A DNA stretch of 64,000 nucleotides from Bradyrhizobium lablabi (GTDB lineage Bacteria; Pseudomonadota; Alphaproteobacteria; Rhizobiales; Xanthobacteraceae), in NCBI RefSeq assembly GCF_018131005.1, contig NZ_JAFCJK010000004.1, positions 372,001 to 436,000 on the forward strand, written 5' to 3'. The translations under genes were made by a program, and so were the position numbers. Below are positions 1-64,000 of the stretch, piece by piece; the first letter of the stretch is position 1; each line of letters begins with the position of its first letter. The notes under the pieces were generated by a model, which searched no databases, had not been told where the DNA came from, and saw only the letters and a program-made list of their open reading frames with translations.

Positions 1-144
1 GCGCTCGGGGTGGAGCATTTCGGCCAGACCGGCACGATTGGCGACCTCTACCGCCACTACGGCATCGATGCCAACGCCATTATCGACGCGGCGGAGGGGC
101 TGACCGTCGGGGCCCCGGTTCGGCATCGCAAGATGGCGGTGTGA
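1..144 (+). CDS. C-terminal fragment of a thiamine-dependent E1/transketolase-type enzyme
   Basis: The gene is cut by the left edge; only the last 47 residues and the TGA at 142-144 are visible. The tail contains a phenylalanine-glycine-glutamine-threonine stretch followed by a leucine-tyrosine-arginine-histidine-tyrosine patch. This is the pattern at the C-terminal end of homodimeric pyruvate dehydrogenase E1 (AceE-like) and transketolase-type proteins, where a final helix follows the last domain. The family call is from memory of that tail only. With so little sequence, substrate and exact family cannot be fixed. A 178 bp spacer separates it from the next gene on the same strand. Confidence 0.5.
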   Translation, partial: ALGVEHFGQTGTIGDLYRHYGIDANAIIDAAEGLTVGAPVRHRKMAV

Positions 145-322
145 CCTCGCGGAGGCGAAGGCAGCAAGCCTTGCCACCCGTGCGTTCCCGACCTTATATC
201 AGGTGTCGCGCGCGTTGCGGCGCCCCGCACATGGCGGGTTCAATTCCCGGGGCTTTCGTGCAAGGATGCCTGCCGAACGCTTCCGTTCCCCTTTTCCATA
301 CGCCCCGCACAAGAGGTTTCCG

Positions 323-1753
323 ATGGTCAATCGCATGCAATTCTACATCGATGGCGCCTGGGTCGATCCGGTCGTCAAGAAGTCCACCCCCGTCGTCAAC
401 CCGGCGACCGAAGAAGCGATGTATGAGGTTGCGCTCGGCTCCAAGGCCGATGTCGACAAGGCGGTCGCCGCCGCCAAGCGCGCGTTTGTGACCTATTCCC
501 AGACGAGCCGCGAGGAGCGCGTCGCGCTGCTCACCAAGGTCGTCGAGATCTACAAGGGCCGCATGAAGGAGATCGGTGCCGCCGTCTCCGACGAGATGGG
601 CGCGCCGCTACCGATGGCGGAAAAGCTGCAGGCCGGCGCCGGTCTCGGTCATCTCATGAACACCCTCGAAGTGCTGAAGAAGTACGAGTTCGAGGAGACC
701 ATGGGCTCGGCGGTCATCGTGCGCGAGCCGGTCGGCGTCGTCGGCATGATCACGCCCTGGAACTGGCCGCTGAACCAGATCGCCTGCAAGGTCGCGCCTG
801 CACTCGCCGCCGGTTGCACCATGATCCTCAAGCCCTCGGAATTCACCCCGACCTCCGCGTTGATCTTCGCCGAGATCCTTCATGAAGCGGGCGTACCGAA
901 GGGCGTGTTCAACCTGCTCAACGGCCTCGGCCCGGAGGTCGGCGCCGCGATGAGCGAGCATCCCGACATCGACATGATTTCGTTCACCGGCTCGACCCGC
1001 GCCGGCGTCGATGTGGCTAAACGTGCCGCGCCGACCGTGAAGCGTGTCAGCCAGGAACTCGGCGGCAAGTCGCCGAACGTCATCCTCGACGGCGCCGACC
1101 TGACCAAGGCGGTGACCGGCGGCGTGATGCACATGTTCAACAACTCCGGCCAGTCCTGCAACGCGCCGTCCCGCATGATCGTGCCGCTCTCCAAGATGAA
1201 GGAAGTGGCAGCGATTGCGAAGGGCGTCGCCGACAAGACCAAGGCCGGCGATCCGCGCGCAGGCGACACCACCATCGGCCCGGTGGTCAACCGCGGCCAG
1301 TGGGACAAGATCCAGGCGTTGATCCAGAAGGGCATCGACGAGGGCGCAACGCTCGTCGCCGGTGGCCCGGGCCTGCCCGAGGGCGTCAACAAGGGCTTCT
1401 ATGTCCGTCCGACGATCTTCGCCGACGTCACCAACGACATGACGATCGCTCGCGAGGAAATCTTCGGACCGGTGCTGACCATTCTCGGCGCCAAGGACGA
1501 GGCTGAGGCGGTGAAGATCGCCAATGACACGCCCTATGGTCTCGCCGGTTACGTCTCGGCCGACACCGTGGAAACCGCGCGCCGTGTCGGCCGGCAGATC
1601 CGCGCCGGCAACGTCAATCTGCAGGGCGTTCCGAACGAGCGCTCGGCGCCGTTCGGCGGCTACAAGCAGTCCGGCAATGGCCGTGAATGGGGCCGTTATG
1701 GTCTGGAGGAATATCTCGAGGCCAAGGCGGTCGCGGGCTACAACGCGGCGTAA
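323..1753 (+). CDS. NAD(P)-dependent aldehyde dehydrogenase
   Basis: 476 residues, the normal size for the ALDH superfamily, which oxidises aldehydes to carboxylic acids in the cytoplasm. Landmarks are the PWNWPL cofactor-binding loop, the general-base glutamate in QELGGKSP (Glu245), and the nucleophilic cysteine in the NNSGQSCNAPSR stretch (Cys279). The ATG at 323 is chosen over the longer open frame from 203 because AAGAGG lies six bases upstream and ALDHs begin just before the FYIDG(A/E)W segment. A strong hairpin follows the stop. The substrate is unknown. Nearby sugar-acid genes make a semialdehyde such as 2,5-dioxovalerate conceivable, but the beta-lactamase lies between, so this is only inference. 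Confidence 0.92.
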   Translation: MVNRMQFYIDGAWVDPVVKKSTPVVNPATEEAMYEVALGSKADVDKAVAAAKRAFVTYSQTSREERVALLTKVVEIYKGRMKEIGAAVSDEMGAPLPMAEKLQAGAGLGHLMNTLEVLKKYEFEETMGSAVIVREPVGVVGMITPWNWPLNQIACKVAPALAAGCTMILKPSEFTPTSALIFAEILHEAGVPKGVFNLLNGLGPEVGAAMSEHPDIDMISFTGSTRAGVDVAKRAAPTVKRVSQELGGKSPNVILDGADLTKAVTGGVMHMFNNSGQSCNAPSRMIVPLSKMKEVAAIAKGVADKTKAGDPRAGDTTIGPVVNRGQWDKIQALIQKGIDEGATLVAGGPGLPEGVNKGFYVRPTIFADVTNDMTIAREEIFGPVLTILGAKDEAEAVKIANDTPYGLAGYVSADTVETARRVGRQIRAGNVNLQGVPNERSAPFGGYKQSGNGREWGRYGLEEYLEAKAVAGYNAA

Positions 1754-1785
1754 ATTGACGCGGCGCTCGCGTCGCTTGTGAAGAC

Positions 1786-1821
1786 GAATGCCGGCTTCGC
1801 ATGAAGCCGGCATTCTCTATT
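1786..1821 (+). terminator. Hairpin terminator after the aldehyde dehydrogenase
   Basis: GAATGCCGGCTTC (1786-1798) and GAAGCCGGCATTC (1803-1815) form a perfect 13 bp stem with a 4-base GCAT loop, 33 bp after the ALDH stop. The T-tract is poor (TCTATT), so termination may be partial or Rho-assisted. Confidence 0.7.
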
Positions 1822-1928
1822 GATGCGAACCCGTTGGCCGAAGCTCGCGTCAATGTTCAGCCGCAATCGCGCGAGAGGACATGAGGCGACCTAACAAGAC
1901 GTGACAAACAATAACGAAGGGGCGGAAC

Positions 1929-2819
1929 GTGAAGAAACTTTTCATTGCACTTGTCGCGCTGCTTCCGCTCACCGGCACCGTTCAGGCCCAGACGCTCAAG
2001 GATCTGATCGCAACCCTCAGGGCGTCATGGGACAAGCCCACCGAGCCGTTCAAGATGATCGACAATGTCTATTATGTCGGCACCGAAGGCCTCGCATCCT
2101 ATCTGATCACCTCGCCGCAAGGGCATGTCCTGGTCGACACCGTGATGCCAGAAGCGACCTCGCAGATCCGGGCGAACATCGAGAAGCTGGGGTTCAGGGT
2201 CTCCGACATCAAATTTCTACTGAACACCCACGCGCATATCGATCACGCCGGCGGCCTGGCTGAGATGAAGCAGGCGACCGGCGCACAGGTGGTTGCAGGC
2301 GAAGCTGACAAACCGCTGCTTGAAGGCGGCTATTATCCGGGAGCGCGGGAAGAAACGGTGCTTGCGTTTCCGCCCGTGAAGGTCGATCGCGCAGTTCGCG
2401 AAGGCGACACAGTCACCGTGGGCAACGTCACGCTGACCGCCCGTGAAACGCCCGGCCACTCGCCGGGCTGCACGAGCTGGGCGTTTGCGGTGAAGGACGG
2501 CGATGCGACGCGCTCGGTTCTGATCTTTTGCAGCGGCACGGTGGCGCTGAACCGCCTCGCCGGCAACCCGACCTATCCTGGGATCGTCGACGACTACAGA
2601 AAGACGTTCGCGCGGGCAAAGGACATGAAGGTCGACGTCCTGCTCGCGCCGCACCCGGAAATGTACAAGATGAAGGAGAAGCGCGCGAAGCTCGCCGACG
2701 GCGCGCCGAATCCGTTCGTCGATCCCGGCGAATTCACCACCTATGCCGCGACGCTTCAGAAGGCGTTCGAGGAGGCCCTGGTCAAGCAGACCGCCGCGGC
2801 ACAGGAGAAGAAAGGCTAG
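1929..2819 (+). CDS. bla: Subclass B3 metallo-beta-lactamase (BJP-1-like)
   Basis: 296 residues beginning at GTG after an A/G-rich ribosome site (GAAGGGGCGGAAC). A signal peptide (MKKLFIALVALLPLTGTVQA, cleaved near AQA/Q) sends it to the periplasm, where subclass B3 enzymes hydrolyse beta-lactams using two zinc ions. Visible ligands are HAHIDH, the histidine in ETPGHSPGC, and the late histidine in APHPEM. The stretches CSGTVALNRL and DGAPNPF, and most of the mature chain, match my memory of BJP-1 from Bradyrhizobium. It follows the ALDH by 175 bp, after a terminator, and converges on the lactonase gene, so it is probably transcribed alone. No AmpR-type regulator is adjacent. Confidence 0.9.
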   Translation: MKKLFIALVALLPLTGTVQAQTLKDLIATLRASWDKPTEPFKMIDNVYYVGTEGLASYLITSPQGHVLVDTVMPEATSQIRANIEKLGFRVSDIKFLLNTHAHIDHAGGLAEMKQATGAQVVAGEADKPLLEGGYYPGAREETVLAFPPVKVDRAVREGDTVTVGNVTLTARETPGHSPGCTSWAFAVKDGDATRSVLIFCSGTVALNRLAGNPTYPGIVDDYRKTFARAKDMKVDVLLAPHPEMYKMKEKRAKLADGAPNPFVDPGEFTTYAATLQKAFEEALVKQTAAAQEKKG

Positions 2820-2846
2820 ATCGGCGCGGGAGGGAGCAGCGTGAGC

Positions 2847-3809
<963 letters not shown>

Positions 3810-3922
3810 TTGCTGTTCTCGTTGTTGTGTTTGGGTGGTGTTTCCTTGGCGGCTGGTTTGCTATCATTGTCAGGCTGCGGCCGCAATTCGGTCGCAGCGA
3901 AACAGAAAGGGCGAGGGACGCA
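3810..3922. promoter_or_regulatory. Divergent promoter region, lactonase / uronate-dehydrogenase-like gene
   Basis: The 113 bp between two divergent starts must hold both promoters. TCATTGTCA at 3864-3872 is identical to part of the candidate GntR site at 5485-5493, but lacks the final AAT, so it is only a weak candidate operator. No clear -35/-10 pair was recognised. Confidence 0.35.
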
Positions 3923-4747
3923 ATGCCACGCATATTGATGACCGGCGCGTCGGGGGGAATCGGCACGAGCTTGCGTAGGCTGTTGCCGTCGATCTATCCA
4001 GATTTGCTGCTGAGCGATCTGAAGCCGCCGGCCGATCTCGGCAAGGGTGAAAAATTCGAGGCGGCGGATCTTGCCGACCTCGCGCAGGTCGAGGCGATCT
4101 GCGATGGCGTCGACGGTATCCTGCATTTCGGTGGCTACTCGGTCGAAGGCCCCTGGGATTCCATCCTGCAATCCAACATCATCGGTTGCTATAATCTTTT
4201 CGAAGCCGCACGGAAAAAGGGTGTCAAGCGAGTGATCTTCGCATCCTCCAACCACGCCGTCGGCTTCTATCCGCGCCATCACCGCATCGGCACCGACGTC
4301 ACCGCGCGGCCGGACAGCCGCTATGGCGTCAGCAAGGTATTCGGCGAGGCGCTCGGCGCGCTCTATGCCGACAAGCACGGGCTCAAGGTCACCTGCCTCC
4401 GGATCGGCAATTTCGGGGACAGGCCGCTGGACCACCGCAGGCTCTCGATCTGGCTCAAGCCCGAGGACCTCGTGCAGCTCTGCCGCATCGGGCTCGAGCA
4501 TCCCGATATCCACTTCGAAATCCTCTATGGCGCCTCCTATAATGAGCGCTCGTGGTGGGACAATCACCGCGCCTATGATCTGGGCTATCGCCCGACCGGC
4601 CGGGCCGAGGATTTTCGCGAGCACGCGATGGTCGAGCAGGCCAAGCTGCCCCCGGATCCGGTCGGCGACTATTTCCAGGGCGGCACTTTCTGCGGCATGG
4701 AGTTCGACGGGGACAGGAGCGGGATCATCGACTGGAGCAAACGCTAG
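3923..4747 (+). CDS. NAD-dependent epimerase/dehydrogenase, uronate-dehydrogenase-like
   Basis: 274 residues, an extended short-chain dehydrogenase with the N-terminal TGASGGIG nucleotide loop and a YGVSK catalytic pair (Tyr134, Lys138). The SSNHAVGFY segment, the downstream LRIGNF and the near 265-residue length fit uronate dehydrogenases (EC 1.1.1.203), which oxidise galacturonate or glucuronate to an aldarolactone. The neighbouring divergent lactonase fits that product. The ATG at 3923 follows GCGAGGGACGCA and puts the Rossmann loop at the right distance; the frame stays open upstream but without family features. Its stop codon overlaps the stop of the convergent gntR gene (shared CTAG). 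The exact substrate is inference. Confidence 0.75.
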   Translation: MPRILMTGASGGIGTSLRRLLPSIYPDLLLSDLKPPADLGKGEKFEAADLADLAQVEAICDGVDGILHFGGYSVEGPWDSILQSNIIGCYNLFEAARKKGVKRVIFASSNHAVGFYPRHHRIGTDVTARPDSRYGVSKVFGEALGALYADKHGLKVTCLRIGNFGDRPLDHRRLSIWLKPEDLVQLCRIGLEHPDIHFEILYGASYNERSWWDNHRAYDLGYRPTGRAEDFREHAMVEQAKLPPDPVGDYFQGGTFCGMEFDGDRSGIIDWSKR

Positions 4748-5436
4748 CGTCTGGCCTCGTTGCCGGCGATCCGGGTGAGGTAGTCTGACTTGCTGTACTG
4801 CATGTGATCGACGCAGAGCTGCGCCAGTGCCCAGTTGTCGCGGCCTTTCAGGAGTTCGATCATCAATTCATGCTGTCGTCGCGAGAGCGCGAGACCCTCG
4901 CTGTCGGCGAGGTTTTTGGCGCGCATCGGTAGCGTCAGGTTCATGTAGTCCTGCAGCGAGCGGACCAGGTAGGGGTTGCCGCAGGCCGAGAACAGCGCGA
5001 GATGGAACGCATCGTTGGTTTCGTGGATGCCGCGCATGTCCTGCGCGTCGGCCTTGGCGCAATATTGCCGCTGCAACTCGCTCAGTTGTTCGATCAGGTG
5101 CGCCGGCACGGGCAGGCCGATCATCAGCGCCGTCTGCCGCGTCAGCATTTCCCGCACCTCGTAAATCTGCCGCACCTCCTCGGCCGAGTAGAACCGCACG
5201 GTGGCGCCGACATTCTTTTCGCGCAGCACGATGCCCTGGCGTTCGAGCTGGAACAGGGCCTGGCGCACGAAATGCCGGCTCGCGCCGTAGCGCTGCATCA
5301 GCGTGTCCTCGACCAGCCGCAGGCCCGGCGCGAAGCGGCCAAAGATGATGTCCTCTTCCAGCCGGCGGATCACTTCCGCTTGTTCCTCCTCACGCGAGGG
5401 GGCCTGGATATCCGGTGATGCGGCCTGGGCTTTCAT
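4744..5436 (-). CDS. GntR-family regulator with FCD ligand domain
   Basis: 230 residues. The N-terminal winged helix (about 20-85) includes the ASRHFVRQALFQLERQGIV recognition region typical of GntR proteins. The C-terminal half is an all-helical FCD domain with spaced histidines (HETNDAFH, later RQHELM) that usually bind a metal plus an organic acid. Such regulators normally repress sugar-acid catabolism until the substrate binds. It is divergent from the dehydratase and convergent with the uronate-dehydrogenase-like gene, so the lactonase, dehydrogenase, dehydratase and TRAP genes are its probable targets. Candidate operators lie just upstream of its own start. Confidence 0.88.
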   Translation of the reverse strand: MKAQAASPDIQAPSREEEQAEVIRRLEEDIIFGRFAPGLRLVEDTLMQRYGASRHFVRQALFQLERQGIVLREKNVGATVRFYSAEEVRQIYEVREMLTRQTALMIGLPVPAHLIEQLSELQRQYCAKADAQDMRGIHETNDAFHLALFSACGNPYLVRSLQDYMNLTLPMRAKNLADSEGLALSRRQHELMIELLKGRDNWALAQLCVDHMQYSKSDYLTRIAGNEARR

Positions 5437-5608
5437 ATCGCGTTCACTGTGAAATCGGCACCTGACGTCAACATGGTGCGAAGGTCATTGTCAATAATGG
5501 GTGCGATTTCGCCGCAGGCAGGCCAAATTCTGGCGTCGGATTATCTCATATTGACAATAATTCCCTCCGCTCCTTAAGTGCGGGCGGACAACCACAGGAA
5601 ACAAGAAA
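5437..5608. promoter_or_regulatory. Divergent gntR / dehydratase control region with paired ATTGwCAAT sites
   Basis: Two copies of the near-palindrome ATTG(A/T)CAAT occur here in opposite orientation: ATTGTCAAT at 5487-5495 followed by AAT, and TATTGACAATAAT at 5549-5561. Their centres are 63 bp apart, close to six helical turns. A third copy precedes dctP (7403-7411). FCD-type GntR proteins bind short odd-centred palindromes of this kind, so these are probable operators for the adjacent regulator. AGGAAACAAG is the ribosome site of the dehydratase. Confidence 0.6.
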
Positions 5609-7312
5609 ATGGCCGAAGGACTTCGCAAGGGACTGACGAGCTATGGCGACGCTGGCTTCTCGCTGTTCCTGCGCAAGGCTTTCATCAAGGCGATGGGATA
5701 TTCGGACGATGCGCTCAACCGACCTATCGTCGGCATCACCAACACCTATAGCGACTACAATCCCTGCCACGGTAACGTGCCGCAGATCATCGAAGCGGTG
5801 AAGCGGGGCGTCATGTTGAGCGGCGCGATGCCGTTTGTATTCCCCACCATTTCGATTGCCGAAAGCTTTGCGCATCCGACCTCGATGTATTTGCGCAACC
5901 TGATGGCGATGGATACGGAGGAGATGATCCGCGCCCAGCCGATGGATGCGATCGTCGTGATCGGCGGCTGCGACAAGACCTTGCCGGCGCAGATCATGGC
6001 GGCCGTCAGCGCCGATCTGCCGACTGTCGTGATCCCGGTCGGGCCGATGGTGGTTGGCCATCACAAGGGCGAGGTGCTCGGCGCCTGTACCGATTGCCGC
6101 AGGTTGTGGGCCAAGTATCGCGCGGGTGAGATCGACGACAACGAGATCGAGGCAGTGAACGGCCGTCTCGCGCCGTCGGTCGGCACCTGCATGGTGATGG
6201 GCACGGCGTCCACGATGGCCTGCGTCACCGAGGCGCTTGGCCTGTCGCTGCCGATGAGTGCCACGATTCCGGCGCCCCATGCTGAGCGGTTTCGATCCGC
6301 GGAGGCAAGCGGCCGCGTTGCCGCCGCGATGGCGAAGTCGAAGGGGCCGAAGCCGAGCGAGATCCTGACCCCTGGCTCGTTCCGCAACGCTCAGGTCGTC
6401 ATGCAGGCGATCGGCGGGTCGACTAACGGCCTCATTCACCTGACTGCGATCGCCAACCGCACGTCGTATAGGATCGACCTTGAGGCCTTCGACAAACTCG
6501 GGCGCGAGGTGCCGGTGCTGGTCGACCTGAAGCCGTCGGGCGAACATTACATGGAGCATTTCCATCATGCCGGAGGCGTGCCGAAGCTGATGGCGCAGCT
6601 TGGCAACCTCATCGATCTCGACGCCAGGACCATCACCGGCCAGACGCTGCGCGACGTCGTTGCGGCTGCTGAGGAAGTGCCGGGGCAGGACGCGATCCGT
6701 TCGACGGCCGATCCGATCAAGTCCCAAGGCGCGATGGCCATCCTGCATGGCAACCTCGCGCCGCGCGGCGCCGTGATCAAGCAGTCGGCGGCGAGCCCGA
6801 AGCTGCTGCAACATACCGGCCGTGCCGTGGTGTTTGAATCGATCGAGGACATGACGCTGCGCGTCGATGATCCTGCGCTGGAGGTTACTGCCGACGACGT
6901 GCTGGTGCTGCGCAATGCCGGTCCCAGGGGGGCTCCGGGCATGCCGGAAGCAGGCTATCTGCCGATCCCAAAAAAACTCGCGCGCGCCGGCGTGAAGGAC
7001 ATGGTGCGCATCTCGGACGCGCGGATGAGCGGCACCGCGTTCGGTACCATCGTGCTGCACATTACGCCGGAGTCCGCCGTAGGCGGTCCGCTGGCGCTGG
7101 TGAGGAGCGGCGACATGATCCGGCTCGATGTGCAGAAGCGCAGTATTGATCTGCTGGTCGATGAGGCTGAACTGCAGAGGCGCCGCGCCGATCTGCCGCC
7201 CGCGAAAACCCCTGAATGGGCCAGGCGCGGCTACGCGCATCTCTTCAACGAAACGATCCTGCAGGCCGACGAAGGCTGCGATTTCGATTTCATGCGCGCC
7301 AAAGGAAAATAG
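5609..7312 (+). CDS. IlvD/Edd-family sugar-acid dehydratase
   Basis: 567 residues, matching the IlvD/Edd family of iron-sulphur dehydratases that convert a 2,3-dihydroxy acid into a 2-keto-3-deoxy acid. Cluster cysteines are seen in NPCHGN, GGCDKT and SVGTCMVMGTAST; RISDARMSGTAFG near the C-terminus is the family signature that holds the catalytic serine. Genes of this length beside TRAP transporters and lactonases are usually L-arabonate, D-xylonate or related aldonate dehydratases rather than dihydroxyacid dehydratase. The substrate cannot be read from sequence. It starts 172 bp from gntR, with dctPQM downstream in the same direction. Confidence 0.85.
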   Translation: MAEGLRKGLTSYGDAGFSLFLRKAFIKAMGYSDDALNRPIVGITNTYSDYNPCHGNVPQIIEAVKRGVMLSGAMPFVFPTISIAESFAHPTSMYLRNLMAMDTEEMIRAQPMDAIVVIGGCDKTLPAQIMAAVSADLPTVVIPVGPMVVGHHKGEVLGACTDCRRLWAKYRAGEIDDNEIEAVNGRLAPSVGTCMVMGTASTMACVTEALGLSLPMSATIPAPHAERFRSAEASGRVAAAMAKSKGPKPSEILTPGSFRNAQVVMQAIGGSTNGLIHLTAIANRTSYRIDLEAFDKLGREVPVLVDLKPSGEHYMEHFHHAGGVPKLMAQLGNLIDLDARTITGQTLRDVVAAAEEVPGQDAIRSTADPIKSQGAMAILHGNLAPRGAVIKQSAASPKLLQHTGRAVVFESIEDMTLRVDDPALEVTADDVLVLRNAGPRGAPGMPEAGYLPIPKKLARAGVKDMVRISDARMSGTAFGTIVLHITPESAVGGPLALVRSGDMIRLDVQKRSIDLLVDEAELQRRRADLPPAKTPEWARRGYAHLFNETILQADEGCDFDFMRAKGK

Positions 7313-7336
7313 GCGACGCCTTTTCCCGAACGGCCG

Positions 7337-7350
7337 AATTATCGATAATT
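7337..7350. repeat. Perfect 14 bp palindrome after the dehydratase gene
   Basis: AATTATCGATAATT is its own reverse complement. It lies 25 bp after the dehydratase stop and 128 bp before the dctP start. It is too AT-rich for a good terminator and could be a protein-binding site. Confidence 0.5.
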
Positions 7351-7402
7351 GCCGCAGTGCATCGGCTTTCTGAGCGCCACCGCAGGCGTATCCCCTTGTT
7401 TT

Positions 7403-7411
7403 ATTGACAAT
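7403..7411. promoter_or_regulatory. Candidate GntR operator upstream of dctP
   Basis: ATTGACAAT, identical to the site at 5550-5558, lies 54 bp before the chosen dctP start. TTGACA within it could also serve as a -35 element, in which case repressor and RNA polymerase would compete directly. Confidence 0.5.
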
Positions 7412-7464
7412 CCCGCAGAACTGATGGGATGATCGCGGCAATGAAAAACAGGGGAGGGGTCACG

Positions 7465-8466
7465 ATGGGCAATCCAGCCAAGATCATCCGGGCAGCCTTT
7501 GCCGGGGCAGCATTGCTGCTGCCCGCAAGCGCAGGAGCGCAAGAGGTCAAGCACTATCGCTTTGCCTACGACCAGCCGCGCAACACCGGCTATTCGATCG
7601 CCGGCGATCTGTTTGCCGACAAGCTCAAGGAATTGAGCAAAGGCACCATGATCATCGATCAATATCCCGGCGCTCAGCTCGGCCAGGAGCCGCAGGTCCT
7701 GCAGCTCGTGAAGTCCGGCGACGTCGAGTTTTCGATCATCTCCTCGGCCAACACTGCGACGATCTCGCCGCAGGCCGGCGTCATGTCGCTGCACTTCCTG
7801 TTCCGCGACGAAAATCACGTGATCAAGGGATTGGCCGACCCCAGGGTGTTCGAAGCGCTCAAGACAATGATCGACGAGACCACGCAGGGCCTGCACGTGA
7901 TCGCGACCGGCTCGCAAGGTGTGCGGCACATGTACAGCAAGAAGGAAATCCACAACGTCGGCGACATCAAGGGGCTGAAGGTCCGTGTGCAGGCGACTGC
8001 GACCGAGGACACCATGTTCCCCGCCTACGGTGCGCAGACCGTGCATATGCCGTTCGGCAGCGTTTACACCTCTCTGCAAACAGGTGTGGTCGACGTCGCC
8101 GAGAACAGCATCAACGTCTACCTCGTCAACAAGCACTACGAGGTGGCGCCGGTGCTGAACATCACCGAGCACGAGGCCAACAACGCACTGGTATTCGTCT
8201 CGGACAAGCTCTGGCAGAGCCTCTCGGCCGAACAGAAGCAATGGGTGCAAACGGCAGCGAACGAGATCAGCGCCAAGGAGCCGGCCAAGGCCTTTGAGCT
8301 CGAAAGGACCGCTGCCGCCAAGCTCAAGTCGATCGGAGTCAAGATCGTCGGCGACGTCGACAAGAAGAGTTTTACCGCGGTCGCCGACCCCTATCTCGAC
8401 AAGCTGGCGAAGGAGCTCGGCCCGCATGCGGTGAAGGTCAAGGATCTGATCCGCTCGATCAACTAG
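7465..8466 (+). CDS. dctP: TRAP transporter solute-binding protein DctP
   Basis: 333 residues. The ATG at 7465 is preferred over in-frame ATGs at 7429 and 7441 because GGGGAGGGG lies just before it and it gives a clean signal peptide (MGNPAKIIRAAFAGAALLLPASAGA, cleaved before QEV). The mature chain shows the DctP-fold features: SGDVEFSIIS near the first ligand strand, KGLKVRVQ carrying the conserved carboxylate-binding arginine, and the QTGVVDVAEN motif. It captures an organic acid in the periplasm for the DctQM permease that follows. The ligand is probably the sugar acid processed by the neighbouring dehydratase (inference from position and the shared operator motif). Confidence 0.92.
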   Translation: MGNPAKIIRAAFAGAALLLPASAGAQEVKHYRFAYDQPRNTGYSIAGDLFADKLKELSKGTMIIDQYPGAQLGQEPQVLQLVKSGDVEFSIISSANTATISPQAGVMSLHFLFRDENHVIKGLADPRVFEALKTMIDETTQGLHVIATGSQGVRHMYSKKEIHNVGDIKGLKVRVQATATEDTMFPAYGAQTVHMPFGSVYTSLQTGVVDVAENSINVYLVNKHYEVAPVLNITEHEANNALVFVSDKLWQSLSAEQKQWVQTAANEISAKEPAKAFELERTAAAKLKSIGVKIVGDVDKKSFTAVADPYLDKLAKELGPHAVKVKDLIRSIN

Positions 8467-8467
8467 T

Positions 8468-8508
8468 TCCTCATGGTGAGGCAGCCGCTCCTCAGGATGA
8501 GGGGCAAT
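8468..8508. repeat. Short intercistronic palindromic repeat between dctP and dctQ
   Basis: CCTCATGGTGAGG and CTCAGGATGAGG lie between the dctP stop and the dctQ ribosome site. It is a short relative of the elements at 36131-36236 and 62673-62777. A hairpin here could lower dctQM expression relative to the abundant binding protein. Confidence 0.55.
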
Positions 8509-8538
8509 CGTCCTGACAAACCTGCCTTTGGAGTGACA

Positions 8539-9114
8539 ATGGCCATCGCCGACAGACTGGTGCTGCAGCGGCAGCGGCATCTGAAATGGCGATCGCTCGA
8601 CCGGCTCGAAGGCATCCTGATGGTGCTTTGCGGCCTGCTGTGCTTCGGCTTCTCGCTTTCCGTCACCGCTGACATCGTCACCCGCACAATCGGCCATCCC
8701 TGGCTGTGGCTGCAGGAGGTGACCTCGACGCTGTTCATCTACGCGATCTTCATCGGTACCGCGGCCGCGACGCGGCGCAATGACCACCTCTATCTCACCG
8801 CCATCTCGGAAGCGATGCATGGCACACCGCGACTGATCGTCGAGATCGTGATCCGCATTGCGGTGCTGGGCGTAGCGTTCTGCCTGATCTGGTATGGCTA
8901 TCTCAACTACCTCCGCGGCTTCGGCAGTTTCCGCCTGCCGTCGGGAACGCCGATCGCCTCGCTGTATGCCGTGATCCCGCTGTCCGGCATCCTGATCGGC
9001 CTGTTTACGATCGAGCAACTCGTCAACGGCATCCGCAACGGCTTTGACCATCCCGAACCACCGGATGAGGATCTCGCAATCCCCTCTGACGTACGGGGGG
9101 GAGCGCAGCCGTGA
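8539..9114 (+). CDS. dctQ: TRAP transporter small permease DctQ
   Basis: 191 residues from the ATG at 8539, which has TTTGGAGTGACA as ribosome site; an open frame from 8473 runs through the repeat and has no such signal. Four hydrophobic segments are visible (about residues 25-50, 60-80, 100-125 and 140-165), as in DctQ, the small membrane subunit that links binding protein and large permease. WLQEVTSTLFIYAIFIG is the characteristic second segment. It overlaps dctM by GTGA, so the two are translationally coupled. Confidence 0.9.
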   Translation: MAIADRLVLQRQRHLKWRSLDRLEGILMVLCGLLCFGFSLSVTADIVTRTIGHPWLWLQEVTSTLFIYAIFIGTAAATRRNDHLYLTAISEAMHGTPRLIVEIVIRIAVLGVAFCLIWYGYLNYLRGFGSFRLPSGTPIASLYAVIPLSGILIGLFTIEQLVNGIRNGFDHPEPPDEDLAIPSDVRGGAQP

Positions 9115-10451
9115 GCGCACCCATCATCCTTGGGTTGATGTCGTTCTGCTTCCTGTTCTTCGGCTATCTCGGCGTGCCCGTGCCCTTCTCACTGATGGCC
9201 GGCGTCTTCATCGGCGCACTGCTTGCAGATGTGTCGCTAGCCGCGATCATCCAGAAGATCTTTGATGGCGTCGATTCCGAGGCGCTGCTGGCGATCCCGT
9301 TCTTCCTCCTGGTCGGCGAGCTCATGAGCTCGGCGAACGTCGTGGTCCGCATCGCCAATCTCTCAATATCGCTCGTTGGCCATATCAGGGGCGGGCTGTC
9401 GCAGGTCGTCGTGGTTTTCAGCATGTTCTTCTCGGAAATGTCGGGTTCGACCACTGCCGACGTCGCGGTGATGAGCCGGGCGCTCGGCGGACCGATGAAG
9501 CGGGAAGGCTATGAACCGGCCTTCATTGCAGCGATCATCGCCTCCGCCTCGACCATCGCCGCGCTGGTGCCGCCGAGCATCACGGCGGTCGTCTACGGGG
9601 CGGTCGGCAACGTCTCGATCGCCGGCCTGTTCATGGCGGGCGTGGTGCCCGGGTTGATGATCGGCTTTGGGCTGATGATCTTCTGCTACTTCTTCGGGCC
9701 CTCCGGCCTGCGCAAGCCGCGGGCGCCGCTTCGGCAGATCGCCTTCGCTGCGGGTGACGCGGCGTTGCCGCTGATGATCCCGGTGATCCTGCTCGGCGGC
9801 ATCCTCACCGGCTGGTTCACGCCGACGGAAGCCGGCGTGGTGGCGGTGGCCTGGATCATCATCGTCGTGATTCCTGCGCTGAATCGCGGGCACCTCAAGA
9901 AGATTCCGTACGACTTCTGCCTCGCCGGCCTGATCTTCTCGCTGCCGCTGATCACGATCGGCGCCGCCAATGCATTCGGCTGGATGCTGGCGTATCTGCG
10001 CGGCGCGATCTACATCGCCGACTGGATCACCTCGATCGCCGGCAACGATCCGCACCTCATCATGCTGTTGATGGTGCTGCTCTTCACCGTGGTCGGCGAC
10101 TTCATCGAGCCAGTGCCGACCATCATCATCTTCATGCCGCTGGTGAACGCGCTGACCCAGGCTGGCGACATCAACGGCGTCCATATGGGCGTGGTGCTGA
10201 TCGCAACCCTTGCCTTCGGCTTGATCACGCCGCCCTACGGGCTCGTGCTGCTGATGGCGTCGAAATTCGTCGGCATCAGTTTTGCGAAGGCGCTGCGCGC
10301 GGCGCTGCCGATCTATGTCGTGTTCCTGGTCACCATCACCTTCACGATCTATTTCCCGAAGGTCGTGCTGTGGCTGCCCAAGCAGGTGATCCCGGAATCG
10401 GTCGGCTGCTTCAAGGCGCCGGGCGGCACCGGTTACATCTGTCCGAATTAG
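9111..10451 (+). CDS. dctM: TRAP transporter large permease DctM
   Basis: 446 residues with about 12 hydrophobic segments, the sodium-driven translocation subunit of a TRAP transporter. Family motifs visible are GVPVPFSLMAG near the N-terminus, FFSEMSGSTTADVAVMSRALG, the SASTIAALVPPSI loop and a late ITPPYGLVLL segment. It begins at GTG overlapping the dctQ stop. It is about 20 residues longer than the usual 425 because of a C-terminal tail ending in a cysteine-containing segment. It is the last gene of the putative dehydratase-dctPQM unit; a palindromic repeat follows. Confidence 0.93.
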   Translation: MSAPIILGLMSFCFLFFGYLGVPVPFSLMAGVFIGALLADVSLAAIIQKIFDGVDSEALLAIPFFLLVGELMSSANVVVRIANLSISLVGHIRGGLSQVVVVFSMFFSEMSGSTTADVAVMSRALGGPMKREGYEPAFIAAIIASASTIAALVPPSITAVVYGAVGNVSIAGLFMAGVVPGLMIGFGLMIFCYFFGPSGLRKPRAPLRQIAFAAGDAALPLMIPVILLGGILTGWFTPTEAGVVAVAWIIIVVIPALNRGHLKKIPYDFCLAGLIFSLPLITIGAANAFGWMLAYLRGAIYIADWITSIAGNDPHLIMLLMVLLFTVVGDFIEPVPTIIIFMPLVNALTQAGDINGVHMGVVLIATLAFGLITPPYGLVLLMASKFVGISFAKALRAALPIYVVFLVTITFTIYFPKVVLWLPKQVIPESVGCFKAPGGTGYICPN

Positions 10452-10472
10452 AAGCATTATCGATTCTGATTG

Positions 10473-10522
10473 GACGCGTTTTCTTCACGCGAACCGGTAT
10501 CCACTTCGCTCGAAAACGCTAT
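10473..10522. repeat. 50 bp palindromic intergenic repeat, copy 1
   Basis: Starts GACGCGTTTTCTTCACGC and ends GAAAACGCTAT; the arms (GCGTTTTC / GAAAACGC) are inverted. A second copy at 35278-35328 shares the first 18 bases and the last 11. It sits between convergent dctM and the enoyl-CoA hydratase gene and may act as a transcription end for both. Confidence 0.8.
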
Positions 10523-10532
10523 CGGGCGCCGC

Positions 10533-11330
10533 CTATTTCGATTTGTTCGTAAACTTTTTCACCGCGACGCGGAACTCCTCGGTGTTCATGCAGCCGATGA
10601 TGGCGTCGCGTTCGGCGTCGAGCTGGGCTTCGATCGGCGTAGTCGGCGCCTGATGGATCAGCGCCTTGGTGGCCGCGAGTCCGCCCGGTGCGTTCTGCGC
10701 AAGCCGAAGCGCGAAGTCGCGGGTCGCCGCCTTCAGTTCGGCGGCGGGCACCACCTTGGCGACGAGACCCCATTGCTGGGCCTGTTGGGCGGTAAAGCTG
10801 TCCTCGGCGAGGAAGATCTGCAGTGCGCGGCGCGGACCGACGCTGGCGGCAAGGCCGACCGTGCCGCCGCCGTCGGGCGAGACGCCGATCTTGGCATAGG
10901 CCGGGGTGAAGCGGGCATCCTCCGCGGCGATGCAGAGATCGGCGACGAAGGCCAGCGACAGGCCAGCGCCGGCGGCCGAGCCGTGGACGCTCGCCAGCAC
11001 GAGCTTCGGCATCCGCCGCAGCGCGGCGATGAAGGCGTGATAGTGCTGCAGCATCTCGCCGACCACGGGTGCGATGTTGTTGGCTTCGGCGGCCGCGCCG
11101 ATCGTCTGCAGGTCGCCGCCGGCGCAGAACGCGCGGCCTTCACCCTCGATGACGAGCACGCGGATATCCTTGTTGGCTTCGACCTCCGCGCCGAGCTGTT
11201 CGAGCTTCTTTGCGATCGACAGGTCGATCGCATTGAAGGCGGCGGGCCGGTTCAGCGTCATGGTCGCGACGGGACCGTCGATCCGGAGCAGGGCGGGGTC
11301 ACCGGCAGGGGGGATGGCGGGTGCGGGCAT
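10533..11330 (-). CDS. Enoyl-CoA hydratase/isomerase family protein
   Basis: 265 residues of the crotonase fold. MTLNRPAAFNAID is the N-terminal signature, EGRAFCAGGDL is the first oxyanion-hole segment, and HGSAAGAGLSLAF is the second. An aspartate (VSPDGGG) replaces the second catalytic glutamate expected of classical hydratases, so isomerase or another crotonase activity is as likely as simple hydration. It works on an acyl-CoA in the cytoplasm. The gene stands alone on the minus strand, converging on dctM and divergent from the ferredoxin reductase across 259 bp. Confidence 0.87.
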   Translation of the reverse strand: MPAPAIPPAGDPALLRIDGPVATMTLNRPAAFNAIDLSIAKKLEQLGAEVEANKDIRVLVIEGEGRAFCAGGDLQTIGAAAEANNIAPVVGEMLQHYHAFIAALRRMPKLVLASVHGSAAGAGLSLAFVADLCIAAEDARFTPAYAKIGVSPDGGGTVGLAASVGPRRALQIFLAEDSFTAQQAQQWGLVAKVVPAAELKAATRDFALRLAQNAPGGLAATKALIHQAPTTPIEAQLDAERDAIIGCMNTEEFRVAVKKFTNKSK

Positions 11331-11589
11331 GCGAAAACCTCGGGCTGGATGCTTTCGGCATCTAAGGCACTGACGGAAGAGGTGGCAATCGAGCCTGCGA
11401 TGTCAAGCGCGGCGTTTGTCCTTCCCGATTTGAACGGGACCCCCTTGCCTTGGGCCGAGCCATGAGGCCAAATGGACACGCCTTCGGTACGCGGACACGA
11501 GCGCTGTGGGGACGGGGCAAGCAAGCTAACATCGGCGGAGAGGAAAACGGCATGGGTCACTCCTGCACGCTCGTATTTGGGTTGTTCCG
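11331..11589. other. Divergent intergenic region, enoyl-CoA hydratase / ferredoxin reductase
   Basis: 259 bp separating two divergent starts. It must contain both promoters, but I recognise no clear -35/-10 pair, operator palindrome or repeat. The reductase start has only a weak ribosome site. Confidence 0.4.
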
Positions 11590-12810
11590 ATGACAAAGAG
11601 CGCAGTCATCATCGTGGGCGCCGGGCATGCCGGCTTCCAACTCGCCGCGTCGTTGCGCCAAAACGGCTTCGCCGAGCGCATCGCGCTGATCAATGATGAA
11701 GGACATCTGCCCTATCAGCGGCCGCCTTTGTCGAAGGCCTATCTCAAGGGAACCGGCGGGCCCGACAGCCTGATGTTTCGTCCAAGCAAGTTCTATCAGG
11801 ACAACACGATCGAGCTCACTACCGATCGCGCCATCGCGATCGACCGCGTCGCGCGTAAGGTCGAACTCGCCTCCGGCGCCTTGCTCGACTACGGCCATCT
11901 GGTGTTCGCGACCGGTGCGCGGAACCGGCTGCTCGATATTCCCAACGCGGAGCTGGAATCGGTGCGCTACTTGCGCACACTCGACGAGAGCGAGGCGCTG
12001 CGGCAGGTGATCACTCCCGGCAAGCGCGTCGTCGTGATCGGCGCCGGTTTCATCGGGCTCGAATTCGCCGCCACTGCGCGCGCCAAGGGGCTCGAAGTCG
12101 ACGTCGTCGAACTCGCCACGCGCGTGATGGCGCGCGCCGTGACCGCGGAGATTTCCGAATTCTCGCAGTCCCGCCATACCGCGGCTGGAATCCGCATTCA
12201 CCTCGGCGTCCAGGTGACGGGTATCGAGGCTGACGGCGCAAAAGTCGTCGGCGTCAGCCTGAGCAACGGCACGCATATCCCGACCGATCTCGTCGTCGTC
12301 GGTGTCGGCGTGCTGCCGAACGTCGAACTCGCCGCCGGGGCCGGGCTGCCTGTCGCGTCCGGCATCATCGTTGACGAATATCTGGCAACCGCCGATCCCC
12401 ACGTCTCCGCGATCGGCGACTGCGCGCTCTATACCAGCAAGCGCTTCGGCGGATCGCTGCGGCTGGAATCGGTGCAGAACGCTACCGACCATGCGCGCTG
12501 CGTCGCATCGCGCCTGACCGGAAAGACCGAGGTCTATGATGGCATGCCGTGGTTCTGGAGCGACCAGGGTCCCGACAAGCTGCAGATGGCCGGACTCACC
12601 ACGGGCTACGACCGTGTCGTGGTGCGCGGCGACCGCGCACAGGGACAGTTCTCCGCCTTCTGCTACAAGGGCGACAGGCTGCTCGGCATCGAGTCCGTCA
12701 ATCGCGCCGGCGATCATATGTTCGGCCGCAGGCTGCTTGGCGCAGGGGGCTCGATCACGCCGGAGCAAGCGGCTGACCCGAGCTTCGATCTGAAGAGCGC
12801 GCTAAGGTAA
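11590..12810 (+). CDS. NAD(P)H-dependent FAD ferredoxin/rubredoxin reductase
   Basis: 406 residues of the oxygenase-coupled reductase family (rhodocoxin or putidaredoxin reductase type). It shows the N-terminal FAD loop VGAGHAGFQLA, the second Rossmann loop VVIGAGFIGLEFA for NAD(P)H, and the distal FAD motif SAIGDCAL, followed by a C-terminal reductase domain with the WSDQG segment. These enzymes pass electrons from NAD(P)H to a small ferredoxin that feeds a P450 or Rieske oxygenase. No ferredoxin gene lies next to it. The nearest possible client is the single-domain P450 at 27451-28674, far away, so a functional link is only a guess. Confidence 0.9.
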   Translation: MTKSAVIIVGAGHAGFQLAASLRQNGFAERIALINDEGHLPYQRPPLSKAYLKGTGGPDSLMFRPSKFYQDNTIELTTDRAIAIDRVARKVELASGALLDYGHLVFATGARNRLLDIPNAELESVRYLRTLDESEALRQVITPGKRVVVIGAGFIGLEFAATARAKGLEVDVVELATRVMARAVTAEISEFSQSRHTAAGIRIHLGVQVTGIEADGAKVVGVSLSNGTHIPTDLVVVGVGVLPNVELAAGAGLPVASGIIVDEYLATADPHVSAIGDCALYTSKRFGGSLRLESVQNATDHARCVASRLTGKTEVYDGMPWFWSDQGPDKLQMAGLTTGYDRVVVRGDRAQGQFSAFCYKGDRLLGIESVNRAGDHMFGRRLLGAGGSITPEQAADPSFDLKSALR

Positions 12811-12816
12811 ATTTGG

Positions 12817-12845
12817 AGGGTGGGCAACACCGTGGCGCCCACCCT
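12817..12845. terminator. Hairpin between convergent reductase and ribokinase genes
   Basis: AGGGTGGGC (12817-12825) and GCCCACCCT (12837-12845) form a 9 bp stem with an 11-base loop, just after the reductase stop and overlapping the stop codon of the convergent kinase. GGGTGGGC...GCCCACCCTACG is a common intergenic element in this group. It probably ends both transcripts, although no T-run follows. Confidence 0.55.
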
Positions 12846-13752
12846 ACGCGACGAGCACATCCTCCACATCCTTCGCCGTCGGCATCGACGGTGCGGCGCC
12901 CATCCGCTGCACGCAAATCGAGGCGGCCGCGTTGGCGTAGGCGAGCGCATCGCGCAGCGGTTTTCCGCCGGCGAGCTGCGAGGCGAGCGCGCCAACGAAG
13001 CAATCGCCGGCGCCGGTCGTGTCGATCGCTTTCACCTCGCGGCCGGGTACGAGCAGCGGTCGCCGCTCGACGAGTGCCAGCACGCCGCGCTTGCCGAGCG
13101 TGACGCAGACGATCTTGTCCCGCGTGAAGGCGCGCGCCGCTTCCGCAAAGCGCGCGGGTTCGTCGCTGTCGGAGAGCTCCGTTCCGGTGAGAAAACCGAG
13201 CTCGGTCTCGTTGAGGATCAGGATATCGACGAGATCAAGCAACTCTGCATCGGCTTGCTTCGCCGGCGCCGAATTGAGAATCGTGGTGACGCCGGCCGCG
13301 CGAGCACGCTTGAAGAAGGCTGCGATCGTCGGTAGCGGGATTTCGAACTGGCTGACCGCGACATCGCCCTTGGCAAATACGGCCGCTGCCACATCATCCG
13401 CACTGACCAGCGCGTTGGCGCCGGGCACGACCACGATGGTGTTGTCGGCATCGGCGATGGTGATGATCGCGGTACCGGAATGCGTTCCGGGGGTGTCCTT
13501 GACCAAGGCAAGATCGACGCCTTGGGCGGTGAGGAACGTCCTCAACTCTTGTCCGAATGCATCTGTGCCGAGCCGGCCGATCAGCGTGGTCGGTACCCCG
13601 AGCTTGGCTGTCGCCACCGCCTGGTTGGCGCCCTTGCCGCCGGGGAAATAGAGCACGGCGTCGCCGGCAACGGTCTCGCCGATCCGCGGATGACGCTCGG
13701 CCGTCGCAACCACGTCCATGTTGATGCTGCCAGCGACGAAAACGTGCCCCAT
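12844..13752 (-). CDS. rbsK: Ribokinase-type PfkB carbohydrate kinase
   Basis: 302 residues. GSINMD near the N-terminus, the FPGGKGANQAVA substrate motif and the late DTTGAGDCFVGALA motif with the catalytic aspartate mark the ribokinase branch of the PfkB family, which phosphorylates ribose or a similar sugar at the 5-position. ILNETE in mid-protein is also typical. The ATG at 13752 precedes GHVFVAGSINMD at the expected distance; the frame remains open upstream into the preceding kinase gene, but that part is out of its coding frame. It follows the other PfkB gene by 79 bp with a REP-like palindrome between. No ribose transporter is adjacent, so the substrate is uncertain. Confidence 0.85.
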   Translation of the reverse strand: MGHVFVAGSINMDVVATAERHPRIGETVAGDAVLYFPGGKGANQAVATAKLGVPTTLIGRLGTDAFGQELRTFLTAQGVDLALVKDTPGTHSGTAIITIADADNTIVVVPGANALVSADDVAAAVFAKGDVAVSQFEIPLPTIAAFFKRARAAGVTTILNSAPAKQADAELLDLVDILILNETELGFLTGTELSDSDEPARFAEAARAFTRDKIVCVTLGKRGVLALVERRPLLVPGREVKAIDTTGAGDCFVGALASQLAGGKPLRDALAYANAAASICVQRMGAAPSMPTAKDVEDVLVA

Positions 13753-13775
13753 CCCTGTTTTCCCCCTGTTTTGTC

Positions 13776-13825
13776 GAGCACGATCCCTCTCGGAAAACCG
13801 GCCTCCATTTTTCCGGATCACGCTC
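13776..13825. repeat. REP-like palindrome between two sugar kinase genes
   Basis: GAGCACGATCC (13776-13786) and GGATCACGCTC (13815-13825) are inverted with two mismatches, enclosing CTCGGAAAACCGG and TTTTTCC. This is a recurrent rhizobial intergenic palindrome. It lies inside a probable two-gene transcript and could change the ratio of the two kinases. Confidence 0.6.
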
Positions 13826-13831
13826 TTCCGG

Positions 13832-14725
13832 TCAGGCCTTGACCTGAAACTCTTTGCTGATCGCCTCGATATTGGCGAGCGTCGGCAGGCCTGCCTCGTT
13901 GCCGAGCTTCTGGATCTTATAGGTCGAGGCCGCGCGCGCGAACTCAAAATGCTCGTGCCAGCCTTTGGCGGGGTTGGCGAGATACGAATAGACGTATGCG
14001 CCGTGGAAAACGTCGCCGGCGCCGTTGGTGTCGATGACGCGCTCTCGCGAAATCGGCAGCGCCGGCAGGGTGCGCACTGCGCCCGCCTCGTCATACCAGA
14101 GCAGGCCGCGCTCACCCATGGTGACACCGCCGACCCGGCAGCCACGGCTCCTGAGATAGTCGAGCATGCCTTCCGGCGTCTTGTCCATCTGCTCGCAGAG
14201 ACGCTCGGCGACAATCGCGACATCGATGAATTCGAGCAACTCATGGGTGTTGGTGCGCAGGCCGCCGCCGTCGAGCGAGGTCAGGATGCCGTCCTCGCGA
14301 CAGAGTTTTGCGTAGTGGATCGCCGCATCCGGCTGGTGGCCGTCGACATGCAGCGCGCGGCAGCCCTTCAGGTTGAGCAGCGGAAAGGGATGGATGTGCT
14401 GGTCGTCGCGGCAGCGTACGATCGCGCGCTTGCCGTCATTGGGCATGATGAAGGAGAGCGAGGAGGAGTTAACCTTGCGCGGATGGACCGAGATTGCGTA
14501 CTTCGCGGCCATGTCCCAGAACATCCGGCCGAGCCAGTCGTTGGCCATGGTGGCGACCAGGTCTGGCACGATGCCGAGCTTGGCGCAGCAAAAGGCCGCC
14601 GTCACGGCGTTGCCGCCGAACGAGACCGCATAGGCGTCGGCGACGTGTTTCTCGTCGCCGGTCGGCATGCGGTCAGTGAGGAAGGTGACGTCGATATAGG
14701 TCTGTCCGATGAAGAGAGCCTGCAT
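13832..14725 (-). CDS. PfkB-family sugar kinase
   Basis: 297 residues of the PfkB fold, distinct from the adjacent ribokinase. It has an N-terminal DRMPTGDEKHV segment, VSFGGNAVTAA in place of the usual GG-N motif, and the C-terminal DTNGAGDVFHGAY with the catalytic aspartate. The phosphoryl acceptor cannot be told from sequence; carbohydrates or nucleosides are possible. It is the first gene of a probable two-kinase unit on the minus strand, divergent from the VOC gene across 223 bp. Confidence 0.85.
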   Translation of the reverse strand: MQALFIGQTYIDVTFLTDRMPTGDEKHVADAYAVSFGGNAVTAAFCCAKLGIVPDLVATMANDWLGRMFWDMAAKYAISVHPRKVNSSSLSFIMPNDGKRAIVRCRDDQHIHPFPLLNLKGCRALHVDGHQPDAAIHYAKLCREDGILTSLDGGGLRTNTHELLEFIDVAIVAERLCEQMDKTPEGMLDYLRSRGCRVGGVTMGERGLLWYDEAGAVRTLPALPISRERVIDTNGAGDVFHGAYVYSYLANPAKGWHEHFEFARAASTYKIQKLGNEAGLPTLANIEAISKEFQVKA

Positions 14726-14948
14726 TCGCTTTCCGTCGTGGGTTGGGGTGGTCCCGGCCGGCGATCCAGACTAGCACTGCCGATCTGCCGAGTTCGCTGA
14801 AATTATTCGCAACCCTGCGTGGTTTGCCGTTAGAGATGAAGGGACCGAAGGGGCCGAAGATCGTTCCGCAATAACGACCAGCGGCTGTTCGCGGTTCCCC
14901 GGCGGCCCGGACGGAAAAGACAACATGCGCAGATTCAAGGAGGTGACC
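14726..14948. other. Divergent intergenic region, sugar kinase / VOC protein
   Basis: 223 bp that must hold both promoters. The only clear element is the strong ribosome site AAGGAGGT just before the VOC start at 14949. I see no convincing operator or repeat. Confidence 0.4.
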
Positions 14949-15797
14949 ATGATTACCGGTCTTGATCACATCGTCGTCCTGACCGGCGACATCGCAGCCG
15001 GCGCGGCCGCCTATGAGACACTGTTTGCGCGGGCGCCCGCCTGGCGCAACAGTGGCGATGGCGCGGAGCGGGTGCTGTTCACCCTCGACAACACCACGCT
15101 GGAATTGATGGCCCCGCGTGGGGACGATGCGGCTGCGCAACGCATCCGCGGCGCGCTGGCGACGCAGGGCGAGGGGCTCGCGAGCCTCTGCTTCCGCACC
15201 CATGACATCGCGAAAATGCACCGCCGGCTCGATCGGCTGACTCTGAATCCCGAGCCTGTGGTGGAGGTCGAGAGTCGTGACGACATGAGCGGCGCGACGC
15301 TGTCGTGGAAGCGAACGCGCACTGCGACCGATGCAACGCGCGGCGTACGCATGTTCTTTCTCGAGCGGGAGAAGGAGCGGCCCTTGTCGGTGCGCACCAC
15401 GACGGCTTCGATCACCGCGATGGACCATGTGGTCGTCTCAACTGCCGACCCCGAGCGCGCCGCAGCGCTCTACGGCGCGCGGCTCGCGCTCGACATGGCG
15501 CTCGACCGCTCGCATCCGGATTGGGGCCGGCTGATGTTCTTCCGCTGCGGCGATCTGATCGTCGAGGTCACCCACAAGCCGGGCGACGCGGAAGCGGACG
15601 CGCCGGACCGGCTGCGCGGCGTATGCTGGCGCGTCGCCGACATCGACGCCACTTGGGCGCGGCTGGCTGCCGCCGGCGTCGACGTCTCCGAGGTGCGCAC
15701 CGGCCGCAAACCCGGCACCCGCGTGATGACGGTCCGCACCGGCACTTGCGGCGTCCCGACGCTGCTGGTGCAGCCATCGCAAGCGAAGGGGATGTGA
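14949..15797 (+). CDS. VOC-superfamily (glyoxalase-like) protein
   Basis: 282 residues, two tandem vicinal-oxygen-chelate halves (about 1-130 and 140-280). Each starts with a metal-ligand-type histidine segment: GLDHIVVLTGD in the first, MDHVVVSTADPERA in the second. AAGGAGGTGACC immediately precedes the ATG at 14949, so this start is preferred to the ATG at 14925. Family members include dioxygenases, glyoxalases and resistance proteins; none can be selected here. It is a single gene with no obvious partner, divergent from the sugar kinase. Confidence 0.82.
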   Translation: MITGLDHIVVLTGDIAAGAAAYETLFARAPAWRNSGDGAERVLFTLDNTTLELMAPRGDDAAAQRIRGALATQGEGLASLCFRTHDIAKMHRRLDRLTLNPEPVVEVESRDDMSGATLSWKRTRTATDATRGVRMFFLEREKERPLSVRTTTASITAMDHVVVSTADPERAAALYGARLALDMALDRSHPDWGRLMFFRCGDLIVEVTHKPGDAEADAPDRLRGVCWRVADIDATWARLAAAGVDVSEVRTGRKPGTRVMTVRTGTCGVPTLLVQPSQAKGM

Positions 15798-15949
15798 GGT
15801 AGCTTCGCGCTCTCTGCTCCTCGAAGGAGAGATTCGCTCGTCTCGCCCCTTCGGGGAGGATAAAACGGGTGAAGGGTGCATTCGCGATTCAATTCAAACA
15901 CCAACGAAGATGTGACTAGGCATTCTCGCGACATCATTTGTCCGAGCTT

Positions 15950-16420
15950 TGCATCATCGTTGTCCCTCCTTGAAGAGTGAGGGCGCAGGGAAAGCCGGGT
16001 GCCGATCGCACCCATGGGTCCCGTGCAACAAAAAGCACGGGGGTAGGACCACAGGTGTAACCGGAAACGACCCGGCTTTCCCTGCGCGATGGTTTTACGG
16101 CTTACTTCGTGCTCTCCTCGGCGAGACCGGGCTTGGTTGTCACCGTCGCTGCGAAAGAACGAATCCCAAGCAACTTAACGCCAGCCATTGGGGCGTCAGG
16201 ACCACACGACTTCGCCGTCCGCCTTGGCACGTTCGCCTCGTGTGCCGCAGCGTCCACCGCATCTCAACCCAACACCCGTGACGATGGCGAAGCGCCCCTC
16301 AATCGGGTGAGACGGGCGGATTAAACCGCTGATTTGGGCGAATCCGGAAGCGGAATATTTCTCGTGCGACGGCTTGCCTTGTCGGGCAAATCAGTGATCG
16401 TGCATGTCCTCACTTGATGC
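15950..16420. repeat. Dispersed non-coding repeat with a long nested stem-loop
   Basis: About 470 bp with no credible gene. GCGCAGGGAAAGCCGGGT (15983-16000) pairs perfectly with ACCCGGCTTTCCCTGCGC (16070-16087). Inside the 69-base loop, CCCGTGC (16020-16026) pairs with GCACGGG (16035-16041) around an A-rich 8-base loop. From memory, conceptual translations starting like the one here (GAGKAGC...) recur as spurious small proteins in many Bradyrhizobium genomes, which marks the stretch as a high-copy element. The open frame 15949-16281 is arginine- and cysteine-rich and looks non-genic. Ends are approximate. Confidence 0.65.
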
Positions 16421-16482
16421 AGTGCCTCCTGGCGCGAATTCGGAATGACGCGCGGACGGCAACACCGCGCAAACTGTCACGA

Positions 16483-16504
16483 CAACATTCGTTCTCAAAC
16501 GTTG
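16483..16504. promoter_or_regulatory. Imperfect palindrome upstream of tetR, candidate operator
   Basis: CAACATT (16483-16489) and AACGTTG (16498-16504) match as inverted arms at six of seven positions with an 8-base spacer. Its place 47 bp before the TTG start suggests autoregulation by the TetR protein. Confidence 0.35.
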
Positions 16505-16550
16505 CGTGTCGTGCTACGGTTGTCGATCAGGCATCACTGAGCGATCGATC

Positions 16551-17258
16551 TTGGCCAAGGCAAAACGAATTCTGAAATGGCAGCGCGACCCCGAGGGGAT
16601 GCGGCAGCGCATCCTCGATGCGGCAAAGCAGGAATTTTCCGCACACGGGCTCGCGGGCGCGCGCGTCGACCGTATCGCGGCCAAGGCCGGCGCCAACAAG
16701 CGCATGCTCTATTATCATGTCGGCAACAAGGAGGATCTCTATCTCGAGGTGCTGGAGGGCGCCTATGAGAAAATCCGAGCCGAGGAGCGTACGCTCGCTC
16801 TCGAACATCTCGATCCGCCCGAGGCGATCGCCTGCCTGATCGATTTCACCTGGAACTACTTCCTGCGCAACCCCGAGTTCCTGGCGCTGCTCAACACGGA
16901 AAACCTCGCTAAAGCAAAACACCTGAAGCGCTCGACCAAGGTCAAGTCGATGCACTCGCCCTTTGTCGAGATGATCCGCACCGTGGTGACGCGCGGTGTC
17001 GCGAGGGGCGACTTCCGCGTCGCGGTCGATCCGGTGCAGCTCTACATTTCGATCGCCGCACTCGCATTCTTCTATCTCTCCAACAGCGCCACGCTGAGCG
17101 TGATCTTCGGCCGCGACCTTCTGAAGAAGGACGCGCGCGACGAGCGCCTTGCGCACATGATCGCACTGGTGCTGGCCGCGCTGACCGGCGAATCCACAGC
17201 CGTGTTCGGCAGGGCGAAGGCGCCCGCACGGCAGTCGGCGGAACAGCCGGTGGTGTGA
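16551..17258 (+). CDS. TetR/AcrR-family transcriptional regulator
   Basis: 235 residues from TTG at 16551. The helix-turn-helix covers about residues 12-60, with ILDAAKQEFSAHGLAGARVDRIAAKAG followed by the YYHVGNKEDLY recognition region. The C-terminal domain is helical and would bind a small ligand. The frame is open back to GTG at 16506, but the predicted operator lies at 16483-16504, directly against that codon, and family N-termini normally begin a few residues before KRILKWQ, so the TTG is preferred. It precedes the ABC importer and DUF993-type pathway genes by 212 bp on the same strand and is their likely repressor (inference). Confidence 0.87.
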   Translation: MAKAKRILKWQRDPEGMRQRILDAAKQEFSAHGLAGARVDRIAAKAGANKRMLYYHVGNKEDLYLEVLEGAYEKIRAEERTLALEHLDPPEAIACLIDFTWNYFLRNPEFLALLNTENLAKAKHLKRSTKVKSMHSPFVEMIRTVVTRGVARGDFRVAVDPVQLYISIAALAFFYLSNSATLSVIFGRDLLKKDARDERLAHMIALVLAALTGESTAVFGRAKAPARQSAEQPVV

Positions 17259-17470
17259 GTTCCGGCCTGCCGCGAGCATCATTGCAAGGAGTGGCGCGGC
17301 GAAGCCACCGCGTAACCCTGCATAAAGTCTGCGGGGACAGTCGGCGGTAATTTTCATTCTGCGAAACTGCGAATTCGCGACGCGCATTTGCCGCAAGGGA
17401 GGGGCTGGACAGTATTTATCCAACGGGTTAATTTTCGCGCCGAATAGAGCAAGGTGCAAGGGAGTGGAGC
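17259..17470. other. Intergenic region before the ABC importer operon
   Basis: 212 bp that probably carries the promoter of the ABC importer and pathway genes. GGAGTGGAGC is the ribosome site of the permease. No clear palindromic operator was found. Confidence 0.35.
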
Positions 17471-18280
17471 GTGGCGGAGGCGAAGAGCCCGTCGGGTTTA
17501 TCAAAGGTGCTGAACGCGGCGTGGGTGCGGCCTTTCCTGTTTCTGGTTGTTATCGTGGCTGCATGGGACCTCGCGATCAGACTGTTCCATATTCCAGCCT
17601 ATCAGATCCCGTCGCCTGGCGATGTCGTCGCGGTGCTGAAGACCGACTGGCCGGAGCTGCTGCGGCAATCCTGGCCGACGACCTACGCGACGATCTGCGG
17701 CTTTCTGCTCTCCGCAGTGTTCGGCATTCCCGTCGCGATGCTGATTGCGGGCTCGAAGACGGTGGAGAGCTACGTCTATCCGCTGCTGGTGTTCTCGCAG
17801 TCAGTGCCGAAGATCGCGATCGCGCCGCTATTCGTGGTGTGGTTCGGATTCGGCATCATCCCGAAGGTGATTTCGGCATTCCTGCTCGGCTTCTTTCCGG
17901 TGGTCGTCTCCGCGGTGCAGGGCTTCAAGTCTGTCGATCCCGACATGGTCGATCTCGCGCGCGCAATGCAAGGCAGCCGTTTTCAGGTGTTCCGAGCGGT
18001 AAACCTGCCGCATGCGATGCCGGCGATCTTTTCCGGTCTGAAAGTGTCGGTGACGCTGGCCGTGGTCGGCGCTGTTGTCGGCGAGTTCGTCGGGTCCAAT
18101 TCCGGCATCGGCTACGTGATGCAGCGCTCGATCGGCACCTTTGACCTGCCGACGATGTTCGCCGCGCTGGTGATCCTCGCGCTGCTCGGCGTGGTTCTGT
18201 TCTGGATCGTGGACCGCATCGAGCGGCTTGTGATCCCCTGGCACGTCAGCCAGCGCGACGACATCATTTTCGCTTCGTAG
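17471..18280 (+). CDS. NMT1/TauT-type ABC transporter permease
   Basis: 269 residues with about six membrane segments, of the SsuC/TauC/nitrate-type permease family. The cytoplasmic loop that contacts the ATPase is visible as VDLARAMQGSRFQVFRAVNLPHAMP, carrying the EAA-type glycine. QSVPKIAIAPLFVVWFG is another family hallmark. It starts at GTG with GGAG upstream. With the binding protein (18452) and ATPase (19595) it forms one importer; a palindromic repeat separates it from the binding-protein gene. Confidence 0.9.
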   Translation: MAEAKSPSGLSKVLNAAWVRPFLFLVVIVAAWDLAIRLFHIPAYQIPSPGDVVAVLKTDWPELLRQSWPTTYATICGFLLSAVFGIPVAMLIAGSKTVESYVYPLLVFSQSVPKIAIAPLFVVWFGFGIIPKVISAFLLGFFPVVVSAVQGFKSVDPDMVDLARAMQGSRFQVFRAVNLPHAMPAIFSGLKVSVTLAVVGAVVGEFVGSNSGIGYVMQRSIGTFDLPTMFAALVILALLGVVLFWIVDRIERLVIPWHVSQRDDIIFAS

Positions 18281-18310
18281 GTTTATTGCGTAGAAAGAAG
18301 AAAGAGCAGC

Positions 18311-18425
18311 CGTCACTGCAAGGAGCTCGCGACAGAATTGCAAAGCAATTTGCGCTAAAGCCGACGAGGCAATCCATGTCACCATGCGTTGCGTCATGGA
18401 TTGCCTCGCTTCGCTAGCAATGACG
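18311..18425. repeat. 115 bp palindromic repeat, copy A
   Basis: Runs from CGTCACTGC to GCAATGACG and contains GAATTGCAAAGCAATT and the inverted pair AGGCAATCCATG / CATGGATTGCCT. Copy B lies at 19449-19563 in the same orientation, and a related copy in opposite orientation at 55279-55419. It sits between the permease and binding-protein genes. Confidence 0.85.
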
Positions 18426-18451
18426 AAAAACAATAACGGGAGGACTATCTG

Positions 18452-19447
18452 ATGCGATTGATCACTGCAGCTTTGGCGACACTGGCCTGGACCGCGCTCG
18501 CCGTGGCGCCGGCTTCCGCCGCGGACAAGGTCGTGCTGATGCTGAACTGGTACGTCTACGGCGAGCACGCGCCGTTCTATTACGGCAAGGCCAAGGGAAT
18601 CTATGCGGCTGAGGGTATCGACCTCGAGATCCAGGAAGGCCGCGGCTCGGCCGCCACGACGCAGGCGGTTGCGGCCAAGACCGCCGATTTCGGCTATGTC
18701 GACGTGCCCACCATGATGCGCGCTGCGGTGAAGGGCGCGCCCGTGGTCGCGACCGGCGTGCTGCTGCAGACGAGTCCGATGTCGGCGATGGGCTTTGTCG
18801 ACAAGAACATCAGGAAGCCCGAGGACATCAAGGGCAAGACGGTTGCGATCACGCCGGCTGACTCGATGACGCAGATCTGGCCGCTGTTCCTGAAGAAGAC
18901 CGGGCTGAAGGAAAGTGATTTCCACACCGTGGCCGGCGACGGCCAGACCAAGCTCAACGCCGTGATCAATGGCCAGGCCGATCTTCTCCTCGGCTACGTC
19001 ATGGACCAGTCGATGAAGATCAAGGACGCAACCGGCAAGGACGTCTATCCGATCAAGTTCGCCGATTACGGCATCAACATGGTTTCGTCAGGAATGATCG
19101 CGAATTCGGACTATGTGAAGGCTAATGCCGACCTCGTCCGCCGTTTCATGTCGGCCACGACCAAGGCGGTGGAGGCCGCCGAGAAGGACCCGAAGGCCGC
19201 GGCGCAATCGATTCTCGACGCCAACCCCAAGGGCGGCAAGATCGACACGCTGACGCAAGGCTTTGAGCTGACGATCCCGCTCTATCGCACCGCCGAGACC
19301 AAGGCCAAGCGGCCGTTCCAGGTCACCGACCAGAACATGACCGATACGGTCAACCTGATGGTCGAGTATGGCGGCCTCGATGCCAAGGCGAAGGACAATC
19401 CGAAGGCCTTCTACACCAAGGATTATCTGCCGAAGGGCGATTCATGA
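18452..19447 (+). CDS. NMT1/THI5-like ABC substrate-binding protein
   Basis: 331 residues with a signal peptide (MRLITAALATLAWTALAVAPASA, cleaved before ADK). The mature chain has the NMT1-type features: LNWYVYGEHAPFYYGKAKGIYAAEGIDLE near the N-terminus and DFGYVDVPTMMRA in the first lobe. Relatives bind pyrimidine thiamine precursors, taurine, alkanesulphonates, nitrate or aromatic acids. The aromatic pair in LNWYVYG resembles that of thiamine-precursor binders, but nearby genes point to a carbohydrate-like compound. Ligand unknown. The gene is flanked on both sides by directly repeated copies of a 115 bp element. Confidence 0.9.
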   Translation: MRLITAALATLAWTALAVAPASAADKVVLMLNWYVYGEHAPFYYGKAKGIYAAEGIDLEIQEGRGSAATTQAVAAKTADFGYVDVPTMMRAAVKGAPVVATGVLLQTSPMSAMGFVDKNIRKPEDIKGKTVAITPADSMTQIWPLFLKKTGLKESDFHTVAGDGQTKLNAVINGQADLLLGYVMDQSMKIKDATGKDVYPIKFADYGINMVSSGMIANSDYVKANADLVRRFMSATTKAVEAAEKDPKAAAQSILDANPKGGKIDTLTQGFELTIPLYRTAETKAKRPFQVTDQNMTDTVNLMVEYGGLDAKAKDNPKAFYTKDYLPKGDS

Positions 19448-19448
19448 C

Positions 19449-19563
19449 CGTCATTGCCGGGAGCTCGCGACAAAATTGCAAAGCAATTTTGCGCTGAAGC
19501 GAAGAAGCAATCCATCTGTCCACTCGCGGAAACATGGATTGCTTCGCCTCGCTCGCAATGACG
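19449..19563. repeat. 115 bp palindromic repeat, copy B
   Basis: Runs from CGTCATTGCC to GCAATGACG, with AAAATTGCAAAGCAATTTT as inner palindrome and AAGCAATCCAT / ATGGATTGCTT as outer arms. It lies in the same orientation as copy A at 18311, between the binding-protein and ATPase genes. Confidence 0.88.
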
Positions 19564-19594
19564 ACGACAGACGCGTTCAATTGGATAAGACTGT

Positions 19595-20440
19595 ATGAAA
19601 TCGGCGATGAAGACAGTTGCGGATCAACCAGGCGCACATTTGCGCCTGGTGTCGGACCGCGCAGCCGGCGCCGCGCCGGGCATAAAGCTTTCGGGCGTGT
19701 CGAAGACCTATCGTTCGCGCGACGGCGATGTGCCGTCGCTGCGGCCGCTCGACTTCACCATCAATGACGGCGAATTCTTTGTCGTGGTCGGTCCATCCGG
19801 CTGCGGCAAGTCCACGCTGCTCAAGATGATCTCGGGCCTGTTGCCGCCGACGACGGGCGAAGTCGTGGTCGATGGCGAGCCCGTCACAAAGCCGCATGGC
19901 AATGTCGGCATCGTGTTCCAGAACGCGCTGCTCCTGCCCTGGCGGAACATCCTCTCCAACGTGATGCTGCCGATCGACATGAAACAGCTGCCGCGGGACA
20001 AGTATCGAGCCCGCGCCAGGGAGCTCTTGAAGCTGGTCGGGCTCGAGGGTTTTGAGAAGAAGCTGCCCTGGCAGCTCTCCGGCGGCATGCAGCAGCGCGC
20101 CTCGATCTGCCGCGCCCTGGTGCACGATCCCAAGATCATGCTGATGGACGAGCCCTTCGGCGCGCTCGACGCGATGACGCGCGAGCGCATGAATGTCGAG
20201 CTGATGCGGATCCAGCGTGAGACCGGCAAGACGGTGCTCTTGATCACGCACTCGATTCCGGAAGCGGTGTTTCTCGCTGACCGCGTGCTCGTGATGACCG
20301 AACGGCCCGGCGCGATCGCCGCGATCTACGACGTCCCGCTGCCGCGACCGCGTTCGCTGGATTCGATGTCCGATCCCGTCTTCACCGAGCTGGTGCAGCG
20401 GATCCGGAAGCATTTCTTCACGCAGGGCACACTGGACTAG
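19595..20440 (+). CDS. NMT1/TauT-type ABC transporter ATP-binding protein
   Basis: 281 residues with all nucleotide-binding motifs: Walker A GPSGCGKST (66-74), Q-loop VFQNALLLPW, signature LSGGMQQRA, Walker B LMDEPFGALD and the switch histidine in LITHSIPEA. It is the SsuB/TauB type that energises the permease encoded upstream. About 25 extra N-terminal residues precede the usual start. The next gene begins 13 bp after the stop, tying the importer to the downstream enzymes. Confidence 0.92.
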   Translation: MKSAMKTVADQPGAHLRLVSDRAAGAAPGIKLSGVSKTYRSRDGDVPSLRPLDFTINDGEFFVVVGPSGCGKSTLLKMISGLLPPTTGEVVVDGEPVTKPHGNVGIVFQNALLLPWRNILSNVMLPIDMKQLPRDKYRARARELLKLVGLEGFEKKLPWQLSGGMQQRASICRALVHDPKIMLMDEPFGALDAMTRERMNVELMRIQRETGKTVLLITHSIPEAVFLADRVLVMTERPGAIAAIYDVPLPRPRSLDSMSDPVFTELVQRIRKHFFTQGTLD

Positions 20441-20452
20441 GCCAGACCTTCG

Positions 20453-21856
20453 ATGCCGCTTCGCCTCGCTGTTCGCGATATCGCCTTCTTCGAACGTCCG
20501 GTCGCCTTTGCCCGGCCGTTCCGCTTTGGCGCGGTCACGATCAATGCCGCAATCCAGATATTCGTGCGGGCCGAGATCGAGGTGGAGGGCAGAGGCAGCG
20601 CGATCGGAGCCAGCGCCGAAATGCTGGCGGCCAAGTGGTTCGACAAGCGGCCGCACCTGACGCCGGAAGACACGATCGAGGAGCTCCGCCGCTCGCTGAT
20701 GATCGCGCGCGAGCTCTATCTGTCGGAGAAGGACCTCGACACGGCGTTCGGCCTGCACGCGAAGTGCATTGGCGCGCAGGCGGCGGCCTGCGCCAAGGAC
20801 GACATCCCGCCGCTCGCCGCGGCCTTTGGGCCCGCGGAAATCGACAAGGCGATTCTGGATGCGCTGCTACGCGCGGTTGGAGTCGGCTTCTTCGACGGCA
20901 TGGCGCAAAATATCGCCGGCATCGACGCGCGACTGTCGCCGGATCTCGGCGACACCGAGATCGCGCGCTTTCTCGCCGATCGCAAGCGGCTGGATCGCGT
21001 TGCCGTCAGGCACACGGTCGGAATGGACGACCGGATCGATGGCGAGGGCGGCGTTGCCGATCCAAGGGAGAATGCCGGCGCGCGCTACTTCAAGCTCAAG
21101 CTGAACGGCGATCCCGCGCATGACGCGGACCGGCTGACGCGGATCGGCCAGGAGCTCGCGACGCTGCCCTATGGCTACAAGGTGACGCTCGACGCCAATG
21201 AGCAGTATGCCGATCTCTCCGCGCTGAGCGCGCTTATCGACCGGCTCGATCATGACCGCGCGCTGGCGCCGATCGCGTCCAGGCTTCTCTACTTCGAGCA
21301 GCCGATGCCGCGCGATATCACGCGCCAGACCGCGCTCGGCGGGCTGGCCGCGCGTGGTTTCATCATCGACGAAGCCGACGACTCCTACGATGCATTCCCG
21401 GCGGCACGCGCGCTGGGCTACCGCGGCATTTCGTCGAAGTCGTGCAAAGGCCTCTACAAGTCGATCGTCAACGCGGCGCGCGCGGCGAAATGGAGCGCCG
21501 ATGGAGCTGAGTATTTTGTCAGCGGCGAGGATCTGACCTGCCAGCCCGGGCTCGCGGTGCAGCAGGACCTCGCGCTTGGCGCGCTGATCGGTGTCGGCCA
21601 TGCCGAGCGCAACGGTCATCATTATGTCGACGGATTTGCCGGGACGCCGGCCGGGGAGGCCGACGCCTTCCTCGCGGCCCACTCCGATCTCTACAGGCGC
21701 GACGGCGGCACGGTCCGCCTCGCCATCCATGACGGCGATCTCCTGACGGGATCGCTGACCGCACCGGGCTTTGCCAGTTCGGTCCATCCGGATTGGTCCA
21801 GCATGCAGCCGTTGCAGCGGCCAACACCACGAGTTTTCCAGGAGCAAGCAGTATGA
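20453..21856 (+). CDS. Enolase-superfamily (muconate-lactonising-type) enzyme
   Basis: 467 residues, longer than the usual 350-400. The C-terminal barrel shows a KLK motif (Lys214/Lys216), metal ligands Asp247 (LDANEQY), Glu282 (YFEQP) and an Asp306-Glu307 pair (IIDEADD), and a lysine segment SSKSCKG (Lys329/Lys332) on the opposite face. This lysine-lysine arrangement is that of the MLE/dipeptide-epimerase subgroup, which abstracts a proton next to a carboxylate. The reaction could be epimerisation, dehydration or cycloisomerisation. The N-terminal half has an insertion relative to standard members. It overlaps the next gene by ATGA. Substrate unknown. Confidence 0.8.
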   Translation: MPLRLAVRDIAFFERPVAFARPFRFGAVTINAAIQIFVRAEIEVEGRGSAIGASAEMLAAKWFDKRPHLTPEDTIEELRRSLMIARELYLSEKDLDTAFGLHAKCIGAQAAACAKDDIPPLAAAFGPAEIDKAILDALLRAVGVGFFDGMAQNIAGIDARLSPDLGDTEIARFLADRKRLDRVAVRHTVGMDDRIDGEGGVADPRENAGARYFKLKLNGDPAHDADRLTRIGQELATLPYGYKVTLDANEQYADLSALSALIDRLDHDRALAPIASRLLYFEQPMPRDITRQTALGGLAARGFIIDEADDSYDAFPAARALGYRGISSKSCKGLYKSIVNAARAAKWSADGAEYFVSGEDLTCQPGLAVQQDLALGALIGVGHAERNGHHYVDGFAGTPAGEADAFLAAHSDLYRRDGGTVRLAIHDGDLLTGSLTAPGFASSVHPDWSSMQPLQRPTPRVFQEQAV

Positions 21857-23004
21857 CGACCAAACGCCTCGGCCTGATCATGAATGGCGTCACCGGCCGG
21901 ATGGGGCTCAACCAGCATCTGATCCGCTCGATCGTCGCGATCCGCGAACAAGGCGGGGTGCTGCTGTCGAACGGCGATCGCATCATGCCAGATCCGATCC
22001 TGGTCGGCCGCGATGCCGAGAAGGTCGCAGCGCTGGCAAAGCGCTTCGACATTACACGCTCCACCACCGACCTCGACCGGGCGCTCGCTGACAAGGGCGA
22101 CACCGTGTTCTTCGACGCCGCGACGACGCAGGCACGTCCCTCGCTGCTGACGAAGGCGATCAATGCCGGCAAGCATGTCTATTGCGAGAAGCCGATCGCG
22201 ACCAATCTGGAGGAGGCGGTCGCGGTGGTGAAGCTCGCCAACGCGAAAGGCCTCAAGCACGGCACGGTGCAGGACAAGCTGTTTTTGCCGGGCCTGAAGA
22301 AGCTCGCCTTCCTGCGCGATTCCGGCTTTTTCGGGCGCATGCTCTCGGTGCGCGGCGAGTTCGGCTATTGGGTGTTCGAGGGCGGCTGGCAGGAAGCGCA
22401 GCGGCCGTCCTGGAACTACCGCGCCGAGGACGGCGGCGGCATCATTTTGGACATGGTCTGCCACTGGCGCTACGTGCTCGACAATCTGTTCGGGGAGGTC
22501 GAGAGCGTGAGCTGCATCGGCACCACAGACATTCCCGAGCGTTATGACGAGAAGGGCAAGCCCTACAAGGCGACTGCAGACGATTCCGCATACGCGACTT
22601 TCAGGCTCAAGGGTGGCGTGATCGCCCACATCAACATGAGCTGGGTCACGCGCGTCTATCGCGACGACCTCGTCACCTTCCAGGTCGACGGCACCCATGG
22701 CTCGGCGGTCGCGGGGCTCACCGACTGCATGATCCAGGCGCGCCAGGCGACGCCGCGGCCGGTGTGGAATCCGGACGAGAAGCGGCTGCATGATTTCTAT
22801 TCCGACTGGCAGAAGCTGCCCGACAACGTCGTTTACGACAATGGCTTCAAGGAGCAGTGGGAAATGTTCATCCGCCACGTCTGCGAGGACGCGCCCTACA
22901 AATACACGCTGCTTGAAGGCGCGAAGGGCGTGCAGCTCGCTGAATGCGCGCTGAAGAGCTGGAAGGAGCGGCGCTGGATTGACGTCGCCCCGATCAACCC
23001 ATGA
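21853..23004 (+). CDS. Gfo/Idh/MocA-family oxidoreductase
   Basis: 383 residues. The N-terminal Rossmann domain (NGVTGRMG loop) and the EKP motif CEKPIATN with catalytic-type Lys113 mark the glucose-fructose oxidoreductase / inositol dehydrogenase family, which oxidises sugars or cyclitols with NAD(P). DMVCHWRYVLDNLFGEV carries the conserved histidine region of the C-terminal beta-sheet domain. The ATG at 21853 overlaps the upstream stop (ATGA). The GRMG form of the nucleotide loop is unusual for this family and recalls dihydrodipicolinate reductase. Neighbours suggest it produces a keto-sugar that the TIM-barrel and DUF993 proteins then process (inference). Confidence 0.85.
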   Translation: MTTKRLGLIMNGVTGRMGLNQHLIRSIVAIREQGGVLLSNGDRIMPDPILVGRDAEKVAALAKRFDITRSTTDLDRALADKGDTVFFDAATTQARPSLLTKAINAGKHVYCEKPIATNLEEAVAVVKLANAKGLKHGTVQDKLFLPGLKKLAFLRDSGFFGRMLSVRGEFGYWVFEGGWQEAQRPSWNYRAEDGGGIILDMVCHWRYVLDNLFGEVESVSCIGTTDIPERYDEKGKPYKATADDSAYATFRLKGGVIAHINMSWVTRVYRDDLVTFQVDGTHGSAVAGLTDCMIQARQATPRPVWNPDEKRLHDFYSDWQKLPDNVVYDNGFKEQWEMFIRHVCEDAPYKYTLLEGAKGVQLAECALKSWKERRWIDVAPINP

Positions 23005-23022
23005 GGTAGCAGGACGACAGCC

Positions 23023-24216
23023 ATGAACAAGCCAATCCTGCCGATGTCTTCTTATCAGTTGAAGCTGCCGACCGCCGATGGAGGCGTCGAGACCTATCGC
23101 CTGGCGACGTCGCGGTCCTTCCCGGCGAAACTCGAGGGCACGCTCAATCGCGTGGCGTTTTCTGCCGCGCATGTGGTGGCCGATCCGCGCGCCGACGTCG
23201 ATCCGTGGCTCGGTGCTGCGATCGACTGGGACAGGACGATCGCGTTCCGCGAACATGTCTGGGACCTCGGGCTCGGCGTCGCCGAAGCCATGGACACCGC
23301 GCAGCGCGGCATGGGGCTCGACTGGAAAACCTCGCTGGAATTGATCGAGCGCTCGGTGAAGGCCGCGAAGACGAGAGGCAATGCGTTGGTGTTCTCCGGC
23401 GCGGGGACCGATCACCTCGCGGTGGAGGACGCCAGGTCGATCGACGACGTGATCCGGGCCTATGAGGAGCAGATAGCCGCGGTCGAGAAGGCCGGAGGCC
23501 GCATCATCCTGATGGCGTCGCGGGCGCTCGCAAAGCTCGGCCGTAGCGCGGAGGATTACGCCGATGTTTACAACCGCGTATTGTCGCAGGTCCGCGAGCC
23601 CGTGATCATCCACTGGCTTGGCGACATGTTTGATCCGGCGCTGGCCGGCTATTGGGGCACCGCCGAGCTCGACGAGGCGATGGATACGGCCGTTGCGATC
23701 ATCAACGCCAATGCGGCCAAGGTCGACGGCGTGAAGGTGTCGCTGCTCGACAAGCAGCGCGAGATTGACATGCGCCGGCGGCTCGATGCGCGCGTCAGGA
23801 TGTATACCGGCGACGACTTCAACTATGCCGAACTGATCGCCGGCGACGACAAGGGATATTCGCACGCGCTGCTTGGCATCTTCGATGCGATCGCGCCGGT
23901 GGCGTCCTATGCGTTGTCGCGACTCGCCGCGGGCGACGAGGCCGGCTTCCACGACGTGCTGGGCCCGACGGTGCCGCTGTCTCGCCACATCTTCAAGGCG
24001 CCGACGCGCTTCTACAAGACCGGCATCGTCTTCATGGCCTATCTCAACGGCCACCAGGATCATTTCACGATGGTTGGTGGCCAGGAGAGCGCACGCTCGA
24101 CCCTGCATCTCGCCGAACTGTTCCGCCTCGCCGACAGGGCCGGATTGCTGGCCAATCCGGAACTCGCGACCCGTCGGATGACGACGTGGCTTGCCACGCG
24201 CGGCATTGACGCCTGA
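23023..24216 (+). CDS. DUF993 protein, dihydrodipicolinate-synthase-like
   Basis: 397 residues, about 100 longer than DapA-type aldolases. I recognise the DUF993 family, distantly related to the DapA/N-acetylneuraminate-lyase TIM barrels. VDGVKVSLLDK places Lys238 where DapA proteins carry the Schiff-base lysine. The tyrosine normally found in the LYNVP segment appears to be replaced in VIIHWLGDM, so the chemistry probably differs. No experimentally defined function is known to me. An aldol cleavage or dehydration of a keto-sugar made by the adjacent oxidoreductase is plausible. It starts 18 bp after that gene and overlaps the next by TGATG. Confidence 0.8.
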   Translation: MNKPILPMSSYQLKLPTADGGVETYRLATSRSFPAKLEGTLNRVAFSAAHVVADPRADVDPWLGAAIDWDRTIAFREHVWDLGLGVAEAMDTAQRGMGLDWKTSLELIERSVKAAKTRGNALVFSGAGTDHLAVEDARSIDDVIRAYEEQIAAVEKAGGRIILMASRALAKLGRSAEDYADVYNRVLSQVREPVIIHWLGDMFDPALAGYWGTAELDEAMDTAVAIINANAAKVDGVKVSLLDKQREIDMRRRLDARVRMYTGDDFNYAELIAGDDKGYSHALLGIFDAIAPVASYALSRLAAGDEAGFHDVLGPTVPLSRHIFKAPTRFYKTGIVFMAYLNGHQDHFTMVGGQESARSTLHLAELFRLADRAGLLANPELATRRMTTWLATRGIDA

Positions 24217-25079
24217 TGCGTGATTTCTCGAACGATCATCGCTGGCTGTCGCTGAACACTGCGACGGTCCGCAAGCAGGGCAATCTCATTGAGATCATCG
24301 AAGCCTGCGCGCGTCACGGCATCCGCGCCATCGATCCCTGGCGGGACCAGGTCGCCGCCGTCGGGCTCGAGCGCGCCGTGCGCGCGGTGCGCGACGCCGG
24401 GCTCGATCTGTCAGGCTATTGCCGCGGCGGCATGTTCACGGCAGATGGCGCGCATCGCGGCGCGGCGCGCGACGACAACCGCCGCGCGGTGGATGAAGCG
24501 AGCGCGCTCGGGGCACCCTGCATCGTGCTCGTGGTCGGCGGCCTGCCACAATATTCGCGGCCGGGCAGCGCGGCGTCGAAGAATATCGCAGCGGCGCGCA
24601 GCCAGGTGCACGACGGCATCGCCGAGATGCTGGACTATGCGAAACAAGCCAAGCTGCCGCTCGCGATCGAGCCGCTGCATCCGGCCTATGCCGCCGACCG
24701 CGCCTGTGTGAACACGACGAGGCAGGCGCTCGACATCTGCGACGCGCTCGACCCCGCCGGCACCGGCGCGCTCGGCGTCGCGCTCGACGTCTATCACATC
24801 TGGTGGGATCCGGAGCTGCTGGGCCAAATTTCGCGCGCCGGAAGCAGACGCCTGCTTGCGTTCCATGTCTGCGACTGGCTGGTGCCGACCAAGGATATCC
24901 TCAACGACCGCGGCATGATGGGCGATGGCGTGATCGATATCAGGTCGATCCGCTCGGCCGTCGAGGCAGAGGGTTTTGCCGGCTATTCGGAGATCGAGAT
25001 CTTTTCGAATGACTGGTGGGGCAGGCCAATGGATGCGGTCCTGCAGACCTGCATCGAACGGCACCGGACGATTGTTTGA
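24216..25079 (+). CDS. Sugar phosphate isomerase/epimerase-type TIM-barrel protein
   Basis: 287 residues of the xylose-isomerase-like (AP_endonuc_2) fold. The metal site Glu-Asp-His-Glu is visible: Glu152 in IEPLHP, Asp191 in ALDVYH, His217 in FHVCDW and Glu259 or Glu261 in SEIEIF. Members include inosose dehydratase and isomerase, tagatose epimerases and 3-keto-glycoside lyases, often beside Gfo/Idh/MocA dehydrogenases as here. It is the last gene of the run, overlapping the DUF993 stop by TGATG, and 54 bp from the convergent channel gene. Confidence 0.87.
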   Translation: MRDFSNDHRWLSLNTATVRKQGNLIEIIEACARHGIRAIDPWRDQVAAVGLERAVRAVRDAGLDLSGYCRGGMFTADGAHRGAARDDNRRAVDEASALGAPCIVLVVGGLPQYSRPGSAASKNIAAARSQVHDGIAEMLDYAKQAKLPLAIEPLHPAYAADRACVNTTRQALDICDALDPAGTGALGVALDVYHIWWDPELLGQISRAGSRRLLAFHVCDWLVPTKDILNDRGMMGDGVIDIRSIRSAVEAEGFAGYSEIEIFSNDWWGRPMDAVLQTCIERHRTIV

Positions 25080-25133
25080 GGCTCGCGGAGAGGGCAAGGC
25101 AAAGCGAAGCGCGCGCCTTCGCCCCATGGTCTG

Positions 25134-25811
25134 TCACGACTCCTCATCCCGATGCTCGATCTGCAGCGTGACGAGCCGCGCCAAGAGCGTTGCCGGATAG
25201 AGCTGGCCGAAGATCGCCTCGAGATTGCACAGGCTGCGCGCGATCGGATGCAGCGGCGCGACGTCGCCATAACCGGTCGTCGTGAGCGTGGCAAAACTGA
25301 AATAGATGACCCTGCTCGCCAGCGCCGGGCTGTCCTCCACCTTCATGCCGGGAAAGGCGTCAGGCGCCAGCGTGCCAATAAACGTGTACAGCGCCGAGAA
25401 GATTATGGCGACCGTGAGATAGAGCAGGACCGCGCCGACCACACGATGATAGGTGATGCGTCCCGGCGCGAATGTCGCGCGCGCCACTGTCACGGCCATG
25501 GTAATGCCGACGAGCAGCCAGGCGCCGGCGAACAGATTGAGGTCGAGGATCGAAGGCGAGCGCAACCTCAGGACCGCGCCCGTGACGATCATGACGAGCG
25601 CGACCAGCATCGCGATAACCGCGAGCGCGCTGCCTGACATCAGGAAGACGCCGCCGACCAGGACCAGCGCGAGCAAGAGCTCGAAAATCTGGAACTCGAA
25701 CAGACCGAGCGCCTGCAACGGCGCCACCACGAACATCATGATCAGCATCAGGATCGTGAGGGCGGTGAGCAACGAATCGCCCCAGCGTTCGCGCAGTTGA
25801 TCGATGCTCAT
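25134..25811 (-). CDS. Two-TM-pore potassium channel family protein
   Basis: 225 residues with about six hydrophobic segments. ATLTTTGYGDVAPLHP is the potassium selectivity filter, placed between the last two membrane helices. The upstream segments form an N-terminal membrane bundle; there is no RCK nucleotide-binding domain and no clear S4 arginine ladder, so gating is unknown. It is a single gene, convergent with the pathway operon, and probably functions as a tetramer in the inner membrane. Confidence 0.85.
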   Translation of the reverse strand: MSIDQLRERWGDSLLTALTILMLIMMFVVAPLQALGLFEFQIFELLLALVLVGGVFLMSGSALAVIAMLVALVMIVTGAVLRLRSPSILDLNLFAGAWLLVGITMAVTVARATFAPGRITYHRVVGAVLLYLTVAIIFSALYTFIGTLAPDAFPGMKVEDSPALASRVIYFSFATLTTTGYGDVAPLHPIARSLCNLEAIFGQLYPATLLARLVTLQIEHRDEES

Positions 25812-26112
25812 CCAGTCACGCTTCTTTCCTGCCCTGCGGTCCGTAACGCCGGTGCCGCGCCAAACATTGATGCGCGGCAGTCACAAAGGCAAGACGGCGG
25901 CGCTGGCGTCGGGCGGTATCGCCCGGCGGTCCGGATCACGAGCGCGCGGGCCCTCAGGGGCTCGCGACCCAAACGTGTTGAAGCGCGCCTTCTGTTCGCC
26001 GCTCGGCGTGGCATCGAATTCGTCCGGCGCGGGCTCGATCAGCTTGGCCGCACTGGCGGCGGAATCGTTCGCTGTTTACCGCCGGCCGGCGTTGAGCCGA
26101 CGCAACGAGTCG
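25812..26112. other. 301 bp intergenic region, channel / aminotransferase
   Basis: Lies upstream of the channel gene and downstream of the aminotransferase gene, both on the minus strand, so it should hold the channel promoter. I see no credible gene, repeat or terminator in it. Confidence 0.4.
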
Positions 26113-27327
26113 TCAGGAAAGATCATGCGTCAGGGTCGGCGCAATCCGATCCAGCGCCCAGTCGACCTGGTCGGCCGTGATCACCAGCGGCGGAGCGATG
26201 CGGATGGTGTTTTCGTGGGTGTCCTTGGCGAGCACGCCGCGCGCCTGCAGGGCCGTGCAATAGCGGCGAGCGCCGCCGGCCTCGGGGTGAAGCTCGACCG
26301 CCAGCATCAATCCGCGCCCGCGCACCTCGCGGATGATGTTGGCGCGGATGTCCTGCAGTCCTGCGAGAAAGCGCGCGCCCTGTTGCGCCGCGTTCTCGAT
26401 CATGCCTTCCTCGACCAGCACGCGCAGCGCCGCCCGCGCCACCGCGCAGGCGAGCGGGTTGCCGCCGAACGTCGAACCGTGCTGGCCGGGTCGCAATGTG
26501 CCAAGCACGGCGTTGTTGGAAAGCACCGCCGACACCGGATAAAAGCCGCCCGACAGCGCCTTGCCGAGCAGCGTCACGTCGGCCTCGATGCCTTCGTGCT
26601 GCTCGGCGAGCAGTTTGCCGGTGCGCCCGAGCCCGGTCTGGATCTCGTCGAGCACCAGCATCACATTGTGCGCGCTGCAGAGCTCGCGCACGCGCGCGAA
26701 ATAGCCCGGCGGGGGAATGACGACGCCGGCCTCGCCCTGGATCGGCTCGACCAGGAAGGCTGCGGTGTTCGGCGTGATCGCCTGCTCAAGCGCCGCCGCA
26801 TCGCCGAACGGGATAATCTTGAAGCCCGGCGCGAAGGGTCCGAAATGCTCGCGCGTGCCCGGATCGGTCGAGAAGCCGACGATGCCGAGCGTGCGTCCAT
26901 GGAAATTGTTGGCGCAGACGATGATCTCGGCCTGTCCGTCCGGCACGCCCTTCACTTCGTAGGCCCATTTGCGCACCGACTTGATCGCGCTTTCCACCGC
27001 CTCGGCGCCGCTGTTCATCGGCAGCACCTTGTGCGAGCCCGTCAGTTCGGCGAGCTCGCGGTAGAAGGGAGCGAGCTGGTCGTTGTGAAAGGCGCGCGAT
27101 GTCAGCGTCAGCCGGCGCGCCTGCTCGATCATCGCTGCCAGGATCTTCGGATGGCAGTGGCCCTGGCTCACCGCCGAATAGGCCGAGAGGCAGTCGAGAT
27201 ACCGGTTGCCGTCGGTATCCCACACCCAAACGCCTTCGCCGCGGGACAGGACGACCCCGATCGGCTCGTAATTGTAAGTGCCGAAGCGCGCTTCGGTTGC
27301 GACGAAATCAGCGACCGACGAACTCAT
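26113..27327 (-). CDS. rocD: Ornithine--oxo-acid aminotransferase
   Basis: 404 residues, a class III PLP aminotransferase. [20 protein letters not shown] is the PLP-phosphate region, [13 protein letters not shown] holds the conserved aspartate, and [17 protein letters not shown] carries the Schiff-base lysine (Lys256). GTYNYEP near the N-terminus is characteristic of ornithine delta-aminotransferase, which turns ornithine and 2-oxoglutarate into glutamate semialdehyde and glutamate. GGAGGTGACGCGG sits directly before the ATG at 27327, which is preferred to the GTG three codons upstream because that codon lies within the ribosome site. It is a single gene; no arginase is adjacent. Confidence 0.92.
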
Positions 27328-27450
27328 CCGCGTCACCTCCGCGGCAGCGTCCCTGAAGATTACACCAACTTGCGCCTGCCCGTTGATTTGGGCATTCGTC
27401 CGTCCACAGGGAAGTGTTGTCGCGGCCTAAAATTCGCGCCGAAAGGCGGC

Positions 27451-28674
27451 CTATGCGTTGATGCTGCAGGGCACGCTGAGAAAGCCGCGGAAGCGGACGC
27501 GGCCGCCACGCACCGGCTCGCCCGCGAGCGCATAATCCGGGAAGCGATGGAGGAACCGCGAGATCGCGACCGCGCCTTCGAGCCGCGCCAGCGCCATCCC
27601 GGCGCATTGATGCGCGCCGGTGCCGAAGGCGAGATGGCGGTTCGGCGCGCGCGCGACGTCGAAGCTTTCGGGATTGGCGAATTGCGCGGGATCCCGGTTG
27701 GCGGCGCCGATGCATAGCGTCACTGGTGTGCCCGGCGGCATCTTGATGTCGCCAAGCTCGGTCTCTTCCACGATCATGCGGTTGCCGAGCTGGTTCGAGC
27801 TTTCATATCGCAGCATCTCCTCGACCGCGGTTTTGATCAACTCGGAATCCGCGATCAGACGCGCCTTCTGCTCGGGATAGTCCAGCAGCGTCACAAGGCC
27901 GTTGCCGATCAGATTGGTCGTGGTCTCGTGCCCTGCGTTGAGCAGAAAGATGCAGTTGTGCAAGAGCTCCTTCGCGCTCAGCCGTTCGCCATTGTCCTCC
28001 CCCTGGATCAGCCGCGTCAGCACATCGCGCTCGGGGTTGCCCGGCCTGGCGCGGCGGCGTTCGACCAGGGTTTCGAGATATGCGAGGAAGTCCTTGACGG
28101 CCGTGTTGCCGCGGTCGAACGCCTCCTTGCCGATCACGGGCTCGAGCGCCCCCAGGATTGCGAGCGACCAGTCACGCAACGGCTCGCGCTCGTCACGCGG
28201 TACATCAAGCAGGTTTCCGATCACCTCGACGGGAATTGCGGCGGCAAAATCGCCGATCAGGTCGAAGCGCTCCTTTGCGGCGATTCGGTCGAGCAGGCCG
28301 TCGACCAGCGCGATCAAGGTCGGTTCCAGCCCCGCGATCGCCCGCGGCGACAATGCGCCCATGATCAGCCGCCGCACCCGCGTGTGCGCCGGCGGATCGT
28401 TGAAGACGAGGCTTGTCGTATGGTGCTCGTAGAGCAGGGAGTCGCCGTATTTGGGCAGAAACTCCTTCCGCTTGTCTGATGAGAACGCCCTGGTGTTCTT
28501 GTAGGCGGTGACAAGATCGTCATAGCGGGTCAGGAAATAGGAGCCGTTCGGCATCCGCTTGACCGGCATGTTCTCGCGGAGAGCACGATAGGTGGGGTAG
28601 GGGTTGGCGTAAAACTCCGCCGTCAGGTGTTCCAGGTCGAAACCGTCAGCCAGCTCTCGTGCGTGCACAGTCAT
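27451..28674 (-). CDS. Cytochrome P450 (bacterial single-domain)
   Basis: 407 residues. The I-helix NAGHETTTN, the K-helix EMLRYES (ExxR) and the haem loop FGTGAHQCAGMALARLEG with Cys357 as thiolate ligand are all present. It is a soluble class I P450 that needs a ferredoxin and reductase, neither of which is adjacent. The ATG at 28674 is chosen because P450 homology begins about 10 residues later; the frame stays open far upstream without features. It is divergent from the split thiamine-enzyme genes, with 210 bp between. Substrate unknown. Confidence 0.93.
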   Translation of the reverse strand: MTVHARELADGFDLEHLTAEFYANPYPTYRALRENMPVKRMPNGSYFLTRYDDLVTAYKNTRAFSSDKRKEFLPKYGDSLLYEHHTTSLVFNDPPAHTRVRRLIMGALSPRAIAGLEPTLIALVDGLLDRIAAKERFDLIGDFAAAIPVEVIGNLLDVPRDEREPLRDWSLAILGALEPVIGKEAFDRGNTAVKDFLAYLETLVERRRARPGNPERDVLTRLIQGEDNGERLSAKELLHNCIFLLNAGHETTTNLIGNGLVTLLDYPEQKARLIADSELIKTAVEEMLRYESSNQLGNRMIVEETELGDIKMPPGTPVTLCIGAANRDPAQFANPESFDVARAPNRHLAFGTGAHQCAGMALARLEGAVAISRFLHRFPDYALAGEPVRGGRVRFRGFLSVPCSINA

Positions 28675-28884
28675 GCCGGATGCCCAAGCCTGATTAGTTT
28701 CATCTGCAACTATCGTAAGCCCAGGGCCGCCGGCGCGCAACCCAATTCGCCGCGCGCGCCGAGGACGCGTATCGCAAGCCTGCGCTGGGAGAAAATCGCA
28801 GAGCCATATGCGGTTTTGCGCTTTGATGAAGGGCGCCGGCCCATCTACATTCCGCCAAAGACATTCTGCTGATTGGAAACGCCA
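28675..28884. other. Divergent promoter region, P450 / ThDP enzyme
   Basis: 210 bp between two divergent starts. It should hold both promoters. I could not identify a clear operator or -35/-10 pair. Confidence 0.35.
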
Positions 28885-29418
28885 ATGCACGCCCGCGTCG
28901 AGACTGCGGCCTCCTGGCCCGAGGAGATCTTTGCCATATTGCAGCGCTTCGAGGTGTGCCAGGTGCCCTACGTACCTGACGCCGGACATTCGCAATTGAT
29001 CGAGAGCGTGCTGAGTTCCTCGACCATGCGCGGAATCGCGCTGACGACTGAGGAAGAGGGCGTGGCGTTGCTTGCGGGCGCCTGGGCCGGTGGCCAGCGT
29101 GGCGTGCTGCTGATGCAGTCGAGCGGGGTCGGCAACTGTATCAACATGCTGTCGCTCACGCAGATATTCCGCTTCCCGTTCCTCACGCTGGTCACGATGC
29201 GCGGCGAATGGGGCGAGTTCAATCCATGGCAAGTGCCGATGGGATCGAGCACCCAGGCGGTGTTCGAACTGGCCGGTGTCAAGGTGCTGCGCGCCTCGCG
29301 CCCGGACGAGGTGCGTGAGGTTGTCGAGGCCGGCGCCTCGCAGGCCTACAATGCCTGCACGCCAACTGCCGTGTTGTTGTCGCAGCGTCTGATCGGGGCA
29401 AAGGTCTTCACCAAATGA
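28885..29418 (+). CDS. Thiamine-diphosphate decarboxylase alpha-type subunit (Pyr domain)
   Basis: 177 residues corresponding to the N-terminal pyrimidine-binding domain of ThDP enzymes. TTEEEGVALLAGAWAGG contains the conserved glutamate that activates the cofactor, followed by MQSSGVGNCINML. Separate small alpha and beta chains are known in sulphopyruvate decarboxylase (ComD/ComE) and relatives. It overlaps the beta-type gene by ATGA, as expected for subunits made in equal amounts. The ATG at 28885 is preferred to TTG at 28873. No sulphonate or phosphonate genes are nearby, so the keto-acid substrate is undetermined. Confidence 0.82.
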   Translation: MHARVETAASWPEEIFAILQRFEVCQVPYVPDAGHSQLIESVLSSSTMRGIALTTEEEGVALLAGAWAGGQRGVLLMQSSGVGNCINMLSLTQIFRFPFLTLVTMRGEWGEFNPWQVPMGSSTQAVFELAGVKVLRASRPDEVREVVEAGASQAYNACTPTAVLLSQRLIGAKVFTK

Positions 29419-30005
29419 GCAAAGCCAATCTCCTCGACCGCCGCGCCGTCGTTTCGCGACTGCTCAAGGACAGAAAGGGCGCCATCGCCGTCGGCGGTCT
29501 CGGCGCCTCGACCTACGACATCGCGGCCGCCGGCGATCACGATCGCAACTTCTACCTGTGGGGCGGCATGGGCGGCGCCGTGATGATCGGCCTTGGGCTC
29601 GCGCTGGCGCAGCCGACCCTCCCGGTGGTCGTGATTACCGGCGACGGCGAGATGCTCATGGGCATGGGCAGCCTCGCCACCGTCGGCCTGCAGAAGCCGG
29701 CCAATCTCTCGATCATTGTCCTGGACAATGAGGCTTATGGCGAGACCGGGGGCCAGGTCAGCCATACTGCCGCTTCCGCCGACCTTGTCGGCGTCGCCAA
29801 GGCGTGTGGGGTCCTGGACTCCAGGGCGATCTCGACCATGTCGGAGGTTGAGGCTTTTGCCGCGTCTTTACATGACGTTAGAGGTGGGCCGCGGTTCGCG
29901 AACGTCAAGATCGACGGCGCCAATCTGGAACGGGTGCTGTCCAGCCGAGACGGCGCCTATATCGTCAACCGCATCCGCGGGTCGTTAGGACACACCCCGA
30001 TCTAA
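29415..30005 (+). CDS. Thiamine-diphosphate decarboxylase beta-type subunit (PP domain)
   Basis: 196 residues, the pyrophosphate-binding half of a ThDP enzyme. The GDG...N cofactor motif is complete: GDGEMLMGMGSLATVG through to LDNEAYGET, which binds magnesium and the diphosphate. WGGMGGAVMIGLGLALA precedes it as in sulphopyruvate and phosphonopyruvate decarboxylases. It would form a heteromeric enzyme with the alpha-type chain encoded immediately upstream. The next gene, tetR, starts after 65 bp with its own promoter. Confidence 0.85.
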   Translation: MSKANLLDRRAVVSRLLKDRKGAIAVGGLGASTYDIAAAGDHDRNFYLWGGMGGAVMIGLGLALAQPTLPVVVITGDGEMLMGMGSLATVGLQKPANLSIIVLDNEAYGETGGQVSHTAASADLVGVAKACGVLDSRAISTMSEVEAFAASLHDVRGGPRFANVKIDGANLERVLSSRDGAYIVNRIRGSLGHTPI

Positions 30006-30031
30006 AACCGCCTTCGCGGTGCGATAAAATC

Positions 30032-30062
30032 TTGACATTCGGCGAGGTGAGTGATTACTCAC
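30032..30062 (+). promoter_or_regulatory. tetR-RND operon promoter overlapped by a palindromic operator
   Basis: TTGACA at 30032-30037 and TTACTC at 30055-30060 are spaced 17 bp, a plausible sigma-70-type promoter with a weak -10. The inverted repeat GTGAGT-GATT-ACTCAC (30047-30062) covers the -10 element, the classic placement for TetR repression. Transcription would begin near 30067-30071, at or just before the tetR start codon. Confidence 0.65.
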
Positions 30063-30070
30063 ACTCCCAA

Positions 30071-30772
30071 ATGTCGACCTTACGCATGACCAGTGACCTT
30101 CGGCGTCAGTTGATTCTGAGCGCCGCCAAGCGGTGTTTCGCCCGCAACGGCTTCGCCGGCACCACGACGAAGAGCGTGGCGGCCGCGGCCGCCATTTCGG
30201 AAGGGCTGCTGTTCAAGCATTTCCCGTCGAAGGCCGCGCTCTACGCCGAGATTCTTGCAGAAGAGTGCGAGGCCGATCCCGATCTCGCGCATCTGCTTGG
30301 TCAGGCGCCATCGACCGCGACGCTGGTCGAACTGGTTCGGGGCATGGTCGGCCACTTCATGCGGCTCCGTGACGCGCCGGACCACGAAGAGACGCAGCGG
30401 ATGCGGCTGATGGTGACGAGCCATCTCGACGATGGCGAGTTCGCGCGGCTGCTCTATGACAAGGTCGGCAAGCTGATCGGACCAACCTTCGCGGCGTCGA
30501 TCGAGAGCGCGATTGGCGCCGGCGATGCCTCGCGCATCGCCGGCGAGCCGCTCAACCTGTTCTGGTTTGCTCATCACACGGTGCTGATGGCGGCGCTGGC
30601 AAGCCTGCCCGCGACACCGTGCCTCGTCTACGGCGATGCCGCACACACTGACTTGCAGCTCTGTCAATTCATTCTCCGCGGCATTGGACTCAACGAAGCC
30701 GCTATTGCCGCACATTTGGGCCACAAGCCGTCACCGTGGCAGGGACCGTCGGTAACTGCAGAAAGTGCATAA
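30071..30772 (+). CDS. TetR-family repressor of the adjacent RND efflux genes
   Basis: 233 residues. The N-terminal DNA-binding domain is clear: ILSAAKRCFARNGFAGTTTKSVAAAAAISEGLLFKHFPSKAALY. The C-terminal ligand domain is AcrR-like. The ATG at 30071 is chosen because the promoter/operator ends at 30062; the frame is open upstream only through the promoter. No ribosome site precedes this ATG, so the message may be leaderless; ATG at 30086 is an alternative. The stop lies one base before the adaptor ATG, so all three genes form one operon. Confidence 0.87.
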   Translation: MSTLRMTSDLRRQLILSAAKRCFARNGFAGTTTKSVAAAAAISEGLLFKHFPSKAALYAEILAEECEADPDLAHLLGQAPSTATLVELVRGMVGHFMRLRDAPDHEETQRMRLMVTSHLDDGEFARLLYDKVGKLIGPTFAASIESAIGAGDASRIAGEPLNLFWFAHHTVLMAALASLPATPCLVYGDAAHTDLQLCQFILRGIGLNEAAIAAHLGHKPSPWQGPSVTAESA

Positions 30773-30773
30773 C

Positions 30774-31967
30774 ATGAATATTCAGACCGAAAGCCATATC
30801 TCGGGGAAACCGATCAACGAGAAGACGCTCAGGCGGCCTGTCCGCATGGTGCGCTGGTTCATTATCGTCGGCACCCTGCTGGCCGTGGTGGTTGGCGGTC
30901 TCGTCTGGTTCAACTCGTTTCGCGGCAAGATGGTCGCGCAATTCTTCGCCAACAACAAACCGCCGCCGGCGAGCGTCAGCGTGGTCGAGACGAAGTCCGA
31001 GGCCATTCCGAATCTGTTGACGGCGGTTGGCGATCTCGTCGCGGTGCACCAGGTCAACGTCACCTCGGACGTATCCGGTCGCATCACCGAGATCCTGTTC
31101 AAGGCCGGAAGCCATGTCACGGCGGGCACGCCGCTCGTGCAATTGTTCGACGCACCCGAACAGGGTGATCTCGCCAACTTCAAGGCGCAGGCGACGATGG
31201 CACAGCTCTCGCTCGATCGTGCCAAGCAACTCGCAGCGCGCCAGTTCGGGCCGCAGGCGACCGTCGACCAGGCCCAGTCGGCATTCGACCAGGCCAATGC
31301 GGGCATTGCCAAGACCGAGGCGATCATCTCGCAGAAGTTGGTGCGGGCGCCCTTCGAGGGTGATCTCGGCGTTCGGCAAGTCGAGGTCGGCCAGTACTTG
31401 ACGGCTGGTACGCAGATTGTGTCGCTGACCGATCTGTCGGTGCTCTATGCGAACCTGACCGTCACCGAGAAGCAAAGCTCGCAGATCCAGGTTGGCCAGA
31501 CCGTGCGGGTCGCGGTCGATGCCTATCCGGGCCGCACTTTCGAGGGCAAGATCACAACCATCGAGCCGCAGATCTCGACCGATACCCGCAACATCCGCGT
31601 TCAGGCGACGATCCACAATCCCGATAGCATTCTCAAGCCCGGTATGTTCGCGACGACCACGATCGTGCTGCCGGAGAAGCCGCCGGTCCTTACGGTTCCC
31701 GAAACGGCCGTCGATTACACGCTGTACGGCGATTCGGTCTTCCTGATCACCGAGAAGAAAGAGGATGATGGCAAGACCAGCCTGACCGCGGTGCGCACCT
31801 TCGTGAAGACCGGCAACCGCGTCGGCGGCCGCGTCGAGATACTCAAGGGCCTCAATCCCAACGACCGCGTCGTCGCCGTCGGGCAGATCAAGCTGCAATC
31901 GGGAATTCCGGTGTCGATCTCGACCGATCCGCCCCCGCCGATACCGGCCCAGCCGCCGCGTTACTGA
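30774..31967 (+). CDS. RND efflux periplasmic adaptor (membrane fusion protein)
   Basis: 397 residues of the AcrA/HlyD family. One N-terminal membrane anchor (about 25-50) is followed by the lipoyl half SDVSGRITEILFKAGSHVTAGTPLVQL, a coiled-coil hairpin (about 125-190), the second lipoyl half LVRAPFEGDLGVRQVEVGQYL and the beta-barrel/membrane-proximal domains. It bridges the inner-membrane pump to an outer-membrane channel. No lipoprotein cysteine is seen. ATG at 30774 or in-frame GTG at 30765 could start it. No TolC-type gene follows, so it must use a channel encoded elsewhere. Confidence 0.92.
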   Translation: MNIQTESHISGKPINEKTLRRPVRMVRWFIIVGTLLAVVVGGLVWFNSFRGKMVAQFFANNKPPPASVSVVETKSEAIPNLLTAVGDLVAVHQVNVTSDVSGRITEILFKAGSHVTAGTPLVQLFDAPEQGDLANFKAQATMAQLSLDRAKQLAARQFGPQATVDQAQSAFDQANAGIAKTEAIISQKLVRAPFEGDLGVRQVEVGQYLTAGTQIVSLTDLSVLYANLTVTEKQSSQIQVGQTVRVAVDAYPGRTFEGKITTIEPQISTDTRNIRVQATIHNPDSILKPGMFATTTIVLPEKPPVLTVPETAVDYTLYGDSVFLITEKKEDDGKTSLTAVRTFVKTGNRVGGRVEILKGLNPNDRVVAVGQIKLQSGIPVSISTDPPPPIPAQPPRY

Positions 31968-32051
31968 CCGAATCACCTGAATTTCGGAGGGCCATTGGCC
32001 GGCCCTCCGCACCGCGTTGCCGCAATCGGCAGACAAAAGAATAGGTTGGCG

Positions 32052-35000
32052 ATGAGTTTCACTGATATTTTCATCAAGCGCCCGGTGTTATCGGTCGTCG
32101 TCAGTCTGCTGATCCTGTTGATCGGTCTGCGCGCCGCAATGACGCTGCCAATACGGCAGTACCCGAACCTGTCCAACACCGTGGTGACGATCACCACGTC
32201 GTATCCCGGCGCATCGGCGGACCTGATCCAGGGCTTCATCACCACCCCGATCGAGCAGGCCGTCGCCTCCGCCGAGGGTGTCGACTACATCACCTCGTCG
32301 TCGGTGCTCGGCACCTCGACGATTCAGGTCTACGTCAAGCTCAACTTCAATCCGAACCAGGCGCTGACCGAGGTGCTCGCCAAGGTCAACTCGGTCAAAT
32401 ACCTGATCCCGAAGGAAGCCTTCGACCCGGTCGTGAGCAAGGCGACCGGCGACACCATCGCGGTGATGTATCTCGGCTTCTCCAGCGAGGAACTGACGGG
32501 GTCGGCGATCTCGGACTATCTGACGCGCGTCGTGCAGCCGGTGCTGTCGACGGTCGATGGCGTCGCATCCGCCGACATCCTGGGCGGCCAGACCTTTGCG
32601 ATGCGGCTGTGGCTCGATCCGATCCGCATGGCCGGGCGCGGCGTGTCTCCGAACGACGTTGCGGCCGCGATCGCCGCCAACAACTTCCAGGCGGCCGCCG
32701 GCCAGACCAAGGGTTATTTCATCGTCTCCAACGTCTCGGCCAACACCGACCTCCAGAGCATCGACCAGTTCAAGCGGATGATCGTCAAGTCGAAGGACGG
32801 CGGCTTCGTCCGCGTCGAGGACATCGCGACGGTCGAACTCGCGGCCCAGAGCACGGATGCCAGCGTCGCCTTCAACGGCGAGCATGCGATCTTCATCGGC
32901 ATCAAGGCGACCCCGCAGGGCAATCCACTGACGCTGGTCAAGGGCGTGCGCGCGCTGTTCCCCGAGCTTGAACGCAACCTGCCGCCCTCGATGAAGATGA
33001 AGGTGGCCTACGATTCCACCAAGTTCATTCAGTCGTCGATCGACGAGGTTCAGAAGACGCTGGGCGAGGCGGTGCTGATCGTCGTGATCGTGATCTTCCT
33101 GTTCCTGGCCTCGATACGGTCGGTGATCATTCCGGTCGTCACCATTCCACTGTCGCTGATCGGCGTCTGCATCCTGATGCTTGCTGCCGGCTTCAGCTTT
33201 AACCTGCTGACCCTGCTCGCCATGGTGCTGGCGATCGGCCTCGTGGTCGACGACGCCATCGTGGTGGTGGAAAACATTCACCGCCACCTCGAGGAGGGCA
33301 TGCCACCGGTGCAGGCATCGCTGAAGGGAGCTCGCGAGATCGTGGGGCCCGTCGTCTCGATGACGATCACGCTCGCCGCGGTGTACGCCCCGATCGGCTT
33401 TCTCGGCGGCGTGACCGGCACGCTGTTCCGCGAATTCGCATTCACGCTCGCAGGCTCGGTGATCGTGTCAGGCGTAATCGCGCTGACGCTGTCGCCGATG
33501 ATGTGCTCGGTGTTTCTCAAGAGCGCCGAGGAAGGACGTTTCTCCCGGCTCGTCAATCGCGTCTTCGGCGCGGTGACACGCGCCTACGGCCGCCAGCTCG
33601 ACCGCTCGCTCGACTATCGGCCGATCACGGGACTGTTCGCGGTAACCATCCTCGGCCTCGTTGGCTTCCTCTACATGCACACCTCGAAGGAGCTGGCACC
33701 CCAGGAAGACCAGGGCATTGTGTTCGCAATTACCAAGGCGCCGAAATACGCCAACATCGACTACATCGACTTCTATGGCGACAAGATCGACAAGGAATTC
33801 CAGAAGATTCCCGAGACTGACCTGCGCTTCGTCCTGAACGGCATCACTGGTCCGCAGGGTGGCTTCGCAGGCATGCTGCTCAAGCCGTGGGATGAGCGCA
33901 AGCGCACGGCGCAGCAACTGCAGCCGCTGGTGCAGGCGGAGCTATCGAAGATCGAGGGTGTCAACGCATTCGCATTCAGCCTGCCGCCGTTGCCCGGCGG
34001 CCCCGGCGGTTTGCCGGTTCAGATGGTCATCAACTCGACTGCCGGGTTCCAGGCAGTCTACGAGGAGATGGCGAAGCTGAAGGACGCCGCGCGCAAGAGC
34101 GGCCTGTTCATCGTCACCGACAGCGATCTCGAGTTCAACCAGCCGGTGGTCCGCGTGACGGTCGACCGTTCCAAGGCGAGCGACCTCGGCATCACGATGC
34201 AGTCGATCGGCGGCGCGCTGGCGACGCTGCTCGGCGGCAACTATGTCAACCGCTTCAACCTGGAAGGACGCTCCTATCAGGTGATTCCGCAGGTGCCGCG
34301 GGACAAGCGGCTCGCGCCGGAGTCGCTTGACAACTACTATGTCCCGAGCACGACCGGGCGGCTGGTGCGACTGTCGACCGTGGTATCGGTCCAGACCGGC
34401 ATCGATCCGAACGCGCTGACCCATTACAATCAGCTTAACTCGGCGACGTTCCAGGCCGTGCCGATGCCCGGCGTTTCGATGGGACAGGCGGTCGAGTTTC
34501 TGGAAAGCCAGGCCAAAAAGCTGCCCTCCGGCTTCAGCCACGACTTCCTGGCCGACTCCCGGCAATACGTCCAGGAGGGCAATCAGCTTGTGATCACCTT
34601 CGCGTTCGCGATCATCATCATCTTCCTGGTGCTGGCGGCGCAGTTCGAAAGCCTGCGCGATCCCTTCGTGATCATGATCAGTGTGCCGATGGCGATCGTC
34701 GGCGCCATGATCCCGCTGTTCTTCGGCGTTGCGACCATGAACATCTACACCCAGGTCGGGCTGTTGACGCTGGTCGGGCTGATCACCAAGCACGGCATCC
34801 TGATGGTGGAGTTTGCCAACGAACTGCAGGTCAACGAGGGGCTCGACCGCCGCTCGGCAATCGAGATGGCCGCGCGTATCCGGCTGCGTCCGATCCTGAT
34901 GACGACGGCGGCCATGGTGACGGGCCTCTTGCCGCTGCTGACGGCCACCGGCGCCGGCGCTGCCAGCCGCTTTTCGATCGGCCTCGTCGTGGTGGCCGGT

Positions 35001-35150
35001 ATGACGATCGGCACGCTGTTCACACTGTTCGTGCTGCCGGCGGTCTACACGTTGATCGCGACCGACCACCAGGCCAAGGCCGGCTCCAACCGGGCGAAGC
35101 AGATCGCCGATTTCGATCTGGGTGGGCGGCAGGCCCTGAAACCGACCTGA
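32052..35150 (+). CDS. HAE1-family RND multidrug efflux permease
   Basis: 1032 residues, the standard AcrB/MexB-type length, with 12 membrane helices and two large periplasmic loops. The paired aspartates of the proton relay are seen in GLVVDDAIVVVENIHRH (Asp400-Asp401). The start MSFTDIFIKRPVLS is canonical for RND pumps, so the ATG at 32052 is secure even though the frame is open upstream. It forms a trimer in the inner membrane and exports hydrophobic or amphiphilic drugs through the adaptor encoded 84 bp upstream. Likely repressed by the TetR at the head of the operon. A strong terminator follows. Confidence 0.95.
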   Translation: MSFTDIFIKRPVLSVVVSLLILLIGLRAAMTLPIRQYPNLSNTVVTITTSYPGASADLIQGFITTPIEQAVASAEGVDYITSSSVLGTSTIQVYVKLNFNPNQALTEVLAKVNSVKYLIPKEAFDPVVSKATGDTIAVMYLGFSSEELTGSAISDYLTRVVQPVLSTVDGVASADILGGQTFAMRLWLDPIRMAGRGVSPNDVAAAIAANNFQAAAGQTKGYFIVSNVSANTDLQSIDQFKRMIVKSKDGGFVRVEDIATVELAAQSTDASVAFNGEHAIFIGIKATPQGNPLTLVKGVRALFPELERNLPPSMKMKVAYDSTKFIQSSIDEVQKTLGEAVLIVVIVIFLFLASIRSVIIPVVTIPLSLIGVCILMLAAGFSFNLLTLLAMVLAIGLVVDDAIVVVENIHRHLEEGMPPVQASLKGAREIVGPVVSMTITLAAVYAPIGFLGGVTGTLFREFAFTLAGSVIVSGVIALTLSPMMCSVFLKSAEEGRFSRLVNRVFGAVTRAYGRQLDRSLDYRPITGLFAVTILGLVGFLYMHTSKELAPQEDQGIVFAITKAPKYANIDYIDFYGDKIDKEFQKIPETDLRFVLNGITGPQGGFAGMLLKPWDERKRTAQQLQPLVQAELSKIEGVNAFAFSLPPLPGGPGGLPVQMVINSTAGFQAVYEEMAKLKDAARKSGLFIVTDSDLEFNQPVVRVTVDRSKASDLGITMQSIGGALATLLGGNYVNRFNLEGRSYQVIPQVPRDKRLAPESLDNYYVPSTTGRLVRLSTVVSVQTGIDPNALTHYNQLNSATFQAVPMPGVSMGQAVEFLESQAKKLPSGFSHDFLADSRQYVQEGNQLVITFAFAIIIIFLVLAAQFESLRDPFVIMISVPMAIVGAMIPLFFGVATMNIYTQVGLLTLVGLITKHGILMVEFANELQVNEGLDRRSAIEMAARIRLRPILMTTAAMVTGLLPLLTATGAGAASRFSIGLVVVAGMTIGTLFTLFVLPAVYTLIATDHQAKAGSNRAKQIADFDLGGRQALKPT

Positions 35151-35173
35151 GCCCTCCAAGCTCATGCTCGACG

Positions 35174-35212
35174 GAAAGGCGGCACTGGCGAAAGCCATTG
35201 CCGCCTTTTCTC
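35174..35212 (+). terminator. Rho-independent terminator after the RND pump
   Basis: AAAGGCGGCA (35175-35184) pairs with TGCCGCCTTT (35199-35208), with a nested TGGC-GAAA-GCCA hairpin, and is followed by TCTCT. It lies 24 bp after the pump stop. Confidence 0.8.
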
Positions 35213-35277
35213 TGTGCCGTAATATCCTGCGCCGGCAGCGGCCGAGCAGGGGGGGCGGTAGCTGGCTTTTTTGTTCT

Positions 35278-35328
35278 GACGCGTTTTCTTCACGCCGACC
35301 GGAACTCCACTGCGCCTGAAAACGCTAT
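35278..35328. repeat. 51 bp palindromic intergenic repeat, copy 2
   Basis: Second copy of the element at 10473-10522: the first 18 bases (GACGCGTTTTCTTCACGC) and the last 11 (GAAAACGCTAT) are shared, and the middle differs by several substitutions and one insertion. It lies just upstream of the ribosome site of the next gene. Confidence 0.8.
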
Positions 35329-35361
35329 TGGTTTCGCCTGACAAGATCTGGAGGAACAGAC

Positions 35362-36105
35362 ATGGTGAGCGATTTTGCGGCCGGCAATTACCGGTTCATT
35401 CCCGCGGTCTTTCAGTATTCGAGCGGCGTTGCGGCGAGTTCCGGTTACGAAATCGAGCGGGTCCGTTTCGACAAGCCCGTGCCGCTCGCCGAAGGGTTTG
35501 CGCGGATCGCGACCTATATCCAGGCCGCCGGGCGGCCGCTGACCTCGTTTTGCGCCTGCGAGCTGCGTTCCCCGGCCGCCTTCACCGAGGAAGGCTTTCG
35601 CGCCTTCAACCAGCACTATGTGAAGACGCTGGCGGAATGGCGGATCTACGACGGCACCACCAACCCGGTGGCGCGCAGCAATGTCTGCCCCGAGATTGAT
35701 CCTCCGGCCGAGCCGTCGTTCTACGCATTCTCGTTCACGCGGCCGGCTTCGGGCCCCTCACCGACCTTCGTGATCGCCGGCAGCGGCGAGTCGCAGGAGG
35801 GCAATGCGAGCTATGCCGAGCGGACCGTGCGCTACCGCGACGTTAGCCCCGAAGGCATCGCGGAGAAGGTCCGTTATGTCGTTAGCGTAATGGAAAAGCG
35901 CATGGGCGAGTTCGACGTGGGCTGGAAGGACGCCACCGCCGTGCAGACCTACACCGTGCATGATTTCCATCCGGTGTTTGCCGCAACGCTGGTCCGCCGC
36001 GGCGCCGCGCGCTCCGGCCTCACCTGGTACTTCGCGCGTCCGCCGGTGATCGATCTCGAATACGAGATGGATTGCAGGCGGGTGTTGCGGGAGGTGGTGG
36101 TCTGA
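35362..36105 (+). CDS. Uncharacterised cytoplasmic protein, possibly Rid/YjgF-like
   Basis: 247 residues with no signal peptide or membrane segment; GGAGGAACAGAC gives a good ribosome site. I do not recognise the family firmly. The C-terminal half (VIAGSGESQEG..., then AEKVRYVVSVMEKRMGEFDVGWKDATAVQTYTV) has the rhythm of Rid/YjgF proteins, where a glycine-rich strand is followed by a helix ending before a strand of the trimer interface; the N-terminal half could be a second, diverged copy. If so it might deaminate reactive enamine intermediates. It is a single gene between the efflux operon and the convergent peptide importer operon. Confidence 0.6.
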   Translation: MVSDFAAGNYRFIPAVFQYSSGVAASSGYEIERVRFDKPVPLAEGFARIATYIQAAGRPLTSFCACELRSPAAFTEEGFRAFNQHYVKTLAEWRIYDGTTNPVARSNVCPEIDPPAEPSFYAFSFTRPASGPSPTFVIAGSGESQEGNASYAERTVRYRDVSPEGIAEKVRYVVSVMEKRMGEFDVGWKDATAVQTYTVHDFHPVFAATLVRRGAARSGLTWYFARPPVIDLEYEMDCRRVLREVVV

Positions 36106-36130
36106 GCCGAAAAATGAGTTTGCCAGACCC

Positions 36131-36236
36131 GTCATCCTGAGCAGCGCGGGAACGAGCGTCTCGAACGATGCACGGCCCCGCTGGTGGCCGTCGTGCTTCG
36201 AGACGGCCGCTGGCGCGGCCTCCTCAGCATGATGGG
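36131..36236. repeat. Palindromic intergenic repeat of the CATCCTGAG family
   Basis: Starts GTCATCCTGAGCAG and ends CTCCTCAGCATGATGGG, with inner inverted pair GCGTCTCGAA / TTCGAGACG. It sits between the convergent uncharacterised gene and the 3' end of the 12-gene operon, where it may act as a bidirectional terminator. Related elements are at 8468 and 62673. Confidence 0.75.
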
Positions 36237-36263
36237 AAAGGATACGTGCTCGCCGCGCGAGAT

Positions 36264-37154
36264 CTACCGTGCCTTCGGATCCAGCGCGTCGCGCAGGCCG
36301 TCGCCGACCAGGTTGAAGCTGAGCACGACGAGGAAGATCGCAAGCCCCGGCCAGATCGCCATCCACGGCGCATTGGTGAGGAAGCGCTGGGCGGCGTTGA
36401 GCATGCTGCCCCACGACGGGGCTGGTGGCTGCTGGCCGAGGCCGAGGAAGGAGAGTGCGGCCTCCGCGATGATCGCGGCGGCGATCGAGAGCGTCGCCTG
36501 CACCAGGAGCGCCGGCAGGATGTTCGGCAGGATGTGAAACAGCGCGATGCGCCAGCGCGGATTGCCCATGGCGCGCGCTGCCTCGACATAATCCTCGACC
36601 TTGACGCTCATCACCTGCCCGCGGGTAAGGCGGATGAAAATCGGCGTCGCCGAGACGCCGATCGCGATCATGGCGTTGCCGAGGCTCGGCCCAAGGAAGG
36701 CGGCAAGCGCGATCGCCAGGATCAGGAACGGGCAAGCCAGCATCGCGTCGGTGATACGGCTGATCAGCGCGTCGATGAAGCCGCCACGATAGCCGGCGAG
36801 CAGACCTAGCGGAACGCCGATGGTCAACGCGATACCGACCGAGATTGTCCCTGCAAGCAGTGAGGCGCGCGCGCCGAACACGACACGGGCGAGCACGTCG
36901 CGGCCGAGCTCGTCGGTGCCGAACCAGTGCTGTGCCGACGGAGCCTTCCGCACCAGCGACCAGCTCGTCGCGATGGGATCGTAGGGCACGATCAGCGGTG
37001 CAAAGACCGCCATCAGAACGAAGATCATGATTACGGTAAGGCCGACGACGGCGCCCTTGCGCTTGATGAGCCGCCGCCAGGCGCGGCGCGCCGGACTCTC
37101 CAACTCGTCGGAAGCGGCGAGGGAAACGGTGCCGAGTACGGTTTCGGTCATCAC
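36264..37154 (-). CDS. Oligopeptide ABC importer 1, permease C (DppC/OppC-type)
   Basis: 296 residues with six membrane segments and the OppC_N extension at the start. The ATPase-contact loop VEDYVEAARAMGNPRWRIALFHILPN is clear. GTDELGRDVLARVVFGAR is the family signature after the first segment. It begins at GTG right after the permease B stop, with an in-frame ATG one codon later. It is the last gene of the 12-gene minus-strand operon and would pair with permease B in the inner membrane. Confidence 0.92.
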   Translation of the reverse strand: MMTETVLGTVSLAASDELESPARRAWRRLIKRKGAVVGLTVIMIFVLMAVFAPLIVPYDPIATSWSLVRKAPSAQHWFGTDELGRDVLARVVFGARASLLAGTISVGIALTIGVPLGLLAGYRGGFIDALISRITDAMLACPFLILAIALAAFLGPSLGNAMIAIGVSATPIFIRLTRGQVMSVKVEDYVEAARAMGNPRWRIALFHILPNILPALLVQATLSIAAAIIAEAALSFLGLGQQPPAPSWGSMLNAAQRFLTNAPWMAIWPGLAIFLVVLSFNLVGDGLRDALDPKAR

Positions 37155-38096
37155 CTAGCCCCTCAGCCGCGGGTTGACGAGGATGTAGGCGATGTCAGCA
37201 ATGAGATTGAGGGTGATGTAGATTGTCGCGGTCGTCAGCACGACACCCTGCACGACGGCGTAGTCGCGGTTGAAGACGGCATCGACGATCAGTTTGCCGA
37301 AACCGGGGATCGAGAAGATCTGCTCGGTCAGGACCGCGCCCGACAGCAGCGTGCCGAGCTCGAGGGCCCCGAGCGTGATGATCGGCGTCAGCGCGTTGCG
37401 CATCGCATGCTTGAGGATCACCGAACGTTCGGAAAGACCCTTGGCGCGGGCGGTACGGACATAGTCGCTCTCCAGCACCTGTAGCATCGCGCTGCGAGTA
37501 TGCCGCATCAGGATCGCGGCAATTGCGTTGCCGAGCACGAAGGCAGGCATGATTGTCGCGGCGATGCTGGCGCGCCAGTTCTCGCTCAGCGGCACGTAGC
37601 CGGAAGCCGGCAGCCATCCCAATTCGATGGAAAACAGGAAGATCAGCATGATCCCGAGCCAGAAGTTCGGCGTCGAGATGCCCCATAGCGCGAACAGATT
37701 GGCGCCGTAGTCCCAGGCCGTGCCCTTCTTCACCGCCGAGACGATGCCGGCGGGGATGCCGATCAGGAACGCGATCACGATTGCCATGCCCGCGAGCTGC
37801 AGCGTCACCGGCAGCTTCTGCGCGATCAGGGTCAGGACCGGCATCTTGTTGCGCAGCGATTCACCGAAATCGCCGGACAGCACGCCCTTGATCCAGTAGA
37901 CATACTGCACCGGGATCGGCTGATCGAGCCGGTACTGCGCGCGAATCTGCGCGATCACGGCGGGATCGCGCTCCTCGCCGGCCATGACGAGGGCCGGATC
38001 GCCCGGCAGCAATTGCTGCAGCGAGAAGATCAGGATCGACACGAAGAACAGCGTCGGGACAAGCTGAACCAGCCGTCTGGCGAGGAAGTTCAGCAT
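37155..38096 (-). CDS. Oligopeptide ABC importer 1, permease B (DppB/OppB-type)
   Basis: 313 residues. MLNFLARRLVQLVPTLFFVSILIF is the typical first helix, QLLPGDPA the conserved periplasmic segment, and VRTARAKGLSERSVILKHAMRNALTP the ATPase-contact EAA loop. Six membrane segments in all. It follows the binding protein by 28 bp and abuts permease C directly, so all are translated from one message. Confidence 0.93.
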   Translation of the reverse strand: MLNFLARRLVQLVPTLFFVSILIFSLQQLLPGDPALVMAGEERDPAVIAQIRAQYRLDQPIPVQYVYWIKGVLSGDFGESLRNKMPVLTLIAQKLPVTLQLAGMAIVIAFLIGIPAGIVSAVKKGTAWDYGANLFALWGISTPNFWLGIMLIFLFSIELGWLPASGYVPLSENWRASIAATIMPAFVLGNAIAAILMRHTRSAMLQVLESDYVRTARAKGLSERSVILKHAMRNALTPIITLGALELGTLLSGAVLTEQIFSIPGFGKLIVDAVFNRDYAVVQGVVLTTATIYITLNLIADIAYILVNPRLRG

Positions 38097-38124
38097 CGTC
38101 CGCCTCGCATCTCCGGCGTCGCCA

Positions 38125-39636
38125 TCACTTCAGCTTCAGCCCGACCACGCGCACGAGGCCGTCAGGCATCTGCTTGTAGCCTTCGAGCTTCGTCGTGTGC
38201 GCGATGATAATGCGGCGGTGATAGATGTAGAGAATCGCTTCGTCATCGAGCTCCAGCTTGGTCAGCTTGGCGTAAATCGCCTTGCGCTGCGTCATGTCGG
38301 TGGTGAGGCGGGCATCGTCGAGCGCCTTGTCGGCCTCCGCGTTTGTCCAGGCGCTGTAGTTCTGCGGCGCGTCCTTGTGCAGGAAGACGTAGGAGTTGCC
38401 GTCAGGATCGATGCGGCCGCTCCAGGCCAGCATATAGGCCTGGTATTCGCCGGCCTCCGCCTGCTTCAACGACGTTGCGAATTCCGTGACCCTGATCTTC
38501 ATGTCGAAGCCGGCCTCCGCTGCCATCGACTGCACGACCTGCGCGGTGCCCTCGGTTTCGGGGCCTTTCGGCACCATGAAATCCACGCTGACCGGCGGCG
38601 TGACACCGGCCTCCTTCAGGAGCGCCTTGGCCCTCGCGACATCGCGCGGGCGGATCGGAAACTCCTTCTGATAATAAGGATGATCCGGGCTGACCCACTG
38701 GTTTCCGGGCTTGAACTCGCCGTTGAACACGACCTGGTTGATGGCGTCGCGATCGATCGCGAGATCGAGCGCCTGACGCACCTTGGCGGATTGGCTCAAG
38801 GGTCCCTTGGCCTTGTCCTTGCCGATGTTGAGCGTGATGCCTTGATAGCCAAGCTCGATCGCGCTCGACACTTTGAGGCGCGGGTCCGCGCGCACGTCCT
38901 TGAGGTCGGTCGCGAGCACGCGCTCGATCAGGTCGAGCCCACCGGACTTCAGGTTGGCAAGCCGCACGGTGGCGTCGACGATCGGCAGGAACACGATGCG
39001 GTCGATGAAGACGTTGTCCTTGTTCCAGTAGTCGGCGAACTTCTCGAACACGATACGGTCCTGCTGCACGCGCTCCACGAATTTGTACGGGCCGGCGCAG
39101 ACCGGATGCAGGCCGAACTTGTCGCCTGCGGCCTTGGCAGCCTTGGGCGACATCATCATGCCGGCACGGTCGGTAAGTTGAGCGATCAGCGGCGAGAACG
39201 GCACCTTCAGCACAAGCTTGATGGTGAGGGGATCGACGACGTCGATATGGTCGACGCTGGCGAGCTCGGGTTTGCGGAAGGAGCCCGGGAACGTCAGATG
39301 CCGCTCAAGCGAAAATTTCGCGGCTTCCGCATCGAACGGTTCGCCGTCGTGGAACTTGACGCCGGGGCGGAGCTTGATCGTGACCTCCTTGCCGTCGGCG
39401 GAGGTCTCGTGCGACAACGCGAGCTGCGGCACGATGTTGAGCTTTTCGTCGATGTCGAACAGCTTGTCGCAGACGGCGGAAAACACGATGCGGCCGACAT
39501 AGGTCCGCGCCATGGTCGGGTCGAGGATGTCGGGATCCTCTGCGAGCCCGATCCGCAGCGTGGTCTGCGCCTGAGCACCGGCGCCGAGCGATAGCAACAG
39601 GGCCGCGGCAATGGCCACCGAACGAAACATCTTCAT
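38125..39636 (-). CDS. Oligopeptide ABC importer 1, substrate-binding protein
   Basis: 503 residues of the SBP_bac_5 family that binds peptides, opines or nickel in the periplasm. The start at 39636 is preferred to ATG 39657 because GGGGAGC precedes it and it gives a clean signal peptide (MKMFRSVAIAAALLLSLGAGAQA, cleaved before QTT). The mature chain shows TTLRIGLAEDPDILDPTMAR and IKLRPGVKFHDGEPFDAEA, both standard. There is no lipobox cysteine, so it should be freely periplasmic. Together with GGT upstream, gamma-glutamyl peptides or glutathione-like ligands are possible. Confidence 0.92.
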   Translation of the reverse strand: MKMFRSVAIAAALLLSLGAGAQAQTTLRIGLAEDPDILDPTMARTYVGRIVFSAVCDKLFDIDEKLNIVPQLALSHETSADGKEVTIKLRPGVKFHDGEPFDAEAAKFSLERHLTFPGSFRKPELASVDHIDVVDPLTIKLVLKVPFSPLIAQLTDRAGMMMSPKAAKAAGDKFGLHPVCAGPYKFVERVQQDRIVFEKFADYWNKDNVFIDRIVFLPIVDATVRLANLKSGGLDLIERVLATDLKDVRADPRLKVSSAIELGYQGITLNIGKDKAKGPLSQSAKVRQALDLAIDRDAINQVVFNGEFKPGNQWVSPDHPYYQKEFPIRPRDVARAKALLKEAGVTPPVSVDFMVPKGPETEGTAQVVQSMAAEAGFDMKIRVTEFATSLKQAEAGEYQAYMLAWSGRIDPDGNSYVFLHKDAPQNYSAWTNAEADKALDDARLTTDMTQRKAIYAKLTKLELDDEAILYIYHRRIIIAHTTKLEGYKQMPDGLVRVVGLKLK

Positions 39637-39653
39637 CACACTGCTCCCCAAAT

Positions 39654-40763
39654 TCATGCGTCCGTCTCCGGTATTGCGCCGTTTGTACCAACACCGGAAG
39701 GTCCGCCTCCTTCCGCGATTCCGCTAAAGGCTGCGACCAATTTCTCCAGCACCGGAGAGAAGGGGCCGTCCGACGGAACGATGCTCTCCGGCGGCGGCAG
39801 GTCTCCGGTCCGGTGACAGGCGGTGGCGTGGCCGGTGGCATCGGCCTGCAGTGGCGGCACCTCGCTGCGGCAGCACGCGACCACGTAGGGGCAGCGGGTG
39901 TGGAAACGACAGCCGGACGGCGGATTGAGCGCGCTCGGCAGCTCGCCTTCCAGCACGATGCGGCTGCGTTTGGCGCGCGGCTTCGGCACCGGGATCGCCG
40001 ACAGGAGCGCGCGGCTGTAGGGATGGCGCGGGGCCGCGAACAGCGCCTGCGCCTCGGCAGTCTCCACGATGGCGCCGAGATTCATCACCGCGACGCGGTC
40101 GGCGATGTGCTTGACCACGGCGAGATCGTGCGAGACGAAGATGTAAGCAAGCCCGAGCCGCTCCTGCAGGTCGCGCAGCAGATTGAGAATCTGCGAGCGG
40201 ATCGAGACGTCGAGCGCCGAGACCGGCTCGTCGCAGATGATCAGCTTCGGCTCGACCGCGAGTGCCCGCGCAATCGCGATACGCTGGCGCTGGCCGCCGG
40301 AGAACTCGTGCGGATAGCGGCGCGCGACACGCGGTTCGAGCCCGACCAGGCGCAGCAATTCCTCGATCCTGGCACGGCGCGCGTTGGCGGGCACCAGCTC
40401 ATGGAGCGCGAGCGGCTCGCCGAGAATCTGGCCCACCGTCATGCGCGGATTGAGCGAGGCGTAGGGGTCCTGGAAGATGATCTGCGCATGCCGGCGGAAC
40501 GCGCGCAACTGTTGGGCATCGAGCGCAAGCAGGTCGCGGCCCTCGAAGCGGACGCGTCCGTGGTCCGGCTCGATCAGCCGCAGCACGAGGCGGCTGACGG
40601 TGGACTTGCCGCAACCGGACTCGCCGACCAGCGCCAGCGTTTCGCCGGCGTCGACATGAAAGCTGACGCCGTCAACGGCTTTGACGAACGCCGTCGGGCG
40701 GCCGAACAGGTTGCGCGATGCCGGGAAGTGTTTGACGAGCCCTTCAGCTTCAAGGAGGGCCAT
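39654..40763 (-). CDS. Oligopeptide ABC importer 1, ATPase F (DppF/OppF-type)
   Basis: 369 residues. Walker [10 protein letters not shown], signature [15 protein letters not shown], Walker [11 protein letters not shown] and a C-terminal oligo_HPY domain with cysteines ([14 protein letters not shown]) that may hold an iron-sulphur cluster as in other DppF-type subunits. A C-terminal tail of about 50 residues after that domain is longer than usual. It overlaps the neighbouring ATPase stop by one base. It pairs with ATPase D to drive peptide import. Confidence 0.92.
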
Positions 40764-41752
40764 TACGACACCAGCCTTTCCAGCGGTGCGCGAAGGCAGC
40801 GCGAGGCGTGGCCGGGCGCGACCTCCGTCAAGGGCGGTGGCGCCTTGGTACAGGTCATCACGACGAACGGGCAGCGCGCGGCGAAGCGGCAGCCCGCGGG
40901 CGGGTTGGCCATGTTCGGCACCATGCCTTCGATGGTTGCGAGATGCGCGGTGCGGCGGTCGAGCCGCGGGATCGAGCCGAGCAGGCCGACGGTGTAGGGA
41001 TGCTGCGGATTGGCGAACAACTCGTCGACAGGCGCGCGCTCGACGATCTCGCCGGCATACATCACCGCGACCTCGTCGCAGACCTCGGCGACGACGCCGA
41101 GGTCGTGGGTGATCAGGATGATCGCCGCGCCGCTTGCTGCCTTCAGCTCGCGCATCAGGTCGAGGATCTGCGCCTGCAGGGTGACGTCGAGCGCGGTGGT
41201 CGGCTCATCGGCGATCAAAAGCTGCGGGTCGCAGGCCAGCGCCATCGCGATCATGACGCGCTGGCGCATGCCGCCTGAAAGCTTGTGCGGAAATTCGTCG
41301 ATGCGCTTTTCGGGCGAGGGAATGTGGACGCGGCGGAGCAGCTCCACGGCGCGATCGCGTGCCTTGCGCCGCGAGCCGCCGCGGTGCCGCAGGATGGTCT
41401 CGATGATCTGGTCGCCAATCGTGAAGCTCGGATTGAGCGAGGTCATCGGCTCCTGGAAGATCATCGCGAGCCGGTTGCCGCGCAGATCGCGCAAGGTCCC
41501 GTCGGGTACGTCGAGCAGGTCGAAGCCGTCGAAGCGGATCGCGCCGGAGACCTCGGCGGAATGCTTCGGCAGCAGCCCCATGATCGCAAGCGACGTCACG
41601 CTCTTGCCGCAACCGGATTCGCCGACCAGCCCGAGCGTAGCGCCGTTGGCGACGCGGAGGTCGACACTGTCGACGGCATGCGTGACGCGGCCGTCATCGC
41701 CGTGGAAAGTGACGCGCAGCCCTTCGATCTCGATCAGTGTGGCGGCCTTCAT
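40763..41752 (-). CDS. Oligopeptide ABC importer 1, ATPase D (DppD/OppD-type)
   Basis: 329 residues from the ATG at 41752, which overlaps the DUF1028 stop by ATGA; an open frame continues upstream but within the DUF1028 gene. It has Walker A GESGCGKS, signature LSGGMRQRV, Walker [11 protein letters not shown] and the C-terminal cysteine motif [14 protein letters not shown]. It forms the ATPase heterodimer with the next gene. Its tight coupling to DUF1028 ties the importer to the two hydrolase genes. Confidence 0.92.
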
Positions 41753-42471
41753 GCTTGGTTCGATCTTTGGCTCGCGATGGCGGCTTCGATGCCGGCATCG
41801 ATGATGGCGCGATCGGTGACGCCGGCCGGATTGGCGCGGGTCGGCAGGAATTGGCGGAAGTGTACCCAGCGCTCGCGGCTGACGGCCTCGAGCCGCAGGA
41901 GTTCGCCCAGCGGATCGGCGTGATCGTCGACGCGCAGATCGAGCGCCGACCATTCCTCCGCGCCGTGAATCAACAGTGCCGCGGACTGCTTGCCGCGCTT
42001 GTCGCCGCCGGCGGCCTCGCCGGCGAGCATGGCCTTGATCAGCCGTTGCGCGAACGGCAGCCGGTCATTGGCGGCGTAGGTCTTTGCGGACTCGTCGAGC
42101 ACAGCAGGACCGGCCAACATGTTGCCGGCGATCGAGAAGCCGTCGCCCGCAATATGGCCGTACCAGTCGACGCAATCCTTGCCGGAATGCGCCGCGATGC
42201 GGCCATGGACGTCCATCACATGCACCTGCCGGTGCTCGCGGCCGTGGTCGCCGGCGAGCAATGCCGCGACGACGTCGTCCGGGCTCTTGCCATCGCGCAA
42301 CAGTCTGACACCGTCGATGCCGTAATAGGGATTGACCAGCGCCTGCGTCGCGATCGCGCCGATGCCGGCGGCGATATAGGGCACGCGCGCCCCGACGGCA
42401 AAGAACCGCGTGGCGACGGCGATGCCGAGCTGGCCCGCGGCGCCGTCGCGGGCGATGATCGACCAGGTCAT
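41749..42471 (-). CDS. DUF1028 Ntn-hydrolase-like protein
   Basis: 240 residues. The N-terminal MTWSIIARD and GQLGIAVATRFFAVGARVPY, plus QALVNPYYG, are signatures of DUF1028, a family with an N-terminal-nucleophile hydrolase-like fold but no established reaction known to me. A nucleophile would need to be exposed by cleavage; whether Ser4 or another residue serves is unclear. It lies 15 bp after GGT, itself an Ntn hydrolase, and overlaps importer ATPase D. A role in hydrolysing imported modified peptides is inferred from this context. Confidence 0.82.
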   Translation of the reverse strand: MTWSIIARDGAAGQLGIAVATRFFAVGARVPYIAAGIGAIATQALVNPYYGIDGVRLLRDGKSPDDVVAALLAGDHGREHRQVHVMDVHGRIAAHSGKDCVDWYGHIAGDGFSIAGNMLAGPAVLDESAKTYAANDRLPFAQRLIKAMLAGEAAGGDKRGKQSAALLIHGAEEWSALDLRVDDHADPLGELLRLEAVSRERWVHFRQFLPTRANPAGVTDRAIIDAGIEAAIASQRSNQA

Positions 42472-42486
42472 CTCAAAGCCTTCGTC

Positions 42487-44292
42487 TCAACGGCCCGCCG
42501 CGTAGCCCTGCATGCCGCGCGGATTTGCAGCGGCGCGGCGGCGGCGGCCGACCTTCGAGGCCGCGGTAAGGCGGCCTTCCGACCAATCGGGGCCAATCTC
42601 CACCACATGGCCGCGGCGCTTCAATTCGTCGATCGTCGATTTCGGCACGCGGTTTTCCAGCACGAGCACGCCGGGGCGCGCGGTGCGCGGCCAGAACGAG
42701 ATCGGAAAATGCTCGGAATGCCAGGCGGGCGCGTCGATGGCTTCCTGCAGATTGAGCTTGGCGTGGACGTGGCGCAGGAAGAACTGCGTGATCCATTGGT
42801 CCTGCTGGTCTCCGCCGGGCGAGCCCCATGAGAGATACGGCTCGCCGTCGCGCAACGCCATCGTCGGCGACAGTGTGGTGCGCGGACGCTTGCCCGGCGC
42901 GAGCGCGGCCGGATGGTCCTCCTCCAGCCAGAACATCTGGGCGCGGCTGCCGAGGCAGAAGCCGAGCTCCGGAATGACCGGCGAGGACTGCAGCCAGCCG
43001 CCGGACGGCGTCGCCGAGATCATGTTGCCGGCCTGGTCGATGATGTCGAAATGCACGGTGTCGCCGCGCACCTCGCCGAACCGGCCGACCGTCGGTTCGC
43101 CGGCGCCCATCGCGCCGACAGCCTCGCGATGGCCTTCGGCGCGGCGCAGTTTGACAACCGCGCCGAAGCCTTCCACCGAGCCGGGGCGGAAATCGAGCGA
43201 CGCCTTGTCTCTCGAAATCAGCTTGCGCCGCTCGTCATTGTAGGCGTCGGACAGCAGCGTATCGATCGGGATTTTCGTGAACTTCGGATCGCCGTAGAAT
43301 GTCTCGCGGTCGGCATAGGCGAGCTTGGCGCTTTCGATCTGCAGGTGAATGAAGTCGGGTCCGACGGGATCGAGGCCGTCGAGATCAAAGCCCTTTAGCA
43401 GCGCGAGCTGTTGCAGCATGACAGGACCCTGGCTCCAGACGCCGGCCTTTTGGACCGTGTAACGGCCGTAGTCATAGCTCAGCGGCGCCTCGATGGTCGG
43501 CTGCCAGCGCGCCATGTCGTCGGCTGACAGCACGCCGCGATGCGGCGAGCCAGAGACGTCCATCACCTCCTGGGTGCGGCAGAATTCGTCGATCGCCTCG
43601 GCGACAAACCCATTGGACCACGATTGGCGCGCGCGCTCGATCTGCGCGACGCGGTCGCTGCCCGCGCTCTCGGCCTCCTTCAGGATGCGCGTGTAGGTCT
43701 CGGCGAGCATCTTGTTGGTGAAAATGGTGCCGGGCTTCGGCACGTCGCCGTTCGGCAGATAGACATCGGCCGACGTCGGCCAGTGCTTGCGGAACAACTG
43801 CTCGACGGTCTTGATCGTGGCGGAGGCGCGCTCGACCAGCGGATAGCCGTCGCGGGCATAGACGATCGCTGGCTCCAGCACGTCGCGCAGCTTCAAGGTG
43901 CCGTAGTCGCGCAGCAGCAGCATCCAGGATTCGAACGTGCCGGGCACGCAGGCGGCGAGCAGGCCGGTGCCGGGCACCATGTCGAGGCCTTCGCTGCGAT
44001 AGTGCGCAATCGTCGCCCTCGCAGGCGCCGGGCCCTGGCCGCAGATCACCTCGGTCTTGCCGCGCTTCACGTCATGCACGATAACAGGGACGTCGCCGCC
44101 CGGTCCGTTCAGATGCGGTTCGACCACCTGCAGCGTGAAGGCGGTGGCAACGCCGGCGTCGAAGGCATTGCCGCCCTTTTCCAGCGTCGCCATGCCGACG
44201 GCGGTCGCGATCCAGTGCGTCGAGGTGACGACGCCGAAGGTGCCTTCGATTTCCGGCCTTGTGGTGAACGGATCAGGGTTGATGTTACTCAT
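42487..44292 (-). CDS. ggt: Gamma-glutamyltransferase family Ntn-hydrolase
   Basis: 601 residues, the usual GGT precursor length. The chain should self-cleave before the threonine in RGDTVHFDIIDQAGNM (Thr412), giving large and small subunits. NGPGGD in the large subunit and TPSGGWLQSS in the small one are family segments. GGT removes or transfers the gamma-glutamyl group from glutathione and related peptides. No signal peptide is evident (the start is MSNINPDPFTTRPE), unlike periplasmic GGT, so it may act on substrate after import by the flanking ABC systems. It lies between two complete peptide importers. Confidence 0.87.
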   Translation of the reverse strand: MSNINPDPFTTRPEIEGTFGVVTSTHWIATAVGMATLEKGGNAFDAGVATAFTLQVVEPHLNGPGGDVPVIVHDVKRGKTEVICGQGPAPARATIAHYRSEGLDMVPGTGLLAACVPGTFESWMLLLRDYGTLKLRDVLEPAIVYARDGYPLVERASATIKTVEQLFRKHWPTSADVYLPNGDVPKPGTIFTNKMLAETYTRILKEAESAGSDRVAQIERARQSWSNGFVAEAIDEFCRTQEVMDVSGSPHRGVLSADDMARWQPTIEAPLSYDYGRYTVQKAGVWSQGPVMLQQLALLKGFDLDGLDPVGPDFIHLQIESAKLAYADRETFYGDPKFTKIPIDTLLSDAYNDERRKLISRDKASLDFRPGSVEGFGAVVKLRRAEGHREAVGAMGAGEPTVGRFGEVRGDTVHFDIIDQAGNMISATPSGGWLQSSPVIPELGFCLGSRAQMFWLEEDHPAALAPGKRPRTTLSPTMALRDGEPYLSWGSPGGDQQDQWITQFFLRHVHAKLNLQEAIDAPAWHSEHFPISFWPRTARPGVLVLENRVPKSTIDELKRRGHVVEIGPDWSEGRLTAASKVGRRRRAAANPRGMQGYAAGR

Positions 44293-44389
44293 GCGGCTTC
44301 GCCATTTCGTGCTTGTTGCGGCGCAACTTGATCATAAGCAAGCCTTGCTGCCAACCGTTTGGTTGACATGGCAGCTCCCATCCGCGCGG
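44293..44389. other. Spacer between the two importer halves of the operon
   Basis: 97 bp between ATPase F of importer 2 and GGT, the second-longest intercistronic gap in the 12-gene run. I see no clear terminator; an internal promoter for the GGT-distal half is possible but none was recognised. Confidence 0.4.
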
Positions 44390-45385
44390 TCATGCCGGGA
44401 CTGCGGCGGCCGGATTGTTGACGGCGTGGCAGGCGACGCCGTCAATCAGCGCCGGCGACTTTTGTCGGCACAGATCGAAGGCCAGCGGGCAGCGCGGATT
44501 GAAAGAGCAGCCCGTCGGCGGATCGATCGGGTTGGGGATTTCTCCCTTGACCGGAATGCGTTTGCGGCCTGACATCGCGAGATCGGGAACCGCGCCCAGC
44601 AGCATCTTGGTGTAGGGCATCCTGGGATCATCGAAGAGCTGACGGCCCTCGGCGATCTCGACGATGCGGCCGAGATACATCACGCCGATGCGCGTGGCCA
44701 TGTGGCGGACTACCGCGAGGTTGTGGCTGATGAAAAGGTAGGTCAGGCCGAACTTGTCCTGCAACTCACGCATCAGATTGAGGATCTGCGCCTGCACAGA
44801 GACGTCGAGCGCCGAGGTCGGCTCGTCGCAGACGATGAATTGGGCGTCAGAAGCCAGCGCGCGGGCGATCGCGATACGCTGGCGCTGGCCGCCGGAAAAT
44901 TCGTGAGGGAATTTCAAGGCGTCGTCCGGGTGCAGCCCGACCAGCGAAAGCAACTCGCCGACGCGGGCCTTGATGTCCCGCTCGCCCTCGATCAGTTCGA
45001 AGGCACGGATCGGCTCGGCGACGATGGCGCCGACCCGAAAGCGCGGATTGAGGCTCGCATACGGGTCCTGGAAGATCATCTGGATGCGGCGGCGCAGCCG
45101 GCGGCGCGCCTGCGCCTGCCTGGGGTCGGTCATCGAAATGCCGTCGATCAGGACTTCGCCCGAACTCGGCGGCAAAAGCCCGACGACCATGCGCGCGACC
45201 GTGGTCTTGCCGGAGCCGGATTCGCCGACGAGCGCAAAGGTCTCGCCGCGCTTGATGTCGAAGGTGACGCCGTCGACGGCTTTCAGGAATTCAAGATGGC
45301 CGCCTTCGAGCACGCGGTTGAGCCACGGCTTTGAGACGTTGAAGACGCGGCGCAGGTTCCTGACTTCGATCAACGTCGCACTCAT
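44390..45385 (-). CDS. Oligopeptide ABC importer 2, ATPase F (OppF-type)
   Basis: 331 residues from the ATG at 45385, overlapping the upstream stop by ATGA. Motifs are Walker A GESGSGKTT, signature [15 protein letters not shown], Walker B VCDEPTSALD and the C-terminal CSFNPRCPLAFDLC cysteine patch. The N-terminal VFNVSKPWLNRVLEGGHLEFLKAVDGV includes a short insertion seen in some OppF proteins. It forms a heterodimer with ATPase D of the same set. Confidence 0.92.
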   Translation of the reverse strand: MSATLIEVRNLRRVFNVSKPWLNRVLEGGHLEFLKAVDGVTFDIKRGETFALVGESGSGKTTVARMVVGLLPPSSGEVLIDGISMTDPRQAQARRRLRRRIQMIFQDPYASLNPRFRVGAIVAEPIRAFELIEGERDIKARVGELLSLVGLHPDDALKFPHEFSGGQRQRIAIARALASDAQFIVCDEPTSALDVSVQAQILNLMRELQDKFGLTYLFISHNLAVVRHMATRIGVMYLGRIVEIAEGRQLFDDPRMPYTKMLLGAVPDLAMSGRKRIPVKGEIPNPIDPPTGCSFNPRCPLAFDLCRQKSPALIDGVACHAVNNPAAAVPA

Positions 45386-46365
45386 GCCGCGGTCTCCTTC
45401 GCCGTGTCGAACAGGTGGCACGCAACGGATTGCGCGCCCTGCTGGATCGGTTCCGGCCGCTCGACGCGGCAACGGTCGAAGGCAAATGCGCAGCGCGGGT
45501 TGAACGGGCAACCCGGCGGAATCGCCGACAGCCGCGGCATGGAGCCCGGGATCTGCACCAGCCGCTTGTCATCGCCCGCAAGTGTCGGGATCGCACCCAT
45601 CAGGCCCTTGGCGTAGGGATGCAGCGGATTGCGCACCACATCCTGCACCGGGCCGATCTCGGCGATCCGTCCCGAATACATCACCGCGACGCGGTCGCAG
45701 GTCTCAGCGATCACGCCCATGTCGTGGGTTACCAGCATCACGGCGGTGCCGTGATCGCGGCCGAGCCGCTTGATCAACGAAATGATCTGCGCCTGCACGG
45801 AGACATCGAGCGCGGTCGTCGGTTCGTCGGCGATGATCAGCTCCGGTTCGGCGCAGATCGCAAGGGCGATCACGACGCGCTGGCGCATGCCGCCGGAGAA
45901 CTCATGCGGATAGCCGTCGATGCGCTTTTCCGGAGCGGGAATGCCGACCTCGGCGAGCAGGTCGATCGCGCGCTTGCGTGCGGCCGTCTCGGAGAGATTG
46001 GTGTGGGTGCGGATGGTCTCGACGATCTGGTCGCCGATCCGGTAGAGCGGATTGAGGCTCGTCAGCGGATCCTGGAAGATCATGCCGATCCGCTTTCCCC
46101 TGATACGGCGGATCTCCTCCGCCGGCAGATGGTCGATGCGGGTGCCGGAAAGCTCGATCTCGCCGGCAGAAATTCGGCCAGGCGGGTCGATCAGGCCGAT
46201 CACGGCAAGCCCGGTCACCGATTTGCCGGCGCCGGATTCGCCGACGACGCCGAGCACTTCGCCCTTGGCGATGTCGAAAGACACGCCGTTGATCGCGCGC
46301 AGGACGGCGCGGCGGGTGACGAATTCCACCTCGAGGTTGCGCACGGAGAGGACGGGCGGGGTCAT
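45382..46365 (-). CDS. Oligopeptide ABC importer 2, ATPase D (OppD-type)
   Basis: 327 residues. Walker A GESGAGKS, signature FSGGMRQRV, Walker [11 protein letters not shown] and C-terminal [14 protein letters not shown] are all present. It overlaps permease C at one end and ATPase F at the other by ATGA, so translation of the three is coupled. Its sequence differs clearly from ATPase D of importer 1, so the two sets are not a recent tandem duplication. Confidence 0.92.
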
Positions 46366-47333
46366 CTGAGCTTCGGATTGAGCGCGTCGCGCAGCCAGTC
46401 GCCGAGCAGGTTGATGGAGAGGATCAGGCCGGCCAGCGCCAAGCCCGGAAAGGCGACGATCCACCACTCGCCGGCAAACAAGTAATTGTTGCCGATCCGG
46501 ATCAACGTGCCGAGCGATGGCATGGTGTCGGGCATGCCGGAGCCGAGGAACGACAGCGTCGCTTCGGTGATGATGGCAAGCGCGAGGTTGATGGTGGCGA
46601 TCACGAGGATCGGGCCCATCGTGTTCGGCAGCACATGCCGCATCATGATCTTGGGCGCGGGCAGGCCGATCAATTGCGCGGCCGCGACGTAGTCCTTGTT
46701 CTTCTCGACCATCACCGAGCCACGAACGGTGCGGGCATATTGCACCCAGAAGCTCAGGCCGATCGCAACCACCAGCACGCCGAGCATGCTCATCTCATCG
46801 AGCCGGTTGCCGAACAGCGATTTGGCCACGCCGTTGACCAGGAGCGCGATCAGGATCGCCGGGAAGGTGAGTTGCACGTCGGCGATGCGCATGATCACGC
46901 CGTCGATCATGCCGCCGAAATAGCCGGCGGTCAGTCCGAGCGCGATGCCGAGCGCGCCGGAGAGGATGACGCCGAGGACGCCGACCGTCAGCGAGATGCG
47001 CAGACCGTAGAGAATCGCCGAGAACACGTCGCGGCCCTGCTCGTCGGTGCCGAGCAGAAACGGGCTCTGGCCGTCGGCGGTCCACAGCGGCGAGATCCGC
47101 GAGTTGATGAGCTGCAATTGCGCGGGATCGAAGGGGTTCTGCACCGCAAGCCAGGAGGCGAAAATCGCGAGCAGGAAAAACAGCAGCGTGACCGCCGCCG
47201 CCGCCATGGTCAGCTTGGAACGACGGAACGAATAGAAGATGTCGCTGTCGAGGGCGCGCTTGAACCAACCGATGTCGGGCCGGCCGGACGGTGCGTGGGC
47301 TTCGCTGCGATGGGGAACGACGGCGTCGGACAT
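46362..47333 (-). CDS. Oligopeptide ABC importer 2, permease C (OppC-type)
   Basis: 323 residues with a longer N-terminal cytoplasmic part and six membrane segments. GTDEQGRDVFSAILYGLR is the OppC signature, and NKDYVAAAQLIGLPAPKIMMRHVLPN the ATPase-contact loop. It begins 12 bp after permease B. Confidence 0.92.
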   Translation of the reverse strand: MSDAVVPHRSEAHAPSGRPDIGWFKRALDSDIFYSFRRSKLTMAAAAVTLLFFLLAIFASWLAVQNPFDPAQLQLINSRISPLWTADGQSPFLLGTDEQGRDVFSAILYGLRISLTVGVLGVILSGALGIALGLTAGYFGGMIDGVIMRIADVQLTFPAILIALLVNGVAKSLFGNRLDEMSMLGVLVVAIGLSFWVQYARTVRGSVMVEKNKDYVAAAQLIGLPAPKIMMRHVLPNTMGPILVIATINLALAIITEATLSFLGSGMPDTMPSLGTLIRIGNNYLFAGEWWIVAFPGLALAGLILSINLLGDWLRDALNPKLR

Positions 47334-47345
47334 CGCTAGCTCACC

Positions 47346-48326
47346 TCACGCCGTGCGGCCGACGGTCGAGCGCAGACGCGGATCGACCACGGTATAGAGG
47401 ATATCGACCACGAGATTGATGGTGACGAAGATCAGTGAGACCATCAGGAGATACGCGGCCATGATCGGGATATCGACGTTTTGCACGGCCTGCACGAACA
47501 GAAGTCCCATGCCAGGCCACTGGAATACGGTTTCGGTGATGATCGAGAATGCAATAACCGAGCCAAACTGCAGGCCGGCCACGGTGATCACCGGAACCAG
47601 CGTATTCTTCAGCGCATGGCCGAAATGGATCGCGCGCGTCGTCAGTCCGCGGGCACGGGCGAAGCGGATATAGTCGGTGCGGAGCACTTCGAGCATTTCG
47701 GCGCGCACCAGTCGCATGATCAGCGTCATCTGGAATAGACCAAGCGTGATCGACGGCATGATCAGGGCCTTCAGGCCGGAGAGGGTGAGCAGCCCCGTCG
47801 TCCACCAGCCAAGCTTCACCACCTCTCCGCGGCCGAACGAGGGCAGCCAGCCCAAAGTCACCGCGAACAGATAGATCAGGAGGATGCCGATCAGGAAAGT
47901 CGGAAGCGAGATGCCGATCAAGGACACCGCCTGGAACAGGCTGGCAAGCATGGTGTCGCGCCTGAGTGCCGAATAGACCCCCATCAGGATGCCGAACACC
48001 ATGGCGAACAGGGTGGCGCAGATCGCAAGTTCCAGCGTCGCGGGCATGCGCTCCATCAGGAGGTTCGCGACCGGCAGGCGGAATTGATAGGAGACACCGA
48101 ATTTGAACTGCAAGGCGTTGATGAAGTAGCGGCCGAACTGCACGAGCACGGGATCGTCGAGGCCGAGCGACTGCCGGATCGAGGCGCGTTCCGCGGCCGA
48201 GGTGTCGATCGAGACGATCTGGTTGACGGGATCGCCCGCGAAGCGGAACATCGCGAACGCAATGATGCCTACGGCGAGCATGACGCCGATCGCCTGAAGC
48301 ATGCGACGAAGAGTGAAAGCGAGCAT
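47346..48326 (-). CDS. Oligopeptide ABC importer 2, permease B (OppB-type)
   Basis: 326 residues, six membrane segments. MLAFTLRRMLQAIGVMLAVG is the usual first helix and TDYIRFARARGLTTRAIHFGHALKNTLVP the ATPase-contact loop. It follows the binding-protein gene after 101 bp that contain a hairpin. It pairs with permease C of the same set. Confidence 0.92.
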   Translation of the reverse strand: MLAFTLRRMLQAIGVMLAVGIIAFAMFRFAGDPVNQIVSIDTSAAERASIRQSLGLDDPVLVQFGRYFINALQFKFGVSYQFRLPVANLLMERMPATLELAICATLFAMVFGILMGVYSALRRDTMLASLFQAVSLIGISLPTFLIGILLIYLFAVTLGWLPSFGRGEVVKLGWWTTGLLTLSGLKALIMPSITLGLFQMTLIMRLVRAEMLEVLRTDYIRFARARGLTTRAIHFGHALKNTLVPVITVAGLQFGSVIAFSIITETVFQWPGMGLLFVQAVQNVDIPIMAAYLLMVSLIFVTINLVVDILYTVVDPRLRSTVGRTA

Positions 48327-48383
48327 CTCTACCTTTCACTGCTTTCAGTTTCTGCACGCGGCGAAACGCGGCCGAAAACGAGA

Positions 48384-48410
48384 GGTCCGGAAGCAGGCGC
48401 TTCCGGAACC
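48384..48410 (-). other. Intercistronic hairpin between binding protein 2 and permease B
   Basis: TCCGGAAGC (48386-48394) and GCTTCCGGA (48399-48407) form a 9 bp stem with a 4-base loop in the transcript, without a T-run. Such hairpins after binding-protein genes usually stabilise the upstream message and lower permease expression. Confidence 0.55.
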
Positions 48411-48427
48411 CAATTCGCAAAACCCAC

Positions 48428-50029
48428 TTACTCTTCCTGCTTGGTTGCCCAGTAGAGCAGGACCTGATTGTCGGCGCGCTGGGTCAATTTGACCTTTTTC
48501 GACACGCCCCATGCCAGCGCCTGCTGATGCACCGGAATGTAGCCGTAATCCTTGATGACGATATCGTAGGCCTGCTTGATCAACTGGTCGCGCTTGTCAG
48601 TGTCTGCCTCGACCAGGATTTTGTCGGTGAGCGCATCGACTTCCCGGTTGCAATAGCCGCCGAGATTGGCCTCGCCGCGCGTGGAATCCTTCGGATCGTC
48701 GCGGCAGCCCAGGATGTCGTGCAGCACGTTATGGGAATCGGAGGTGGCGGGCGTCCAGCCGAGCATGAAGAACGAGGTCTGATAGCCACCGGGCTTCAGC
48801 ACCTTGGCGAAATATTGCGCCTTCGGTTGCGCCAGCAAGTTCACCTTGACGCCGATGCGTGCAAGCATGCCGACGACCGCCTGGCAGATCGCGGCGTCAT
48901 TGACGTAGCGGTCGTTCGGGCAATCCATGGTGACTTCGAAGCCGTTCGGGTAGCCGGCGTCGGCCAACAGCTTCTTCGCGCCATCCGGATCGAGCTTCGG
49001 CCGGGTGAAGTCCTTCGACAGCGGATAGAGCTGGGGTGCGATCATCAGCACCGAGGGCGTCGACAGTCCCCGCATGACGCGGGTCTTGATCAGCTCGACG
49101 TCGATCGTCTTGTAGAACGCCTCACGGACGCGGATGTCCTTGAACGGATTCTTGCCCTTTATGTTGGAGAACAGCAGCTCATCGCGCGTTACGTCCATGC
49201 CGATGAAGATGGTTCGGATTTCCGGTCCGGTCATGACGGTAGCGTTGCCGCTTGAATTGACACGCTGGATGTCCTGGATCGGAACCGGCTCAATCACATC
49301 CACCTCGCCCGAGAGCAGTGCGGCGACCCGGGTGGCATCCGAGGCAATCGGAGTGAAGATGATCTCCTTGAGATTATGCTCCGGCTTGCGCCAGTAGTTG
49401 GGATTCACCTTGAAGACGGTCTTCACCCCGGGCTGGTGGCTTTCGATCATGAAGGGACCGGTGCCGTTCTCGTGCAGCGAAGCGTAGCTCGGCGTTGTCG
49501 CAGCCGCCGGCGTGGGGGCCACCGAATTGTTCTCCTCGCACCACTTCTTGTCCATGATGTACCAGCCATCCCATTGCGAGATCAGGATGGGATTGGGCGA
49601 GTCCAGCGTCACGTCGACAGTGTAGTCGTCGACCTTGGTGAACTTGGCGTCGGCCGGAACGTTGCTGAGGAAGTTGGAGCCCTTGGCGCGGACGCGGTCG
49701 GCGGAGAACAGGACGTCATCAGCCGTGAAGGGGTCTCCGTTGTGGAATTTGACGCCTTTGCGCAAATGGAAGCGCCATTTGGTCGGGCTCGGCGTCTCCC
49801 AGCTTTCGGCCAAGGCCGGGATGATCTTGAGGTCCTTGTCGCGGGCAACCAGCCCTTCATAGACGTGACCGTGATGGGCGATCGTCGTGGTTTCCTTCAG
49901 CGTGTAGGGATCCAGCGATTTGAGCTCGCCCTGGTTGGCGTATCGCAAGGTCTGGCCCGCAGCCGGTAGCGACGCAAAAGCGACAACAGCAACGGTGGCC
50001 GCTGCAAACAAACTCTGACGTACCGACAT
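48428..50029 (-). CDS. Oligopeptide ABC importer 2, substrate-binding protein
   Basis: 533 residues of the SBP_bac_5 family. The start at 50029 gives a signal peptide (MSVRQSLFAAATVAVVAFASLPAAG, cleaved near AAG/QTL) and has GAACGAGAGC upstream; the frame runs further 5' without features. The mature protein begins with TLRYANQGELKSLDPYTLKET, and FHLRKGVKFHNGDPFTADDV is the family signature. It is the first gene of the 12-gene operon, divergent from the amino-acid dehydrogenase-like gene with 194 bp between. Confidence 0.92.
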   Translation of the reverse strand: MSVRQSLFAAATVAVVAFASLPAAGQTLRYANQGELKSLDPYTLKETTTIAHHGHVYEGLVARDKDLKIIPALAESWETPSPTKWRFHLRKGVKFHNGDPFTADDVLFSADRVRAKGSNFLSNVPADAKFTKVDDYTVDVTLDSPNPILISQWDGWYIMDKKWCEENNSVAPTPAAATTPSYASLHENGTGPFMIESHQPGVKTVFKVNPNYWRKPEHNLKEIIFTPIASDATRVAALLSGEVDVIEPVPIQDIQRVNSSGNATVMTGPEIRTIFIGMDVTRDELLFSNIKGKNPFKDIRVREAFYKTIDVELIKTRVMRGLSTPSVLMIAPQLYPLSKDFTRPKLDPDGAKKLLADAGYPNGFEVTMDCPNDRYVNDAAICQAVVGMLARIGVKVNLLAQPKAQYFAKVLKPGGYQTSFFMLGWTPATSDSHNVLHDILGCRDDPKDSTRGEANLGGYCNREVDALTDKILVEADTDKRDQLIKQAYDIVIKDYGYIPVHQQALAWGVSKKVKLTQRADNQVLLYWATKQEE

Positions 50030-50223
50030 CTGCTCTCGTTCCCCGTTATTGTCCACCGGCTGCGCCCCCGGCGGATATTTGCAGTCCATGTTGCCAGAGT
50101 TTGCCCGCCGCGCAAGCGCGATTTCCCAAAGGGTTAATCGGTTTGCGCGGACGCGGCGCAACGACTAGTTTTCAGCATAGGCAGCAGACATCAGCGCGTG
50201 ACATTCAACTTTCGGAGTGCCGG
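50030..50223. promoter_or_regulatory. Divergent promoter region, peptide importer operon / amino-acid dehydrogenase
   Basis: 194 bp between the start of the 12-gene operon and the start of the FAD dehydrogenase gene. Both promoters must lie here, so co-regulation is likely. I recognise no clear operator palindrome and no regulator gene is adjacent. CGGAGTGCCGG is the dehydrogenase ribosome site. Confidence 0.4.
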
Positions 50224-51477
50224 ATGACGGAATTGAAGGCCGACATAGTCGTCCTGGGAGCAGGGATGGTCGGAGTCGGCGCCGCCTTGCACCTGCAAAA
50301 ACGGGGCCGGGATGTGGTCTTGATCGACCGCCACGACCTTGCCGGCGAGGAAACGAGCTTCGGTAACGCCGGCATCATCGAGTGTGCTTCCGTCTTTCCC
50401 TACATGTTTCCACGCGATTTCAGCGAGATCCTGAGTTACGCGCTCAACCGCAAGCCCCATGTGCGCTACCGTTTCGTCGACCTGCCGGATTTCTTGCCGT
50501 GGCTCGTGCGCCACTATCTCGCATCTTCACCCAAGCGAGCACTCAACAGTGCGCATGCGGAGTTGCCGCTGATCAGGCAGAGCCTGCTCGAACATGAGGC
50601 GTTGGTCGCGGAGGCGGGCATACCGGATTTGCTGCGCAAGACCGGATGGCTCAAGGTTTATCGATCCGAATCCTCGCTTGGCAAGGCCGCACGGGAGGCC
50701 GAGCGCGCCAGGGAGTATGGCGTCGAGAACGAGGTGATCGATGCCCGGGAGATCACCGCCCGCGAGCCGCATCTGACCGGCGAGTTCGCAGGCGCGGTGT
50801 ATTTGCCGTCGCCGGCGTCGGTGCCCGATCCCGGCGGGCTCGCCAAGGCCTATGCCGCTTTGTTCGGCCGCCGCGGCGGCCGCTTTTATGTCGGCGATGC
50901 CCGTACCCTCGAGCAGATTGGCAGAAGCTGGCGCGTTGCGACGCTGGAGGGCTCGATTTCGGCGCGGGATGTCGTGGTCGCGATGGGACCATGGTCCGAG
51001 CAGGTCTTCGCGCCGCTCGGCTATGCGATCCCGTTGCAGGTCAAGCGCGGCTATCACGTGCACGTCGCGCCGTGCGGCAACGCCGTGATGAATGGGCCGG
51101 TGCTTGACGCCGATCTCGGCTACTGCCTCGCGCCGATGAATCGGGGCATCCGCGTCACCACCGGTGTCGAGTTCGCCCATCGCGATGCGCCGCCCTCGCC
51201 GGTGCAGGTCGATCTGGCGCTGCCGCGGGCCCGCAAGTTGTTTCCGCTGGGCAAAGTGATCGATGCCAGGCCCTGGAAGGGCGCGCGGCCTTGCCTGCCG
51301 GACATGCTGCCGGTGATCGGCCGTGCGCCGCGGCATCCGGGCCTGTGGTTCGACTTCGGCCATCAGCACCACGGCTTTACGCTCGGACCGGTGACCGGCC
51401 GCCTGCTCGCGGAGATGATGACCGGCGAGACCCCGTTTGCCGATACCAGGCCTTTTGCCGCGGAGCGTTTTGGTTGA
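50224..51477 (+). CDS. FAD-dependent D-amino-acid dehydrogenase-like oxidoreductase
   Basis: 417 residues of the DAO/DadA family. VVLGAGMVGVGAALHLQKRGRDVVLID is the FAD-binding fold, GEETSFGNAGII the DadA-type second motif, and WFDFGHQHHGFTLGPVTGRLLAEMM the C-terminal flavin segment. These enzymes oxidise D-amino or other amino acids to keto acids, passing electrons to the respiratory chain. The ATG at 50224 follows CGGAGTG. Being divergent from the peptide importer-GGT operon, it may degrade D-amino acids released from imported peptides (inference). Confidence 0.88.
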   Translation: MTELKADIVVLGAGMVGVGAALHLQKRGRDVVLIDRHDLAGEETSFGNAGIIECASVFPYMFPRDFSEILSYALNRKPHVRYRFVDLPDFLPWLVRHYLASSPKRALNSAHAELPLIRQSLLEHEALVAEAGIPDLLRKTGWLKVYRSESSLGKAAREAERAREYGVENEVIDAREITAREPHLTGEFAGAVYLPSPASVPDPGGLAKAYAALFGRRGGRFYVGDARTLEQIGRSWRVATLEGSISARDVVVAMGPWSEQVFAPLGYAIPLQVKRGYHVHVAPCGNAVMNGPVLDADLGYCLAPMNRGIRVTTGVEFAHRDAPPSPVQVDLALPRARKLFPLGKVIDARPWKGARPCLPDMLPVIGRAPRHPGLWFDFGHQHHGFTLGPVTGRLLAEMMTGETPFADTRPFAAERFG

Positions 51478-51587
51478 CCTAACGGAGGATTGAGGCTGAC
51501 TCGGCGTTGGGGCAGGTTCGGGCCGCTTGCGCGGCCAGCCCTATCGCGGCGATACTGGCGCCAGTCAGCGCATTGGAGGAGACGGAC

Positions 51588-51842
51588 ATGAAGGTCAACG
51601 TCGAGATAGATTGCACTCCTATCGAGGCGCGGCAATTCTTCGGCCTGCCCGATGTCTCGCCGATGCAGACCGCGGTCATGGAGAAGCTGCAGCAGCAGAT
51701 GACCTCGAACATCGATAAGATTTCGCCGGAATCGCTGGTCCAGAGCTGGTTCACCTTCGATCCCAAACTCGCCGAACGCTTCCAGGAGATGTTCGTGGCG
51801 ATGTCCGGCCTCGGCAGCGTGGGCAAGAAGGACAGGAAATAA
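51588..51842 (+). CDS. Small DUF6489-type protein
   Basis: 84 residues starting MKVNVEIDCTPIEARQFFGLPDVSP, which I recall as the DUF6489 family; function unknown. The central part (about 27-50) is predicted helical with a glutamine-rich amphipathic stretch, and the C-terminus is basic. TTGGAGGAGACGG is a strong ribosome site. It overlaps the alpha/beta hydrolase start by TAATG, so the two are translated together. A phasin-like or accessory role beside lipid enzymes is possible but unsupported. Confidence 0.75.
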   Translation: MKVNVEIDCTPIEARQFFGLPDVSPMQTAVMEKLQQQMTSNIDKISPESLVQSWFTFDPKLAERFQEMFVAMSGLGSVGKKDRK

Positions 51843-52645
51843 TGGCGGTCGAGGACGGACGCGCTGAAGCGACCGGACGTCGGCTGAGCCGACCGGGTCT
51901 GCTGCTGATGCTGGCCGAAGGGCGCGGCGTTCTGGAGTTCAATTCGAGCCTGCTGCTGTCGCCGCTGCTGATGCAGGCGCCGAAGGGCGACGGCCATCCA
52001 GTACTGACGCTGCCGGGCTTTTTGGCGAGCGACCTCTCGATGGCGCCGATGCGACGTTATCTCAAGGAACTGGGCTACGACGCCCATGCCTGGAACATGG
52101 GCCGCAATTTCGGCGGCGTCGCGAGCAAGCGCGGCGCGTTGCGCGATTTGCTGAAGCGGGTCCATGAGGCCAGCGGGCGCAAGGTCTCGATCGTCGGCTG
52201 GAGTCTTGGCGGCGTCTACGCGCGCGACCTGGCGCAGCAGATGCCTGAACTGGTGCGCTCGATCATCACACTGGCCAGTCCGTTCGCCGACGACGTCCGC
52301 GCCACCAATGCGACGCGGCTCTACGAGATCCTGTCCGGCGAAAGGGTCGACGACATCCTTCCGGAGATTCGCGAGGCGATCGCCGGCGACATGCCGGTGC
52401 CGGCGACCTCGATCTATTCGCGCAGCGATGGTATTGTGAACTGGCGCACCAACATCTTGCGACCGTCGGCGACGGCGGAGAATATCGAGGTGCATTTCGC
52501 GAGCCATGTCGGGATCGGCGTCAATCCCGCGGCGCTATGGGCGATCGCCGACCGCCTGGCGCAGCCAGAGGGCGAATTCCGGCATTTTGACAGGTCCGGC
52601 CCCTTTGCCATTGCCTATGGGACGACAGAGAATGCACTATCCTGA
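51842..52645 (+). CDS. Alpha/beta hydrolase (lipase/esterase-like)
   Basis: 267 residues. LTLPGFLASDLSMAPMRRYLKELGYDAHAWNMGRN is the first strand-oxyanion region and VGWSLGG the nucleophile elbow with the catalytic serine. An aspartate (YSRSDGIVNW) and a histidine (VHFASHVGIGVNP) in the expected order complete the triad. It resembles triacylglycerol lipase-like PGAP1/LipA proteins. It is co-translated with the DUF6489 gene and followed within 60 bp by WS/DGAT, hinting at neutral lipid turnover. Confidence 0.83.
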   Translation: MAVEDGRAEATGRRLSRPGLLLMLAEGRGVLEFNSSLLLSPLLMQAPKGDGHPVLTLPGFLASDLSMAPMRRYLKELGYDAHAWNMGRNFGGVASKRGALRDLLKRVHEASGRKVSIVGWSLGGVYARDLAQQMPELVRSIITLASPFADDVRATNATRLYEILSGERVDDILPEIREAIAGDMPVPATSIYSRSDGIVNWRTNILRPSATAENIEVHFASHVGIGVNPAALWAIADRLAQPEGEFRHFDRSGPFAIAYGTTENALS

Positions 52646-52704
52646 CTGAACGACGAGAAGCGCCGCCTAGGCGTCCGCATGAGTTGGGTTCTCGGGAGGT
52701 GATC

Positions 52705-54252
52705 ATGAGCGACGCCAAGAAGCTTTCCTCGCTGGACGCATCGTTTCTCTATCTGGAAACGCCGGAAATGCCGATGCATGTCGGCAGCATGGCGATCTTC
52801 CGCCTGCCTGAGGGCTACAAGGGCGATTTCTTCGAGGAATTCAAGGCGATGATCGCCTCGCGGCTGCACATCGCGCCGATCCTCAAAGCCCGCCTGCAGA
52901 AGGCGCCGCTCGACATCGATCATCCGTCCTGGGTCGAGGACGACCAGTTCGACATCGACCGCCACATCTTCCGTGCCAGCCTGCCAGAGCCGCGCGACCG
53001 CGCCACGCTCGAGCGCATCGTCGGCTGGATGCACGCCAAGCTCCTCAACCGCGCACGCCCGCTCTGGGAGTTCTATGTGTTCGAGGGCATGAAGGACAAC
53101 GAGATCGGGCTCTATTCCAAGATGCACCACGCCTGCATCGACGGCGGCGCCGGGGCGGCGCTGACCAGCATGATCTATGACGTGACGCCGGTGCCGCGGC
53201 AGGTCGATCCGCCGACCGCGAAGAAGGTGCCGCCGGAGCCGCGCGACATCGCGGCCAATCTGATCGATTCCTACCAGCAGCTCTGGACCCAGCCGTTCGA
53301 CGCGGCCGCGGCGCCGAAGGGCCTCGAACTGCCGCGTTCGGGCAAGAGCGACCTCGGCTCGATCCTGTTCGACAACGCCATGTTCCAGATCGAGAACGCG
53401 GTGAAATTCGCCGGCAGCGTGCCGACTGTGCTGAAAAGCCTGTCCGACGTCGTTGCCAAGGTGGCCGATCCCAGGTCGCGCGAGAGCCTCGCCAGCATGG
53501 TGTCGCCGCCGACCATCCTCAACAAGGCGATCTCCTCGGAACGCAGCTTCGCCGGCACCTCGATCTCGCTGTCGCGCGCGAAGGCGCTCGCCAAGCGGGC
53601 CGGCGGCAAGCTCAACGACGTCGTGTTGGCGCTCGCCTCCGGCGTGGTGCGGCGCTATCTGATCAGCCAGGGCGGCCTGCCGAACAAGTCGTTGACCGCG
53701 GCCGTGCCGATCTCGCTGCGCGAGGAGGGCAACGCCGAGTCCAACAACCAGGTTTTCGGCATGATCTGTGCGATCGCGACCAATGTCGAAGACCCCAAGG
53801 CGCGGCTGGAAACCATCATCGCGCAATCCACCAAGTCCAAGGAGATGTCGCATCCGCTGCGTGCGCTGATGCCGCAGGTCTCCAACGTGTCGATGCTCGG
53901 CGCGCCGATCCTGGTGCAGATCCTCGCGCTGCTCTACAGCCGTTCCGATCTCTCCAATGTGCTGCCGCCGTCGGCCAACATCACTGTGTCGAACGTGCCC
54001 GGGCCGCGACAGACGCTCTATGCGGCGGGCGCAGAGCTGTTGCACATCTTCCCGGTCTCGATCTCGACCCACGGGATCGCGCTCAACATCACCGTGCAAA
54101 GCTACCGCGATCAGCTCGATTTTGGCTTCATCGCAGGCGCCAACATTATTCCTCATGTGCAGGTCCTGTGCGACATGCTGCCGCTCGAGTTCGATGCACT
54201 CGAGGCGGCGTTCGCGCCGCCGCCTGCCGACGTCAAGGGCGCGGCCGAGTAG
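52705..54252 (+). CDS. Wax ester synthase/diacylglycerol acyltransferase (WS/DGAT)
   Basis: 515 residues. The acyltransferase motif HHACIDG (141-147) matches HHxxxDG with catalytic His142, and KLNDVVLALASGVVRR is the second conserved ND region. LSSLDASFLYLETPEMPMHVG is the classic N-terminus, and CGGGAGGTGATC gives the ribosome site. These enzymes esterify acyl-CoA to fatty alcohols or diacylglycerol at the membrane, making wax esters or triacylglycerol. Placement between two hydrolase genes suggests a small neutral lipid cluster. The epoxide-hydrolase-like gene starts 9 bp later. Confidence 0.93.
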   Translation: MSDAKKLSSLDASFLYLETPEMPMHVGSMAIFRLPEGYKGDFFEEFKAMIASRLHIAPILKARLQKAPLDIDHPSWVEDDQFDIDRHIFRASLPEPRDRATLERIVGWMHAKLLNRARPLWEFYVFEGMKDNEIGLYSKMHHACIDGGAGAALTSMIYDVTPVPRQVDPPTAKKVPPEPRDIAANLIDSYQQLWTQPFDAAAAPKGLELPRSGKSDLGSILFDNAMFQIENAVKFAGSVPTVLKSLSDVVAKVADPRSRESLASMVSPPTILNKAISSERSFAGTSISLSRAKALAKRAGGKLNDVVLALASGVVRRYLISQGGLPNKSLTAAVPISLREEGNAESNNQVFGMICAIATNVEDPKARLETIIAQSTKSKEMSHPLRALMPQVSNVSMLGAPILVQILALLYSRSDLSNVLPPSANITVSNVPGPRQTLYAAGAELLHIFPVSISTHGIALNITVQSYRDQLDFGFIAGANIIPHVQVLCDMLPLEFDALEAAFAPPPADVKGAAE

Positions 54253-54261
54253 GGGTTTGCA

Positions 54262-55257
54262 ATGATCGAAATGCCACCGCTGCAATTCGCGGAGACGAAC
54301 GGCATCCGCATGGGGTTCTATGAAGCAGGCCCCAAGACCGACTCGCCGCCGGTGGTGCTCTGCCACGGCTGGCCGGAGCTCGCCTTTTCGTGGCGCCACC
54401 AGATCAAGGCGCTGGGCGAGGCCGGCATCCGTGTGATCGCGCCGGACCAGCGCGGCTATGGCGCGACCGACCGGCCGGAGCCGGTCGAGGCCTACGACAT
54501 GGAGCATCTGACCGGCGATCTCGTCGGCCTGCTCGATCATCTCAAGATCGACAAGGCGATCTTCGTGGGCCACGACTGGGGCGGCTTTGTCGTCTGGCAG
54601 ATGCCGCTTCGCCATCCGTCCCGCGTCGCCGGGGTCGTCGGCGTCAATACGCCACACTGGGATCGTCCGCCCATGGACCCGATCGCGCTGTTCCGTCAGC
54701 GCTTCGGCGAGCACATGTACATCGTCCAGTTCCAAAGCCCGGCGCGCGAGCCGGACAGGATCTTCGGCAGCCGCGTCGAGCAGACCTTCGACGCCTTCAT
54801 GCGCAAGCCGGTGGCGCGTCCCCCAGGTACGCCGGAGGAACAGCCGATCGCCGGTGTTGGCGCCTCGGCGCGGCTCAACCTGGCGTTTCCGCAGATGATC
54901 GCGAACTACGACGCCAAGCACGACCCGCGCACGCCGATCCTGTCGGCGGAAGAGAAGAAGGTATTCGTCGACACCTTCACGAAGACCGGCTTCACCGGCG
55001 GCATCAACTGGTATCGCAACTTCACCCGCAACTGGGAGCGCTCGGCGGGGCTCGATCACGGCGTGCGGGTGCCGTCGCTGATGATCATGGCCGAGAACGA
55101 CGCAGTGCTGCCGCCGTCGGCCGCCGACGGCATGGAAAAGCTGGTGCCGGATCTCGAGAAATATTTGGTTCGCGACAGCGGCCATTGGACGCAGCAGGAG
55201 AAGCCGGACGAGGTCAGCGCCAAGCTGATCGAATGGCGTAGAAAGCGGTTCGGGTGA
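54262..55257 (+). CDS. Epoxide-hydrolase-like alpha/beta hydrolase
   Basis: 331 residues. HGWPE is the oxyanion-hole motif, VGHDWGG the elbow with an aspartate nucleophile instead of serine, and GGINWYRNF the lid tyrosine region; RDSGHWTQQEKPDEV supplies the catalytic histidine. This is the microsomal/soluble epoxide hydrolase pattern, opening epoxides to diols. Haloalkane dehalogenases share the aspartate but lack the lid tyrosine. It lies directly after WS/DGAT and upstream of a fatty-acid-type P450, which could make epoxides. Confidence 0.88.
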   Translation: MIEMPPLQFAETNGIRMGFYEAGPKTDSPPVVLCHGWPELAFSWRHQIKALGEAGIRVIAPDQRGYGATDRPEPVEAYDMEHLTGDLVGLLDHLKIDKAIFVGHDWGGFVVWQMPLRHPSRVAGVVGVNTPHWDRPPMDPIALFRQRFGEHMYIVQFQSPAREPDRIFGSRVEQTFDAFMRKPVARPPGTPEEQPIAGVGASARLNLAFPQMIANYDAKHDPRTPILSAEEKKVFVDTFTKTGFTGGINWYRNFTRNWERSAGLDHGVRVPSLMIMAENDAVLPPSAADGMEKLVPDLEKYLVRDSGHWTQQEKPDEVSAKLIEWRRKRFG

Positions 55258-55278
55258 ACACGTACGACCGCCGTAGGC

Positions 55279-55419
55279 CGTCATTGCGAGCCACAGGGTC
55301 GCGTGAATGCGCGCCCGACGACAGGCTCCGCGAAACAATCCTCGTATGAGGCGTGGATTGCTTCGTCGCTTCAGCGCAAAATTGCTTTGCAATTTTGTCA
55401 CGAGCTTCTCGCAATGACG
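55279..55419. repeat. 141 bp palindromic repeat, inverted copy C
   Basis: Runs from CGTCATTGCGAG to CTCGCAATGACG. It contains AAAATTGCTTTGCAATTTT and the GTGGATTGCTTCG segment, the reverse complement of parts of copies A (18311) and B (19449), with a longer centre. It occupies most of the gap before the P450-reductase gene. Confidence 0.85.
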
Positions 55420-55450
55420 GTGGAAAGACAGGCAGGGGGAAACTTCCAAC

Positions 55451-58400
55451 ATGGCGTCCGGCAACAGACTGAGTCCGATCCCGCATCCGCCGACAAAACC
55501 GGTGGTCGGCAACATGCTGTCGCTGGATTCGACGGCGCCCGTGCAGGACCTGGTGCGGCTCTCCAAAGAGCTCGGGCCGATCTTTTGGCTCGACATGATG
55601 GGCGCGCCGCTCGTCGTCGTCTCCGGCCATGACCTCGTCGACGAGCTCTCCGACGAGAAGCGCTTCGACAAGGCGGTGCGCGGCTCGCTGCGCCGCGTCC
55701 GCGCGGTCGGCGGCGACGGTCTGTTCACCGCCGACACCAAGGAGCCGAACTGGAGCAAAGCGCACAACATCCTGATGCAGCCTTTCGGCAATCGTGCGAT
55801 GCAGTCCTACCATCCGAGCATGGTCGATATCGCCGAACAGCTCGTCAAGAAGTGGGAGCGGCTGAACGCCGACGAGGAGATCGACGTCGTCCACGACATG
55901 ACGGCGCTCACCCTCGACACGATCGGCCTCTGCGGCTTCGACTACCGCTTCAACTCGTTCTACCGCCGCGACTACCACCCCTTCGTGGAATCGCTGGTGC
56001 GCTCGCTCGAAACCATCATGATGACGCGCGGCCTGCCGCTCGAAGGCCTGTGGATGCAGAAGCGGCGCAAGACACTCGCCGAGGACGTCGCGTTCATGAA
56101 CAAGATGGTCGACGAGATCATCGCCGAGCGGCGCGGCGGTGCGGATGCGACCGACGACAAGAAGGACATGCTGGCGGCGATGATGACCGGCGTCGACCGC
56201 GCCACCGGCGAGCAGCTCGACGACGTCAACATCCGCTACCAGATCAACACTTTCCTGATTGCCGGCCACGAGACCACCTCCGGCCTGTTGTCGTGCACGA
56301 TCTATGCGCTGCTGAAGAACCCCGAGGTGCTGAAGAAGGCCTATGAGGAGGTCGATCGCGTCCTCGGCCCCGACATCACCGCAAAGCCAACCTATCAGCA
56401 GGTGACGCAGCTCACCTACATCACGCAATGCCTGAAAGAGGCACTGCGGCTGTGGCCGCCGGCGCCGGCCTACGGCATCGCGCCGATGAACGACGAGACC
56501 ATCGGCGGCGGCAAATACAAGCTGAAGAAGAACACCTTCATCACCATTCTGGTGATGGCGCTGCACCGCGACCCGAGCGTCTGGGGCCCGAACCCCGACA
56601 AGTTCGATCCAGAGAATTTCAGCCGCGAGGCCGAAGCAAAACGCCCGATCAACGCCTGGAAGCCGTTTGGCAATGGCCAGCGCGCCTGCATCGGTCGCGG
56701 CTTTGCGATGCACGAGGCGGCGCTGGCGATTGGCATGATCTTGCAGCGTTTCAAGCTGATCGACGTGCACCGCTACCAGATGCACCTGAAGGAGACGCTG
56801 ACGGTCAAGCCCGACGGCTTCAAGATCAAGGTGCGGCCGCGCACCGATCAGGACCGCGGTGCGTTCGCCGGCAGCACGAGCGCAATCGCCGCCGCGCCGA
56901 AGGCGGCAAAGGCGCCGGCCACGCGTCCCGGCCACAACACGCCGATGCTGGTGCTATACGGCTCCAACCTCGGCTCGGCCGAGGAACTGGCAACTCGCAT
57001 GGCCGACCTCGCCGAGATCAACGGCTTTGTCACCCGGCTCGGCCCGCTGGATGATTACGTCGGCAAGCTGCCGGAGGAGGGCGGTGTCCTGATCATCTGC
57101 GCCTCCTACAACGGCGCGCCGCCCGATAATGCCGCGCAATTCGTCAAATGGCTCGGCGGCGACCTGCCGAAGGATGCCTTCGCCAAGGTGCGCTATGCCG
57201 TGTTCGGCTGCGGCAACAGCGATTGGGCCGCGACCTACCAGTCGGTGCCGCGCTTCATCGACGAGCAGCTCTCCGCGCACGGCGCGCGCGCCGTGTTTCC
57301 GCGCGGCGAAGGCGATGCGCGCAGCGATCTCGACGGCCAGTTCCAGAAATGGTTCCCGGAGGCCGCAAAGGTTGCGACCAAGGAATTCGGCATCGACTGG
57401 AATTTCACCCGGACCGCCGAGGACGAGCCGCTCTACGTCATCGAGCCTGTGCCGCAGGGCGCGGTCAACACCATCGTCACCCAGGGCGGCGCGGTGCCGA
57501 TGAAGGTGCTCGTCAACAACGAGCTGCAGACGAAGTCCGGCGCCGATCCGTCGGAGCGTTCAACCCGTCATATCGAGGTCGAGCTGCCGGCAAATCTGAA
57601 ATATCGCGTCGGCGATCACCTCAGCGTCGTTCCGCGCAACGATCCAACATTGGTCGATTCCGTCGCGCGCCGTTTCGGCTTCCTGCCGGCCGATCAAATC
57701 CGTCTGCAAGTCTCGGAAGGCCGCCGCGCGCAATTGCCTGTCGGCAACGCGGTCTCGGTCGGGCGGCTGCTCACCGAGTTCGTCGAATTGCAGCAGGTCG
57801 CGACACGAAAGCAGATCCAAATCATGGCCGAGCACACCCGCTGCCCGGTGACCAAGCCGAAGCTCATGGCTTATGTCGGCGACGACGCCGTCTCTGCCGA
57901 ACTCTATCGTGCCGAGGTGCTGGGAAAACGCAAATCGGTGTTCGACCTTTTGGAGGAGTGTCCGGCCTGCGAGCTTCCGTTCCATATCTACCTTGAAATG
58001 CTCTCGCTGCTTGCGCCGCGCTACTACTCGATCTCATCGTCGCCGGCGGGTGAACCGCAACGCTGCAGCGTCACGGTCGGCGTGGTCGAGGCGCCGGCAA
58101 GTTCGGGCCGCGGAATCTACAAGGGCGTGTGTTCGAACTATCTGGCGCGCCGCCGCACCGGCGACACCGTCCATGCGACTGTGAAGGAGACCAAGGCGGG
58201 CTTTCGCCTGCCCGACGACGATACGGTACCGATCATCATGATCGGCCCGGGCACTGGGCTTGCTCCGTTCCGTGGCTTCCTGCAGGAGCGCGCCGCACGT
58301 AAAGCAAGGGGCGCGACGCTGGGTCCGGCGATGTTGTTCTTCGGTTGCCGGCATCCGGAGCAGGACTTCATCTACGCGGACGAGCTGAAGGCCTCTGCCG

Positions 58401-58687
58401 GGGACGGCATCTGCGACCTGTACACTGCCTTCTCCCGCGCTGGCGGGCCGAAGACCTATGTGCAGCACGTACTTGCGGCGGAAAAGGATCGCGTCTGGGG
58501 CCTGATCGAGAAGGGCGCGATCGTCTATGTTTGCGGCGACGGCAGCAGGATGGAGCCCGACGTCAAGGCGACCCTGATGTCGATCTATCGCGAACGCTCC
58601 GGTGCTGACGCGGAGGCGGCCGCGCGCTGGATCGACGAGATGGGCGCGAAGAACCGCTACGTGCTGGACGTGTGGGCGGGCGGGTAG
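55451..58687 (+). CDS. Self-sufficient P450-NADPH reductase fusion (CYP102-type)
   Basis: 1078 residues with both partners in one chain. The P450 domain (1-460) has the I-helix AGHETTS (271-277), the EALR ExxR motif and the haem loop FGNGQRACIGRG with Cys413. After a linker rich in alanine and proline comes an FMN flavodoxin domain (from YGSNLGSAEE at 503) and an FAD/NADPH domain with RYYSISSSP and the GPGTGLAPFR loop (932-941). This is the P450 BM3 architecture; relatives hydroxylate or epoxidise medium- and long-chain fatty acids near the chain end using NADPH. It needs no separate ferredoxin. The ribosome site is AGGGGGAA. Confidence 0.96.
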   Translation: MASGNRLSPIPHPPTKPVVGNMLSLDSTAPVQDLVRLSKELGPIFWLDMMGAPLVVVSGHDLVDELSDEKRFDKAVRGSLRRVRAVGGDGLFTADTKEPNWSKAHNILMQPFGNRAMQSYHPSMVDIAEQLVKKWERLNADEEIDVVHDMTALTLDTIGLCGFDYRFNSFYRRDYHPFVESLVRSLETIMMTRGLPLEGLWMQKRRKTLAEDVAFMNKMVDEIIAERRGGADATDDKKDMLAAMMTGVDRATGEQLDDVNIRYQINTFLIAGHETTSGLLSCTIYALLKNPEVLKKAYEEVDRVLGPDITAKPTYQQVTQLTYITQCLKEALRLWPPAPAYGIAPMNDETIGGGKYKLKKNTFITILVMALHRDPSVWGPNPDKFDPENFSREAEAKRPINAWKPFGNGQRACIGRGFAMHEAALAIGMILQRFKLIDVHRYQMHLKETLTVKPDGFKIKVRPRTDQDRGAFAGSTSAIAAAPKAAKAPATRPGHNTPMLVLYGSNLGSAEELATRMADLAEINGFVTRLGPLDDYVGKLPEEGGVLIICASYNGAPPDNAAQFVKWLGGDLPKDAFAKVRYAVFGCGNSDWAATYQSVPRFIDEQLSAHGARAVFPRGEGDARSDLDGQFQKWFPEAAKVATKEFGIDWNFTRTAEDEPLYVIEPVPQGAVNTIVTQGGAVPMKVLVNNELQTKSGADPSERSTRHIEVELPANLKYRVGDHLSVVPRNDPTLVDSVARRFGFLPADQIRLQVSEGRRAQLPVGNAVSVGRLLTEFVELQQVATRKQIQIMAEHTRCPVTKPKLMAYVGDDAVSAELYRAEVLGKRKSVFDLLEECPACELPFHIYLEMLSLLAPRYYSISSSPAGEPQRCSVTVGVVEAPASSGRGIYKGVCSNYLARRRTGDTVHATVKETKAGFRLPDDDTVPIIMIGPGTGLAPFRGFLQERAARKARGATLGPAMLFFGCRHPEQDFIYADELKASAGDGICDLYTAFSRAGGPKTYVQHVLAAEKDRVWGLIEKGAIVYVCGDGSRMEPDVKATLMSIYRERSGADAEAAARWIDEMGAKNRYVLDVWAGG

Positions 58688-58780
58688 CAACGGCAACGGC
58701 CCCAGAGCCCCGGGCTCTCCGACGAGGCGAGACGCCGTTCGAAGCAAGCGCAGAGCTATGCCGAAAATATTCGCCGGACG

Positions 58781-59701
58781 TCACGCTGCCTTCGCGGCAG
58801 CGCCATGCGCGTGCCGGTCGATCGCGTCGATGACCTGTGGCCACATGGGCATCGGCAGCGCGTGACCCATGCCTTCGATCATCAACAGCTTTGCCCCCGG
58901 GATCGAGGCCGCGGTGTCCTTGCCGCCCTCGGGCCGCACCAGCGGATCGACGGTTCCATGGATCACCAGCGCCGGCGCCCTGACGCCGCCCAGGCGCGCC
59001 TTGCGGCTGCCGGAGGCCAGGATGGCGCGGAACTGGCGGCCGACGCCGGCCGGATTGAGACCGCGCTCAAAGATGCGCCTCGCGCGCTCCGGGTCAAGCG
59101 CTTCATCCTCGGGGAACGAGCCGGCGCGCAAGATCTTCCAGGTCTGTGCGAAGCGCTCGAAAAATTCCTCCTTGGTGGCCGGCGGCGGCGCCATCAGCAT
59201 TGCGGCAGCCTCGCGGGTTGGTCCCGGAACCTTGGGATTGCCCGTAGTCGACATGATCGAGGTCAGCGAACGCACGCGCTCCGGGAACGAGATCGCGATC
59301 TCCTGCGCGATCATGCCGCCCATCGATGCGCCGACGAGATGCGCCGATTTGATGCCGAGCGCATCCATGAGCCCGACCGTATCCTTCGCCATGTCGATCA
59401 GCTTGTAGGGAGCGGCGACCGGGATCTTCAGGAAGCGCAGCTTGAGCAGTTCGAAGGCTGTGAGGCGCTTGCCGCCAGTCATCCGCGAGGATTTGCCGAT
59501 GTCTCTGTTGTCGAAGCGGATAACGCGGAAGCCCCGCGCGGCAAGCTGGCGGCAGAAATCGTCGTCCCAAAGGATCATCTGGGCGCCAAGGCCCATGATC
59601 AGCAGCAGCGGTTCCGAGCCGGCGTCACCGAAGATCTCGTAGCAGATGTCGATGCCATTGGCTCGGATGATCTGCGGCGGCTGATGGGTGAGTGTGGTCA
59701 C
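58781..59701 (-). CDS. Alpha/beta hydrolase
   Basis: 306 residues beginning at GTG after AGGGGACC. GASMGGMIAQEIA is the nucleophile elbow with a serine, HGTVDPLVRPEGG carries the acid and GMGHALPMPMW the histidine. LLLIMGLGAQMILWDDDFC is typical of the epoxide hydrolase/esterase EstX-like subfamily. It converges on the P450-reductase gene and is divergent from the PHA genes across 179 bp. Substrate unknown; an ester or lactone is likely. Confidence 0.87.
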   Translation of the reverse strand: MTTLTHQPPQIIRANGIDICYEIFGDAGSEPLLLIMGLGAQMILWDDDFCRQLAARGFRVIRFDNRDIGKSSRMTGGKRLTAFELLKLRFLKIPVAAPYKLIDMAKDTVGLMDALGIKSAHLVGASMGGMIAQEIAISFPERVRSLTSIMSTTGNPKVPGPTREAAAMLMAPPPATKEEFFERFAQTWKILRAGSFPEDEALDPERARRIFERGLNPAGVGRQFRAILASGSRKARLGGVRAPALVIHGTVDPLVRPEGGKDTAASIPGAKLLMIEGMGHALPMPMWPQVIDAIDRHAHGAAAKAA

Positions 59702-59880
59702 GGGCGGTCCCCTGATGGTATCGCGGTCAGGACCCTCTATGCCACGGTTTGACGCGCCGCAGAAGGCTTTCGGCGTCGCAGACGTTGCCGCGCAGTTGAC
59801 CGGCTCGCGCCAACGGTGTGGTATGGCGCCAAAGATCGGAAGCGTGGCAAGCGCTCGAACGTGGTGTGGAGGAGCGCCGA

Positions 59881-60264
59881 ATGGCCGACAAGGGGAACGA
59901 TCCCGCCATGATCTGGCGGACCATGATTGGCGAGATGGAGAAGGGATTCAACTCCTTCGCCAACCAGGCGATGTCATCGCCGGAATTTTCCAAGGCGATG
60001 AACCAGGCGGGCGGCGTCGCGGCCGGGGCCCAGAAGCAGCTTTCCGAACTGATGGAGAAATATCTGCTGGCAATGAACCTGCCGAGCCGCGCGCAATTCG
60101 TCGGCATGGCTGAGCGCCTGCAGTCGATCGAGGGCCAGCTCAACGAGATCAAGGCGATGCTCCAGCAGGTGCACCACAATTCGTTAGCGTCCGGCGCCGG
60201 CCATTCCGCCGCGCCGCGGCCACCGCGCACCAAGCGTCCGCCATCCGAGGGAGAGCCGAAATGA
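59881..60264 (+). CDS. Short PhaE/PhaR-like polyhydroxyalkanoate synthase subunit
   Basis: 127 residues. MNLPSRAQFVGMAERLQSIEGQLNEIKAML matches the C-terminal helix of PhaE/PhaR partners of class III/IV PHA synthases. Class III PhaE is usually about 350 residues and class IV PhaR about 200, so this is a minimal version. The protein is helical, with a proline- and lysine-rich tail (RPPRTKRPPSEG). GTGGAGGAGCGCC is the ribosome site. It overlaps the synthase-like gene by ATGA, the expected arrangement for a two-chain synthase. Confidence 0.72.
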   Translation: MADKGNDPAMIWRTMIGEMEKGFNSFANQAMSSPEFSKAMNQAGGVAAGAQKQLSELMEKYLLAMNLPSRAQFVGMAERLQSIEGQLNEIKAMLQQVHHNSLASGAGHSAAPRPPRTKRPPSEGEPK

Positions 60265-61343
60265 ACGCTCCCACCGGGCTTGATTTCGCATCGATCTCGG
60301 AACGGGTGCAGACCGAGGTGCAGCGCGCGATCCAGCGCAGCATCAAGGGCGTGGAGTATTTCTCGACCTCCGGCCCCTCACTCGGCTCGACGCCGAAGGA
60401 TGTGCTGCATTCGCGCGGCACCATGAATCTCTATCACTACCGGCCGCTCGCGAGCGAAGTCTATCGCGTCCCGGTGCTGATCGTGATGGCCACCACCAAC
60501 CGCGGCTACATCCTCGACATGGTGCCAGGCCAAAGCTTCATCGAGTTCCTGCTCAAGAGCGGCTACGACGTCTACATGCTGGACTGGACTGCGCCAAAGC
60601 CGGAGGAAAAATCGCTTCGCATGGAGGACTATGTCCTCGACTTCATCCCGGACTCTGTCCGCCGCGTGCAGCAGGATTCCGGTGAAACCGAGGTCTCCGT
60701 CATCGGCTATTGCTTCGGCGGCGTGCTCTCGCTGCTCTACGGCTCGATCTTCAGCGACGGGCCAATGAAGAACCTGATCTGCTTCACTACGCCGATCGAC
60801 TTCCGGGAGATGAAGCTGTTCTCGAATTTTGCCGACCGCCGCTATTTCGATGTCGATCGCCTGCTCGACAGCGTCGGCAACATGCCGCCCGAGCTCATTC
60901 TGCAGTCGTTCGAGATGCTGCGGCCGGCCTCGCGCGCGGCCAGCCAGGTGCAGCTCTGGGAGAACATCTGGAACGACGAGTTCGTCATGTCGTACCGGAT
61001 GTTCGACCGCTGGGCGACCGATACGCTGCCGCTCGCCGGCGAATATTTCCGCACCATCACCAAGGATCTGATGTGGGACAACAAGCTCTATAACGACACC
61101 ATGACCGTCGGCGGGCGCGAGGCGAAGCTCGCGAGCATCAAGGTACCGATCCTGCATGCGGTCGCCGAGCACGATCACATCGTGCCATATGACGCAGCCA
61201 AGCACCTGATCACCAAGATCGGCTCCGAAGACAAGGAGGAGGTGATGCTGAAAGGCGGTCACGTCAGCCTTGTCGCCGGCGCCAACGCGATCAAGCGGCT
61301 GTGGCCGAAACTGGATTCCTGGTTGGGCGAGAGATCGACATGA
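60261..61343 (+). CDS. phaC: Class III-type poly(3-hydroxyalkanoate) synthase catalytic subunit
   Basis: 360 residues, the size of class III PhaC (about 355). The lipase-like box is GYCFGG with nucleophile Cys151; the acid is Asp305 in AEHDHIVPYD and the base His334 in GGHVSLV. Spacing between these three is nearly identical to the Cys149/Asp302/His331 triad of Allochromatium vinosum PhaC. It polymerises hydroxyacyl-CoA into storage granules, probably together with the short PhaE-like protein. It overlaps the following GNAT gene by ATGA. Confidence 0.87.
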   Translation: MNAPTGLDFASISERVQTEVQRAIQRSIKGVEYFSTSGPSLGSTPKDVLHSRGTMNLYHYRPLASEVYRVPVLIVMATTNRGYILDMVPGQSFIEFLLKSGYDVYMLDWTAPKPEEKSLRMEDYVLDFIPDSVRRVQQDSGETEVSVIGYCFGGVLSLLYGSIFSDGPMKNLICFTTPIDFREMKLFSNFADRRYFDVDRLLDSVGNMPPELILQSFEMLRPASRAASQVQLWENIWNDEFVMSYRMFDRWATDTLPLAGEYFRTITKDLMWDNKLYNDTMTVGGREAKLASIKVPILHAVAEHDHIVPYDAAKHLITKIGSEDKEEVMLKGGHVSLVAGANAIKRLWPKLDSWLGERST

Positions 61344-61933
61344 GCGAACAACGTTCCTACCCGCGTCACGTCAAGACCGAGGCTGGCGACATCGAATTCC
61401 GCCTGATGACGCGGGCCGACGAGGCCGCCGTGCTCGCCTTCGCGCAAAAGCTGCCCACGCATGATCTCTTGTTCCTGCCGCGCAATATCAGCCAGCCGAA
61501 GGTGTTGTCGGCCTGGATCAACGAGATCGAGCGGGGTGACATCACGAGCCTGCTCGCGGTGAAGGACGGCAAGGTGGTCGGCTGCGGCACGCTGGTGCGT
61601 GATCCGCATTCCTGGTCGCCCCATGTCGGCGAAATCAGGATGGTGGTGTCGCTCGATGTCCGAGGGCAGGGCGTTGGCCGGGCGCTGTCGCAGGAGACCT
61701 TCGCGATCGCGCTGGGCGCGGGGCTGGAGAAGTTCTCGGTGCAGATGACGGTCGATCAGCGGGCGGCAATCGCGTTGTTCGAAAGCCTCGGCTTCAAGGC
61801 GGAGGCCCTGCTGCGTGACCACGTCCGCGACGCTGACGGCAAGCCGCACGATATCGTTATGCTTGGCCATAACGTGGCACTGGTCCGGGCGCAAATGGAA
61901 GCCTACGGGCTCCCCGGAGCAGTCCAGCAATAG
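61340..61933 (+). CDS. GNAT-family N-acetyltransferase
   Basis: 197 residues. EIRMVVSLDVRGQGVGRALSQETFAIA contains the acetyl-CoA pyrophosphate loop (Q/R-x-x-G-x-G/A) and ALFESLGFKAEALLRDHVRDADGK is the typical C-terminal segment. The acceptor is unknown; amino groups on proteins, peptides or small molecules are all possible. It is the third gene of the phaE-phaC unit, joined by ATGA, which suggests that it modifies a granule-associated protein or is simply co-expressed. Confidence 0.88.
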   Translation: MSEQRSYPRHVKTEAGDIEFRLMTRADEAAVLAFAQKLPTHDLLFLPRNISQPKVLSAWINEIERGDITSLLAVKDGKVVGCGTLVRDPHSWSPHVGEIRMVVSLDVRGQGVGRALSQETFAIALGAGLEKFSVQMTVDQRAAIALFESLGFKAEALLRDHVRDADGKPHDIVMLGHNVALVRAQMEAYGLPGAVQQ

Positions 61934-62118
61934 CTGGATACCGCGCGCTGCTGGTTCCGCAGGCAAATTGCTAGATTGTCAGGCAAATCACGGACTCGTG
62001 ATATCGCGTCGCAACATGTTTGTTGCGCCGCACCATTAAGTATGGCACAACGCATTCGCCCCGGGCCAATCCGGACGGGGTGAGCCCATAGCTCAAACCT
62101 GAGGATGGAGAGACCCGA
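61934..62118. promoter_or_regulatory. Phasin upstream region with PhaR-like motif
   Basis: 185 bp between the GNAT gene and the phasin start. GTTGCGCCGCACC at 62022-62034 contains the symmetrical TTGCGCCGCA, resembling the TGC...GCA sites to which the PHA-granule repressor PhaR/AniA binds before phasin genes. GGATGGAGAGACCCGA is the ribosome site. No clear -35/-10 pair was fixed. The assignment is from pattern only. Confidence 0.4.
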
Positions 62119-62595
62119 ATGACCACAGAGACCAATTCTGTGCTGAACAGCGTCAAGGAAGCCTTCGCGCCCGTCACCGAGGCGTTCACCAAGCTCCAGA
62201 ACATGGAAGTTCCGGAAGCCGCCCGTGATTTCGTGAAGAAGCAGGCCGAGACCGCCAAGGTGCGCGCCGCTGACTTGCATGCCGGTTCGGAGAAAGTGAC
62301 TGCCGTGATCGAGTCCGCTGTCGCGGGTTCGGTGACCGAAGCTGCGAAGATCAGCCGCAACATTCAGCAGGCGCTCTACCAGGACGCCGAGGCGTTCTTC
62401 TCCGGTATCGACCAGCTCGCTTCGGCGAAGTCGCTGAGCGAAGCCGCCCGGATCCAGTCGGATCTGGTCCGCGCGCGCGGCGAGGTGTTCGTCTCGCGGG
62501 CGAAGGCCACCACCGAGTATCTCGGCAAGCTCGTCGCTGACGGTGCGAAGACCGCGCAGGACAACTTCGCCAAGGTCTACGGCAAGACGGCCTGA
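62119..62595 (+). CDS. Phasin (polyhydroxyalkanoate granule-associated protein)
   Basis: 158 residues, almost entirely helical and lacking tryptophan and cysteine. The Phasin_2 pattern is present: FTKLQNMEVPEAARDFVKKQAETAKVRAADLHAGSEKVTAVIESAVAGSV, followed by a helical tail with ATTEYLGKLVADGAKTAQDN. Phasins coat PHA granules and keep them dispersed; they are made in large amounts. Being close to the PHA synthase genes supports this. It is followed by a strong terminator. Confidence 0.9.
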   Translation: MTTETNSVLNSVKEAFAPVTEAFTKLQNMEVPEAARDFVKKQAETAKVRAADLHAGSEKVTAVIESAVAGSVTEAAKISRNIQQALYQDAEAFFSGIDQLASAKSLSEAARIQSDLVRARGEVFVSRAKATTEYLGKLVADGAKTAQDNFAKVYGKTA

Positions 62596-62623
62596 TCGCG
62601 CCGGTACCAAATTGCGCTTTTCC

Positions 62624-62654
62624 AAGGCCCGCCGGTTTGCGGGCCTTCTTTTTT
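62624..62654 (+). terminator. Strong Rho-independent terminator after the phasin gene
   Basis: AAGGCCCGC (62624-62632) pairs with GCGGGCCTT (62639-62647) around a 6-base loop, followed by CTTTTTT. It lies 29 bp after the phasin stop. Confidence 0.93.
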
Positions 62655-62672
62655 GAGCGGGCTCCGATACAT

Positions 62673-62777
62673 CCCCTCATGGTGAGGAGGCGCCCTTGCG
62701 CCGTCTCGGACCATGAGGGCACGATACGGGCCTCATCCTTCGAGACGCGGCGCGGCGCCGTTCCTTCGGGATGAGGG
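62673..62777. repeat. Palindromic intergenic repeat of the CCTCATGGTGAGG family
   Basis: Starts CCCCTCATGGTGAGGAGG and ends TTCCTTCGGGATGAGGG, with inner segments CGTCTCGGACCATGAGGGC and CATCCTTCGAGACG. Related elements lie at 8468-8508 and 36131-36236. It lies between the phasin terminator and the DUF445 gene. Confidence 0.78.
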
Positions 62778-62800
62778 TCGTCGTTCAATCGAAAGTCGCC

Positions 62801-64000
62801 ATGACCCTTCCCGCCACCTTCGTCGTGACCGCTGCCGACGCAGAACGCGCAGCCGAGCTGCGTCGCGTGAAGTGGCTGGCGACGGGCGTGCTCGCTGCAA
62901 CCTTCGTCATCTTCATCGTCGCCAGGTCGCTGTTGCCGGTGCATCCGGCCTTCGGCTTTATCGCCGCCTTTGCGGAAGCCGCAACCATCGGCGGGCTCGC
63001 CGACTGGTACGCCGTCGTCGCGCTGTTCAAGCGGCCGCTCGGCCTGCCGATCCCGCACACGGCGATCATCCAGAGCAACCAGCAGCGCATCGCCGAGAAG
63101 CTCGGCGAATTCATCGAAAACAATTTCCTGGAGGCCGGACCGGTCGAGGCCAAGCTGCGCCAGATCGACTTCGGCAGTTTCATCGCCGAGTGGCTGCGCG
63201 ATCGCAAACGCGCCGAGGACCTCGCCCGCTTCGTGTTGCGCATGCTGCCGGAAGCGTTCGCGGCCACCGAGACGTCCGGCCTGCTGAAGTTCATCAACCG
63301 CCGCGTCACCGCACAGATACTGTCGATCGATCTTGCGCCGATCGCCGCCGGCGCGCTGCGCGGCTTCGTGCAGGAAGGCAAGCATGAGGGCCTGCTCGAC
63401 GACATACTGCGCGTGATGCACCAGACGCTGACGCGGCAGGAGACCATGGCCGTGATCCGTGACAAGGTCCGCGCCGAAATGCCGACGCTGCTCAAGCTCT
63501 ATCGCGCCGACAAGTTCGTGGTGAACCGCATCATCGCCTCGGCCACGAAATTCTTCGAGGAGGTGCGCAATGATCCGGAGCATCCGTTCCGTGGTGAATT
63601 CGACCGGATGCTGCTCTCCTTCGTCGAACGGCTCGGCGGCGACAAGGCGTTCGCTGATCGCATCAACGGCCTGAAGCGTGATCTGCTGGCGCGGCCCGAG
63701 CTCGCCAATCTCGGGCGCGCCATCTGGTCGAATGTGAAGGACTTCATCGAGCGCAGCGCGTCGGGCGAGTCGCAGGTTCTGCAGCAGCAACTCGCGCGGA
63801 TGTTTGTCGAGGCTGGCGAAGCGCTCGCCGGCGATGCCGAGCTGCGCGGCGAAATCAACCAGGGCCTCGTCGCGATCCTGCGCACGGTCGTGGCAGAACA
63901 GAAGAGCGGGGTCTCGACCTTCATCGCCGACCAGATGAAGGCCTGGGACATGGAGCAGTTGTTGCAGCTCATCGAGGTCAATGTCGGCAAGGACCTGCAA
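62801..64000 (+). CDS. DUF445-family membrane protein (5' part, cut by window edge)
   Basis: The first 400 codons are present and the frame is open at 64000. Translation from ATG 62801 gives one hydrophobic segment (about 25-45) and a second stretch FGFIAAFAEAATIGGLADWYAVVALFKRPLGLPIPHTAII that is the hallmark of DUF445 (YjiN-like) proteins. The remainder is a long, mostly helical region with EFIENNFLEAGPVEAKL. Function unknown. Full-length members are about 420-430 residues, so roughly 25-30 residues are missing here. No strong ribosome site precedes the ATG, and an in-frame ATG at 62771 lies in the repeat. Confidence 0.87.
   Translation, partial: MTLPATFVVTAADAERAAELRRVKWLATGVLAATFVIFIVARSLLPVHPAFGFIAAFAEAATIGGLADWYAVVALFKRPLGLPIPHTAIIQSNQQRIAEKLGEFIENNFLEAGPVEAKLRQIDFGSFIAEWLRDRKRAEDLARFVLRMLPEAFAATETSGLLKFINRRVTAQILSIDLAPIAAGALRGFVQEGKHEGLLDDILRVMHQTLTRQETMAVIRDKVRAEMPTLLKLYRADKFVVNRIIASATKFFEEVRNDPEHPFRGEFDRMLLSFVERLGGDKAFADRINGLKRDLLARPELANLGRAIWSNVKDFIERSASGESQVLQQQLARMFVEAGEALAGDAELRGEINQGLVAILRTVVAEQKSGVSTFIADQMKAWDMEQLLQLIEVNVGKDLQ

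Follow-up and report, generated by a model that had tools for sequence, protein, structure and literature searches.

Pairs of a Gfo/Idh/MocA dehydrogenase (Gfo) and an EDHE-type barrel enzyme belong to the breakdown of inositol, rhizopine and levoglucosan. The locus described here resembles myo-inositol (iol) and rhizopine (moc) catabolism in combining these two enzymes; however, its Gfo lies below the IolG cut-off, and to our knowledge the DUF993 protein encoded between them is not part of either pathway. That protein shares the barrel fold, the strand-6 lysine and the C-terminal helices of the DHDPS/NAL superfamily (DapA, KDG aldolase, L-KDA dehydratase), but is ~100 residues longer and has His for Tyr and DT(A/S)(Q/H)R for GTTGE. 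One DUF993 protein, SMc04132 of Sinorhizobium meliloti 1021, has a solved structure (4dnh), titled a hypothetical protein with no function attached. The titles of the solved relatives (4dnh for DUF993; 3oqb for Gfo; 3ju2, 3qc0 and 7vpf for EDHE) are general: uncharacterized protein, oxidoreductase, sugar isomerase. A literature search for DUF993, PF06187 or these five PDB codes gave one unrelated hit and no paper on them, nor did a search on the gene set. In one table of a proteome study, SMc04132, SMc04133, SMc04135, SMc04138 and SMc04139 all carry the number 6, which we take to be a co-expression module (PMC12542648). SMc04134 is presumably the TetR of this S. meliloti locus. Oxidative deoxyribonate pathways share a CoA-transferase and a glycerate kinase with the CoA-type and LacI-linked DUF993 clusters below, but the terms 'dihydrodipicolinate', 'DUF' and 'acyl-CoA dehydrogenase' are absent from the main text of that report (PMC6365646).

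The window, 64,000 nucleotides of a Bradyrhizobium lablabi contig, carries at 16506–25079 what is probably an uncharacterized, TetR-controlled operon for sugar-acid breakdown, hosted by a soil bacterium. Its features are as follows.

16506–17258, + strand: TetR-family regulator, TetR_N and TetR_C_29 (Pfam); GTG 16506 is the first listed start, taken provisionally
17416–17431, + strand: candidate operator palindrome, TTATCCAACGGGTTAA, between TetR and permease, ending 39 bp 5' of the permease start
17471–18280, + strand: ABC permease, BPD_transp_1 (Pfam)
18452–19447, + strand: NMT1-type periplasmic solute-binding protein (SBP), NMT1 Pfam 3.5e-45
19595–20440, + strand: ABC importer ATPase, ABC_tran (Pfam)
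20453–21856, + strand: enolase-superfamily enzyme (ENO), muconate-lactonizing-subgroup-like, with K214xK216, D247, E282, D306 and K329
21853–23004, + strand: Gfo/Idh/MocA dehydrogenase, with E112-K113-P114 and invariant D200 and H204; solved relative 3oqb
23023–24216, + strand: DUF993, DHDPS-fold enzyme, probable Schiff-base lyase; solved relative 4dnh
23293–23307, + strand: DUF993 codons D91-T92-A93-Q94-R95, in the place of the DHDPS GTTGE substrate motif
23611–23613, + strand: DUF993 codon H197, in the place of the catalytic tyrosine
23734–23736, + strand: DUF993 codon K238, predicted Schiff-base lysine on barrel strand 6
24216–25079, + strand: EDHE-type TIM barrel, xylose-isomerase-like, with putative metal ligands E152, D191, H217 and E259; solved relatives 3ju2, 3qc0 and 7vpf

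The gene set and its enzymes

The preliminary description had placed seven same-strand genes, closely joined at the end, behind a TetR gene, and the open frames confirm this arrangement. ENO and Gfo overlap by ATGA, Gfo and DUF993 are 18 bp apart, DUF993 and EDHE meet at TGATG, and 12 bp separate the ATPase from ENO. The longest Gfo frame opens at TTG 21793; it is ATG 21853 that yields the ATGA overlap. The larger gaps, between permease and SBP (171 bp) and between SBP and ATPase (147 bp), each hold one copy of a dispersed repeat.

DUF993 matches PF06187 over its whole length with 627.6 bits against a cut-off of 24 (9.7e-189). Among the matches listed by VIA-align, its predicted model (pLDDT 85.6) aligns with 4dnh at Z 51.5 over 383 residues, 62% identical, and with the DHDPS 3ler at Z 28.8 over 287 residues, 13% identical. 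Compared with eight DHDPS proteins of the same genome, the DUF993 profile gives a probability of 93% in local and 87% in global mode. Lys238 and His197 are kept in 139/139 rows and in 24/24 new loci (163/163 sequences), and Arg95, Asp91 and Thr92 in 139/139 and 23/23 (one gap). DUF993 lacks GXXGE, Arg95 standing where Glu sits in all eight DHDPS-family proteins of the genome; the catalytic Tyr position in those eight is Y in four and H, F, Q and Q in the others. The 3ler comparison, the profile and the alignment together support the earlier reading of DUF993 as a modified aldolase-type protein: it has the DHDPS fold, retains Lys238 where the superfamily has its Schiff-base lysine, and carries another residue in place of the usual tyrosine. 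By fold and invariant residues, DUF993 is a probable Schiff-base lyase. A candidate close relative of DUF993, c7, was rejected, as its profile did not match (1.8% probability); c7 does match DHDPS at 98.6%.

ENO matched no Pfam model at 1e-3, and its assignment to the enolase fold is made because of the predicted model together with weak profile matches. The model has the two-domain fold (Z 30.0 over 350 residues to 1wuf, with many rows of the muconate-lactonizing (MLE) subgroup), and a profile built from the protein itself picks up MLE-type chains at 7e-5. The MLE-subgroup pattern consists of KxK on strand 2, D/E/D metal ligands and a lysine on strand 6. ENO resembles the subgroup in fold and in this pattern, with K214, K216, D247, E282, D306 and K329 each in 72/72 sequences (strands taken from the model), but differs in being ~100 residues longer, in the missing Pfam match and in an identity of at most 20% among the 50 structure matches listed.

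Three GFO_IDH_MocA Pfam models score over cut-off on Gfo, and Glu112, Lys113 and Pro114, as well as Asp200 and His204, are present in 112/112 sequences. EDHE matches AP_endonuc_2 with 126.9 bits against a cut-off of 31.1 (1.5e-36); Glu152, Asp191 and Glu259 are present in 119/119 sequences and His217 in 116/119.

DUF993 neighborhoods in relatives

The Gfo–DUF993–EDHE block is found again outside the genus, beyond chance. Among 35 loci surveyed across the class, this EDHE is near DUF993 in 29 and this Gfo directly upstream of it in 25, for which reason we regard the gene set as a real unit. In the window's own genome, all nine DHDPS-family matches stand apart from the 10 Gfo and seven EDHE matches, with no such pair closer than 5 kb. 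The gene set also co-occurs in loci from named alpha-, beta- and gammaproteobacteria, which are the best 80 of at least 591 matches and favor the window's kin, and it is carried by plasmids, some of them actinobacterial. ENO is present in 15 of the 35 class loci and absent from 20, so the four-step pathway envisaged in the preliminary description is better read with ENO as an optional step.

The phylum sample outside the genus gave a different picture. It comprised 24 loci, L258 (a duplicate of L085) having been left out of 25; the sample did not extend to class genome G028 or to 10 genomes of the genus. This Gfo was present in 6/24 and this EDHE in 7/24, with another Gfo-family gene in seven more. 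Eight loci paired DUF993 with a LacI gene plus ALDH, crotonase and CoA-transferase, six had a GMC-SDR-GMC set, and most loci lacking this Gfo were LacI-linked forms with other dehydrogenases, CoA-transferase, crotonase or glycerate kinase. The proposed association of DUF993 with the Gfo and EDHE families thus stands in the class sample and falls away in most of the phylum sample. Since LacI-linked or GMC-SDR-GMC sets prevail in the latter, Gfo–DUF993–EDHE is the form of the TetR clusters, and not of all DUF993.

Two apparent links were set aside. In one family (L043, L046, L049, L057), DUF993 occurs without Gfo or EDHE, and its link to box benzoate genes was dropped, as the adjoining genes are of unrelated kinds and the box names were given by eye. 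The link to downstream P450/TPP genes does not extend beyond the Bradyrhizobium group, within which the distance varies.

The TetR gene and its candidate operator

The same TetR gene is present in many partner loci, and a new palindrome, NTMACY-N4-RGTKAN, occurs 5' of the permease. A scan of the operon sequence at up to one mismatch gave one operator-like site, before the permease, which bears on whether importer and enzymes have separate transcripts; a sigma-70 scan had no match anywhere and is hence silent on this point. The palindrome is a mark of the TetR forms, CoA-type clusters lacking Gfo among them, and not of the LacI forms.

In a blind test on the 24 phylum-sample loci, first seen after the motif had been fixed, 10 of 12 sites fell in cluster promoters, which make up 10% of the sequence. 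The tests in the other relatives were not blind, because the letter classes had been picked after seeing sites in the same loci. With one mismatch allowed, 111/150 sites lay in promoters, spread over 57/62 TetR loci, against 4 to 28 loci for six shuffled arms; in a further test, one of 30 shuffled arms matched 29 loci (mean of the arms, 1.4). These tests left out 28 Bradyrhizobium-group loci, and two of them also nine weight-matrix loci. The duplicates L121 (of L048) and L126 (of L049) were omitted here, from the residue-conservation rows and from the 138-locus survey. Across 21 class genomes there are 25 distinct GTAACY-N4-RGTTAC sites, 22 of them in DUF993 neighborhoods, and 15 genomes have any; the same pattern reversed, as a control, occurred 13 times, in 6/21 genomes. 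Of the three off-cluster sites, one precedes a TetR relative ~16 kb from DUF993 (L251) and two have no recognized link (L252, L253).

The 7.3 Mb genome has a single further exact TTAWCC-N4-GGTTAA, 26 bp ahead of the start of a carbohydrate SBP (G000:C11). Orthologous promoters in the genus keep the exact site in 11/25. In L223 and L234 it is broken and a different, overlapping palindrome is perfect (6/6 pairs), as in L211; elsewhere among these orthologues this second palindrome scores 4 or 5 of 6. We lean to the view that the G000:C11 site belongs to another regulator, and the gene was set aside as a second regulon member and not used as evidence.

The proposed pathway and its alternatives

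We favor, at a probability of roughly one half, a single TetR-controlled operon that imports a small carbohydrate and degrades it by a non-phosphorylative route; a sugar acid, or a carboxylate derived from a sugar, is the most likely substrate. Gene set, predicted fold, invariant residues, co-occurrence and the operator common to the TetR forms are read from sequence; from there we infer the substrate class, the order of steps, the C–C cleavage and the effector. TetR bound to the 17416–17431 palindrome would repress importer and enzymes, and the arrival of the substrate or of an intermediate would relieve this repression. ENO would then act beside the carboxylate by epimerization, dehydration or lactone opening, and NAD(P)-dependent oxidation of a hydroxyl by Gfo would give a ketone. 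Lys238 of DUF993 would form a Schiff base with that ketone, after which the bond beta to it would be broken, with retro-aldol cleavage as first choice and loss of water as second. EDHE, using a divalent metal, would isomerize or epimerize a keto product. Because the cluster of some relatives includes a glycerate 2-kinase, the likeliest fragment would be a C3 acid, namely glycerate formed via tartronate semialdehyde or hydroxypyruvate. A glycerate kinase gene is present in 9/138 loci and 5/24 new ones, but counting against this reading it is near only 2/83 Gfo-type loci outside the Bradyrhizobium group and 0/6 new Gfo-type loci.

A tentative alternative makes DUF993 a Schiff-base dehydratase acting on the keto acid from Gfo, rather than an aldolase, with C–C cleavage performed elsewhere, for instance by an aldolase of the HpcH/HpaI type, which some relatives have. 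Dehydration gains support because L-KDA dehydratase of Azospirillum, a DHDPS relative, is described in PMC9795676 as having lost aldol cleavage and carrying out dehydration only, alongside loss of the Tyr, which shuttles protons, and a changed substrate motif, changes like the His and DT(A/S)(Q/H)R of DUF993. An HpaI/GarL-like aldolase (c21) is present in 4/83 Gfo-type loci outside the Bradyrhizobium group. However, two loci have no other obvious C–C lyase beside DUF993 among the annotation listed, which is incomplete for plasmids: L147 (Gfo, DUF993, EDHE, glycerate kinase, TetR) and L150 (Gfo, EDHE, MFS, DUF993, glycerate kinase, TetR). At L150, a fumarylacetoacetate-hydrolase-family gene lies ~8 kb away.

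It is possible, at a more speculative level, that DUF993 is a new Schiff-base lyase that uses His197 and Arg95 instead of the pyruvate-type motif and Tyr relay. It would then define undescribed pathways of several chemical kinds. The free-acid form with Gfo and the CoA form (SDR, acyl-CoA dehydrogenase, CoA-transferase) would share one TetR operator code; the others would be LacI-linked. In a concrete version, a 5-keto-hexonate would undergo retro-aldol cleavage, yielding dihydroxyacetone and tartronate semialdehyde, and the semialdehyde would leave as glycerate.

A glycoside or cyclitol operon is a doubtful reading. Here Gfo would make a 3-keto-glycoside or inosose, EDHE would eliminate or isomerize, and DUF993 would act on the released keto-sugar. 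It draws on the known Gfo/EDHE pairs and on the nearest names, as the NCBIfam equivalogs closest to Gfo are IolG and levoglucosan dehydrogenase and the best PDB match of EDHE bearing a characterized name is IolI (1i60). In NGR234, a carbohydrate ABC importer and two more Gfo genes stand under the same operator. All named-family scores are far below cut-off, however (IolG, 69.6 of 355 bits; levoglucosan dehydrogenase, 54.1 of 650), and many relatives have tricarboxylate-type importers (TctA/TctC).

The preliminary description had also taken the NMT1-type importer as a sign of a nitrogen-, sulfur- or aromatic-bearing glycoside. This is very improbable. In its favor, the importer comes closest by name to sulfonate, taurine and nitrate systems (SaoP, TauC and SsuC for the permease), all below cut-off, and isolated neighborhoods include an amidase (L151, L156) or a gene annotated as a ring-cleaving dioxygenase (L146). 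The inference is not supported, however, because relatives swap importers (tripartite-tricarboxylate, MFS, carbohydrate ABC; four kinds among Gfo-type clusters), and no gene of sulfur, nitrogen or aromatic chemistry is conspicuous among the recurrent neighbor clusters inspected.

Under the favored reading of a sugar-acid operon, the shared operator implies that the compound releasing TetR from the palindrome would be the substrate or an intermediate, here and perhaps in other TetR forms. If the chemistry of DUF993 differs from that of DapA and KDG aldolase, the family would offer a new tool for C–C bond chemistry.

The gene unit and its limits

The unit is real and conserved, and it is uncharacterised in the literature searched. 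Its eight plus-strand genes run from TetR through the permease, the NMT1 binding protein (SBP), the ATPase, an enolase-superfamily enzyme (ENO), a Gfo/Idh/MocA dehydrogenase (Gfo) and DUF993 to a xylose-isomerase-like TIM barrel (EDHE), a layout proposed in the preliminary description and borne out by the open frames. Every gene but ENO has a Pfam identity, and junctions measured in the window show the genes from ATPase to EDHE to be tightly joined. The 7.3-Mb genome has a single DUF993 gene, whose closest named relatives among the matches listed are from Bradyrhizobium (up to 93%). The tested flanks (glyoxalase-like protein, sugar kinase, ion channel, aminotransferase, P450 and TPP enzyme) are confined to the Bradyrhizobium group, bar weak matches at loci L053 and L173, and the downstream ones lie at varying distances from the unit within that group; the limits are therefore set at TetR and EDHE.

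A two-subunit TPP enzyme at 28873-30005, behind the P450 and a class-III aminotransferase and seen in the Bradyrhizobium group, resembles by eye sulfopyruvate/phosphonopyruvate decarboxylase; of its two frames, only the second matches Pfam TPP_enzyme_C. Separately, two copies of a dispersed repeat bracket the SBP gene inside the operon (18321-18351 and 19459-19489), and a third lies at 55379-55409 on the minus strand; the genome holds 25 copies at ≤2 mismatches (reversed control, 0).

DUF993 was found in 35 of 385 genomes drawn across the class (24 of 276 genera), and 35 loci were fetched from 34 genomes. Of these loci, 25 have window-type Gfo directly upstream of DUF993, 29 have window-type EDHE no more than 5 kb away and 15 have ENO; the strand is shared in every case. 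The full collection of 138 loci is biased towards the window's kin and includes some cut by contig ends; 111 carry window-type Gfo, 83 of them outside the Bradyrhizobium group. Within 9.5 kb at these 83 loci are EDHE (78), TetR (60), ENO (45), an NMT1 set on either strand (28) and a TctA permease (19). Measured from tblastn end to tblastn end, the median gap is 30 bp for Gfo–DUF993 (111 pairs) and 12 bp for DUF993–EDHE (95 pairs). Two further proteins, another member of the DHDPS family and one that is epimerase-like (neighbour clusters c7 and c8; L052, L033, L037 and others), stand beside the module at 16/83 and 13/83 of the same loci, respectively; one example of each, when scanned, drew no NCBIfam name at 1e-8.

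In PMC12542648, the S. meliloti DUF993 gene SMc04132 shares the number 6 in a table with SMc04133, 04135, 04138 and 04139, and modules 4 to 6 are reported to be enriched in proteins lowered on PhaR loss. Going by gene order, 04133–04139 probably correspond to Gfo, the importer and the additional Gfo genes; SMc04134 is termed a transcription factor in PMC11387232.

Active sites of DUF993 and its partners

The predicted DUF993 model (pLDDT 85.6) matches 4dnh, the solved SMc04132 structure, with Z 51.5. Against DHDPS enzymes it reaches Z 28.8 over 287 residues, in line with the modified aldolase suggested in the preliminary description. Profile comparison with eight DHDPS-family proteins of the same genome gave 93% probability. 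In this alignment K238 occupies the Schiff-base lysine position, H197 that of the catalytic tyrosine, and D91-T92-A93-Q94-R95 stands opposite GTTGE; the model strands agree (strand 5, 194-198; strand 6, 234-239). K238 and H197, the retained lysine and changed tyrosine already proposed as marks of a modified aldolase, are invariant together with W198, D264 and K332 in 139 rows, actinobacterial ones included, and in 24 new loci; R95, D91 and T92 are kept in 139/139 and 23/23. According to a review (PMC9795676), the lysine makes the Schiff base, while aldol cleavage relies on the tyrosine and the GXXG motif; it also describes a relative, in which Gln stands in for Tyr and the motif is replaced, as a dehydratase. 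The DUF993 residues speak for Schiff-base chemistry and are compatible with either cleavage or dehydration.

The partner enzymes retain their predicted active-site residues: EKP, D200 and H204 in Gfo (112/112 rows), E152, D191 and E259 in EDHE (119/119; H217 in 116/119), and, with strands taken from the structure model, the strand-2 KxK, D247, E282, D306 and K329 in ENO (72/72). The ENO model has the enolase fold (Z 30.0), and its profile picks up muconate cycloisomerases, dipeptide epimerases and chains related to them, the best of these at 7e-5. Solved relatives of Gfo (3oqb) and EDHE (3ju2, 3qc0, 7vpf) are filed under general names.

A candidate operator

A palindrome lies between the TetR and permease genes:

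17416-17431, between TetR and permease, candidate operator (palindrome), TTATCCAACGGGTTAA

It is the sole spot in 64 kb with ≤1 mismatch to TTAACC-N4-GGTTAA. The motif's letter classes were picked after inspecting the loci collected by then, so the following scans were not blind. Perfect palindromes of the form [GTA]T[AC]AC[CT]-N4 numbered 23 in 101 loci, and all of them lay no more than 330 bp ahead of a gene recognised as part of the cluster (reversed-letter controls, 1 and 0). With symmetry relaxed, sites in promoters occurred in 45 of 54 TetR loci, and promoter stretches, 14% of the sequence, held 77 of the 80 sites; in the 47 loci without TetR, they held all 23. Thirty shuffled arms hit a mean of 1.4 loci in the relaxed scan (highest, 29).

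A blind test applied the unchanged motif to 24 never-before-seen loci. Ten of 12 sites lay in promoters (10.4% of sequence), spread over seven loci, and six of seven TetR loci had a promoter site; shuffled arms averaged 0.2 promoter sites, reversed letters gave 0, and the LacI-linked loci without TetR had no site. A search of 21 whole genomes for the narrower GTAACY-N4-RGTTAC gave 25 distinct sites, 22 of them in DUF993 neighbourhoods and one more ahead of a separate TetR relative. The arms covary across lineages (GTAACC..GGTTAC, GTAACT..AGTTAC, TTCACC..GGTGAA), as should be expected of a putative bound palindrome, and the site precedes whichever gene leads the cluster: permease, Gfo, TctC, second DHDPS gene or dioxygenase.

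On another contig of the same genome, an operator-like site (G000:C11:61427-61442; L181, L183) lies 26 bp ahead of an SBP gene of carbohydrate type that is accompanied by two permeases; the site is conserved in part of the genus. Its link to the operator seems doubtful, because a second palindrome overlaps it.

Other DUF993 settings and the proposed function

A plasmid DUF993 lineage (S. meliloti, Ensifer, Paracoccus, Sagittula, Rhizobium) shares 54 to 59% identity with the window's protein. In place of Gfo it has differing combinations of SDR, acyl-CoA dehydrogenase, CoA-transferase, crotonase, aldo-keto reductases, ETF and glycerate kinase. In the tree, which lacks L152, the other six of the seven CoA-type rows fall together on one side of a branch with support 87. 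The operator stands in the promoters of five of the seven CoA-type loci (L148, L151, L154, L158, L180), with no adjacent TetR gene, and is absent from those of L062 and L152. The nearest name for the acyl-CoA dehydrogenase of these clusters, below cut-off, is acryloyl-CoA reductase. NGR234 has a carbohydrate ABC importer and two further Gfo genes in the opposite direction, with the operator directly upstream of the importer's SBP gene. Four loci of one family (L043, L046, L049, L057) keep DUF993 without Gfo or EDHE; nearby genes resemble, by eye, the box benzoate pathway.

A later draw across the phylum found DUF993 in 36 of 398 genomes, and 24 new loci outside the genus were analysed. The neighbourhood comparison called for in the preliminary description, favourable to the gene set at class level, was less so here: window-type Gfo occurs in 6/24 and EDHE in 7/24. 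LacI, ALDH, crotonase and CoA-transferase occur together in eight (seven with another Gfo-family gene), a GMC-SDR-GMC set in six and glycerate kinase in five. The phylum survey narrows the gene-set claim. No operator was found at L257, L260, L263-L268, L272-L275, L277 or L278; such settings hold either ALDH-crotonase-CoA-transferase accompanied by LacI and, in most cases, a Gfo-family gene, or GMC-SDR-GMC with a sugar ABC importer, some of the latter also with LacI and glycerate kinase.

Importers differ among Gfo-type clusters (NMT1, tripartite tricarboxylate, MFS, carbohydrate ABC), whereas the recurring elements are Gfo, DUF993, EDHE and the operator; the enzymes, therefore, and not the NMT1 importer formerly taken as a clue, indicate the substrate class, which is probably a carbohydrate or its acid. 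Gfo would carry out an oxidation, DUF993 would break a bond via a Schiff base, and EDHE would isomerise. For DUF993 we prefer C–C cleavage to dehydration on two grounds: glycerate kinase occurs in two small clusters that have no other obvious lyase beside them, and glycerate kinase or CoA-transferase with crotonase recurs in other DUF993 settings; glycerate kinase is near only 2/83 Gfo-type loci outside the Bradyrhizobium group. The phylum survey leaves the odds of this functional reading unchanged, since its weaker co-occurrence is offset by the added glycerate- and CoA-linked settings.

The window's gene set is one among several DUF993 settings, since the phylum loci mostly carry other sets. 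As judged from sequence, known superfamilies make up the unit; one active site is clearly altered, and the candidate regulatory site is new.
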